Source: Cephaloticoccus sp.
Lineage (GTDB): Bacteria > Verrucomicrobiota > Verrucomicrobiia > Opitutales > Opitutaceae
Assembly (NCBI GenBank): GCA_021734075.1
Contig: JAIPJW010000015.1
Span: 1 to 39,834 of the forward strand
Direction: 5' to 3'
DNA: 39,834 nucleotides
Made by a program: the position numbers and the translations under genes. Below, piece by piece: positions 1 through 39,834 of the stretch; the stretch's first letter is position 1; the number at the start of each line of letters is the position of its first letter. The notes under the pieces are model-generated. The model did no database searches. It was not told the origin of the DNA and worked only from the letters and a program-made list of their open reading frames with translations.

Positions 1-2
1 GG

Positions 3-161
3 GTTGGACTCAGCAAACGCACCCTCCAAAGCATTTTGGCCGAAAGTCACCGCTTTATCGGCGGAGCGCCCCATCAAGTGGACGCCTTTGTCGCCGAGGT
101 TAAATCCCTGGCCAAGCGCCACAAGGGCGCCGCGGACTACCAACCGGGCAAGCTGCTCTAG
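3..161 (+). CDS. C-terminal fragment of an unrecognised protein
   Basis: The window opens inside a reading frame that runs 52 codons to a TAG stop. The peptide is helical and charged, contains the stretch AFVAEVKSLAKRH and ends in ADYQPGKLL. Its codon use fits a real gene better than the overlapping frame 1 reading, which is rich in Pro, Arg and Ser. I do not recognise the family from this short tail. The next gene starts about 145 bases downstream on the same strand, so the two need not be cotranscribed. Confidence 0.5.
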   Translation, partial: VGLSKRTLQSILAESHRFIGGAPHQVDAFVAEVKSLAKRHKGAADYQPGKLL

Positions 162-305
162 GCGGGTCCAAGGTGATTGGACGCATAATTTCCCCTCATT
201 TAAGAGGGGGTTTGGCCCCGTTTGAAAATTGGGTTTGCCAGTGTTGGCTGCGCTAGGCCACTTTCTGCCCTCACGTTCTCTTCAAACCTTTTTACACCAA
301 CTCTC

Positions 306-1565
306 ATGGCTGAACTCTTAGGAAATGTCTTGGTGGGCCAATCCGGCGGCCCCACTTCTGTTATTAACGCCAGTGTGGCGGGCATCGTTGCTGAAGCCCT
401 CAATCACGAATGCGTCGAGGAGATCTATGGCACTTTGAATGGTGTTTTGGGCCTCCTGAACGAGGACTTTATTGATCTGGCCTCGGAGTCGCAGCAGCAA
501 ATTCGTGCCCTCAAGCATACGCCCGGCGCCGCCCTTGGCACTTGCCGCTACAAGCTGAAGAAACAGCAGGATTTCGAACGCGTGCTCGAGGTCTTCAAGG
601 CCCACAATATTCGCTATTTCTTCTACATCGGGGGTAATGACTCCCAGGACACCGCGGACAAGATATCCAAGCTCGCCCAAGAGCAGGGCTATGAGCTCCG
701 CGTCATCGGCGTGCCGAAGACGATCGACAACGATCTGGCCGTCACCGACCACTGTCCCGGTTATGGCAGCGTGATCAAGTTCCTCGCCACCACTGTCCGC
801 GAAGTCGCCTGTGACAGCGAGGCCATGGGCCAGGGCGACCTGGTTTCCATCATCGAAGTCATGGGACGTTCCGCCGGCTGGATCGCCGCCGGTGCCGCCC
901 TCGCCAAGCGCCGCGACCATCCGCACGATCCACCGCACCTGATTCTCCTCCCCGAGATCCGCTTCAACCAGGCCAAGGTCCTCGAGGACATCCGCCGCGT
1001 GCTGAAACGGGAAAAATTCTGTTCCATCGTGGTCGCCGAAGGTTTGGTGGATGATGATGGCAACTACGTGGCCGCCAACGCCCAGACCGATGCCTTTGGC
1101 CATGCCCAACTCGGCGGTGCCGGGGATGCCCTCGCTGAAATCATCGAGTCCAACCTGCCCGGCGTGAAGGTGCGGGTCGCCAAACCCGGCCTCATGCAAC
1201 GCGCCGCCGCCCACTCCGCCTCCAAGACCGATGCCGATGAGGCTTACATGGCCGGTCAGGCCGCCGTCCGCGCTGCCGTTGACGGTGAGACCGACAAGAT
1301 GATCACCCTCCTCCGCGGCGATGACGATGCTTACAGCTGCGGGACCGGTCTCGCGCCCCTGAGCGAAATCGCCAATGGCGTGAAGAAACTTCCGGCCGAC
1401 TGGATCAACGAGGACGGCGTCAGCATGAACTTCCAGTTCCTCCGCTACGCCCAGCCGCTCATTCAAGGCGAAATCGAGCTGCCGTATGACAACGGCCTGC
1501 CGCACTACGCCAAGCTCGACAAGGTTCGTGTCGACAAGGTCCTCGGGCCCTACGAGACGAGCTGA
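306..1565 (+). CDS. pfp: Pyrophosphate-dependent 6-phosphofructokinase
   Basis: A 419-residue phosphofructokinase-family enzyme that phosphorylates fructose 6-phosphate in glycolysis, and in PPi-dependent forms can work reversibly. Visible motifs are GQSGGPTSVIN near residue 11, GGNDSQDTA at 109-117, PKTIDND at 137-143 with the catalytic Asp, and MGRSAGW at 186-192. The Lys in PKTIDND, where ATP-dependent enzymes have Gly, is the usual mark of pyrophosphate use. GGNDS in place of GGDGS also argues against the classical ATP type. I chose the ATG at 306 because the nucleotide-loop motif then lies about 10 residues from the N-terminus; an in-frame extension back to 222 looks non-coding. There is no clear Shine-Dalgarno sequence. 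The gene stands alone and ends at a strong terminator. Confidence 0.92.
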   Translation: MAELLGNVLVGQSGGPTSVINASVAGIVAEALNHECVEEIYGTLNGVLGLLNEDFIDLASESQQQIRALKHTPGAALGTCRYKLKKQQDFERVLEVFKAHNIRYFFYIGGNDSQDTADKISKLAQEQGYELRVIGVPKTIDNDLAVTDHCPGYGSVIKFLATTVREVACDSEAMGQGDLVSIIEVMGRSAGWIAAGAALAKRRDHPHDPPHLILLPEIRFNQAKVLEDIRRVLKREKFCSIVVAEGLVDDDGNYVAANAQTDAFGHAQLGGAGDALAEIIESNLPGVKVRVAKPGLMQRAAAHSASKTDADEAYMAGQAAVRAAVDGETDKMITLLRGDDDAYSCGTGLAPLSEIANGVKKLPADWINEDGVSMNFQFLRYAQPLIQGEIELPYDNGLPHYAKLDKVRVDKVLGPYETS

Positions 1566-1588
1566 GCTTGGTTCAAAACGATTTGATC

Positions 1589-1619
1589 AAAGGCCGGTCG
1601 TTCGCGACCGGCCTTTTTT
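1589..1619 (+). terminator. Rho-independent terminator after the phosphofructokinase gene
   Basis: A perfect 9 bp GC-rich stem (GGCCGGTCG with CGACCGGCC) closes on a TTCG tetraloop and is followed by six T. The AAA before the stem can pair with the T run. It lies 24 bases after the stop codon. Confidence 0.95.
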
Positions 1620-1658
1620 GTGTCAGGAAGGGTGTGCACGCCCGACACGCTGAAATAT

Positions 1659-1699
1659 AAACCCGACATAAAACCCATCCGACGGCGGATTGGGACAAT
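1659..1699 (+). repeat. Left copy of ~41 bp direct repeat flanking a toxin-antitoxin pair
   Basis: This stretch matches 2316-2357 in the same orientation. The shared core includes ACGGCGGATTGGG and ACAAT, with the inner 30 bases differing at only a few positions. In this copy the second hairpin arm found in the right copy has decayed. Confidence 0.75.
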
Positions 1700-1746
1700 T
1701 CACACTAACTGTTGACTCATGTCCCGCCCCACAAGTGCTGTGACCT

Positions 1747-2010
1747 TCAGTCAACTTCCTCGATAGTGGTAACGATCACTTGTTTAACCGCGTGATCGAC
1801 CCAGAAATCAAAAATGAAACCATCTGTCATGATATGGGATATATCCCGTCCCGTGGCATCTTTGGTTTGAAAGTCAGGGACCAGAAAAGGGTCCGTTGCC
1901 AATTCATGCGCTCTGTCCAGGATTCGTCGCTGCTTGCGTTTGCTCCATCCCACCAACGACTCCACCGCCAACTCAGAAAAGATCACTCGGTATCCGAAGC
2001 GATTAGCCAC
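1747..2010 (-). CDS. RelE/ParE-family toxin
   Basis: An 87-residue small basic protein with the layout of RelE/ParE toxins: YRVIFSELAVESL at the start, a basic helix with WSKRKQRRIL, and a C-terminal strand set with FIFDFWVDHAVKQVIVTTIEEV. Family members are mRNA interferases or gyrase inhibitors; which applies here cannot be told. It starts with GTG at 2010, and this codon overlaps the end of the upstream antitoxin gene by 8 bases, so the two are translationally coupled. The pair lies between two direct repeats. Confidence 0.7.
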   Translation of the reverse strand: MANRFGYRVIFSELAVESLVGWSKRKQRRILDRAHELATDPFLVPDFQTKDATGRDISHIMTDGFIFDFWVDHAVKQVIVTTIEEVD

Positions 2011-2209
2011 GGCGGTGACACGCTTCCAAAGCTTCCAAGGCGGTGCCCTTGCCAGCCTGCACTTCCTTGATACTTTTCGCCGTCGCCTTCTTCCAAGCGG
2101 GGGTCATGCGCTTCAACTGGTGAAGGTAAATCTGCACCTCTCTGCGCTCACGGGCAGACAGTCGGGATAGGCTTTGCTTGATTTCCAAAACGCTCACGGG
2201 GCAAACCAT
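2003..2209 (-). CDS. Probable antitoxin of the RelE/ParE pair
   Basis: A 68-residue charged, helical protein containing VLEIKQSLSRLSARERREVQ. It belongs to a common type of short helical protein found directly upstream of RelE-like toxins. It overlaps the toxin start by 8 bases. I chose ATG at 2209, which has AGG about 9 bases upstream; GTG at 2197 is an alternative and would give a protein starting at SVLEIK. The role is inferred from size, position and composition. No DNA-binding motif is obvious, so autoregulation is uncertain. Confidence 0.6.
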   Translation of the reverse strand: MVCPVSVLEIKQSLSRLSARERREVQIYLHQLKRMTPAWKKATAKSIKEVQAGKGTALEALEACHRRG

Positions 2210-2315
2210 GCCGGGAAACCTGATAAGGTCAAGTTGAGCATAATCAAAAGCCCTCGCCTCCACGAAACGGGTAGGCCCAGCGCAATTGTCAGGTAGGGCC
2301 GGGCACGCCAAGAGA

Positions 2316-2357
2316 AAACCTGATCCAAAACCCATGCAACGGCGGATTGGGGACAAT
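2316..2357 (+). repeat. Right copy of ~41 bp direct repeat
   Basis: Direct counterpart of 1659-1699. The 3' half forms a hairpin: GGCGGATTG at 2341-2349 pairs with CAATCCGCC at 2354-2362 across a GGGA loop. The toxin-antitoxin pair lies between this copy and the left one. Confidence 0.75.
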
Positions 2358-2397
2358 CCGCCCTACCACTCATGGTAGGGCGCGCTGTCCCAGCGCG
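2341..2397. repeat. Three tandem hairpins, REP-like intergenic element
   Basis: Three perfect stem-loops follow one another: 2341-2349 with 2354-2362 (9 bp), 2361-2368 with 2373-2380 (CCCTACCA and TGGTAGGG, 8 bp), and 2381-2387 with 2391-2397 (CGCGCTG and CAGCGCG, 7 bp). They sit just past the 3' end of the dioxygenase gene on the minus strand, so they could protect or end that transcript. The compact palindromes resemble a dispersed extragenic repeat family; the copy number in the genome cannot be seen here. Confidence 0.7.
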
Positions 2398-2418
2398 CCG
2401 AAAAATCTCTCGGCCAGC

Positions 2419-3168
2419 CTACACTCGTCTGCCGTCCACGATGAACGGCTCGGCAAAGGCCGCCAGGGATCCGTCGGGGCGGCGCAGGGGTTCGGCGGAA
2501 TACTGTGGCAGGTAAACCCGCCGCCAGTTTGGCGTCGTGTTGAAACCGCTGCGGTGCAGCACCGTGCTGGAAAAACAGGCGATGCTCCCGGCCGGCACGA
2601 TCACCGGGTCGCCCGGATCATCACCAAAGTAGCCCTCCAGATCATTGCTGCCGGGTTGTTGTTGATGCGGCACCACCTCGCGGGTGCCGTGCCGGGAATA
2701 CGGCAGAAGATACACCGTGCCATTGGCCTCCGTCACATCGTCCAAGGTCACCCAACAGGTGATGTAGGGCCGGTGGGGCGTGCCGACGTAGGCCGAGTCC
2801 TGGTGCCAGCTGAACTTCGCCCCTTTCTCGGGCCCCTTGATCACAAATTGCTCCCAAAACAAATAGGCATTGTCCCCGAGCGTGGCCCGGCAGACTTCCG
2901 CCATCACATCGCTGAAGATAAACCCCGGCAACCGGGTGCCCAGGTGCCGGTTGGCGATAAAATAGCGACTGCCCTTGATATTGATCCCCTGCTGGGTCAC
3001 CCCCGCCGCGTCCATCTCGGCATCATAACCGGCGATCATTTCGGCGCAGGTCTCCCGCATCATCGCCAGATGCTCGGGTGGCACCACCCTTTCCAAAACG
3101 AAGAAACCCTCGTCACGGAACTGTTGGCGCAATTTTTCCGGAATCAGATCAGGGGATGCCGTGTTCAT
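2419..3168 (-). CDS. Phytanoyl-CoA dioxygenase (PhyH) family protein
   Basis: A 249-residue Fe(II)/2-oxoglutarate-dependent oxygenase of the PhyH family. The metal site is visible as HQD (His122, Asp124) in SWHQDSAYVG and a distal His205 in VLHRSGFN; the Arg residues of WRRVYLP at 216-217 are candidates for binding 2-oxoglutarate. ANGTVYLLPYSRHGT at 149-162 is typical of the family. Members hydroxylate small molecules such as ectoine, halogenated metabolites or acyl chains, and the substrate cannot be predicted. It begins 19 bases after the end of the CstA-like gene on the same strand, so the two probably share a transcript. Confidence 0.88.
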   Translation of the reverse strand: MNTASPDLIPEKLRQQFRDEGFFVLERVVPPEHLAMMRETCAEMIAGYDAEMDAAGVTQQGINIKGSRYFIANRHLGTRLPGFIFSDVMAEVCRATLGDNAYLFWEQFVIKGPEKGAKFSWHQDSAYVGTPHRPYITCWVTLDDVTEANGTVYLLPYSRHGTREVVPHQQQPGSNDLEGYFGDDPGDPVIVPAGSIACFSSTVLHRSGFNTTPNWRRVYLPQYSAEPLRRPDGSLAAFAEPFIVDGRRV

Positions 3169-3187
3169 GGGTTGGAAGTCCGCGTCA

Positions 3188-5029
3188 TCAGGCTCGCACG
3201 GCCTCGATGGCGTTGTCCTCGAGGATGCCCTTGGCCCGGGGAAACAGTTTGATGGCTTCGAACATCATCCATACCTCGAGCATCAGCGTGATCAGGGCGA
3301 TACTCACGAGGAGCCACTTGCCCTGACTCAACCAACTGGGGGTATCCGCCCCACCAATAAACACCTGCCAGATCATGGCCCACATGGGAATGATGAGCAT
3401 GAAAATCATCGGCAGGATCACGAACCACACCGCGATGCCGCGCCGCCACAGGTAGAAGGCGATCACCAGAAACGACAGGCCGCCGAGCAGTTGATTCGTC
3501 GCACCAAACAAGGGCCAGAGCAGGAGACCGCCCTTGCCCGCATTGGCAAAACTCCACGCCTGTCCCGCCGGTGGCGCCGCGGCGATCAAGCCGGCAAAAA
3601 ACACCGCCGTAATCGTTGCGCCATGCTTGCCGCGCAGCCAGGCGAAGAAATCGAGTCCACCCGCGGTTCGCGGAGCCACCGTGGTCGCGAGTTCCTGGAT
3701 CACGTAACGTTGCAGGCGGCACGCACTGTCAAGGGTGGTGCCGGCAAATGAGGCCACAAAGACCCCCATCAATGCCACCGCCACCCCACCCGGCATGCCC
3801 AGCGCCTTCAGAAAATTGGAGGAACCATCGACAAACGCCGCCACCAGCGGTCCCAAGCTGGCCGACCACACACTGTAGCGCGTGAGCCAGGCCTCATGCC
3901 CCACGAGCACGGTGCCATCGGCCTTGGCGAGACCCAGACCGAGACCGGCGGCGCAGGCCAAAATCACGAGGACGGCCAGAAAGCCCTCGGTCAGCATGCC
4001 GCCGTAACCGACAAACCGTGCATCCGGTTCGCTCTTCAGCTGCTTGCTGCTTGTGCCACTGCTGACGAGGCAATGAAACCCGCTGATCGCGCCACAGGCG
4101 ATGGTGATAAAAAGAAAGGGAAAAATCATCGGCGCACCGGCCGGATTCCAATTCACCATCGGAGCAGCCATTTCCAAGGCGGGCCGCGTGCCGTCAAGGA
4201 GCGGAGCACCACCAGCAAAGGCCGCCACAATCAAACCCACGACCAAGAGGCCCAACACCGAGATCAGTTGCAGTGAGTTGATGTAGTCGCGGGGTTGCAG
4301 GAGCGACCACACGGGCAAGACCGAGGCCACATAGGAATAGAGTAGCAGGAGCACGACCCAGGTCCAGGAGGACCAGGCGGCCATGGTGGTATTGATCGCA
4401 TGGAGCATGCCGGTGTCACCATAGATCACCGTCAGATACATCAGCACCAAGGCGACAATGGAGGGCACCATGAGATTGGTCCCGCGGCGGTGCAGCCAGT
4501 AACCAATAATGACCGCAATCGGAATTTGGATCGTGCAGGGCACAATGGCCGCCGGGTATTGGCGAAACACCGCCGCAATCACCAAGCCGAAGATTGCCAG
4601 CACAATGGTGAGGGCCAGAAACAGGATCAGGAGAAACAGGAGCCGCACGCGGCGGTTGAGCAATCGTCCCGCGACATCACCCACCGTCTGACCGTTGTTG
4701 CGGAGAGATACCACCAGCGAGCCGAAGTCATGCACTGCCCCGATGAAGATCGAACCGAGCACCACCCAGAGCAGGGCCGGCAACCAACCCCACATGATGC
4801 CAATCGCCGGGCCGACAATCGGACCGGTGCCCGCGATCGAGGCAAAGTGATGGCCGAAAACCACGCTCTTGGAGGTGGGCACATAGTCCACGCCGTCTTC
4901 CAACCGGTGCGACGGGCACACATGGCTCGCGGTGAGCTTGAAAATCTTGCCACCGAGCCAGCGGCCGTAGGTGTGATACGCGATAATGAAGCCAAGGCCG
5001 CTCAGCAGCGCAATGAGGAGTGTTTGCAT
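3188..5029 (-). CDS. cstA: CstA/BtsT-family carbon starvation transporter
   Basis: A 613-residue multi-pass membrane protein of the CstA family. The signature GHHFASIAGTGPIVGPA is at residues 59-75, followed by long hydrophobic segments, and LLWPLFGATNQLLGGLS lies in the C-terminal five-helix domain. Family members import peptides or pyruvate in carbon-limited cells. I chose ATG at 5029 because the protein then begins directly with a membrane helix (MQTLLIALLSGLGFIIAY), as in homologues. An upstream in-frame stretch to 5359 overlaps hairpins and looks non-coding. It is probably cotranscribed with the PhyH-family gene that follows. E. coli CstA is longer, near 700 residues. Confidence 0.9.
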   Translation of the reverse strand: MQTLLIALLSGLGFIIAYHTYGRWLGGKIFKLTASHVCPSHRLEDGVDYVPTSKSVVFGHHFASIAGTGPIVGPAIGIMWGWLPALLWVVLGSIFIGAVHDFGSLVVSLRNNGQTVGDVAGRLLNRRVRLLFLLILFLALTIVLAIFGLVIAAVFRQYPAAIVPCTIQIPIAVIIGYWLHRRGTNLMVPSIVALVLMYLTVIYGDTGMLHAINTTMAAWSSWTWVVLLLLYSYVASVLPVWSLLQPRDYINSLQLISVLGLLVVGLIVAAFAGGAPLLDGTRPALEMAAPMVNWNPAGAPMIFPFLFITIACGAISGFHCLVSSGTSSKQLKSEPDARFVGYGGMLTEGFLAVLVILACAAGLGLGLAKADGTVLVGHEAWLTRYSVWSASLGPLVAAFVDGSSNFLKALGMPGGVAVALMGVFVASFAGTTLDSACRLQRYVIQELATTVAPRTAGGLDFFAWLRGKHGATITAVFFAGLIAAAPPAGQAWSFANAGKGGLLLWPLFGATNQLLGGLSFLVIAFYLWRRGIAVWFVILPMIFMLIIPMWAMIWQVFIGGADTPSWLSQGKWLLVSIALITLMLEVWMMFEAIKLFPRAKGILEDNAIEAVRA

Positions 5030-5150
5030 ACAAGTAGGGGATCCGAGGGCTAACCAAGAAAGTCGCATTCTCAAAGCCGTCCGCCCGAAACTGCAACCAT
5101 GGAGAGAACCGTTTGCCAATATGACATGACCGGAAATTGAACACCGTCCT

Positions 5151-5219
5151 TCCGCCAAGGCGGACTGGCCGGACGGAGTCCAAATTCCCCCCACCGAAAC
5201 CCCGCAGCAAGCTGCGGGG
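5151..5219. repeat. Two intergenic hairpins
   Basis: TCCGCC at 5151-5156 pairs with GGCGGA at 5159-5164, and CCCCGCAGC at 5200-5208 pairs with GCTGCGGGG at 5211-5219; both have two-base AA loops. They lie between the divergent CstA and lipoprotein genes, in the possible leader of either. There is no T run, so they are not obvious terminators. They may belong to a dispersed repeat family. Confidence 0.55.
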
Positions 5220-5304
5220 AATGTTTCAGCATTCAACTGCGTCCGATCTTCGTTAGGCGTTGCCAATTCCGACCCACGGGCCAGAGACTCTCCCTTTGCC
5301 TGCC

Positions 5305-5709
5305 ATGAAATCCGCTCTTTGTGCCGTCCTGCTCGCAACTTTCGCCATGCTGACCGCATGTTCGAACACCATGTCGGGGGGCTCGCCCACGCTGTCGGTC
5401 GTCGCCTCGCCGGAATGGGCGCAACATCAGGATTTTCTCGATACCCTGGAACATCGGGTCAAATCGGAATGGCATGCCAACATCACGATGGACAAGGTCC
5501 ACCCACCGGCTGGAACCACCGTGACTGTCGAGATTCGTTATTATGCAGACGGCGGTGAGCCGGCCCCAATCTCGATATCCGGGGGCGACAGGAAGTCTGA
5601 GCGGGCCTGCGCCCGGGCCCTGATGAAAGTGAAGGAAGCCTGGACCCCGGAGATGATCAAATCCCTGGGCGACCATCAGACCATGACGTTCACCTTCGTC
5701 TATCCCTAG
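5305..5709 (+). CDS. Small lipoprotein with a TonB-C-like domain
   Basis: A 134-residue protein with a type II signal peptide: a basic N-terminus, a hydrophobic core and lipobox LTAC with Cys19, followed by SNTMSGG. The mature part has a pattern resembling the TonB C-terminal fold: TVTVEIRYYADGG, then a conserved-looking SGG, a helix with ACARALMKVKEAW and a final strand TMTFTFVYP. It has no membrane anchor of the TonB type and no Pro-rich spacer. The function is unknown; a periplasmic binding or adaptor role is a guess. The next gene starts 44 bases downstream on the same strand. Confidence 0.7.
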   Translation: MKSALCAVLLATFAMLTACSNTMSGGSPTLSVVASPEWAQHQDFLDTLEHRVKSEWHANITMDKVHPPAGTTVTVEIRYYADGGEPAPISISGGDRKSERACARALMKVKEAWTPEMIKSLGDHQTMTFTFVYP

Positions 5710-5753
5710 GAGATGGCAATCATGACGCCGGTCCGTCGAACTCCATTCGCCGC

Positions 5754-6854
5754 ATGATCAAACTGGGTGTCATCGGTCTGGGCCGGCGCATCAGCGGCCT
5801 CATCAAATCCCTGACGCAGCTCGATCCGGAATTTCATGTCACCGGCGTGGTCGATCCCGACGAATCCGGGGCCCGCGAGCGGTTGCCGGAAGCGGACCGC
5901 ACCACGGCACGATTTTATCCGTCGCTCCCCGCCTTGATTCGCCGGGGCAGGCCGGATGCCCTGCTCATCGGCACCCGTTGCAATCTTCACGCCCGTTATG
6001 CCGCGGCCGCGGCCACCGCAGGACTCCCGCTCTTTCTGGAAAAACCCATCGCCACCTCACTCCGTCAAGTCCGGGTGCTGGAACACGCCTGGCGGGATGC
6101 CAGGGCGGAAGTGGTGGTCAGTTTTCCCCTGCGGGTCAGCCACCTGTGTGTGGAGGCCAAGCGTCGGCTCGACGCGGGAGCCGTGGGCCGGGTCGAACAC
6201 CTGCTCGGCGTCAACTATGTGCCCTACGGCAAAGTTTATTTCGAGGGCTGGTATCGGGATTACCGAATCACGCAGGGGCTGTTTCTGCAAAAGGCGACCC
6301 ACGATTTTGATTACCTCGCCCTGCTCGCCGGCGCCCCGATCGTGCGCGTGGCCGCCATGATGGCACGGGGCCGGGTGCATCGCGACTCGTCACTCGAGCC
6401 GGCCGGAGGTGATCCGGAGGCCGCCTACTACCCGCACATTGGCACCCCGGAAACCGGGATGAATGAGGACTCCTCGAGCGCTCTGCTGGAATTTGCCAAC
6501 GGGGCCAAGGGGGTCTACACGCAAGTTTTCTACACGCGCAATTCCGCCGCCACGCGTGGGGCCACCATCTCCGGACTCAAGGGCACCCTGCGTTTCGACT
6601 GGTATGGCAATGATCTGCGGGTGGTCCCCCACGCAGAGGACACCCAGCCCGAAATCTACCGGCCAGCGGCCGGTTTGGAGCACTTCGGGGGTGATGCCGT
6701 CCTCCTCGCCAACTTCCGTGATGTGGTGCGGGGCAAAGCATCGTCGGTCTCACCGCTGCGCGCCGGGTTGCAAAGCGTCCATGCCTGCCTCGCCGCCAAA
6801 CGCAGCGCGGAGACCGGTCGCTTTGTCGACGTGCCCCAGATCACGGACCTCTGA
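5754..6854 (+). CDS. Gfo/Idh/MocA family oxidoreductase
   Basis: A 366-residue NAD(P)-dependent oxidoreductase. The Rossmann motif GVIGLGRR is at residues 5-12, the acidic end of beta-2 at VVDPDE, the family signature EKP at 96-98 and the catalytic KATHDFD at 180-186. Members oxidise or epimerise sugars, inositols and glycosides. No signal peptide is seen, so it is likely cytoplasmic. It converges with the DUF5703 gene, leaving 49 bases between them that include a short palindrome (GGCAAA and TTTGCC around 6892-6904). The specific substrate is not predictable. Confidence 0.88.
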   Translation: MIKLGVIGLGRRISGLIKSLTQLDPEFHVTGVVDPDESGARERLPEADRTTARFYPSLPALIRRGRPDALLIGTRCNLHARYAAAAATAGLPLFLEKPIATSLRQVRVLEHAWRDARAEVVVSFPLRVSHLCVEAKRRLDAGAVGRVEHLLGVNYVPYGKVYFEGWYRDYRITQGLFLQKATHDFDYLALLAGAPIVRVAAMMARGRVHRDSSLEPAGGDPEAAYYPHIGTPETGMNEDSSSALLEFANGAKGVYTQVFYTRNSAATRGATISGLKGTLRFDWYGNDLRVVPHAEDTQPEIYRPAAGLEHFGGDAVLLANFRDVVRGKASSVSPLRAGLQSVHACLAAKRSAETGRFVDVPQITDL

Positions 6855-6903
6855 CCCGAACGGGACGACCCGCGGGTAATTCCGGTCAAGGGGCAAAGTT
6901 TGC

Positions 6904-9159
6904 CTACTGGAACGCCTGATTGAGCACTACGTCCTTGCGCCGACTTTCCGGCGTGACCTTGAGATCCACCATTTTGCCTCCCCGCACCTTTGCCTCCACC
7001 ACGGTTTGCCCGGGCGCGTGCAACTTGAACTGCACCTCCCAATCGACCGGCCAGGCCGGCAACAGGTAAATGGCATCGCCCTCGGTCTGCATGAGCATCG
7101 CTTGCACCGCCTTCATGAGCACCCCGCCGTGACATTGGTCGGGCGTCCAATCATAATTGGGACCCCAGAAAGCCGGGAACCGGCAGGCCGGATCCTTGTT
7201 GCGGGCGCGCTCCACCACATAATCGCGGGCCTCATTCGCCAGACCCAGGTAAGCCATGAAAATATCCTCCTGCCGCCAGCCGAACGCGCCGCGATCCATC
7301 CGTCGCACCAAGGCCTCCACGCCAAGCCCCGCATTGTCTTTCTCAAAGGAAACCAGACGGAACGGAAACACGGCGTAAAGTTCCGCATTCTCGATATTGC
7401 GTTTGTTGGCAAACTTTTCGGCCGGGGCCAGCAGGCGCACCCCGTCGACTTCCTGAATCGGCAACGGCGGAAGTTTTTCCCGCAGGGTCATCAGGTAATT
7501 GCGGTCCGCCCCCGGGAGCAGATCATTGGGCAGCGCGAGCAGTCGGCCAATCACAGCGTGGAGCCCCGCAACCTCGGGCATGGGGTTCGTGCTATCCCAC
7601 CAGGTCTCAAGGGCCTGCGCGGGGTGCATCACCAGTTTGCCCTCCGGCCCGGTTTCATAAAAACAATCGAAGAATCGAATGTAGAGCCGGGCCGCGGGGA
7701 TCAGGGTCCGGACCAGGAAATCACGATCCCCGGTGTGGTCAAAATAGTCCAGCAACATGAAGACAAACTCGAGACCACTGACCCACTCCCATTTGTGATA
7801 ACCGCTGGTCTGCAGCTTGTCGGTGCGCTCGGCCGCGGTGGTTTCCCAACCGTAGCTCTCGCCGAAGACCGCCCCCCAAGAATGAATACATTCGGGCATG
7901 TAGGCGGCATCGGTAAAATTGTAGTAGCGCTGGGCACGGTAGCGCGAAACCGCGGTCACCTCCCCCGCAAACATCCGGTGAAACGATTCGAGCATATCCC
8001 AATCCCCGGAGGTGCAAAGCCCGGCATAGGGCAGCCTCGTGTTTTGCCACCAATATCCCGGACCCCACCGCCGGTAATCGGCGTCACCCGGCTGATCCGG
8101 CCACGGCACGGTAAAGAGCGAGCCATTGAACTTGATCGGAAACGCGCCCCGGCCGGCACATGCCGTGATGAAGCGTTGCAGGGCATAGCCCCGGGTTACC
8201 TCCCGTGGGGCCGCCGCATCGGCTATATCCGGCGCGGCCGTGATCGCGATGTGGCTGCGGGACCAAAATTCACGCCACCACGTCACGTGCTGGGCATAAC
8301 GATCGGCCACCGACACGGTTTCGGCCTGATTGATCAACGCCTTTATCCCGGCCAGCCATTGCTCCGGACTGGAGGGGTGTTGGGTCAGCACATGCACGGA
8401 AAATTCGTGACGTTTGGCCGGGCCCTGCATCAGGCGCTGAGCGGTGACTCGGCTCGCGCCCGGACTGCGAATGACCGCACCAAAAGTGCGGTGGAGAATC
8501 GGGTCCGTCCACGGCGCCCCCAACAAATCCTGATGCGCCATGGTTTCCACGGGGCCCACAGATTTGCGGTTGTGGTGATACCACCCGATGCTGTCCTCCA
8601 ATCCACTCAAAATCATATCGGGTTCCACCACGGTCGGGGCGCGTTGGTGATCCGGTTTGCTCCGGTCCAAATTGACATCACTCACCTCAATCGTCGGCAG
8701 GGTGACCGGGTGGGTGCGCCACAACTCGAAGGTGATCGCCGCCGCCACCGGCTCCACTGCCTCCACCTCCACCTGGATGGTCGGATGATTGGCATCCACC
8801 CATAAACGGAGCGTCACCTCCGGAGCCATTGTTACGACGATTTCACCGCGGGCCGGAACCAGTCTTTGCGCAAAGGCCCCGCCGGACGATAAAAGACCCG
8901 GGATCAGTTGCACGCGCACCAGCCCCACCTTGGCCAAACGCGAGTTGTCTTCCCAGGTGTCGGTCTTGCCGATGTAGAACAGCAAATCACCGCCGGTATC
9001 GACCCATGCATTCAGGGCGATATCCCCATTGCCAAGCGGCATCGAACCACGGGCATCGCTGCTGGGTGAGTCCCAAACCACCTCGGCCGGGAGAGCATTT
9101 TCAGAATCGGTTTTGGAGTCCGCCGGAAGCAAGGGACGCGGAGTTGGGATAGTGGCCAT
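6904..9159 (-). CDS. DUF5703 / GH95-like glycoside hydrolase family protein
   Basis: A 751-residue protein. The N-terminal part carries the DUF5703-type signature: WDSPSSDARGSMPLGNGDIA near residues 29-48 and LLFYIGKTDTWEDNSRL soon after. The middle and C-terminal parts read as an alpha/alpha-barrel, with W/Y-rich stretches such as WGPGYWWQNTRLPYAGL and a late WPVDWEVQFKLHAPG. Together these resemble GH95-like alpha-L-fucosidase or galactosidase relatives. The activity is an inference from fold resemblance. ATG at 9159 gives no signal peptide; a 19-residue upstream extension to 9216 is Cys-rich and not signal-like. It is divergent from the histidine kinase gene, 276 bases apart. Confidence 0.75.
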   Translation of the reverse strand: MATIPTPRPLLPADSKTDSENALPAEVVWDSPSSDARGSMPLGNGDIALNAWVDTGGDLLFYIGKTDTWEDNSRLAKVGLVRVQLIPGLLSSGGAFAQRLVPARGEIVVTMAPEVTLRLWVDANHPTIQVEVEAVEPVAAAITFELWRTHPVTLPTIEVSDVNLDRSKPDHQRAPTVVEPDMILSGLEDSIGWYHHNRKSVGPVETMAHQDLLGAPWTDPILHRTFGAVIRSPGASRVTAQRLMQGPAKRHEFSVHVLTQHPSSPEQWLAGIKALINQAETVSVADRYAQHVTWWREFWSRSHIAITAAPDIADAAAPREVTRGYALQRFITACAGRGAFPIKFNGSLFTVPWPDQPGDADYRRWGPGYWWQNTRLPYAGLCTSGDWDMLESFHRMFAGEVTAVSRYRAQRYYNFTDAAYMPECIHSWGAVFGESYGWETTAAERTDKLQTSGYHKWEWVSGLEFVFMLLDYFDHTGDRDFLVRTLIPAARLYIRFFDCFYETGPEGKLVMHPAQALETWWDSTNPMPEVAGLHAVIGRLLALPNDLLPGADRNYLMTLREKLPPLPIQEVDGVRLLAPAEKFANKRNIENAELYAVFPFRLVSFEKDNAGLGVEALVRRMDRGAFGWRQEDIFMAYLGLANEARDYVVERARNKDPACRFPAFWGPNYDWTPDQCHGGVLMKAVQAMLMQTEGDAIYLLPAWPVDWEVQFKLHAPGQTVVEAKVRGGKMVDLKVTPESRRKDVVLNQAFQ

Positions 9160-9435
9160 GGCTGGAAGTCTGCAAGGTGTGACGTGGCACCAAAAGCAAC
9201 CGCAGGCTTTGAGCATGATGCCAAGTCAGAAGCTTGCATGTTCCCAAGGCCGACGATTCCCGGCCCCTGGTCAAACCCGGCAACAAATTCTTTGTCGATG
9301 ACCTTGCCTGTCCCCTCTGGCCGGGATACATCCACTAACAAAAATGCAAGGTTTTGATATTGATACTTTTGTCGGGGGATTTCTGTCCCACATAATAGCA
9401 GGCGGGCGAAATCCAAATAATGGGAGGCCCACACC

Positions 9436-11412
<1,977 letters not shown>

Positions 11413-11472
11413 TTTCGCAGATTCTGATCCGGGGCATGGCATGCTAGAATCCAGGGCCAATCGCAGCACTTG

Positions 11473-13119
11473 ATGTCTACTCGCACCCATTCAACCGACA
11501 TTGCCATCATCGGCGGCGGCGTGGGCGGTTGCGCCGCCGCCCTCGCCGCACTCGAAGCCGGCGCAAAGGTCATCCTGACTGAGGAGACCGCGTGGATCGG
11601 CGGGCAACTCACTTCGCAGGCTGTGCCGCCGGACGAACATGGTTGGATTGAGCGTTTCGGCCGCACGGCGAGCTATGCCCGGTTTCGCGAGGCCGTGCGC
11701 CAACACTACCGGAATAATACTGCACTGCTCCCGGAGGTGCGCGCCAACCCCCGCCTCAATCCCGGCAACGGTTGGGTCTCCCCCCTTTGCCACGAGCCCA
11801 AGGTCGCACTCGCTGTGCTTGAAGCCTTTCTCGCCCCGTATCTGCAAACGGGCCGATTGGTGATTTTGCTGCATCACACCCCCCTCGCCACCGAGCAGGA
11901 CGGAACAGATCGAATTAAGTCTGTGCGGCTCACCGATACAACCAGCGGGGCCGAGATTCGTCTTTCCGCCCGTATGTTTCTGGATGCGACCGAACTTGGC
12001 GATCTCATCGCCCTGAGCGGCACCGAGTCTGTCACCGGCCGCGAATCCCGTGATCAAACCGGCGAACCAAGTGCTCCCATCATCGCCCAACCGGCCAACC
12101 ATCAGGCATTCTCCTGGTGTTTCGCCCTGGAGTATCTCGATGGCGCCAATTATGTCGGCACTCCACCTGCCGATTACGATTATTGGCGCAACTATCGACC
12201 CGAACTCACCCCGTCATGGCCGGGAAACTGGTTGAGTTGGAACGGACTCAATCCCCGCACCATGGCGCCGATGCACTACCAGTTTGCGCCGCATCAGGAA
12301 AAACTCGGCATGTTTTCCGGCCTCTGGACTTTCCGGCGCATCATCGACCGCAGCCAATTTGAACCGGGCACCTACGCCAGTGATCTCGTGATGGTGAACT
12401 GGCCCATGATTGATTATCTCGGCGGTGATCTCGTCACCGCCAATGCGACACAACGGACCAAACTTTACAACGGGGCCAGACAACTGAGCCTCGCCGTAAT
12501 GCACTGGTTGCAAACCGAGGCTCCGCGTCCCGATGGCGGCACCGGTTGGCCGGGCCTGAGGTTGCGCCCCGATGTCATGGGCACAGAAGACGGACTGGCG
12601 ATGGCCCCCTATATCCGGGAGTCGCGCCGCATCCGTGCCGTCACCACCATCCGCGAACAGGATGTTTCCGCGGCCCACCTACCCGCCGGCGCAGATCGCG
12701 CCCGGGAATATCCCGACAGCATCGGCATCGGCTATTACCGCATAGATCTGCACCCGTCATGCGGCGGCGACAACTACATCGATGTGCCGTCGCTGCCGTT
12801 TCAAATCCCGCTCGGGGCCCTGATTCCTGTGCGCATGCAAAATCTCCTGCCGGCCGCCAAGAATATCGGCACCACCCACCTCACCAACGGCTGCTACCGG
12901 CTGCATCCGGTGGAGTGGAATATCGGCGAGGTCGCGGGCACCCTCGCCGCGCATTGCCTGCGCGAAACGCTTACTCCTCAAGCAGTGCAGCGGGATCCCG
13001 GGTTGATCTCCCGGTTTCAATCCCTGCTCACCGCCCGCGGGATCGAACTTGCCTGGCCCGCCGAGCCCCTCGACCCCGTTGAGGGCGACCCTCATGCCCA
13101 CGTGATGCATCTAAAGTGA
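11473..13119 (+). CDS. FAD-dependent oxidoreductase (FAD_oxidored family)
   Basis: A 548-residue flavoprotein. The dinucleotide-binding fold is visible at DIAIIGGGVGGCAAALAALEAGAKVIL (glycines near residues 14-19), followed by TAWIGGQLTSQ, a stretch typical of the FAD-dependent proteins common in Planctomycetes and Verrucomicrobia. The C-terminal part has NLLPAAKNIGTTHLTNGCYR and a helix with EVAGTLAAH that closes the FAD site. No signal peptide is visible and the substrate is unknown. ATG at 11473 is preferred over the adjacent TTG. The gene follows the kinase by 60 bases on the same strand; a TAGAAT box at 11445-11450 could be its own -10 element. Confidence 0.82.
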   Translation: MSTRTHSTDIAIIGGGVGGCAAALAALEAGAKVILTEETAWIGGQLTSQAVPPDEHGWIERFGRTASYARFREAVRQHYRNNTALLPEVRANPRLNPGNGWVSPLCHEPKVALAVLEAFLAPYLQTGRLVILLHHTPLATEQDGTDRIKSVRLTDTTSGAEIRLSARMFLDATELGDLIALSGTESVTGRESRDQTGEPSAPIIAQPANHQAFSWCFALEYLDGANYVGTPPADYDYWRNYRPELTPSWPGNWLSWNGLNPRTMAPMHYQFAPHQEKLGMFSGLWTFRRIIDRSQFEPGTYASDLVMVNWPMIDYLGGDLVTANATQRTKLYNGARQLSLAVMHWLQTEAPRPDGGTGWPGLRLRPDVMGTEDGLAMAPYIRESRRIRAVTTIREQDVSAAHLPAGADRAREYPDSIGIGYYRIDLHPSCGGDNYIDVPSLPFQIPLGALIPVRMQNLLPAAKNIGTTHLTNGCYRLHPVEWNIGEVAGTLAAHCLRETLTPQAVQRDPGLISRFQSLLTARGIELAWPAEPLDPVEGDPHAHVMHLK

Positions 13120-13130
13120 AGTTCAGACCC

Positions 13131-13325
13131 TCACTCCTCCGCTTGAAAAATCTCCTCGATCGGTTTCTTGAAAAGCCGGGCCAGCTTGAAGGCCAGTGGA
13201 AGACTCGGATCGTATTTCCCCGTTTCGATTGCGTTGACGGTCTGGCGCGAGACGCCCAGTTCATCCGCTAGGGCGCCCTGCGACCAATTGTGTTCGGAGC
13301 GTAATTCTCGGAGGTGGTTTTTCAT
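13131..13325 (-). CDS. Short XRE-family transcriptional regulator
   Basis: A 64-residue protein that is almost entirely a helix-turn-helix: SQGALADELGVSRQTVNAIE spans the two DNA-binding helices, followed by KYDPSLPLAFKLARLFKKPIEEIF. It matches the compact YozG-type regulators that accompany small membrane proteins. Its ATG overlaps the TGA of the upstream membrane-protein gene in an ATGA arrangement, so translation is coupled. It probably represses its own operon through the palindrome at 13786-13801. Confidence 0.85.
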   Translation of the reverse strand: MKNHLRELRSEHNWSQGALADELGVSRQTVNAIETGKYDPSLPLAFKLARLFKKPIEEIFQAEE

Positions 13326-13765
13326 TGGTAGCGGCGATTCGCCGAGGCTATGCCGACACACCACATGAAGAACATCACCAGATAGGTGCCGCCCATTTCC
13401 AAACCGTGGGGAAATTTTTCCCAAACGATACCGTTGGCGGTCAGGACATTGAGGATCGTGCCCACCAACACGGTGCCAATGGCGGCAAACAGCCAGGCCT
13501 CGAGTTGAATGCGCCGCTGCAACTCATCCATCGCCCGGATCAACTTCAAGCCGTTGCACAAATAGCCCAGGCCCGGAATCACCGGAAGCAATGTCACCCC
13601 TACCTTCAGCCAAGGCGCCCAATCGGAGTTTTCCCTCACCAGATACAGGGTGACCAGATAGGTCACGGTCGCCACCGCCAGCCAGGCATTAAATTTCAGT
13701 TCTTTTTTGATAGAGCGCCGTTCCGTGCCGGGCTCTTCCTTTTCCATAGTGTTTTGCTTTTCCAT
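13322..13765 (-). CDS. Four-helix membrane protein cotranscribed with an XRE regulator
   Basis: A 147-residue protein with a charged N-terminal tail and four hydrophobic segments at about 25-43, 52-73, 90-109 and 122-141. The loop between helices 2 and 3 has AMDELQRRIQLEAW, a motif often seen in small membrane proteins paired with YozG-like regulators. The function is not known. Start choice is open: ATG at 13765 gives 147 residues, while ATG at 13747 gives 141 and has GGAAAAG nine bases upstream, which fits better with a promoter overlapping 13786-13801. It overlaps the downstream regulator gene by four bases. Confidence 0.75.
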   Translation of the reverse strand: MEKQNTMEKEEPGTERRSIKKELKFNAWLAVATVTYLVTLYLVRENSDWAPWLKVGVTLLPVIPGLGYLCNGLKLIRAMDELQRRIQLEAWLFAAIGTVLVGTILNVLTANGIVWEKFPHGLEMGGTYLVMFFMWCVGIASANRRYQ

Positions 13766-13785
13766 GAAGCGAGCTGTAAAGCATC

Positions 13786-13801
13786 CTTGTCATATGTCAA
13801 G
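13786..13801 (-). promoter_or_regulatory. Palindromic operator over a -35 box for the membrane protein/XRE operon
   Basis: CTTGTCATATGTCAAG is a 16 bp palindrome with a single mismatched pair. Read on the minus strand its right half supplies TTGACA, a consensus -35 element, at 13800-13795. The -10 is weak. A dimeric XRE protein bound here would block the promoter of its own operon. Confidence 0.55.
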
Positions 13802-13887
13802 CTACCTTTACACATTATTTTAGTGAAACCAGCTGCCATCAGTGTTTCTGACGCGGAACGGGATCGCAGATCCTCCGCCGCCACCTT

Positions 13888-14739
13888 TCAATTTAACCGG
13901 TAGATCCGGTTCGCATTGCCGGTGCCGATCGCCGCTTGTTCAAAGTCTTGTAACTCGCCCAACAACTCCGCTGTGGTGTCCAACCAAGCCGCCAGATCCG
14001 CCGACACCGGCCAGTCACTGCCCCAGAGCATCCGCTCGGGAAAGAAGCATTCCAGACAATGGGTAAAATACCGCCGCACTTGCGCCGTCAGGGGCTGGTT
14101 GGGATCGGCCAGACTGCCCAGTCCGGAAAACTTGCAAGCCACATTGGGTCGCGCCGCCACCAGACGAATCCCCGCTTGCCAAAGTTCGAGTTCCCCACCC
14201 TTCACGTCCGGCGCCCCAGCGTGATCGAGCACAAACTGGGTCTGCGGGCAGGCCTCGATCAAATCCGCCACCAGGACCAATTGTTTCGGCCGCACACAAA
14301 GATCAAAGGTCAAACCCGTCTCCGAAAGTCGCCGCAAATTTTCCGCGAGCAGGGGTGATTGCAGAAATTCATCCGGTTGCGTGTAGAGGACGCGGCGCAA
14401 ACCCCGGACCCGGGCATCCAACGCGAGCGTGGCCAGTTGCTCGGGGAAACCGGGCGATTCCGGCCGGCATCCGGCGATGACTGCAGTGATCGCCGGCGTC
14501 CCGCGGGCGCGGTTGGCCAGGCGGGAAAAAAGCTCCGCTTCCAATTCCGTCTGATCCGGAGGCACGCTCGCTTCCATAAAGATGAGCGACGACACCTTCA
14601 CGCCAGCCGGCCCGGTTTTCACCGCAACACGGTAATCATCCAGGGTATGATTGCCCGCCAACGCCACATTGCCTGCACACCAGTCGTAAGTGAACAGGTC
14701 GGCATGGAGCAGGTGAACGTGCGTATCGATAAGGTCCAT
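13888..14739 (-). CDS. Amidohydrolase family protein, sugar-lactonase-like
   Basis: A 283-residue TIM-barrel hydrolase of the COG3618 type (fuconolactonase, rhamnono-lactonase and pyrone-dicarboxylate lactonase relatives). Metal-site motifs are THVH at residues 6-9, LDHAGAP with His173, and GSDWPV with Asp242. The region RRVLYTQPDEFLQSP resembles the substrate loop of the aldonolactonases. A role in deoxyhexose catabolism is inferred from the family, and an L-rhamnose mutarotase far downstream is consistent with it. ATG at 14739 places the HxH motif at the N-terminus; the longer in-frame reading to 14832 looks non-coding. AGAG lies upstream at about 12 bases. Confidence 0.82.
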   Translation of the reverse strand: MDLIDTHVHLLHADLFTYDWCAGNVALAGNHTLDDYRVAVKTGPAGVKVSSLIFMEASVPPDQTELEAELFSRLANRARGTPAITAVIAGCRPESPGFPEQLATLALDARVRGLRRVLYTQPDEFLQSPLLAENLRRLSETGLTFDLCVRPKQLVLVADLIEACPQTQFVLDHAGAPDVKGGELELWQAGIRLVAARPNVACKFSGLGSLADPNQPLTAQVRRYFTHCLECFFPERMLWGSDWPVSADLAAWLDTTAELLGELQDFEQAAIGTGNANRIYRLN

Positions 14740-14967
14740 GTAAGCTCTGAAGTTGAGCGCATCGCACGCGAAACACACGGAGATTCTCCCTCCTAAGACT
14801 ACCGTATCTCCCACCGCCGAGAAGGGCCTCATACCAGCCGATAGTGCAAAAGATGAGCAAGTTAACGCAATAAATGCGCAGTGGGGAAAATCGCCTGTGT
14901 TAAGATAAACTTATTCTACGCGAACCGCATATTCGCTTGAACAACCCAGATCAGTAACCCTCCCGCC

Positions 14968-15642
14968 ATGAAAAAACTACTACTCGTTGGCATCCTGCAC
15001 GGGCTGTTGTGCCCGTTGGCCGTAATGGCCCAAACCGTGACTGTTACCTTCAATGGCACAGCAGATGATGCCACCAATGGTTTCGCTATTAATGACTCGG
15101 TGGAGTTCGTCATTGTGATTAACGACAGCGCACCGGCTGGACCAATAGTAGCCGATGCATTCAATTGGGCAGAAACAATCAGCAGTGCGCCATTATTTAC
15201 CGCCATCAGTGGCTCGGGCATTACTGGCACATATATAAAACCTTCCAATCTTGACTGGTTTAATTACCAATCTGAAATAGAGCTCTACGAGCCAAACGGA
15301 ATCTACATCCATCCCTTCTATGCTGGTGGTGCAGACATGGGCATTGACTTGAACGGCAATAATGCCGCTGCGATGACTTTCTCTGCCACTCTTTCAGGTT
15401 TGGATTATGGAAATATTGGCGGAGACGCACCCGCGATCAGTCCTTATTTGTCCAATTATGCAGGAACATATGCTACTACATGGTCAGACGGCTACATCCA
15501 AACCTCAGCCGCCTTGACTAACTTTACCTTCACCTCCGTAACGATCGCCACCACCGCCGTCCCCGAACCCTCCACCTATGCGGCCTTGGTCGGACTACTG
15601 GCCTTGGGCTTCGTGGGAGTGCGGCGACGCCGTCGCGGCTGA
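14968..15642 (+). CDS. PEP-CTERM sorting domain protein
   Basis: A 224-residue exported protein. It has a signal peptide (MKKLLLVGILHGLLC to VMAQ), a beta-rich Asn- and Ser-containing body with no recognised enzyme motif, and a C-terminal PEP-CTERM tripartite tail: VPEPSTY, a hydrophobic helix, then RRRRR. Such tails are cut by exosortase and mark proteins for surface or exopolysaccharide export. The body has lower GC and looser codon use than its neighbours, as is common for this class. The upstream 228 bases contain no other gene and should hold its promoter. Confidence 0.9.
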   Translation: MKKLLLVGILHGLLCPLAVMAQTVTVTFNGTADDATNGFAINDSVEFVIVINDSAPAGPIVADAFNWAETISSAPLFTAISGSGITGTYIKPSNLDWFNYQSEIELYEPNGIYIHPFYAGGADMGIDLNGNNAAAMTFSATLSGLDYGNIGGDAPAISPYLSNYAGTYATTWSDGYIQTSAALTNFTFTSVTIATTAVPEPSTYAALVGLLALGFVGVRRRRRG

Positions 15643-15666
15643 TCCATCCTTCCTCAAGCAAACCCC

Positions 15667-15694
15667 AGCCCGCGCCAACAGGCGCGGGCTTTTT
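15667..15694 (+). terminator. Rho-independent terminator after the PEP-CTERM gene
   Basis: AGCCCGCGCC pairs perfectly with GGCGCGGGCT across an AACA loop and is followed by a T run. It lies 24 bases after the stop codon. The convergent mobile mystery protein A gene ends only 30 bases further on. Confidence 0.93.
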
Positions 15695-15723
15695 CGTGTC
15701 GCGCCCAAAAGGAAAACTCCCAA

Positions 15724-16080
15724 CTATTCTCCAACAGTCACTTCCTTTTCACTCCTTCCTGCCAAGTCCGTGAACGAAGTGGCGACAACCGGCTTGGGCA
15801 CGAGAAAATACACCAAGTCGCAGTCCATGGCCGTCGCTGCCCTTTTCAGACTGCCCAGAGTGATGCTGCCTTTGACTTCCCGCATCTCCCATTGCCGGAA
15901 AGCCTGCTGCTTGATTCCCGCCTTGGTGCCCACGACACGCTGCGTAAGTCCCAGCGCGTTCCTGACCGTATGCAGCCAACCCCTCGTAGGCCGTGTCTTG
16001 GTCACCAGGGATGCAGCCTTCAGCACTTCGATATCCTTGTCCAAGGCACGTTGGATCACCGCTTGATTTAAAGATTTCAT
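15724..16080 (-). CDS. Mobile mystery protein A, orphan XRE-type regulator
   Basis: A 118-residue protein matching mobile mystery protein A. It has WLHTVRNALGLTQRVVGTKAG leading into a helix-turn-helix, then WEMREVKGSITLGSLKRAA, and ends its core with DCDLVYFLVPK. This protein is usually paired with mobile mystery protein B, which carries a Fic domain, in an apparent toxin-antitoxin-like unit. No Fic gene follows here: 30 bases after the stop is the terminator of the convergent PEP-CTERM gene. It is therefore an orphan. The AT-rich 115 bases upstream hold repeated ACAAT/ATTGT half-sites and are likely its operator. Confidence 0.82.
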   Translation of the reverse strand: MKSLNQAVIQRALDKDIEVLKAASLVTKTRPTRGWLHTVRNALGLTQRVVGTKAGIKQQAFRQWEMREVKGSITLGSLKRAATAMDCDLVYFLVPKPVVATSFTDLAGRSEKEVTVGE

Positions 16081-16195
16081 ACAATCTATTAATTGTTATT
16101 TAACATTTATTACAATCCATAACCTGTTTAATTTCCAATTAAACTATCTATAAATTGTTTATTAATCCAACAAACTCAAATGACGTGACTCCGAT
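16081..16195 (-). promoter_or_regulatory. AT-rich promoter and possible operator of mobile mystery protein A
   Basis: This gap is far richer in A and T than the surrounding genome. ACAAT at 16081-16085 and ATTGT at 16092-16096 form an inverted pair directly before the start codon, and further TACAATCC and AAATTGT half-sites follow. The pattern fits promoter plus autoregulatory sites, and the base composition suggests a transferred unit. Confidence 0.5.
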
Positions 16196-17737
16196 TCAGA
16201 GATAGTTGATTCCGTTCTTTTTGCGGTTTCTGGGCTGCACGGCATTGGGCGCCGTGCCATCGGAACCCAAGGGATAGCTGCTTGTGCCGTCTAAAAACTC
16301 TCCCTTGAGCTTTATCGCCGGATGACTCGTCACCAGACGCCGGTTGGCCGAGGTCCAGTCCAGCAGCTTCCCCCGGGCCTCCAGGACTGTGCCTTGGTGT
16401 TTTGGCTCTGCAGCCAGATTCGAGGTCTCGTCGGGATCGGTCTCAAGATCATACAGTTCGTCACAATTACTTCCCCCGAACATAGCCTCGGGGTAGTGCA
16501 CATATCGCCACCGGTCCCAGCGGATCGCCTTGCTCCAGGGATTTTCCGTGACGGCGACCGCCTTTCCCACGGTGCTTGTTCCGCGCAACAAGGGCGCAAG
16601 ATCCGCGCCATCGGCCGTCTCCATCGGACCCGTGCCGCACAACCCCGCCAGCGTCGGCGCCATGTCGATATTTTCGACCAATCCTGCGCAGACCATTCCA
16701 CCCTCGGTGACCCCGGGCACGCGCCAGATCATCGGCACGCGGCAGACCGCGTCGGAACAAATCCCCGGCGCCTTTTCCTGAATCCCGTGGATCCCGTGAT
16801 AGGCGCCATGATCACTCCCATAGATGACAATCGTGTTCTCGTCCAGGTCGTGTTCGCGCAGGAAATTCGTCACCCGTCCGACCACATCGTCCATCTGCGT
16901 GATGCACGCCAGGGTGCCGCGCCAGGCCCGGCGCGCTCCTGTGTGAAAATCCTCCCCGGGTTCAGCGTAATCCCACGGCTGGTTCCGGAACTGCTGCCAC
17001 ATTGCCTGAAAGTGCGGCGGGCGCCCCACCGGCTGGTGGTCAAACGTCGCTGGTAAATCAATATCCTCGGAATACCGGTCCCAGAATTCTCGCTGGGGCA
17101 GCAGCGGATGATGCGGTCGCTGGAAGGCCAGTTGAATGCAAAACGGCCTCGAGTGATCAGCCACTGCAAAGGCCATCGCCCGGTCGGCCGCCCAGCGCTC
17201 CATGGTGTGCGCGTAAGGCAACTTGGAGGGCATGGCATCGGCACTGAGCGACCCGGGACCATAAGTGCCGCTGCGGTTGTGCCAGCTGTCCTCCAAGTCA
17301 CGCAGGCCCAATCGTTCCAACTCCGCCAGATACTCCGATTTACCCAGTTCGCCGTCCGGACTCTCATAGGCATCGCCAAACTCATCGACATCGTCGGCGA
17401 TCCAGTTGCGGGGCGATTCCGGCAAATGCAATTTGCCATACGCCGCCGTGCGATAACCTGCCGCCTTGAAATGTCGGAAAAGGTTCGGCAACCCCGTGGG
17501 GGCCGGACCGGACAGGCCAAAGTAACCGTGATTCTGACAATATTGGCCGCTCAGGATGCTCACGCGGCTCGGCGTGCAAATCGGGTTCTGACAATACGCA
17601 TTGCTGAACCGCACCCCCGCGGCCGCCAACGCATCGAGGTGCGGCGTCTGCACGCCGGCAAACCCCGCGCAGCCCATCAACCCGGCATAATGCTGATCAG
17701 CAAGGATCATCAGGACATTGTAGGGAGTGCTGGCCAT
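16196..17737 (-). CDS. Type I sulfatase
   Basis: A 513-residue arylsulfatase-family enzyme that cleaves sulfate esters, probably from a glycan. The formylglycine motif CTPSR is at residues 54-58 with the modifiable Cys54. Early metal residues lie in LMILADQHY, and a later GSDHG holds the second metal cluster. The first site reads ADQ where many sulfatases have DD. No signal peptide precedes the catalytic domain with this start, so the enzyme may be cytoplasmic, or the true N-terminus may be missed; the upstream bases offer only an adjacent GTG. The gene lies between an orphan regulator and a toxin-antitoxin pair, with no formylglycine-generating enzyme in view. Confidence 0.9.
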   Translation of the reverse strand: MASTPYNVLMILADQHYAGLMGCAGFAGVQTPHLDALAAAGVRFSNAYCQNPICTPSRVSILSGQYCQNHGYFGLSGPAPTGLPNLFRHFKAAGYRTAAYGKLHLPESPRNWIADDVDEFGDAYESPDGELGKSEYLAELERLGLRDLEDSWHNRSGTYGPGSLSADAMPSKLPYAHTMERWAADRAMAFAVADHSRPFCIQLAFQRPHHPLLPQREFWDRYSEDIDLPATFDHQPVGRPPHFQAMWQQFRNQPWDYAEPGEDFHTGARRAWRGTLACITQMDDVVGRVTNFLREHDLDENTIVIYGSDHGAYHGIHGIQEKAPGICSDAVCRVPMIWRVPGVTEGGMVCAGLVENIDMAPTLAGLCGTGPMETADGADLAPLLRGTSTVGKAVAVTENPWSKAIRWDRWRYVHYPEAMFGGSNCDELYDLETDPDETSNLAAEPKHQGTVLEARGKLLDWTSANRRLVTSHPAIKLKGEFLDGTSSYPLGSDGTAPNAVQPRNRKKNGINYL

Positions 17738-17798
17738 CACCCGCTATTAGCCAAACAGAGTTCCGCCAGCGCAACGCTGAATCACTTGGGCCTGATTG

Positions 17799-17814
17799 TT
17801 GACTTGCACGTCAA
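17799..17814 (+). promoter_or_regulatory. Inverted repeat upstream of the Phd/PIN pair
   Basis: TTGAC and GTCAA face each other across TTGCAC, and TTGCAC recurs at 17815-17820, 13 bases before the antitoxin start. It also supplies TTGAC for a -35 box. The layout fits the autoregulatory operator expected for a Phd-type antitoxin. Confidence 0.4.
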
Positions 17815-17832
17815 TTGCACGACACTTCCGGC

Positions 17833-18129
17833 ATGAAGACAAAGTGGATTGCCTCCCGTGAATTTTCGGCCAACCCAGGCCGCGCCTTGAAAGCCGTCAG
17901 CCAGTCGGGACGTGTATTGGTGACTTCAAACGGAAAGCCCAAGGCAATCATGATTCCCACTTCCGAGGACACCTTTAGCCAGGATTTAGCCATGCTTGAT
18001 CGCGCCAGCCTAGGTCAGGCGGTAGCCGCCATCCGGGCTCATTCCGTGCGCCAAGGCATCGACCGCCTGACGGCCAAAGATATTGATGCGGAAATCCAAA
18101 CCATTCGTGCCGCCCGTAAACTGCGATGA
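17833..18129 (+). CDS. Phd/YefM-family antitoxin
   Basis: A 98-residue protein with the Phd/YefM fold: WIASREFSANPGRALKAV is the DNA-binding front, then VLVTSNGKPKAIMIPTSE, and a charged C-terminal tail that would wrap the toxin. ATG at 17833 is preferred; a TTG six codons earlier overlaps the repeat. Its stop overlaps the toxin start as ATGA, so the antitoxin is made first and the pair is coupled. Confidence 0.82.
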   Translation: MKTKWIASREFSANPGRALKAVSQSGRVLVTSNGKPKAIMIPTSEDTFSQDLAMLDRASLGQAVAAIRAHSVRQGIDRLTAKDIDAEIQTIRAARKLR

Positions 18130-18536
18130 GACACTGGGTCATCGACACGAACGTCGTGATGTCGGGCCTGCTCACCGGTGACGGCAACCCCGCCAGAGTT
18201 CTGGACGCCATCATCGAGGGACACCTCATGCTGGTTTACGATGCCCGCCTCCTTGCCGAATACCGGGACGTCCTAAGCCGGCCACGACTTAAGCTAAATT
18301 CCCGTTTAGTAGGAGCCTTTCTCGATGGTTTGCGCGGACAGCAGCTTGTTACTCCACGCCCCGTCTCGGTCAAAGGTCCGGATCAGGACGATCTTGTCTT
18401 GCTTGAAGCAGCCCTGGCCACGACCGATCAAACTATCGTCACAAGGAATACGGCCCATTTCCCACTAAAAATCCGCCAAGGGGTGCATATCCTGACTCCG
18501 GCCGAAGCTGTCCAAATACTCTACCCCAACGCTTGA
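18126..18536 (+). CDS. PIN-domain toxin (COG1569 type)
   Basis: A 136-residue PIN nuclease. Acidic active-site residues are visible at VIDTNV (Asp7), in the central EYRDVL, and in PDQDDLVLLEAAL before the late TIVTRNTAHF. Such toxins are RNases inhibited by their cognate antitoxin; here that is the Phd-like protein encoded with a four-base overlap. All catalytic acidic positions seem present, so the gene looks intact. Confidence 0.82.
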   Translation: MRHWVIDTNVVMSGLLTGDGNPARVLDAIIEGHLMLVYDARLLAEYRDVLSRPRLKLNSRLVGAFLDGLRGQQLVTPRPVSVKGPDQDDLVLLEAALATTDQTIVTRNTAHFPLKIRQGVHILTPAEAVQILYPNA

Positions 18537-18637
18537 GGCCCACCTTGGGGACGCATGATCGATGCAGTCTTCATCGCATCTATTGCCCGTTATCAGGTCT
18601 ACTGGTGACACCACCTGCCGACACGGTAGGCGTCGAC

Positions 18638-21600
18638 ATGATACCAAGGCAGGTCCAAGCTCGTCAGCCTCAGCCAACTGTTCATATCGTGACCACTGAC
18701 ATTGCACCTGCTCCTCCTCTCAATGCATTGCATGAACTTGCGACGCGCCTCACCGGTGAGCTGCATTTCGACACCGCGATGCGCACCCTTTACGCGACCG
18801 ATTCCTCGGAATACCAGGAGATGCCGGTTGCCGTCGCCCTGCCACGCACCAAGGAGGACGTGCGTGAACTCATCCGTTTCGCCAACGAAAACCAGGTCGG
18901 GCTGATTCCCCGCGGCGCGGGCACTTCCCTCGCCGGTCAGGTCGTGGGTCGCGGCATCGTCGTTGATCTGGGCCGGCACATGAACCGCATCCTCGGTTTC
19001 GATCCCACCCGGAATACCGTGCGCGTCGAACCCGGTGTCGTGCGCAACGAGCTCAATCTTTTCCTCCAGCCCTACGGCTATCTCTTCGGCCCGGAAACAT
19101 CCACCGCCAACCGGGCGATGATGGGCGGGATGGTCGGCAACAATTCCTGCGGCTCCAACTCCATCGTCTACGGCAGCACCCGCGATCACCTGGTCACGAC
19201 CCTCGGGTTTCTCAGCGACGGATCCGATGTCACTTTCGGGCCGCTGACCCGGGAGGAGTTTGCCGCCAAATGTGCCGCATCCGATTCGCTAGAAACCCGC
19301 ATCTATTGCCTGATCCGCGATCTGCTCGGCAACGAGGCCAACCGCACCCTGATCCGCGATCACTACCCCAAGCCCGAGGTCACCCGGCGCAATACCGGCT
19401 ACGCCCTCGACCAACTGCTTGATTGTGGCGTCTTCAATCCGTCCTCCGAGCGGCCCTTCAATCTGTGCCGTCTCCTCGCCGGTTCCGAGGGCACCTTGTT
19501 CCTCAGCACGGAATATGAGTTCAACTGCGAACCCTTGCCACCGCCGAGCACGCTCATGTGCGCGCACTTTGCCACGGTCCACGATTCCCTGAAGGCCACC
19601 CTCATCGCGATGCGTCACCGTCCCTTCGGCTGCGAGCTGATCGACCGGCACATCCTCGAATGCACCAAAGTCAATCTGGAGCAGGCGAAGAACCGCTTTT
19701 TCGTCGAGGGTGATCCGGGCGCAGTGCTCGTCATCGAGCTTCGCCATGCCGATCCGGACCACGTGGCCGCCGAGATGCAGGCCATCGAGGCCGAATGCCG
19801 CGCCGCCAATCTCGGCTACGCCTTCCCGATCCTCCACGGCAAGGATTGTGACAAGGTATGGGAACTGCGCCGCGCCGGTCAGGGTCTCGTCAATAATGTG
19901 CCCGGCCCGGCCAAGCCCCGTGAAATTGTCGAGGACACCGCCGTCGCCGTCGCCGACCTTCCCGCCTACATCGCGGAGTTCGACTCCATCATGCGCGACA
20001 AATACGGCATCGACTGCATCTACTACGCGCACGCCGGGGCCGGTGAATTGCACACCCGCCCCCTCTTCAACCTGAAATCCCCCGAGGGCCTGAAGATGTT
20101 TCGCGATGTCGCCACCGACATCGCCACCTTGGTGAAGAAATACCGCGGCTCCCTCTCCGGCGAACACGGCGACGGCCGCCTGCGCGGCGAGTTCATCTGC
20201 TTCATGGTCGGAGACGAGTGCTATGAGATGATGCGGCAGGTCAAGGACACCTTCGATCCACAGGATATCTTCAATCCCAACAAGATCATCGACACCCCGC
20301 CGATGGACACCTCGTTGCGGCATCTGCCCGGTCACGCCGATCCCCAGCACGCGACCCTGTTTGATTTCTCCGGCAGCGACGGCGTATTGGCCGCCACGGA
20401 AAAATGCACCGGCGTGGGCGAATGCCGCAAATCACATTTGATGGGCGGGACCATGTGTCCAAGCTACATGGCGACCAAGAGCGAAAAGGACACCACGCGG
20501 GCCCGCGCCAACATTCTGCGTAGCGTGCTGTCCAATCCGCACCCCGAGGGCAACCCATGGGACAGCGAGGAAGTGGCGGCCGTCATGAATCTTTGCCTCT
20601 CCTGCAAGGCCTGCAAATCGGAGTGCCCCTCCAACGTGGATGTCGCCCGGCTCAAGGCCGAGTGGCAGCAGCACTATTACGATGCCAACGGCGTGCCCTT
20701 CCGCTCACGCCTGATCGCCAACTTCACGAACAGCATGAAACTGGCGGCCCTGGTGCCCAACCTTTACAACTCGGTGGTCAGGTCGCCCCTCCTCTCGTCG
20801 CTGATCAAGCGCCTGTCGGGTTTTGCCGTGGAACGGAGCCTCCCGCCACTGCAAGCCACCACCCTGGCCAAGTGGCATGCGCGCCACGCCAATCCACCCA
20901 CCCTCAGCTACGCCCAGGGTCGCGTCTATCTCTTCTGTGACGAGTTCACCAACTACAACGATGCCGACGTCGGGATCAAGGCGGTCGAACTGCTCAACCG
21001 GCTCGGCTACGAGGTGATCATCCCCCAACATGTCGAGAGTGGCCGCGCCCATTTCTCCAAGGGTCTCGTGCGCGAGGCGCGCAAGTCTGCGATCCGCAAT
21101 GTCGAGCTGCTAAAGGACGTCATCACGGCCGAGACTCCGCTGATCGGCATCGAGCCCTCCGCCATTCTCGGTTTCCGGGACGAATATCCGGATCTTGTGC
21201 CGGCGGCCCTCAAGTCCGCCGCCCAAACCCTCGCGAAAAACGCCCTGATCATCGACGAATTCATCGCTCGGGAAGCCGACGCCGGACGCATTGTAAGGCA
21301 GGCGTTCCTGAATTCACCTCAAGCCATCAAGCTCCACGGGCACTGCCACCAAAAGTCGCTCTCATCCCTCACGCCGACCGTCAAGATGCTCGAGCTTCCT
21401 CTGGGACATAAGGTGCAGGTCATTCCTTCGGGTTGTTGCGGCATGGCCGGTTCCTTCGGCTACGAAAAGGAACACTATGCGGTTTCACAGCAAATCGGTG
21501 AACTCGTGCTCCTCCCCGCCGTGCGTTCAGCCGATCCCGAGACCATCATTGCCGCGCCCGGCACCAGTTGCCGCCACCAGATCAAGGATGCCACCGGTCG

Positions 21601-21646
21601 CCTCGCCGTGCATCCAGTTGAAATACTCCACGCGGCCCTCAAGTAG
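18638..21646 (+). CDS. FAD-linked and Fe-S-binding dehydrogenase (D-lactate or glycolate type)
   Basis: A 1002-residue single-chain enzyme. An FAD-binding PCMH domain comes first, with IPRGAGTSLAGQVVG and NRAMMGGMVGNNSCGS; the FAD-oxidase C-terminal domain follows, with YYAHAGAGELHTRP and SLSGEHGDGRLRGEF. Two 4Fe-4S motifs come next: CTGVGECRKS from residue 590 with MCPSY, and CLSCKACKSECPSN from residue 653. A C-terminal CCG region has HGHCHQKSL and GCCGMAGSFGYE. This layout is typical of respiratory 2-hydroxyacid dehydrogenases such as Dld-II-type D-lactate dehydrogenase. The substrate is inferred. ATG at 18638 is my choice; GTG at 18689 is possible. It starts about 100 bases after the PIN toxin gene and is not obviously part of that unit. 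Confidence 0.9.
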   Translation: MIPRQVQARQPQPTVHIVTTDIAPAPPLNALHELATRLTGELHFDTAMRTLYATDSSEYQEMPVAVALPRTKEDVRELIRFANENQVGLIPRGAGTSLAGQVVGRGIVVDLGRHMNRILGFDPTRNTVRVEPGVVRNELNLFLQPYGYLFGPETSTANRAMMGGMVGNNSCGSNSIVYGSTRDHLVTTLGFLSDGSDVTFGPLTREEFAAKCAASDSLETRIYCLIRDLLGNEANRTLIRDHYPKPEVTRRNTGYALDQLLDCGVFNPSSERPFNLCRLLAGSEGTLFLSTEYEFNCEPLPPPSTLMCAHFATVHDSLKATLIAMRHRPFGCELIDRHILECTKVNLEQAKNRFFVEGDPGAVLVIELRHADPDHVAAEMQAIEAECRAANLGYAFPILHGKDCDKVWELRRAGQGLVNNVPGPAKPREIVEDTAVAVADLPAYIAEFDSIMRDKYGIDCIYYAHAGAGELHTRPLFNLKSPEGLKMFRDVATDIATLVKKYRGSLSGEHGDGRLRGEFICFMVGDECYEMMRQVKDTFDPQDIFNPNKIIDTPPMDTSLRHLPGHADPQHATLFDFSGSDGVLAATEKCTGVGECRKSHLMGGTMCPSYMATKSEKDTTRARANILRSVLSNPHPEGNPWDSEEVAAVMNLCLSCKACKSECPSNVDVARLKAEWQQHYYDANGVPFRSRLIANFTNSMKLAALVPNLYNSVVRSPLLSSLIKRLSGFAVERSLPPLQATTLAKWHARHANPPTLSYAQGRVYLFCDEFTNYNDADVGIKAVELLNRLGYEVIIPQHVESGRAHFSKGLVREARKSAIRNVELLKDVITAETPLIGIEPSAILGFRDEYPDLVPAALKSAAQTLAKNALIIDEFIAREADAGRIVRQAFLNSPQAIKLHGHCHQKSLSSLTPTVKMLELPLGHKVQVIPSGCCGMAGSFGYEKEHYAVSQQIGELVLLPAVRSADPETIIAAPGTSCRHQIKDATGRLAVHPVEILHAALK

Positions 21647-21789
21647 GGACCCCGTCAACCCCTCGGGGAGGCAGGCCTAAGTGGCTTAATCCGTCGCTAT
21701 TCCCTGCGACTGTGCCTAGGTTATGGCATCGCCCATGCTAAGCTGCGTTATCATCACTTGCTCAACCGTCTCCCCTGATTCCCCACCTG

Positions 21790-21803
21790 CCACGATATCG
21801 TGG
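21790..21803 (+). promoter_or_regulatory. Perfect 14 bp palindrome before a transglutaminase-like gene
   Basis: CCACGATATCGTGG is fully self-complementary and ends 30 bases before the start codon. It overlaps a second short stem (GTGC and GCAC, 21803-21814). A dimeric regulator site is plausible; no regulator is encoded next to it. Confidence 0.35.
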
Positions 21804-21833
21804 TGCGTAAGCACATAGCCCCACGCACCCTGC

Positions 21834-22802
21834 ATGACTACATCAGCCGATTCTCCTCCTCTTTTTGACCTGACGATCCGGGTTGGCTGTAGTCTGGCCT
21901 ATGAAGTCACTGGCACAGCCATGCTGCTACTCAATGTGCAGCCGCAGCCGGATCGCAATCATGCGGTGGTTTTCGAAGCGCTGACCTTGGGGGACAATCT
22001 GCCCGCCCGGCAATTTACGGACAGCCACGGCAACCAGGTCTGGCGCATCAATCTCGCCCCCGGGTCCAACTACATCCGGCACGACGCCATCGTCGCCGTT
22101 TCAGCCCAACCCGACAATCAGGCCCTGGGGCGCAATGCGGTCCCCCTGCCGACGGAACAATTACCCACCGAACTTTTGCGCTACACGCTGCCCAGTCGCT
22201 ACTGCGACTCGGACAAACTGGCCAATTTTGCGTGGGAGAAATTCGGCCACCTCGAGCACGGGTTGCCACGGGTCACCGCCATCAGCCGCTGGTTGCACGA
22301 CAACATCGAGTATCGCTACTTCTCCGGCCGGGCCGACATCTCCGCCTGGGAAGTGCTGCAACGCGGCTACGGGGTCTGCCGTGATTTTGCGCACCTGGCC
22401 ATCGCCCTCAACCGCACCTTCAATCTGCCGGCGCGCTATGTCACCGGCCACCTGCCCGACATCGGGTTTCCCGATCCGGAAAACCACATGGATTTCCATG
22501 CCTATGCCGAAGTCTATGTCGGCGGCCACTGGTTCACGACGGATGCGCGTTTCCACGTGCCGCGCATCGGCCGCATCAAGGTTTCATGCGGCCAGGACGC
22601 CGTGGACGGCGCTTTCTCCACCATCTTTGGCGGGGCCACCCTCACGCACTTCGAGGTCTGGGCCTATCAGGTCGCCCGGGGCACCGTGGGCGTGGGTGAT
22701 CCGCTCGATTTTTCCGTTCGCCTCGACAACCGGCTGACCGTGCAAACGGAGTCCCCTTATGCGGTCGATCCCAACTGGTCGGCCGCCCCAGGGGAAAAGT
22801 AA
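21834..22802 (+). CDS. Transglutaminase-like family protein
   Basis: A 322-residue protein with a papain-like transglutaminase core. The triad is visible as Cys182 in GYGVCRDFAHLA, His222 in DFHAYAEVYV and Asp237 in FTTDARF. The N-terminal 120 residues read as a beta-sandwich (LTIRVGCSLAYEV, AMLLLNVQP), as in other bacterial members. Such proteins act as proteases or amidases; the substrate is unknown. There is no signal peptide. The gene stands alone, 187 bases after the dehydrogenase and converging on the beta-helix gene. Confidence 0.85.
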   Translation: MTTSADSPPLFDLTIRVGCSLAYEVTGTAMLLLNVQPQPDRNHAVVFEALTLGDNLPARQFTDSHGNQVWRINLAPGSNYIRHDAIVAVSAQPDNQALGRNAVPLPTEQLPTELLRYTLPSRYCDSDKLANFAWEKFGHLEHGLPRVTAISRWLHDNIEYRYFSGRADISAWEVLQRGYGVCRDFAHLAIALNRTFNLPARYVTGHLPDIGFPDPENHMDFHAYAEVYVGGHWFTTDARFHVPRIGRIKVSCGQDAVDGAFSTIFGGATLTHFEVWAYQVARGTVGVGDPLDFSVRLDNRLTVQTESPYAVDPNWSAAPGEK

Positions 22803-22820
22803 CCCCTCAATCAGGGGATT
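22803..22820. terminator. Probable bidirectional terminator between convergent genes
   Basis: CCCCT pairs with AGGGG across CAATC, with TTTT following on the plus strand. It sits exactly between the transglutaminase-like stop and the beta-helix stop, overlapping the latter. The stem is only 5 bp, so strength is modest. Confidence 0.45.
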
Positions 22821-23956
22821 TTCGCCAGCGAACTGGTGGCCGGAGCGGGGCCGAAGATGACGACGGAGGACTCACGGTAGCGGGCCCGGGTTTGGATCAC
22901 CTCATAGATCATGCTCGGGTTGTCCGCCATGCTGAACGCATACAATCCCGGGTCAAAGTCGCGGGTGATGGTGCACAAATAGACCAGGTTGACCGGTCCG
23001 GGGGGCGATTCCCGCGCATTGACGTTGCCCGGCGAGAGCGGGGTGCGGTCCATCCACTTCGGCAGGGCAAAGGAGCAATTTTGGATCAGGTTATTGGCGG
23101 TTCCATGGCCGTGCAGCCGGCCATCCATCTCAAAACGGGAGTCGGCAATCACATTGTAGCGACAATCCCCCTGCGCGTTGCCACCTTGGATCACAAAAGT
23201 GTTGATCTCGCGTGCCTGCACATTCTTCAGGAGGACATGCTCGCTATGCGCGAGGATCAACTCGCCCGAGCCGTCACCGCGGTTGTAGGCCCCTTCGAAC
23301 AAGGCATCATCGACCGTCACATGACGACTGTTGGCAATCACCAACGGGTGGGTGCCGGCATTCAGGAGGAGGCAACCGGTAAGCCAACAATCCGTGACTT
23401 GGTCGAAACAGACTGAGACCACATGCAAGTCACTGCGGCCGTCCGGGTCGTCCTTGTAGACATCCTTCTCCTTCCTTGGGCTTTTGGGCGGGGGCAGGGA
23501 TGGATCAAAAATGACGGTCAATTCTTCCAGCCCGCAGCGCTCGATTCCACGCAAGCGCACTCCGGTGCTCCAGACTTCGGTATTCTCCACCACCGGCAAT
23601 GCCGGGCGCACCGCCCTCATTTGCAGCACCAGTCGCGTCCGGACCCGGTCGACCCCCCGCAGAACCAGATTGGAACGCAGTAATAGCGTCGTTGTCAGTG
23701 GGTAATCACCGGACGCCAGCAGCAAGACCCCGCCACTGGCGGGCGCCGCCTCGATCGCCGCCTGCAAGTCGTCACCGGGCTGAAGCTTTGCAATGACCGG
23801 CAACCGGGTCGGGATCCCGGAAGCCACCCCGACTTGCTCCCACTGCTCCGTCGGCATGGGCGGCGTCTCCCACACCCGGTCGGCCGCGGACAAATCGAAG
23901 GCGCAAAGCGCCAGAAAAATCGCCGCAACGAGCAAGGGTTTCCGTGAGTGAGGCAT
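22811..23956 (-). CDS. Secreted right-handed beta-helix protein
   Basis: A 381-residue exported protein. ATG at 23956 opens a good signal peptide (MPHSRKPLLVAAIFLALCAF to LSAAD). A pectate-lyase-like N-cap follows (LQPGDDLQAAIEAAPASGGV), then DYPLTTTLLLRSNLVLRGV and repeated strands with HVTVDDALFEGAYNRGDGSG, ILAHSEHVLLKNVQA and CRYNVIADSRFEM. The fold is that of carbohydrate lyases and hydrolases; no catalytic residues can be assigned. A polysaccharide substrate is likely but inferred. The longer in-frame reading to 24301 overlaps the divergent metallo-hydrolase gene and is rejected. Confidence 0.8.
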   Translation of the reverse strand: MPHSRKPLLVAAIFLALCAFDLSAADRVWETPPMPTEQWEQVGVASGIPTRLPVIAKLQPGDDLQAAIEAAPASGGVLLLASGDYPLTTTLLLRSNLVLRGVDRVRTRLVLQMRAVRPALPVVENTEVWSTGVRLRGIERCGLEELTVIFDPSLPPPKSPRKEKDVYKDDPDGRSDLHVVSVCFDQVTDCWLTGCLLLNAGTHPLVIANSRHVTVDDALFEGAYNRGDGSGELILAHSEHVLLKNVQAREINTFVIQGGNAQGDCRYNVIADSRFEMDGRLHGHGTANNLIQNCSFALPKWMDRTPLSPGNVNARESPPGPVNLVYLCTITRDFDPGLYAFSMADNPSMIYEVIQTRARYRESSVVIFGPAPATSSLAKIP

Positions 23957-24088
23957 AATGATCACCGCAAAAGGAAGAAAAATGCGCAAAGTCGCAACCC
24001 AACGCGTCGGCATAAAAATCATTAAGGGAAAAGAGGCCTGACTCCTCAAAGCTTGAACTATTTTTCCCCAGCCTACGGGATACCACCG

Positions 24089-24925
24089 GTGAAAACGTCT
24101 CCCTCGATCTCCGTCATGGTCGCCGGCAGCGGTGCCGTGCGCGCCCATCCCACCCGGGGCGGTCCCTGTTACGTCGTAACCATCGACGGGCAAAATCTGA
24201 TCTTTGATTGCGGGCGGTGTGCCGTCCACAACCTCTCCCGCTTCGGCTTGCCCGTGGAAACCGTCTCCGAGGTCTTCATCACCCACCTGCACTTCGACCA
24301 CATCTGCGACCTGCCCCTTTTGCTCCTCTTGTCCTGGAACAACGGCAGAACCCGCACCCTACCCATCGTCGGACCACGGGGCATCGCCGCCTTTTTGGAA
24401 CAGGGTCTGCGGCAAGCCTACGCTGCCGACATCAAAAGCCGCGTCGAGCACAGCAAAAAAAATCCGACGCATCTGGAGTGGATCACGACGGAACTGACCA
24501 AGGAGGGAATCTGCCGTGAAACCGAAACCTATAAAATCGACACCCTGATCACCAGGCATGCCGGGCTCCTCAATTTCAGTTACCGGCTGACCACCACCGA
24601 CAAGGTCATCGTGATCACCAGCGATTCCGAGCCCGACCCCCGCTTGGTTGAATTCTGCCGCCAGGCCGATCTGGTGCTAATCGAGTGTTCCGGCACCAAG
24701 GAATTTTATGCCTCCAAGGATTGGGGCGGCTGGCACATGACTCCGGAGGACATTGGCCGGATGATGCACGAGGCCGGCGCAAAAAAAGTCATTTTGAAAC
24801 ACCTCGTGATCGAAAATTTTTCCCCGGACCCCCACATCTCCGAATCCATGGCCGCCACCATCCGAGCCTTGCATCCGGCCGGCGAAATCGTGGTGGCCCG
24901 GGATGGGATGCGGCTCACCGTCTAG
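24089..24925 (+). CDS. Metallo-beta-lactamase-fold hydrolase, RNase Z-like
   Basis: A 278-residue MBL-fold protein. The metal motif HLHFDH is at residues 66-71, preceded by DGQNLIFDCG; later ligand candidates are Asp in VITSDSEPD and His in VILKHLVIENF. The overall pattern resembles ribonuclease Z/arylsulfatase-type members more than lactamases. The start is GTG at 24089; an internal ATG nine codons on is possible. Its TAG stop overlaps the stop of the convergent Gfo/Idh gene within the four bases CTAG, so the two transcripts meet tail to tail. Confidence 0.8.
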   Translation: MKTSPSISVMVAGSGAVRAHPTRGGPCYVVTIDGQNLIFDCGRCAVHNLSRFGLPVETVSEVFITHLHFDHICDLPLLLLLSWNNGRTRTLPIVGPRGIAAFLEQGLRQAYAADIKSRVEHSKKNPTHLEWITTELTKEGICRETETYKIDTLITRHAGLLNFSYRLTTTDKVIVITSDSEPDPRLVEFCRQADLVLIECSGTKEFYASKDWGGWHMTPEDIGRMMHEAGAKKVILKHLVIENFSPDPHISESMAATIRALHPAGEIVVARDGMRLTV

Positions 24926-26157
24926 GCGGTTCCCGGCGACGGATCGAAGGACGGAATTGGCAATTGCACCCCGCCCTGCAAGGCGGATTGATGCGCCACA
25001 ATTCCTGGTGCCGTGCACGCAATGGCCGTATAAACATCCACCCGCGGTTGTCGCTGCTTCAGGACCGCATCCACAAATTCATGGGTGATGAAGCTGTGCG
25101 AACCTTCATGCCCGCTATCATGCCGCAGGGGCGGGGGCAGCAGGTCCGTCTGCCACCACTGCACCTGCTCGTAAGGCACCACCGTGTTGGCCGAGCGCAC
25201 AAAGCCTCCCGCATCCAATTCCCCGGTCGGCTGGGCATGCACGGTGCAGGTTGGGTTCCCGTTGGGGCCCTGGTGATAAAAACTCATCTTGTCGCCAAAG
25301 TATCGCGCCCTTTCCCCGCCCGTTTGCGCCCCCCGCCACCAGACCGCCACGCGCATCGCATTCCCCCGGTTGGTCTTGAACAGGGCGGTCTCATTCCAGA
25401 ATGGATTTTTAAAACTGTTGTCCTGCAGGATCGGATGCCCGTCGCCCCAACCGATGCAGGTCACCTCGGTCAACCGTTCCCCCGTCACGCCAACCAGGTG
25501 AGCCGTGCAGTGGGTGGGATACTGCATCGGCGCCATGCCATGGCGCCAGGTGCGTTGCTCGCCCTGAAAGTAAAGGTGTTCCAAACCGGCGTGGTGATAT
25601 TCCGACTCCACATAAAATAGATTCCCGAAAGCGCCGTCCTCGTAAAATTTCCGCGCTGAAATTGTGTGCTGCTGCCAATAACTGGTCTCGGCCATCATGT
25701 AGATCAGCCCGGAACGCTTCACTGCTTCGGCCAGCTGCGCACACTCCACCAGGGTCATCGCCGCCGGGACGGCACTGAGCACATGCTTGCCCGCCGCGAG
25801 ACACTGGATGCTGTGCCCGGCATGCAGCGGTGCCGGAGTCGCCAAAAATACCGCTTCGACACGGGGATCGGCCACCACCTCATCCAGGGTGGCATACCCG
25901 GTGGAACAACGGTAGGAATTCATCAACTCCGTCCGGGCGGCCGCATCCAAATCCGCCACCGCGACGACGGTGCAATTGGGATGCTCGTGAAATTGAAAAC
26001 TTCCGCCAAAGCGGGCACCCACAATGGCCAACCGCAACTTGCGTCCGGTCCCATATGCTTTCAGCCAATGGTCCACCGTAACCAGCGTGGGCGGAACCGG
26101 CCGATGATTTGCCACAAGTGGGTGCATGGCTGCTGTTATTGGGGCTGAAGGATTCAT
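24922..26157 (-). CDS. Gfo/Idh/MocA family oxidoreductase lacking the EKP motif
   Basis: A 411-residue protein with a Rossmann region (LRLAIVGARFGGSFQFHEHP) and the family layout (VEAVFLATPAPLHAGHSIQCL, then AAGKHVLSAVP). The usual catalytic-site EKP is replaced by SAVP at 128-131, so the conserved Lys is missing. Later MAETSYWQQHT and a large beta-sheet domain with WRHGMAPMQYPTHCTAHLVG are intact. It may therefore use another residue or not be a redox enzyme. Its start overlaps the stop of the GNAT gene as ATGA, placing it third in a heparinase-GNAT-oxidoreductase operon. An N-terminal extension of about 40 residues precedes the Rossmann fold. Confidence 0.82.
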   Translation of the reverse strand: MNPSAPITAAMHPLVANHRPVPPTLVTVDHWLKAYGTGRKLRLAIVGARFGGSFQFHEHPNCTVVAVADLDAAARTELMNSYRCSTGYATLDEVVADPRVEAVFLATPAPLHAGHSIQCLAAGKHVLSAVPAAMTLVECAQLAEAVKRSGLIYMMAETSYWQQHTISARKFYEDGAFGNLFYVESEYHHAGLEHLYFQGEQRTWRHGMAPMQYPTHCTAHLVGVTGERLTEVTCIGWGDGHPILQDNSFKNPFWNETALFKTNRGNAMRVAVWWRGAQTGGERARYFGDKMSFYHQGPNGNPTCTVHAQPTGELDAGGFVRSANTVVPYEQVQWWQTDLLPPPLRHDSGHEGSHSFITHEFVDAVLKQRQPRVDVYTAIACTAPGIVAHQSALQGGVQLPIPSFDPSPGTA

Positions 26158-27038
26158 GCGAAGTCAGGGCCGGCGATCGCATAATAGCGCGACCAGTCGG
26201 TCGGAAATTTCGCGGCGTTCAGTCCCATGCGGATAAAGGAGCGCTGCGGCACAAAACCGAGCTGTTTCAATTCACTCACCCACGCGGCATGCACCGCCGG
26301 CACATCCATGATCAAGGGGCCCTTGGTGTGGCGCAAGGCCCGCAGCAGCAACTCCCGGGCCTCCCCTGGCGAGTTGGCGATCACCGGACCCAATTGAGCG
26401 GCCGTTCGCCCGTTTCGCCCCATGGCCAGGGCCTGCAAGCCGCCATGGGCATGCTTCAAGCGCCACGCGGCTCCGGGCAACCGCTGGTAAAAATTCAAAA
26501 GCATTTGGGTCCGGTCAAAGCCCACAACGGCCCGGTCAAGTGCCGCCGCAAGTTTTACCTCCCCGGCGGCCAGGGAATGGGAATCGGCACTGGCCTCAGG
26601 GAGGGTCCGGCGTTCTTCCAAGCGTAGCCGCACAATTCGCTCGGTCCCCGCAAAGCCCAGCTTCGTGTAGAGCTTGGCCCCCAGATCGGTCGCATCCAAA
26701 AGCACCGCCCGTTCACCTGCTGCCGCATCCTGCAGGCACTTTTCCATTAATTTGCGCGCCAATCCCTGTCCGCGACATGCGGGTGTGACCAACACCATGT
26801 TGACCCAGGCATATTTCCGCTCCAATTCCCAAGCCATGGTCGTGCCGACGAGCCCCCGCCCGGGCACCTCAATGCCATAGCCCCGGCACATCTGCAGGAG
26901 GAGATGCCAATCGGCCTCGTTTTGGTTCCAACCGGCTTCCGTGGACAACGCATAACCTCGTGCCGCATCCGTCGCCACCAGGGCACGGACCGTCCCCGCC
27001 TCACTACTGCTGCCGGAAGGTGGGTTATTCATGACCAT
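26154..27038 (-). CDS. GNAT family N-acetyltransferase
   Basis: A 294-residue acetyltransferase. The acetyl-CoA-binding motif A is VTPACRGQGLARKLM at 85-99, followed by AVLLDATDLGAKLYTKLGF, the usual motif B. The C-terminal 120 residues form a second domain with LIMDVPAVHAAWVSELKQLGF, similar to the YitH-type tandem GNAT proteins. The acceptor is unknown. ATG at 27038 overlaps the lyase stop by one base (TGATG) and its own stop overlaps the next start as ATGA, so it is coupled on both sides. Confidence 0.85.
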   Translation of the reverse strand: MVMNNPPSGSSSEAGTVRALVATDAARGYALSTEAGWNQNEADWHLLLQMCRGYGIEVPGRGLVGTTMAWELERKYAWVNMVLVTPACRGQGLARKLMEKCLQDAAAGERAVLLDATDLGAKLYTKLGFAGTERIVRLRLEERRTLPEASADSHSLAAGEVKLAAALDRAVVGFDRTQMLLNFYQRLPGAAWRLKHAHGGLQALAMGRNGRTAAQLGPVIANSPGEARELLLRALRHTKGPLIMDVPAVHAAWVSELKQLGFVPQRSFIRMGLNAAKFPTDWSRYYAIAGPDFA

Positions 27039-29110
27039 CAACCCGAGACTACAAGCTGCGGCACGGTAGCGCCATCGTTGATTCGGCAGGTCGCCGATCC
27101 TGCGTTCGTCCCGATCGTAACATCAATCCAGACCGGATCTGATATAAAACTGATCTGGCCCGGAGATTCGCCGCGGCGTCCCAGTGTAAAGGCGGTGATC
27201 AGGGTCGTCGCCATGGTGGGTTCCGTCGTGACCGCCACAAAGGGATGCTTGGCGGCACGCTCCGCCGGGATTGGCAGAAGGCCCGTCCCCAGTTCGACCG
27301 CAGCGCGGCAAAACACTTTGGCGCAAGCAAACGCCCCGGGCCGGTGGACCTCAAATCCATCGCTCGTCGTGGCGATTTCAGCCGCCCCGTCCCAGTTGTC
27401 GGCAAAGAAACGTGCCTCAATTTTCGCCGGCTCCTTGTATTTGGCGACCCGGTCCACCACCACGACCGCCTTCAGTTCAAAGAAAACCAGCACGGCACGC
27501 ACCACGGCTTTGATTTCCAGGTTCGCGATCCGGTAGGCTTGGGTCGCATCACTGACAAAGTAACTGTAACCGGCGCCTTCGCCCTTGCCGACCAACCGGG
27601 CCTGCGCATGGGTGGAATTGGTCCCCTCCACCCCATTGTTGTAAAAGTGCCCCGCCCCATCGACCAGGATCGCGCTATGCCCTGCCGTGGTCCGCATCAT
27701 CCAGCATGGATCATAAAAGGGATACGGCGGCCGACAGGGATCGACGATCAACTGCTCCCCATGACATTTGATGATGATACTGTTGCGGTCGGCATGCTCA
27801 TGATTCCAACCAATGCCACTGCGCAGACTCACCACCAGATCGTCCGACCGGAATCCCGTCCGGGCCACCACCCAATCCAAATCGGGATACCAGGTCTGGG
27901 GCCGATTCTCCGGAGCCTGGGCAACCACGGTTTCGTCAAAAAAGATCAGCGACCAAATGTTGTGGGCGGCAGCGAGATGTTCGCCAAACCACTGGGCTGA
28001 GCCGTCGCGAAATTCCCGGGCCACCCAAAACGCCAGAGCCGAACGACTCTCCGCCCGGCCGTCCGGATGTTGAAAGACCACCTGCCCACGATGCCGGCCA
28101 CTGTCCCCGATGTTGACCACCTCATTAGGATTTTCCGCCGTGGGCATCGCCATGTTCAGCATGAACTGCAGGTGCCCGCGCCAATTGATGCCCGAGCGCA
28201 AATCCGCGACGCCATTGTTTTTCATCGCGACCAGAGCCAAAAAAATACTTTCCGACGTATAATTGCCGTAATTGACCCCCTCGCCGTAGGACCCGTCCGG
28301 TAGATAAACCGTTTCGAAAACCCGCAGACTGTGGATCGCCATCTCCAGCCAGCGGTCCAGATCCGCCGCCGGGACTTTCCCCTGCAAGCCCAGCATGACC
28401 GCACCAATGGCCAGGCCTCCGGCCGGGGCCGCCCGCAGATTGGTGGTCTGGGTAATCTCGGGGCGCCGGGCATTGTCATTGGGAAACGTCATCCGCTCGG
28501 CATGCATCACGCTGCGCGGGTTGATGGACCAACCCTTGGTGGAGCGGGGATGGCGGATATTGTGCAACCCAAGCCAGCACGGTTCGCAGCCTTTCTCCGC
28601 CAGGTTCATCAACCATGCCTTGCGCTCATCTGCCGGCACCAGTTCACCCAGCCAATCCAAAGCTGCCGCCACCGCGACGGCGCAACGCGGCGCCCCCTGC
28701 ACTCCGATCACCCGATCTCCCTCGATGAAAAAATCCCAGAAGGGAAACTTCATCAGCGTGCGGACCGATTCCAGGGCCAGCGACCCGGCCTCTACCTGAC
28801 CGGTCATCAGATGGAGGAAGGCCATGTTCTGGATCACATCGCAGATGCGGCGGATATGATGGCACTGGTCCTCAAGATTTACTTCAGAAATTAGAAACTG
28901 GCGTTCTGCTTTTTTATGAAAACCGAGGAGTTCCTCCCGCATGGTCGCAAACCGTGGATCCTCCGCAAAGCGCCGACGCATGGCGGGTAAATCTGACGCC
29001 GGGAAAAATAGCCGGGGCCCGGATTCCGTTTGCTTGGCTGGAGGGGCAAAGGAAGGCATGCCTCCCACTGCAACCGCGCTCAATCTCAGGGCAAGCCAAA
29101 CCACCGTCAT
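27038..29110 (-). CDS. Heparinase II/III-family protein
   Basis: A 690-residue exported lyase-like protein. ATG at 29110 opens a signal peptide (MTVVWLALRLSAVAVGG) and has AGG just upstream. The N-terminal half is an alpha/alpha-barrel, with LFFPASDLPAMRRRF, LHNIRHPRSTKGWSIN and a likely catalytic Tyr region LPDGSYGEGVNYGNYT. The C-terminal half has WNHEHADRNSIIIKCHGEQ, the conserved His-rich motif of the heparinase II/III C-terminal beta-domain, and GHSAILVDGAGH. Substrates of the family are uronate-containing polysaccharides. It leads a three-gene coupled operon with the GNAT and Gfo/Idh genes. Confidence 0.85.
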   Translation of the reverse strand: MTVVWLALRLSAVAVGGMPSFAPPAKQTESGPRLFFPASDLPAMRRRFAEDPRFATMREELLGFHKKAERQFLISEVNLEDQCHHIRRICDVIQNMAFLHLMTGQVEAGSLALESVRTLMKFPFWDFFIEGDRVIGVQGAPRCAVAVAAALDWLGELVPADERKAWLMNLAEKGCEPCWLGLHNIRHPRSTKGWSINPRSVMHAERMTFPNDNARRPEITQTTNLRAAPAGGLAIGAVMLGLQGKVPAADLDRWLEMAIHSLRVFETVYLPDGSYGEGVNYGNYTSESIFLALVAMKNNGVADLRSGINWRGHLQFMLNMAMPTAENPNEVVNIGDSGRHRGQVVFQHPDGRAESRSALAFWVAREFRDGSAQWFGEHLAAAHNIWSLIFFDETVVAQAPENRPQTWYPDLDWVVARTGFRSDDLVVSLRSGIGWNHEHADRNSIIIKCHGEQLIVDPCRPPYPFYDPCWMMRTTAGHSAILVDGAGHFYNNGVEGTNSTHAQARLVGKGEGAGYSYFVSDATQAYRIANLEIKAVVRAVLVFFELKAVVVVDRVAKYKEPAKIEARFFADNWDGAAEIATTSDGFEVHRPGAFACAKVFCRAAVELGTGLLPIPAERAAKHPFVAVTTEPTMATTLITAFTLGRRGESPGQISFISDPVWIDVTIGTNAGSATCRINDGATVPQLVVSG

Positions 29111-29212
29111 CCTGCCTGGAGAGTGAGATTTCAATTACTAAAGCCTCGCCCTGCTCACCCCCTGAAACCTATCGTTTCAGTTGGTCGGTGCCGGCGGTGC
29201 GGACCTTCTCTC

Positions 29213-29986
29213 ATGCGCATCTACGATATTCATACCCATCCGATCTGGCGCCGCACCGGATCGAGTCCGGCGCAGATCAACCGGTTGATCCGGGAGAGCC
29301 GCGCCCTCGGTATCACCCGCGTGAATATCCTGGGCGATGTGAGCGACAACGGTCCCTGCCAAAACGCCGCCCAGATCACCCAAATCAACGAGGCCAGTGC
29401 CGGTCTTCAGGCCAAGCATCCGGATTTCTTCACTTTCTTTTGCTACCTCAATCCCACGCTTGGCGAGCGCGACGTCATGCGCGAGGTGGAACGCTGCGTC
29501 ACCCGCCACGGCGCCCGCGGGATCAAGCTGGAGGCAGCCAACAATGCCGCCGATCTCTGCATGCGTCACGTGGCCAAGGCGGCGCGCACCTTCAATTTGG
29601 TCGTCCTGCAACACAGTTGGAGCATGGACACCCACAATAAGCCCAAGGGCGTGCAAACCGATCCGGAGCACACCGCGCTTTTCGCCCGACGAAATCCCGA
29701 CGTCAAAATCATCATGGCGCACTTGGTGGGCTGCGGCTACCGCGGGGTCATCGCCGCAAAGAATCTGCCCAACCTCTGGGTGGATACCTCCGGCGGTTAC
29801 CCCGAGGCCGGCATCATTGAGTATGCGGCGGAACACCTCGGCCCGGACCGCATCCTCTTCGGTTCCGACCTGCCTATCCGCGAACACAGCGTAAAAATCG
29901 GCGCGGTGCTTGGCGCCGCTATCCCGGAGACCGCCAAGCAAAAGATCCTCTACGACAACGCCGCCAAACTGGTGGGTTTGGACTAA
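29213..29986 (+). CDS. Amidohydrolase family protein (Amidohydro_2)
   Basis: A 257-residue TIM-barrel metal hydrolase. HTH in YDIHTHPIW marks the first metal ligands (His7, His9); others are VLQHSW, IIMAHLVGCGYRG and LFGSDLPI with the C-terminal Asp. GIKLEAANNAADLC lies where the carboxylated or coordinating residue is expected. Members are lactonases, decarboxylases and deaminases. It is divergent from the heparinase gene across 102 bases and is followed after 11 bases by a DegT aminotransferase gene, so it probably opens a three-gene operon. Confidence 0.82.
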   Translation: MRIYDIHTHPIWRRTGSSPAQINRLIRESRALGITRVNILGDVSDNGPCQNAAQITQINEASAGLQAKHPDFFTFFCYLNPTLGERDVMREVERCVTRHGARGIKLEAANNAADLCMRHVAKAARTFNLVVLQHSWSMDTHNKPKGVQTDPEHTALFARRNPDVKIIMAHLVGCGYRGVIAAKNLPNLWVDTSGGYPEAGIIEYAAEHLGPDRILFGSDLPIREHSVKIGAVLGAAIPETAKQKILYDNAAKLVGLD

Positions 29987-29997
29987 GTCTCATCACC

Positions 29998-31212
29998 ATG
30001 AACATCTCTAAGCATACGCCCCTCGTCAGTGAACCCTTTCCCCGCCCCCAGCGCTGGGGCGACGAGGAAATCGCGCTCCTCACGCAGACCATGCGCCAGC
30101 AATCCCTGTTCTACTGGAAGGGACCCCAGACCGAAGCGCTCTATCCTGCCTTTCGTGCCCACTACCCCCTGAAGCACCTCTTCCCCTGTTCCTCGGGCAC
30201 GGCCTCCGTGCACATTGCCTTTGCGGCCCTGAGGCTGAAACCGGGCGACGAGGTCATCGTGCCCGCGATCACCGACATGGGTTCGGTCATTGGTATCCTG
30301 CACCAGCAATTGGTGCCGGTCTTCGCCGACATCGATCCACAGACCTTCAATATTGATCCAGTTAGCGTCCGCGCCGCCATCACGCCCAAGACCCGCGCCA
30401 TCCTGGCCGTGCATCTTTGCGGCAACGCCTGTGACATGGCAGCACTTCAGGCCATCGCCCGGGAACACCACTTGGCCTTGGTCGAGGACGCCGCCCAGGC
30501 TTGGGGCACCAGTTATCAGGGCACCTACGTGGGCCTGATGGGAGACCTAGGTTGCTGGTCATTCAACGATTTCAAACACCTGTCCTGTGGCGATGGCGGC
30601 ATGGTCGGCACCAACCGCGACGATCTCGGTGCCCATCTCTCCAAGTGGGGCGACAAGTGCTACAACCGGATCACCGGCATTCGTAACCCCGACGAACTCG
30701 CCTACAATTACCGAATGAGTGAGCCGCTCTCGGCCATCTGCGTCGCTCAACTGGGGAAGCACGACGCCATCATAGCCCCACGGGTGCGTAACGGTGACCT
30801 CCTCACCCGCCTCCTGGCGGAGGCCCCGGGGGTGCGTCCGCAAGTGGTCCGGCCCGGTGATGTCCACACGTATTACAACTACATCTTCCGCTTGAAACTC
30901 TTCGAGATGGATTGCCGCCGCACGCAGTTCGCGACCGCCCTCCAAGCCGAGGGGGTCAATGCCCACGACGGCTATCTGCCCGATCCGGTCTACCGCTACG
31001 ACCTGTTCCAAAACCACAATTTCTATGCCGGCACTTGGCCGATCCGCGATTTCGGCCTGACTACCATGGACTACACGAAGGTCGTTTGTCCCGTGGCTGA
31101 AACGTTCCTCAAGGATTGCATCCACCTGCCCTTCAACGAGGCCATGAGCGAGGACTACATCACCAAGGTCGCCTTCGCCATCACCACCGTCGCCCAGCGC
31201 TACGCGCAATGA
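29998..31212 (+). CDS. DegT/DnrJ/EryC1/StrS-family PLP aminotransferase
   Basis: A 404-residue PLP enzyme of the sugar aminotransferase family. Visible features are PCSSGTASVHIAF near 63-75 for phosphate binding, EDAAQAWGTSYQG with Asp164 contacting the pyridine nitrogen, and FNDFKHLSCGDGG with the Schiff-base Lys193. The C-terminal domain is complete. Members transaminate keto-sugars on nucleotide carriers, but some act on free cyclitols or as dehydratases. No nucleotide-sugar genes are nearby. Its stop overlaps the next start as ATGA, so it is coupled to a transglutaminase-like protein, an uncommon partner. Confidence 0.9.
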   Translation: MNISKHTPLVSEPFPRPQRWGDEEIALLTQTMRQQSLFYWKGPQTEALYPAFRAHYPLKHLFPCSSGTASVHIAFAALRLKPGDEVIVPAITDMGSVIGILHQQLVPVFADIDPQTFNIDPVSVRAAITPKTRAILAVHLCGNACDMAALQAIAREHHLALVEDAAQAWGTSYQGTYVGLMGDLGCWSFNDFKHLSCGDGGMVGTNRDDLGAHLSKWGDKCYNRITGIRNPDELAYNYRMSEPLSAICVAQLGKHDAIIAPRVRNGDLLTRLLAEAPGVRPQVVRPGDVHTYYNYIFRLKLFEMDCRRTQFATALQAEGVNAHDGYLPDPVYRYDLFQNHNFYAGTWPIRDFGLTTMDYTKVVCPVAETFLKDCIHLPFNEAMSEDYITKVAFAITTVAQRYAQ

Positions 31213-32324
31213 GTAACCGGTCTCAACCCGTGCCCGACATCACGCTCGAGGGCCTGCAGCACAAAAGCGAAATCCTCGTTTACCCCAATCAGAACCACTG
31301 GGAACTTTATCCGACTTTGGAGCCGCTCGCGCTGGCCAAGGTTGAACGCACCCCCACGGGGATCGGCCTTATCCTAACGCTCGCGACGGCCTTTGACTTC
31401 GGTGCGCTAGAAGTGACCGAATCGGGTCACGCCGTGGTCACGGTTACCGGTCCAATCATCACGGTGACTTTCCCTGACGAGGAAACTCTCGAGCCCAATT
31501 TTCATACGCTCTCTATTATCGCCGTTTCCACTGCCGGCGAAAAAACCGCCCCCTATCACGTCGGTCTGCAATTTGCCTCCAAGGCTCGCGATGCGGCCAG
31601 CGGACGCACGACCCGCAACCGGGTCATCATCAAGGAAACCGATCTCAAGCTGAGCTACTCGGCCGTTTCCGATTGGATCATCGAAACCCCCACCGCAGAA
31701 GACCGGGCCTACGCGCAAAAGCGCTGGGGCGATTTGATTGCCGCGGAGGCCCCGCCCTACACCCGCGCCCGCGTGGTCACCCGTGCCGTCATTGACGACT
31801 TTGAGCCGCAACGGGGCACGCCGTCCGACGCAATGAACGGATTGCATCCTTTCCGGCAGCACGAGCGCATCCTCGCCGGCATCGATCACGGCTGGTGCGC
31901 CAACTTATGCGAGGTGCTCTGCCATGCCCTCAACAGCCTGGGTGTCCCCTGCCGACTGGTTCGCATGCGCAATACCTACTTCAATGCGGAGTCCGACGCC
32001 CCCGGCCAAAACTTCGAGGTCCTGCTCGCCGGCGGCCACACTATTGCCGAAATCTTCGACCACACCTTAAACCAGTGGATCTGGATTGATCCGAGCCAGC
32101 GCCAACTCGGTGCCCGCGACGGCGGGGGCCACTTTCTCAACTTGGCCGAGATCCACCACCGCGTGAACCTGCCGCATCAAGCCGCCGACCTGCAACTCGA
32201 TGCCTACGACCCTGCCACGGGGGAGGAAACCACGTTCGCCTTTGCCGACAGCCCCGTCCGCCCCAACCTGCTGCACTACTGCAAACGCGAGCAGCGCTTC
32301 TTTTATTTCAAGCGGCTAAACTAA
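31209..32324 (+). CDS. Transglutaminase-like protein coupled to a DegT aminotransferase
   Basis: A 371-residue protein. The C-terminal half carries a transglutaminase-type core: DHGWCANLCEVLCHALNSLG with Cys230, GGHTIAEIFD with His277 and WIWIDPSQ with Asp294. The N-terminal 140 residues read as a beta-sandwich (LILTLATAFDFGALEV, HAVVTVTGPIITVTFPD). It is unlike the other transglutaminase-like protein at 21.8 kb outside the core. The function is unknown; amide bond cleavage or transfer is the family theme. It is translated with the upstream aminotransferase. Its stop codon TAA lies in the target-site duplication of the element that follows. Confidence 0.82.
   Translation: MSNRSQPVPDITLEGLQHKSEILVYPNQNHWELYPTLEPLALAKVERTPTGIGLILTLATAFDFGALEVTESGHAVVTVTGPIITVTFPDEETLEPNFHTLSIIAVSTAGEKTAPYHVGLQFASKARDAASGRTTRNRVIIKETDLKLSYSAVSDWIIETPTAEDRAYAQKRWGDLIAAEAPPYTRARVVTRAVIDDFEPQRGTPSDAMNGLHPFRQHERILAGIDHGWCANLCEVLCHALNSLGVPCRLVRMRNTYFNAESDAPGQNFEVLLAGGHTIAEIFDHTLNQWIWIDPSQRQLGARDGGGHFLNLAEIHHRVNLPHQAADLQLDAYDPATGEETTFAFADSPVRPNLLHYCKREQRFFYFKRLN
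32319..32324 (+). repeat. Left target-site duplication AACTAA
   Basis: AACTAA abuts the left terminal inverted repeat, and an identical AACTAA abuts the right one at 33011-33016. It includes the stop codon of the transglutaminase-like gene. Confidence 0.7.
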
Positions 32325-32350
32325 TATGGGGTATGCACTTGACGCAAGCA
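32325..32350 (+). repeat. Left terminal inverted repeat
   Basis: Twenty-six bases beginning TATGGGGTATGCAC; they pair with 32985-33010 except at positions 3 and 21. Similarity ends sharply after this, as expected for transposon ends. Confidence 0.8.
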
Positions 32351-32385
32351 GGGGCTCGGCGGTCCGAGTCCCAGTGCGGCAGAGC

Positions 32386-32417
32386 TTGACGCACCTAGAA
32401 GTATCATTAAAGTATCA
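32386..32417 (+). promoter_or_regulatory. Promoter and direct-repeat operator of the antitoxin gene
   Basis: TTGACG at 32386-32391 is a plausible -35 with TAAAGT at 32408-32413 as a weak -10. AAGTATCA occurs twice, at 32399-32406 and 32410-32417, one helical turn apart and ending 3 bases before the ATG. This fits antitoxin autoregulation. The gene would have a very short leader. Confidence 0.45.
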
Positions 32418-32420
32418 CTT

Positions 32421-32678
32421 ATGAAAACCGAACTGGTGACAACGTTAAAGCGAAAGGCGACCGACATCATCGACTCACTCCAAATTGAGCGCGAACCGGT
32501 GTTGATCACGCAGCACGGCAAACCCGCGGCCTACCTCGTCGATGTGGATACTTTTGAAGCGACCCAAACGCGGCTCTCCATCCTTGAAGGAATCGCAGTG
32601 GGAGAACATGCGGTGCGCGAGGGCAGGGTTACGAGCCAGGCTGAGGCCAAAAGGCGTCTGTCGCGATGGCTCGCATAA
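32421..32678 (+). CDS. Phd/YefM-family antitoxin inside the MITE-like element
   Basis: An 85-residue antitoxin: LVTTLKRKATDIIDSLQIE is the DNA-binding front, EPVLITQHGKPAAYLVDVDTF the conserved Phd core, and the Arg/Lys-rich tail ending LSRWLA the toxin-binding part. It overlaps the toxin gene by 13 bases. It lacks a Shine-Dalgarno sequence; direct repeats occupy that space, so repressor binding and translation control may interact. Confidence 0.85.
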   Translation: MKTELVTTLKRKATDIIDSLQIEREPVLITQHGKPAAYLVDVDTFEATQTRLSILEGIAVGEHAVREGRVTSQAEAKRRLSRWLA

Positions 32679-32962
32679 TATGGTCAACGCCTGCGCTCGC
32701 GCAGCTTGAGGCCATTGCGACCGCCATTGAGGTCGACAAGCCTCTGGTGGCGCGGGCCGTAGTTAAGCAAATCTGGACCAAGGTCGAGCGGCTGGCGGAA
32801 TTCTCGGCGATGGGTCGCGCCATTCCTGAATTTCGCCGCCCCGGATACCGCCAGCTGTGGGTCAAGCCCTGTTGGGTGTATTACCGGGCGAGTGGGGATG
32901 AGGTTTTCATACTGCATGTTCGCCGCGCAGAGAAATTACTGATTCTCGACGACCTCATTTAG
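32666..32962 (+). CDS. ParE/RelE-family toxin inside the MITE-like element
   Basis: A 98-residue toxin of the ParE/RelE superfamily: IIWSTPALAQLEAIATAIEVD at the N-terminus, a central MGRAIPEFRRPGYRQLWVKP and a final VFILHVRRAEKLL. The layout is closer to ParE than to RelE. It looks intact. Only 22 bases separate its stop from the right terminal inverted repeat, so the element ends tightly after the cargo. Confidence 0.85.
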   Translation: MARIIWSTPALAQLEAIATAIEVDKPLVARAVVKQIWTKVERLAEFSAMGRAIPEFRRPGYRQLWVKPCWVYYRASGDEVFILHVRRAEKLLILDDLI

Positions 32963-32984
32963 CGAAATGTGGCGCACTTCAACT

Positions 32985-33010
32985 TGCTTACGTCAAGTGC
33001 ATACCCCGTA
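32985..33010 (-). repeat. Right terminal inverted repeat
   Basis: Reverse complement of the left end with two differences. It ends CATACCCCGTA and is followed directly by the second AACTAA. Confidence 0.8.
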
Positions 33011-33016
33011 AACTAA
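33011..33016 (+). repeat. Right target-site duplication AACTAA
   Basis: Exact copy of 32319-32324 abutting the right terminal inverted repeat. Confidence 0.7.
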
Positions 33017-33154
33017 TTCCAAAGCGTCTCCCCAGCCCATAGTCTTCCACTAGAAGCAAAGCGTGATCCGAAATACCCAAGGTAACGGCACGACTTCACG
33101 CGCTGCCTCACGCATTAATGCCACCACGCTAGCCTTAACTTCTACCATTAATTT

Positions 33155-33170
33155 GTTTTATATATGAAAC
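33155..33170 (+). promoter_or_regulatory. Distal operator of the hipB-like gene
   Basis: GTTTTATATATGAAAC is itself nearly palindromic and recurs in inverted form at 33206-33221 with one difference. The two centres are 51 bp apart, about five helical turns. The whole stretch is strongly AT-rich. Confidence 0.6.
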
Positions 33171-33205
33171 ATTATGCTCGAAAATTTGAATATTTTATGA
33201 TTATT

Positions 33206-33221
33206 GTTTCACATATAAAAC
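33206..33221 (+). promoter_or_regulatory. Proximal operator of the hipB-like gene
   Basis: GTTTCACATATAAAAC directly abuts the ATG at 33222. Bound repressor here would cover the start and, with the distal site, could loop the intervening promoter. Confidence 0.6.
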
Positions 33222-33539
33222 ATGGACTTCGTCGAATCAGGTTCCGTCATCCGAAAAGCCCGGCGTCAGGCCGGACTCACTCAAGCCGATTTAGCCAAGC
33301 GTCTTGGGATGAGCCGCACCACTCTCTCTCAGGTCGAAACGGGCGTAATCAGTGAATTGGGCATCCGTAAATTTGCTCAAATTTGCAACCGATTGGGTCT
33401 GGAAATCAAAATCGGTCCCCGCCACCCGAAACTGACCCTGCACGAAGCCTACGATAAAAATCGCCAGGAACGTCAGGCCGCCTTCCGTCAGACTGATTCA
33501 GCTCTGGCTCAAAGTCGGAAAACCGGAGCGAAAACATGA
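33222..33539 (+). CDS. HipB-like XRE antitoxin
   Basis: A 105-residue helix-turn-helix protein. GSVIRKARRQAGLTQADLAKRL and GMSRTTLSQVE make the DNA-binding domain, followed by a HipB-like KFAQICNRLGLEIKIGPRH. The charged tail ends in KTGAKT. Its TGA overlaps an ATG (ATGA), the start of a truncated hipA-like gene. Two 16 bp near-palindromes lie upstream, one next to the start, which implies autorepression. With the toxin cut off, this is an antitoxin without a partner. Confidence 0.8.
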   Translation: MDFVESGSVIRKARRQAGLTQADLAKRLGMSRTTLSQVETGVISELGIRKFAQICNRLGLEIKIGPRHPKLTLHEAYDKNRQERQAAFRQTDSALAQSRKTGAKT

Positions 33540-33584
33540 CTGAGGTATTCGCCAATAGAGTCGCGGTCGGAGAACTCCTAAGGG
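33536..33584 (+). pseudogene. Truncated hipA-like gene remnant
   Basis: An ATG overlaps the hipB-like stop as ATGA and reads MTEVFANRVAVGELLR, which resembles the first strand pair of HipA-type toxins. The frame then enters the IS200/IS605-type right end and stops. No further hipA sequence is visible beyond the element: only about 60 bases separate the far end from the coiled-coil gene. The rest of the toxin has been lost. The identification rests on a short peptide plus its position. Confidence 0.55.
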
Positions 33585-33760
33585 TTGACCTCCTCCCCGA
33601 CCTGAAGGACGGGGATTCCTACTGATGCTAGGCGGCAGTCCGCCTAGTCATCTTCAGTGGGTTCGCAGTTCGTCGGGCCGCTAACGCGGTCCCTCCCTGC
33701 GCAGTCACCGCCAGCCCGGCGGCCAAAATGTTCAAAGCGGCATTCACATCCGCATGGGCT
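33585..33760 (-). ncRNA. Predicted omega RNA of TnpB
   Basis: TnpB guide RNAs span the 3' end of tnpB and the right end of the element. Here an 8 bp stem (CTAGGCGG with CCGCCTAG, 33628-33647), extensible by four pairs with a bulge, covers the tnpB stop, and a second stem at 33595-33614 lies at the right end. The guide would be read from the flank beyond 33585, inside the hipA remnant. Limits are approximate. Confidence 0.45.
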
Positions 33761-34845
33761 TCATGCCCGCACGAAACGCACCGGAACCGAGCCTGAGAAG
33801 GCCGGTTTTCCGGTGCGGTATGCCCGCAACCCGAACATTGCTGTGAAGTATAATGGGGTGGAACCTCAATCAGTTCCACCCCACTCCTCACAGACTTGTA
33901 TCTTAAAATCTGGGTAAATTCCCCATGGGCCTGCTTCAGCAGGCTCCGGTTCAAACCGGACTTCGCCCGGACATTACGCCCAGGCTCCGCCACCGTGCCT
34001 TTGGCACTGCGGGTCATGTTTCGCAGCCTCAAGTCTTCAATCACGACAACCGGGGTTTCCCGAACCAACCGGTTTATCACGCAATGCGTGGCGTCCCTGC
34101 GCCGATCGGTCACCCGACGACGCAACCGGTTCAACCGGCCTAAAGCCCGGGTTCTCCGGACCGAACCCTTCCGTTTCCGAGAAACGGACCGGGCCAAAAA
34201 CCTATGGAACCGTTCCTCCCGATCGGTAGGCACCGGAAAATGGAGCAACTGCCCTGTCGACAACGCCAGGGAGTTGGAAACCCCCCGGTCTATCCCTACG
34301 GGAAGACCGGCCGGACTTGGGGGTATTTCTACCTGACACTTTGTCAGGATAGAAACCCACCAGTGACCGTGCTCCCAGAACACGGTCAGGCTCCGGACAG
34401 ACCCCTCAAAAACTCGGGACTTTCGAAACCGAAGCCACCCCATCTTGGGGAACTTTATCCAATCCTTCTCGATTAAAACCTGCTTCGGATTCGGAAACCG
34501 AAATCGGGCATGGCCATACCCGCGAAACCGCGGTCGGCCAGCCAGTTTCTTAAAAAACCGGACCTGTGTCTCCCGCAAATCCATCAAGGTTTGCTGGAGC
34601 GTATCTGCCGGAGCCTCGTAGAGGTCCGGCTGCTCCGCCTTTAACAAAGTCAGTATCCGGGACATTTCCGGATACGTAATCGGCGCTAGGCTACCGCCCG
34701 CCGACCTCGCGGCCAAATAGGCCTCTTCCATATACCCGAGGAAGTAATTCCAGACATAACGGTTGCGGCGGCCAGTTCTCACGAACTGATCCGCCTGCGA
34801 GCCTACCGGCTCTAACCGATAATTCCACCTTCGAAATATCTCCAT
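33628..34845 (-). CDS. tnpB: TnpB, RNA-guided nuclease of an IS200/IS605-type element
   Basis: A 405-residue TnpB with all RuvC residues visible: Asp186 in GIDRGVSNSL, Glu270 in VVVIEDLRLRNM and Asp366 in GHEAHADVNAALNI. The zinc ribbon is intact at Cys337/Cys340 (CSGCG) and Cys356/Cys359 (CVSCG). The N-terminal half carries the helical and wedge regions (SVRSLTVFWEHGHWWVS). A strong AGGAG lies eight bases before ATG at 34845. The gene appears active, yet no tnpA accompanies it. Confidence 0.92.
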   Translation of the reverse strand: MEIFRRWNYRLEPVGSQADQFVRTGRRNRYVWNYFLGYMEEAYLAARSAGGSLAPITYPEMSRILTLLKAEQPDLYEAPADTLQQTLMDLRETQVRFFKKLAGRPRFRGYGHARFRFPNPKQVLIEKDWIKFPKMGWLRFRKSRVFEGSVRSLTVFWEHGHWWVSILTKCQVEIPPSPAGLPVGIDRGVSNSLALSTGQLLHFPVPTDREERFHRFLARSVSRKRKGSVRRTRALGRLNRLRRRVTDRRRDATHCVINRLVRETPVVVIEDLRLRNMTRSAKGTVAEPGRNVRAKSGLNRSLLKQAHGEFTQILRYKSVRSGVELIEVPPHYTSQQCSGCGHTAPENRPSQARFRCVSCGHEAHADVNAALNILAAGLAVTAQGGTALAARRTANPLKMTRRTAA

Positions 34846-34890
34846 ATTTTCTCCTATTTAGGAAAAAAACCCAAACCCAAGTAAATTCCT

Positions 34891-34935
34891 CCCAGACCTA
34901 AAGGTCTGGGTTTCCTTTACCATACATCTGGTAAA
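34891..34935. repeat. Hairpins at the left end of the IS200/IS605-type element
   Basis: CCCAGACC pairs with GGTCTGGG around TAAA (34891-34910), and TTTACCA pairs with TGGTAAA around TACATC (34916-34935). The first stem resembles the right-end hairpin at 33595-33614 in the same orientation, as expected for the two subterminal hairpins of this IS family. Confidence 0.55.
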
Positions 34936-34993
34936 CCTGCCACACTGCTCCAAGCCAACGATCGGCAGGCCGAGGCGACTTGCCGCGACGTCC

Positions 34994-35596
34994 TTACCAC
35001 CAGCCCTTCTTTTCCTTGGTCTCGGCTTTTGCGGGGATCTTGGCCGACTCAAGCTGCTTTTGCAGATCCGCGAGCTTGGTGTTGGCATCCGCCACCTGCT
35101 GCTTGAGGGCGTCCATCCCGGCCCGGGAATCCTGCAATTGCAGCTTCAATTTGGCAGCTTGCGCGGCGGCCTTCTCCGCCTCGTCCTGAAGCTTTTCTTT
35201 CAGCCCGGCAAGTTCACCCGTGGCCGCCTTTAATTTATCCTGCAGTTCACTACCCTTGAGTTGAGTGGAAGCCAACTCCGCCCGGAGTTGATCCGCCTCG
35301 GCCTTGCTCTGAGCGATATCCGCCTGGAGGGCGGTCGCATCGTCTTTGGCCGTGGCAAGTTCGGTTTGCAGGTTCGCGGAAAGGGTTCTAGTCTCATCGA
35401 ACTGGGCCTGGATTTCCGCATTGGATTCTTTCGCCTGGGCCAGTTCTTGCTGCGTATCTTTAAGCTCCTGGCGGAGGGCTTTGTTTTGTTGATTATAGGC
35501 AAAGCCACCGCCAACGAGGGCGACGCAAAGCGCAATGATAACGACCATCGCGACGGGACTCTTTTTTACTGAGGAGGATTCCGGATTATTCGTCAT
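34994..35596 (-). CDS. Membrane-anchored coiled-coil protein
   Basis: A 200-residue protein. A short cytoplasmic tail (MTNNPESSSVKKSPVAM) is followed by one membrane helix at about 17-35 and then a nearly continuous coiled coil to residue 185, rich in Gln, Glu, Lys and Ala, with blocks such as LRQELKDTQQELAQAKESNA and LKLQLQDSRAGMDALKQQVA. It ends in KEKKGWW. It is likely a structural or scaffold protein facing the periplasm; no enzymatic motif is present. ATG at 35596 is preferred because it gives a clean N-in anchor. It is divergent from the esterase gene. Confidence 0.75.
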   Translation of the reverse strand: MTNNPESSSVKKSPVAMVVIIALCVALVGGGFAYNQQNKALRQELKDTQQELAQAKESNAEIQAQFDETRTLSANLQTELATAKDDATALQADIAQSKAEADQLRAELASTQLKGSELQDKLKAATGELAGLKEKLQDEAEKAAAQAAKLKLQLQDSRAGMDALKQQVADANTKLADLQKQLESAKIPAKAETKEKKGWW

Positions 35597-35812
35597 GACA
35601 GGATGGGGTTGACGCGACATCCGCAGTTCGCGGAAGCGCAATTAAATCATAGCCAAAACCCGCGTCGGCTCAAGTCGGAACTCCCCCGCGCAGCCGGATT
35701 GAGTTGTGCCACACCGTGCAGAGGCCGACCAAATCACTCCGTCGATAACCAGATTGAATCACGGCCATTTATCTTCAGGGTTGATCCTTCGCTTCATCAA
35801 TCCGGACCTGCT

Positions 35813-36721
35813 ATGAAACTGCCCCGCCTCGCCCTTATGTCACTCGTCGCTTCCACCCTTTCGACCGCCACACCCACCGATGGCACTGTCATCCCTCTTT
35901 GGCCCGAGGGCGTCCCCGGCGCCAAGCCCGATCTCGGTCCGGAGATCCACGAGGATGGACGCATTGAAAACATCTCGGAGCCCACACTCACTTACTTTGC
36001 CCCCGCGGTCGACAAACCCAACGGCACTGCCGTCATCATTTCCCCCGGCGGTGGCTACGTGCGCTTGTCCACCGAACGGGAGGGCGTGCAATACGCACGC
36101 TGGCTCGGCACCCTGGGCATCACCAGTTTCGTGCTAAAAAACCGGATGAAGGAATTCGGCCATCCCGCCCCGTTGCAGGACGTCCTTCGCGCCGTCCGCA
36201 TGGTGCGTTCCCGCGCCACCGAATTCGGCATCAATCCCGACCGTATCGGTGCCATGGGCAGCTCGGCCGGGGGACACTTGACCGCCAGCGCCGGCACCTT
36301 GTTTGATCACCCCGCCGGTAAAAGCGGGGACTCGATGGATGCGGTCAACGCCCGCCCGGATTTCCTCATTCTCATGTATCCGGTCATCTCGATGGACGAT
36401 CCAGTGGCCCATGCCGGCTCGCGCAAATACTTACTCGGCGACCATCCCTCGCCCGAGTTACTGAACTTGATGTCGCTGGAAAAACAGGTCACGGCCCACA
36501 CCCCGCCCACGCTCCTGATCCACACCCAGGAGGACGCCAGTGTGCCGATTGAAAACAGCATCCGCTTTTTCCAGGCTCTCACCAAAGCCGGGGTTCCCGC
36601 CGAATTTTACGCCTTCGAACACGGGGCCCATGGCATGGGCATGAAGGCCGGTCTGGGCACCGCCTCCGACTGGCCGCGCCGGGTCGAGGAGTGGCTCCGC
36701 GACCGGGGACTGATCCCTTAA
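35813..36721 (+). CDS. Exported alpha/beta-hydrolase, carbohydrate-esterase-like
   Basis: A 302-residue hydrolase with a signal peptide (MKLPRLALMSLVASTLS). The oxyanion region is IISPGGGYVRLS, the nucleophile Ser151 lies in GSSAGG, Asp241 in HTQEDASVP and His270 or His273 in FEHGAHGMG. The layout matches bacterial acetylxylan or feruloyl esterase relatives (BD-FAE type). Removal of acyl groups from plant or algal glycans is the likely role. It converges with the next gene, three bases between stops. ATG at 35813 gives the signal peptide directly. Confidence 0.87.
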   Translation: MKLPRLALMSLVASTLSTATPTDGTVIPLWPEGVPGAKPDLGPEIHEDGRIENISEPTLTYFAPAVDKPNGTAVIISPGGGYVRLSTEREGVQYARWLGTLGITSFVLKNRMKEFGHPAPLQDVLRAVRMVRSRATEFGINPDRIGAMGSSAGGHLTASAGTLFDHPAGKSGDSMDAVNARPDFLILMYPVISMDDPVAHAGSRKYLLGDHPSPELLNLMSLEKQVTAHTPPTLLIHTQEDASVPIENSIRFFQALTKAGVPAEFYAFEHGAHGMGMKAGLGTASDWPRRVEEWLRDRGLIP

Positions 36722-36724
36722 AGG

Positions 36725-37948
36725 CTAACCCACACGTTCGGCGGTCCGGTAAAGGGCGATTATCTTCTCGGGCGAGACCTCGGATAATAGATTGTGGATG
36801 TTGGCAAACACATAGCCACTGTCCTTACCCAACGTCGCGACATTCCGGGTAACTTCACCCTCTATGTCGGCGAGCGAACCCAAGGGTAGCGTATGCTGGG
36901 AATCTACGCCTCCGCCCCAGAAGGACATCTTGCCCCGGACCTTGTCCTTCCACTCTTGGGGCGTATGCCCACCCGCAGGCCATTGAACCGGATTGAGGAT
37001 ATCCGTCCCCGTCTGCATGATCAGGTCGAGGATCGGATAAATCGCCCCACAGGAATGCAGAAAGGTTTTGCTCTCGGGCGCCAGCCGGTGGATTTCGGCG
37101 TTGTGGCGCTTCCGATAAGGGAGAAACAAATCCCGGAAAGTATCCGGAGAAGCCATCAGTGAATTCTGGTTCCCCCAATCGTCCGCATCCGTGCCGACGA
37201 CATCCACGTAGTCCTTGATTTCTGGCAGGAGAGACCGGACGTTGCGTAACGCATAGTCCAAGTGCAGGTCGTGCAACTCGTGAATAAAGTCCGGGTCTTC
37301 CAGACAAAGGACCGGAAAAATGGCCAACCCACCGTAGCCGTGAATGCAAAGTTCCAATTTGAGTTGTCCCCAGAAAAACACCGCCCGGTCGCTCTCCTCG
37401 CGCACCCGCCGGCAGGTCTCACGCAGGGATTTAATCTGCTGATCGGTCAAGAGCGCCTTCTCCAAATCCCGGCGGACTTGCTTCAAGTCGGGGCGCGGCA
37501 GTTCGCCGTCCAAAATGAATTCCTGGCCAGCATGCTCCGAATTAAACACATAGGCCCCTAGCGGCATACTCATGGCCGCTCCTTCAAAAATAGTGCCGTC
37601 GGGATCAACGCGGTAAACGGAGCGGTCCCGGACATGACCCCCGGGAATACGCCCATTAAAATCGTAGGGCTGCCACAAGTCGGGTTGTTCGTAGGCATTG
37701 GTCAGGCAATCGCCTTCCACGATGACCACATCGCAGCCCAAGGCATCGAGCACATCGACATGGGGGAGAGCGAGCATCTGGCCGGTATCATAAACCCGGG
37801 TCGGCTTGAACGGCAGACCCAGGGCCTTTCTCAAGGATTGATAACTGAAGGCCGAGACCCCCGTGGAGCGCATCCCCGCCAGATCCTTGGGCAACCGATC
37901 AACCGGTTGGAAATTGAGGGCAGCCAGGATACGTTGCCGGGAAGTCAT
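36725..37948 (-). CDS. Uroporphyrinogen decarboxylase (URO-D) family protein
   Basis: A 407-residue URO-D-fold protein. LHSCGAIYPILD with HSCG at 298-301 is the zinc-site motif of the corrinoid methyltransferase branch (MtaA/CmuA-like) and is absent from heme-pathway HemE. FWGGGVDSQHTLPLG and the C-terminal ANIHNLLSEVSPEKI are also typical. It is probably a methyl transfer or demethylation enzyme, or one of the many uncharacterised sugar-cluster relatives. No corrinoid protein is seen in the window. ATG at 37948 has GGA about 11 bases upstream; the longer reading to 37999 lacks support. Confidence 0.85.
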   Translation of the reverse strand: MTSRQRILAALNFQPVDRLPKDLAGMRSTGVSAFSYQSLRKALGLPFKPTRVYDTGQMLALPHVDVLDALGCDVVIVEGDCLTNAYEQPDLWQPYDFNGRIPGGHVRDRSVYRVDPDGTIFEGAAMSMPLGAYVFNSEHAGQEFILDGELPRPDLKQVRRDLEKALLTDQQIKSLRETCRRVREESDRAVFFWGQLKLELCIHGYGGLAIFPVLCLEDPDFIHELHDLHLDYALRNVRSLLPEIKDYVDVVGTDADDWGNQNSLMASPDTFRDLFLPYRKRHNAEIHRLAPESKTFLHSCGAIYPILDLIMQTGTDILNPVQWPAGGHTPQEWKDKVRGKMSFWGGGVDSQHTLPLGSLADIEGEVTRNVATLGKDSGYVFANIHNLLSEVSPEKIIALYRTAERVG

Positions 37949-38142
37949 GGGAATTGTCCTTGTTTCCCCAAGCACTAGCAGAAGGCCACGAACCGGCAAA
38001 GGCCGTTACGCGTCCCATTGCACAACAGTAGCCAGAGTGGTTACCGCTATTCAAAGCGCCATAGGCAGCCCCATCCGGAAACCGGGACAAATCCCGGCCA
38101 ACGTATTCGCCGCCGTCTCCATCAAACCGGGGATTGAGCCCC

Positions 38143-38769
38143 TCAATTGATCGCAATCAACTCGACCTCAAAAATGAGCGTGGAACCCCCGGGAATAGGT
38201 CCTTGGTCATGGTCACCATAGGCGAGTTCAGCCGGGATGAATAGTTTCCACTTTGAGCCCACTGACATGAGCTGCAGGGCCTCCACCCAACCGGCGATCA
38301 CGCCATTGACCGGAAACGAAATGGATTCGCCGCGCTGCACCGAACTATCGAATACCGTCCCGTCCACCAGGGTGCCGTGATAGTGGACTTCGACCGTCTG
38401 CTTGGCCGTCGGCTTGGCGCCCTTACCTTCGCGCAAGACCTCGTATTGCAGGCCGGAACCGGTCACCACGACGCCAGCGCGGGACTTGTTCTCATACAAA
38501 AAGACATGTCCAGCCCGGGCATGCTTGGACGAACTCGCGCTCGTGTCCTTTTTCATTTTGGCCTGGGCCTTCTCAAACGCGACCTTCAGATCTGCCTCCG
38601 ACACTTGGGGCTTTGCCCCTTTGAGCCCGTCAACCAACCCGGCGAGAAATGCCGTCGTATCGATTTCCACGCCACCTTGCCGGGCGATATTGGCCCCCAT
38701 GTTCATGGCGATGCCGTAGCTTACGCGCTGGTCGTTCGTTTCGAGGGAGAGTTTGGGGGTATCAGACAT
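38143..38769 (-). CDS. FKBP-type peptidyl-prolyl isomerase (FklB/Mip-like)
   Basis: A 208-residue two-domain isomerase. The N-terminal helical dimerisation domain is recognised by RVSYGIAMNMGANIARQGG and DTTAFLAGLVDGLKG. The FKBP domain begins near 105, with VEVHYHGTLVDGTVFDSS, ISFPVNGVIAGWVEAL, and KLFIPAELAYGD; the aromatic pocket residues (Tyr130, Phe140, Asp141, Trp161, Tyr184) are present. No signal peptide, so it is likely cytoplasmic, like FklB. It assists folding at proline bonds. It lies upstream of the URO-D gene on the same strand, 194 bases apart. Confidence 0.92.
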   Translation of the reverse strand: MSDTPKLSLETNDQRVSYGIAMNMGANIARQGGVEIDTTAFLAGLVDGLKGAKPQVSEADLKVAFEKAQAKMKKDTSASSSKHARAGHVFLYENKSRAGVVVTGSGLQYEVLREGKGAKPTAKQTVEVHYHGTLVDGTVFDSSVQRGESISFPVNGVIAGWVEALQLMSVGSKWKLFIPAELAYGDHDQGPIPGGSTLIFEVELIAIN

Positions 38770-38963
38770 AAAGGGAAAAAATGGAGCGGCCACGCTATGC
38801 GGATAAACGAGCCCTTGGCCAGCGCCGAAAAATGCGATCCAAAGTCACGACCAACAAGGGATGCCCCTGCTTGACTGCCGTCGCATTGGCCTTGGACTGG
38901 TTGCGAATACAGCCAAGCTGGTCCCCACTTCACTCCCCTCAAAAATAACGTCTCCCCTGCCTT

Positions 38964-39302
38964 ATGAAACGCTACGGCTCTGTCCTTGGTCTCAACCCGG
39001 CCAAGATCGACGAATACAAAAAACTGCACGCCGCGGTCTGGCCCGATGTTTTGGCCATGATCAAGTCCTGCCACATCCGGAATTACTCGATCTACCTGCG
39101 CACCCTGGCCGACGGGCAGCCTTATCTTTTCAGCTACTTCGAATACACCGGCAACGACTACGCCGCGGACATGGCCCGCATGGCCGCCGATCCCACGACC
39201 CAGCGGTGGTGGTCATTCTGCGAACCCTGCCAGCAACCCCTGGCCGACCGGGCCCCCGGTGAATGGTGGAGCGAGATGGAGGAAGTCTTTCACGCCGACT
39301 AA
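38964..39302 (+). CDS. rhaM: L-rhamnose mutarotase
   Basis: A 112-residue ferredoxin-like-fold protein of the RhaM/RhaU family that interconverts the anomers of L-rhamnose. The motifs are YKKLHAAVWPDVLAMI with His22, IRNYSIYLR, and the C-terminal WWSFCEPCQQPL followed by WWSEMEEVFHAD. The length equals the family norm. Other rhamnose genes are not in the window. The next gene starts 43 bases downstream on the same strand and may be cotranscribed. Confidence 0.9.
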   Translation: MKRYGSVLGLNPAKIDEYKKLHAAVWPDVLAMIKSCHIRNYSIYLRTLADGQPYLFSYFEYTGNDYAADMARMAADPTTQRWWSFCEPCQQPLADRAPGEWWSEMEEVFHAD

Positions 39303-39345
39303 GGAGAGCTTCCTTCAAAATTTGGGCGTATAAATTCTTCCCCTG

Positions 39346-39834
39346 GTGATCACCACGGCCCGGCCCATCACTCCAACGACCGCCATCGGCGGCGGCGTGC
39401 CGGTGCTCGTCATCGCCCCGCGCTCGGGACACGGGCAACAAGCCGCTCAGGCCATTCATCGCGCCCTTCTCGAATTGGGCGCCCGGGCCGACTTGCAGGT
39501 GGATCCGGACGACGCGGTCATGCGGACGGCCCCCGGCCCGGTCATCTTGGTCGGCAATCTGGCCGACAGCCGGTCGATCCGCTGGCTCTACTACCGATCG
39601 CTTTGCTCCACCGATCTCTGGTATCCCGGCCCGTCCGGCCATGAGCTGCGGACTCTCTGCAATCCCTTCGGTTCAGGTCACAACCTGATCTTGGTCGGTT
39701 ACAGCGACACGGATGGCGCCCGGATCGCCGGAGAAAAATTACTGACCCACCTCGCCGACCCGATTCCCCACCTGAAGGACCTGCACGCCACCCGGCTGCC
39801 CTTGTCCGCCATCGAGGCCAACGATTCCCGCACC
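39346..39834 (+). CDS. N-terminal part of an uncharacterised alpha/beta-domain protein
   Basis: A reading frame opens after a TAA at 39331-39333 and runs 163 codons to the window edge. The most plausible start is GTG at 39346, with CTG just before it. The protein alternates strands and helices: VPVLVIAPRSGHGQQAAQAI, PGPVILVGNLADSRSIRWLY, then YPGPSGHELRTLCNPFGSGH and LILVGYSDTDGARIAGEKLL. This resembles an N-terminal domain seen in large exported planctomycete and verrucomicrobial polysaccharide-degrading proteins, but I cannot name it. No signal peptide is visible. The codon use is typical of the window. Confidence 0.6.
   Translation, partial: MITTARPITPTTAIGGGVPVLVIAPRSGHGQQAAQAIHRALLELGARADLQVDPDDAVMRTAPGPVILVGNLADSRSIRWLYYRSLCSTDLWYPGPSGHELRTLCNPFGSGHNLILVGYSDTDGARIAGEKLLTHLADPIPHLKDLHATRLPLSAIEANDSRT

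Follow-up and report, generated by a model that had tools for sequence, protein, structure and literature searches.

The window (the whole stretch of DNA that was analysed, 39,834 nucleotides long, which is one contig of a Cephaloticoccus sp. draft genome of 3.53 Mb in 212 contigs) carries a small toxin-antitoxin (TA)-like module that has a copy of a 68-bp sequence on each side, both in the same orientation. The analysis supports the view that the two copies are real and not a chance pair, and that direct repeats around such modules are tied to the presence or absence of the module. As to the origin of the arrangement in the window, we give a chance just short of even to an insertion of the module that duplicated local sequence. 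In that explanation, we infer (i) the duplication at insertion; (ii) the breakage and joining of DNA; (iii) addiction; and (iv) the same entry route for the window's module as for the others. For the window itself, the evidence lies in the repeat, in the specificity of its sequence and in the relatives that lack the module; the remainder is argued by analogy with better-preserved loci.

The module and its direct repeat

The module lies in the gap between two convergent genes, and the following features can be differentiated in this part of the window:

306..1565, + strand: pfk, phosphofructokinase-type gene, left neighbour (Pfam PFK, 2.9e-60 for ORF 222-1565)
1592..1619, + strand: hairpin and T-run, probable pfk terminator (from the sequence; the same hairpin is found in the TA-less relatives G002, G004 and G006)
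1640..1707, + strand: direct repeat, left copy, decayed, hairpin lost (alignments, folding)
1747..2010, - strand: toxin-like ORF, 87 aa, GTG start (ORF list; family conserved in Opitutaceae)
2003..2197, - strand: antitoxin-like ORF, 64 aa counted from GTG, overlapping the toxin-like ORF by 8 nt
2298..2365, + strand: direct repeat, right copy (alignments)
2341..2367, + strand: GTAG-type REP hairpin, stem GGCGGATT..AATCCGCC, then CTACC (-10.7 kcal/mol, z -4.87)
2374..2399, + strand: second REP hairpin, in opposite orientation, which completes the doublet (-13 kcal/mol, z -5.14)
2419..3168, - strand: PhyH, phytanoyl-CoA dioxygenase gene, right neighbour (Pfam PhyH, 1.8e-23)

A preliminary description of this DNA had placed a TA pair between two same-orientation repeats of some 41 bp, and this arrangement is borne out by the alignments. 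The ungapped core of the repeat spans 36 nt (83% identity, 1659-1694 versus 2316-2351, spacing 657), and when gaps are allowed the repeat extends over 1640-1707 and 2298-2365 with a score of 49, as compared with a maximum of 29 in 1000 shuffles. The 68-bp copies are identical at 52 of 69 aligned positions (maximum score 31 in 100 shuffles). Hence, the repeat is real but longer than first described, the ~41-bp unit being its better-conserved part. A further extension, to a third REP and to the terminator side, was suggested by a lenient alignment and rejected as not significant (p 0.36 and 0.12).

The insert between the two copies measures 590 bp and is filled by the two ORFs of the module; no inverted repeat bounding it appears in the repeat listing over 1000-3200, and a search of the window against Rfam found nothing that reached the gathering scores. 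The loss of the hairpin arm from the left copy and its retention in the right one, also pointed out in the preliminary description, are confirmed by folding (-0.6, z -1.11 for the left copy versus -10.7 kcal/mol, z -4.87 for the right copy).

A 24-nt pattern that combines the shared spacer and the hairpin arm (with up to 3 mismatches) matches just these two sites in the 3.53-Mb draft. In addition, the repeat cores have no good match in 21 REP loci of the genus or in the other doublet of the draft, on contig C7 (best score 28 versus 90 for the self match). Judged by these comparisons, the part upstream of the hairpin looks specific to the two copies of the window, and a spacer specific to them implies that the copies probably derive from each other or from a common source. 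The suggestion that the module was captured between two dispersed repeats, which would have recombined as in a composite element, is not supported in view of this restriction to two sites. The repeat is indeed related to a dispersed REP family, but the shared sequence is site-specific and the repeats at other loci are different sequences, which makes such a capture extremely improbable.

REP hairpins and Y1_Tnp genes

The window's repeat is partly REP DNA: in the right copy it terminates in a stable hairpin that carries a CTACC end, and an opposed hairpin follows. GTAG-tagged REPs are described in Di Nocera et al. (2013, PMC3733652), and in the part of that article consulted they share with the window a hairpin with an unpaired GTAG-containing end, opposed neighbouring units and a position after genes or between convergent genes; the unpaired GTAG end and the opposed doublet are both present in the window. 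They differ in that the draft genome has two doublets of the tested pattern and in that no Y1_Tnp gene was found flanked by the exact end. The two doublets account for the 4 pattern matches of the window's genome, as compared with up to 12 matches in a relative (G003, 12; G006, 10; G004, 2; G008, 1), and the pattern is absent from G001, G002, G005 and G007.

The other doublet of the tested pattern, the sole further one in the draft genome, is found at L003 943-1527 (G000:C7 ~8795-8861), where it precedes a PemK/MazF-like pair by approximately 90 bp (PemK 1.7e-4, 22.2 bits; cut-off 23.1).

Six Y1_Tnp matches are present in the window's genome. The REPs that flank them may be the source of the repeat. 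The exact GGTAGGGC end is missing from all six stretches, but two of the six (L114 in G000:C168 and L115 in G000:C188) have Y1_Tnp genes near direct repeats with GTAGGG-type REP ends, unlike those of the window. Such repeats are as expected for REP-associated transposases, and they make REP mobility plausible.

Coincidence must also be weighed: an unrelated module could have come to be flanked by two copies of one REP doublet, through insertion or copying, since gaps between convergent genes are where REPs are often located. Other types of REP-like doublets do occur in the same gap of G002, G006 and G023, doublets are dispersed in the genus, and the six Y1_Tnp matches, together with the repeats at L114 and L115, point in the same direction. 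Nevertheless, the spacer shared by the two copies lacks a good match at the 21 REP loci and at the C7 doublet, the pattern occurs nowhere else in the draft, and the exact end is absent from the Y1_Tnp stretches. All things considered, we regard this coincidence as unlikely.

The pfk-PhyH site in relatives

Relatives were searched with one genome per species, and 29 pfk loci were read, two of which were ended by the end of a contig. PhyH adjoins pfk in five relatives (G002, G004, G006, G023 and G029). The module is missing from the pfk-PhyH gap in all five, and no recognisable copy of the repeat is found in any of them; G004 has almost no spacer between the two genes.

The pfk gene of the window is placed by its tree with those of G002, G004 and G001 (100/99), apart from L008 and L011, and G002, G004 and G001 have no member of the family at the thresholds of the toxin search, among the matches listed. 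L008 and L011 belong to two genomes of another genus; there, pfk has a related module next to it, in the same orientation and without the window's repeats. Within the genus, these data are read most simply as a gain of the module in the lineage of the window, repeated loss being the alternative.

Direct repeats around toxin-antitoxin loci

In a flank scan, 600 bp from the upstream side of each module were compared with 600 bp from its downstream side, which made inserts of ~470 to ~1670 bp visible. The family loci scanned were a subset from among the matches listed by the profile search: 160 loci were scanned and gave 148 distinct hits, from which 3 second fragments scoring below 30 and 4 short-flank loci were dropped, leaving 141 usable loci, the window included. 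For the VapC/PIN toxins, 90 loci were taken from among the matches listed, and 88 of them were usable. The controls were of four types: (i) mispaired flanks from the same genome; (ii) pseudo-positions within the same loci; (iii) pfk positions; and (iv) Y1_Tnp loci.

At a score of at least 40, direct repeats flank 28 of the 141 family loci (about 25 independent sites when both strands are compared), and inverted repeats flank 6; the figures are 23 versus 1 at scores of at least 60, and 15 versus 1 at scores of at least 100. Mispaired flanks gave 1 direct and 3 inverted repeats in 216 comparisons. Treating loci as independent, the Fisher p values for the direct repeats are 1.6e-11 versus mispairs and 7.6e-5 versus inverted repeats. 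With 350-bp flanks, the count is 21 of 137 at the real positions, as compared with 2 of 60 and with 5 of 132 for pseudo-positions inside those loci (p 2.3e-4).

At pfk control positions, direct and inverted repeats are equally rare (3/276 each). Y1_Tnp loci, for their part, show direct repeats at 8 of 70 positions (11%; 4 of 14 loci) and inverted ones at 4 of 70, so other repeat-flanked genes exist in these genomes. The VapC/PIN loci have direct repeats in 15 of 88 cases (11 sites) and inverted repeats in none, while their mispairs gave 3 direct and 2 inverted in 158; at least one of the 15 repeats, that at L312, is a short simple repeat. In general terms, most controls show 0.5-4% of direct repeats versus 15-20% at TA loci.

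The lengths of the flanking repeats lie between 25 and 434 bp, and their sequences change from one locus to another. The inserts of the 23 family cases scoring at least 60 fall into two groups, 13 at 508-623 bp and 10 at 671-1067 bp; this clustering is partly built in because of the range that the scan can see.

The excess is common to two unrelated toxin families, which agrees with a bias of retention: direct duplications would form everywhere and collapse fast, and they would survive where an addictive module makes their collapse kill or stall the cell, the module not necessarily being their creator. On its own, however, this bias leaves the entry of a bare module between the copies unexplained, and we consider it distinctly improbable as the explanation.

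Loci with and without the module

Genomes G117 and G094 carry the module flanked by two copies of an 83-bp stretch, which is the start of the permease-like gene that follows (L048/L049). Their congeners G137 and G189 have a single 83-bp copy at this junction, and the module is absent from it. The preliminary description had proposed that the repeats permit precise loss of the module, and had suggested looking in relatives for an allele with one copy and no module. That allele exists at this related locus; it was not found at the window's own site in the five relatives, so the proposal holds in part.

The history of the G117/G094 locus is not simple. The two 83-bp copies differ at 5 of 83 positions in G117 and at 2 of 83 in G094. 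The outgroup G192, which is ~12% divergent over the region and falls outside the other four genomes in the tree of the right-hand gene, has the module at the same place, with the same right-hand gene and with the left copy absent; G191 has a partial module, likewise with the left copy absent. Since G192 has no left copy and the copies of G117 and G094 are nearly identical, the second copy is there probably younger than the insertion. Either it formed after the arrival of the module, or it came by recombination of module-bearing with module-free alleles. A simple history of insertion followed by precise loss, considered for this locus, is weakened by G192 and G191.

A rival explanation is a re-acquisition by one-sided homology, in which a module-free cell takes up a relative's module together with its neighbour, one end being joined by homology and the other by illegitimate recombination. 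The recipient's and the donor's copies of the neighbour would then flank the module. G117 and G094 do join a G137-like left junction to a G192-like right side, G192 itself has the module without the left copy, and the tree agrees. Furthermore, the copies differ by ~1-25%, as donor and recipient would. Nevertheless, the donor must already carry the module at the same site, and the copies at L346 are nearly identical, in view of which we take re-acquisition to be somewhat unlikely.

At L346, a complete gene, a vapBC-type pair and a 171-bp copy of the 3' end of that gene (169/171 identical) follow one another directly, and L352, from another genus, has a decayed version of this arrangement with the same kind of gene before the vapBC-type pair. 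In both cases read closely, the end of a host gene is inside the repeat: the 5' end of the permease-like gene in one, and the 3' end of the gene that precedes vapBC in the other.

Two other loci have more complex arrangements. L257 380-1739 (G081:C33) has two family modules in opposite orientation with three direct copies of one gene end between them, as would result either from successive insertions at one site or from amplification. At L207 (G013:C1:4749000-4752600), in a two-contig genome, two toxin-like genes of the family lie ~0.6 kb apart and are surrounded by copies of one repeat, some direct and some inverted.

Likeness to known mobile systems

Insertion with long target duplication was reportedly described for restriction-modification (RM) systems by Nobusato and colleagues in 2000. 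In the consulted part of Mruk and Kobayashi (PMC3874152), it is stated for some RM systems that their insertion produces long target duplications of variable size, on the order of 100 bp, and the parts seen of PMC3031569 and PMC1643837 likewise describe RM insertion with long target duplication. The arrangement in the window looks closest to this type of insertion, by the following resemblances: (i) an addiction-type module without a transposase; (ii) long, variable direct duplications of local sequence; and (iii) a relative with one copy and no insert. In the window, a long local direct repeat is present, and transposase and inverted ends are absent; the relative with one copy and without the insert is found at L048/L049 and not among the five relatives at the window's site. 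The Opitutaceae modules differ from RM systems in that they are small two-gene TA-like units, and the window's duplication differs in being partly REP and in having no single-copy relative found.

As far as its consulted part goes, PMC3874152 attributes long target duplications to RM systems and not to TA modules, and the portions of the literature searched contained no report of such duplications at type II TA loci. Flanking direct repeats are mentioned, in the part seen of PMC8562856, for a TA pair of another kind, from a mycoplasma. Transposed genes of Arabidopsis are also flanked by direct repeats, for which excision of a circle and reinsertion have been proposed (Woodhouse et al., 2010, PMC2869330). 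According to the section of that article consulted, those repeats are target-site sequence, mostly genic, which is the likeness; the difference is that plant genes and not addiction modules are involved.

A proposed insertion with duplication of local sequence

The explanation preferred here for the window, the insertion with duplication of local sequence, would comprise the following steps. A bare TA-like module of ~0.59 kb would have entered the pfk-PhyH gap of the window's lineage, and its entry would have left it flanked by a direct repeat of 68 bp of local sequence, which forms part of a REP doublet. If the two copies recombined, the module would be lost and a single clean copy would remain. 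Selection would act against such losses in the case of an addictive module, and it is proposed that, in consequence, the repeats can persist and decay.

Several findings count against this explanation. The copies are only 75% identical and consist in part of REP DNA; because such DNA is dispersed in the genus, they may stem from two separate REP insertions. No single-copy allele was found at the window's site, and L008 and L011 have a related module beside pfk without these repeats. In addition, G192 has the module without the left copy, and direct repeats occur at Y1_Tnp loci too.

In a wider reading, chromosomal type II TA modules of Opitutaceae, of at least two unrelated families, would be transposase-free mobile units: bare operons, often of 0.5-0.6 kb, that enter gene ends and intergenic gaps with a duplication of tens to hundreds of bp and leave precisely via the copies, addiction deciding which alleles persist. 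We put this forward tentatively, as a possibility that we lean against. It has long been asked how small chromosomal TA modules can move when they have no transposase, and with the signature at 15-20% of loci and both alleles at one locus the hypothesis is directly testable. If true, it would link TA modules to another addiction system that is reported to move likewise. Such pairs may be gained and lost as the DNA of their landing site is first duplicated and later collapsed.

The toxin-like and antitoxin-like proteins

Relatives of the toxin-like protein are found in 37 of 189 genomes with a single-sequence search, and in at least 84 of 252 genomes of the bacterial family with a 28-sequence profile, the window's genome being included in both. 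An antitoxin-like short gene is located directly upstream of the toxin-like gene at 29 of the 30 related loci read (the exception is L051, and L068 is partial); the small overlapping two-gene operon typical of type II TA systems is, in this sense, kept across genomes.

The module resembles RelE/ParE type II systems in its small overlapping operon with the antitoxin-like gene first and in a weak match to 1wmi_A (PHS013; E=1.1), the single PDB profile match of the toxin-like protein, which we take to be an archaeal RelE. It differs from them in that the toxin-like ORF matches nothing above chance level in the Pfam, NCBIfam or PADLOC models, and its AlphaFold model (mean pLDDT 47) is unusable. 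The RelE-like label of the preliminary description is not confirmed by these searches, and the RelE-like identity of the 87-aa ORF is a lead and not a result. Homology to the window's own ParE-type toxin (32.7 kb) was looked for and not found, the profile comparison giving a probability of 0.2%.

That ParE-type toxin belongs to a Phd/YefM-ParE pair (Pfam 3.6e-14 and 8.5e-14) inside 32325-33010, between 26-nt inverted ends (32325-32350 and 32985-33010) that are 92% complementary. This is a MITE-like TA element, unlike the direct-repeat module. The similarity in unit size that had been pointed out between the two is numerically right (657 bp between copy starts), but since the ends and the genes at 32 kb are different, it mostly reflects the size of TA operons.

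At L049, L054, L064 and L184, the toxin-like frame has one internal stop codon in modules that are otherwise conserved, which suggests decay.
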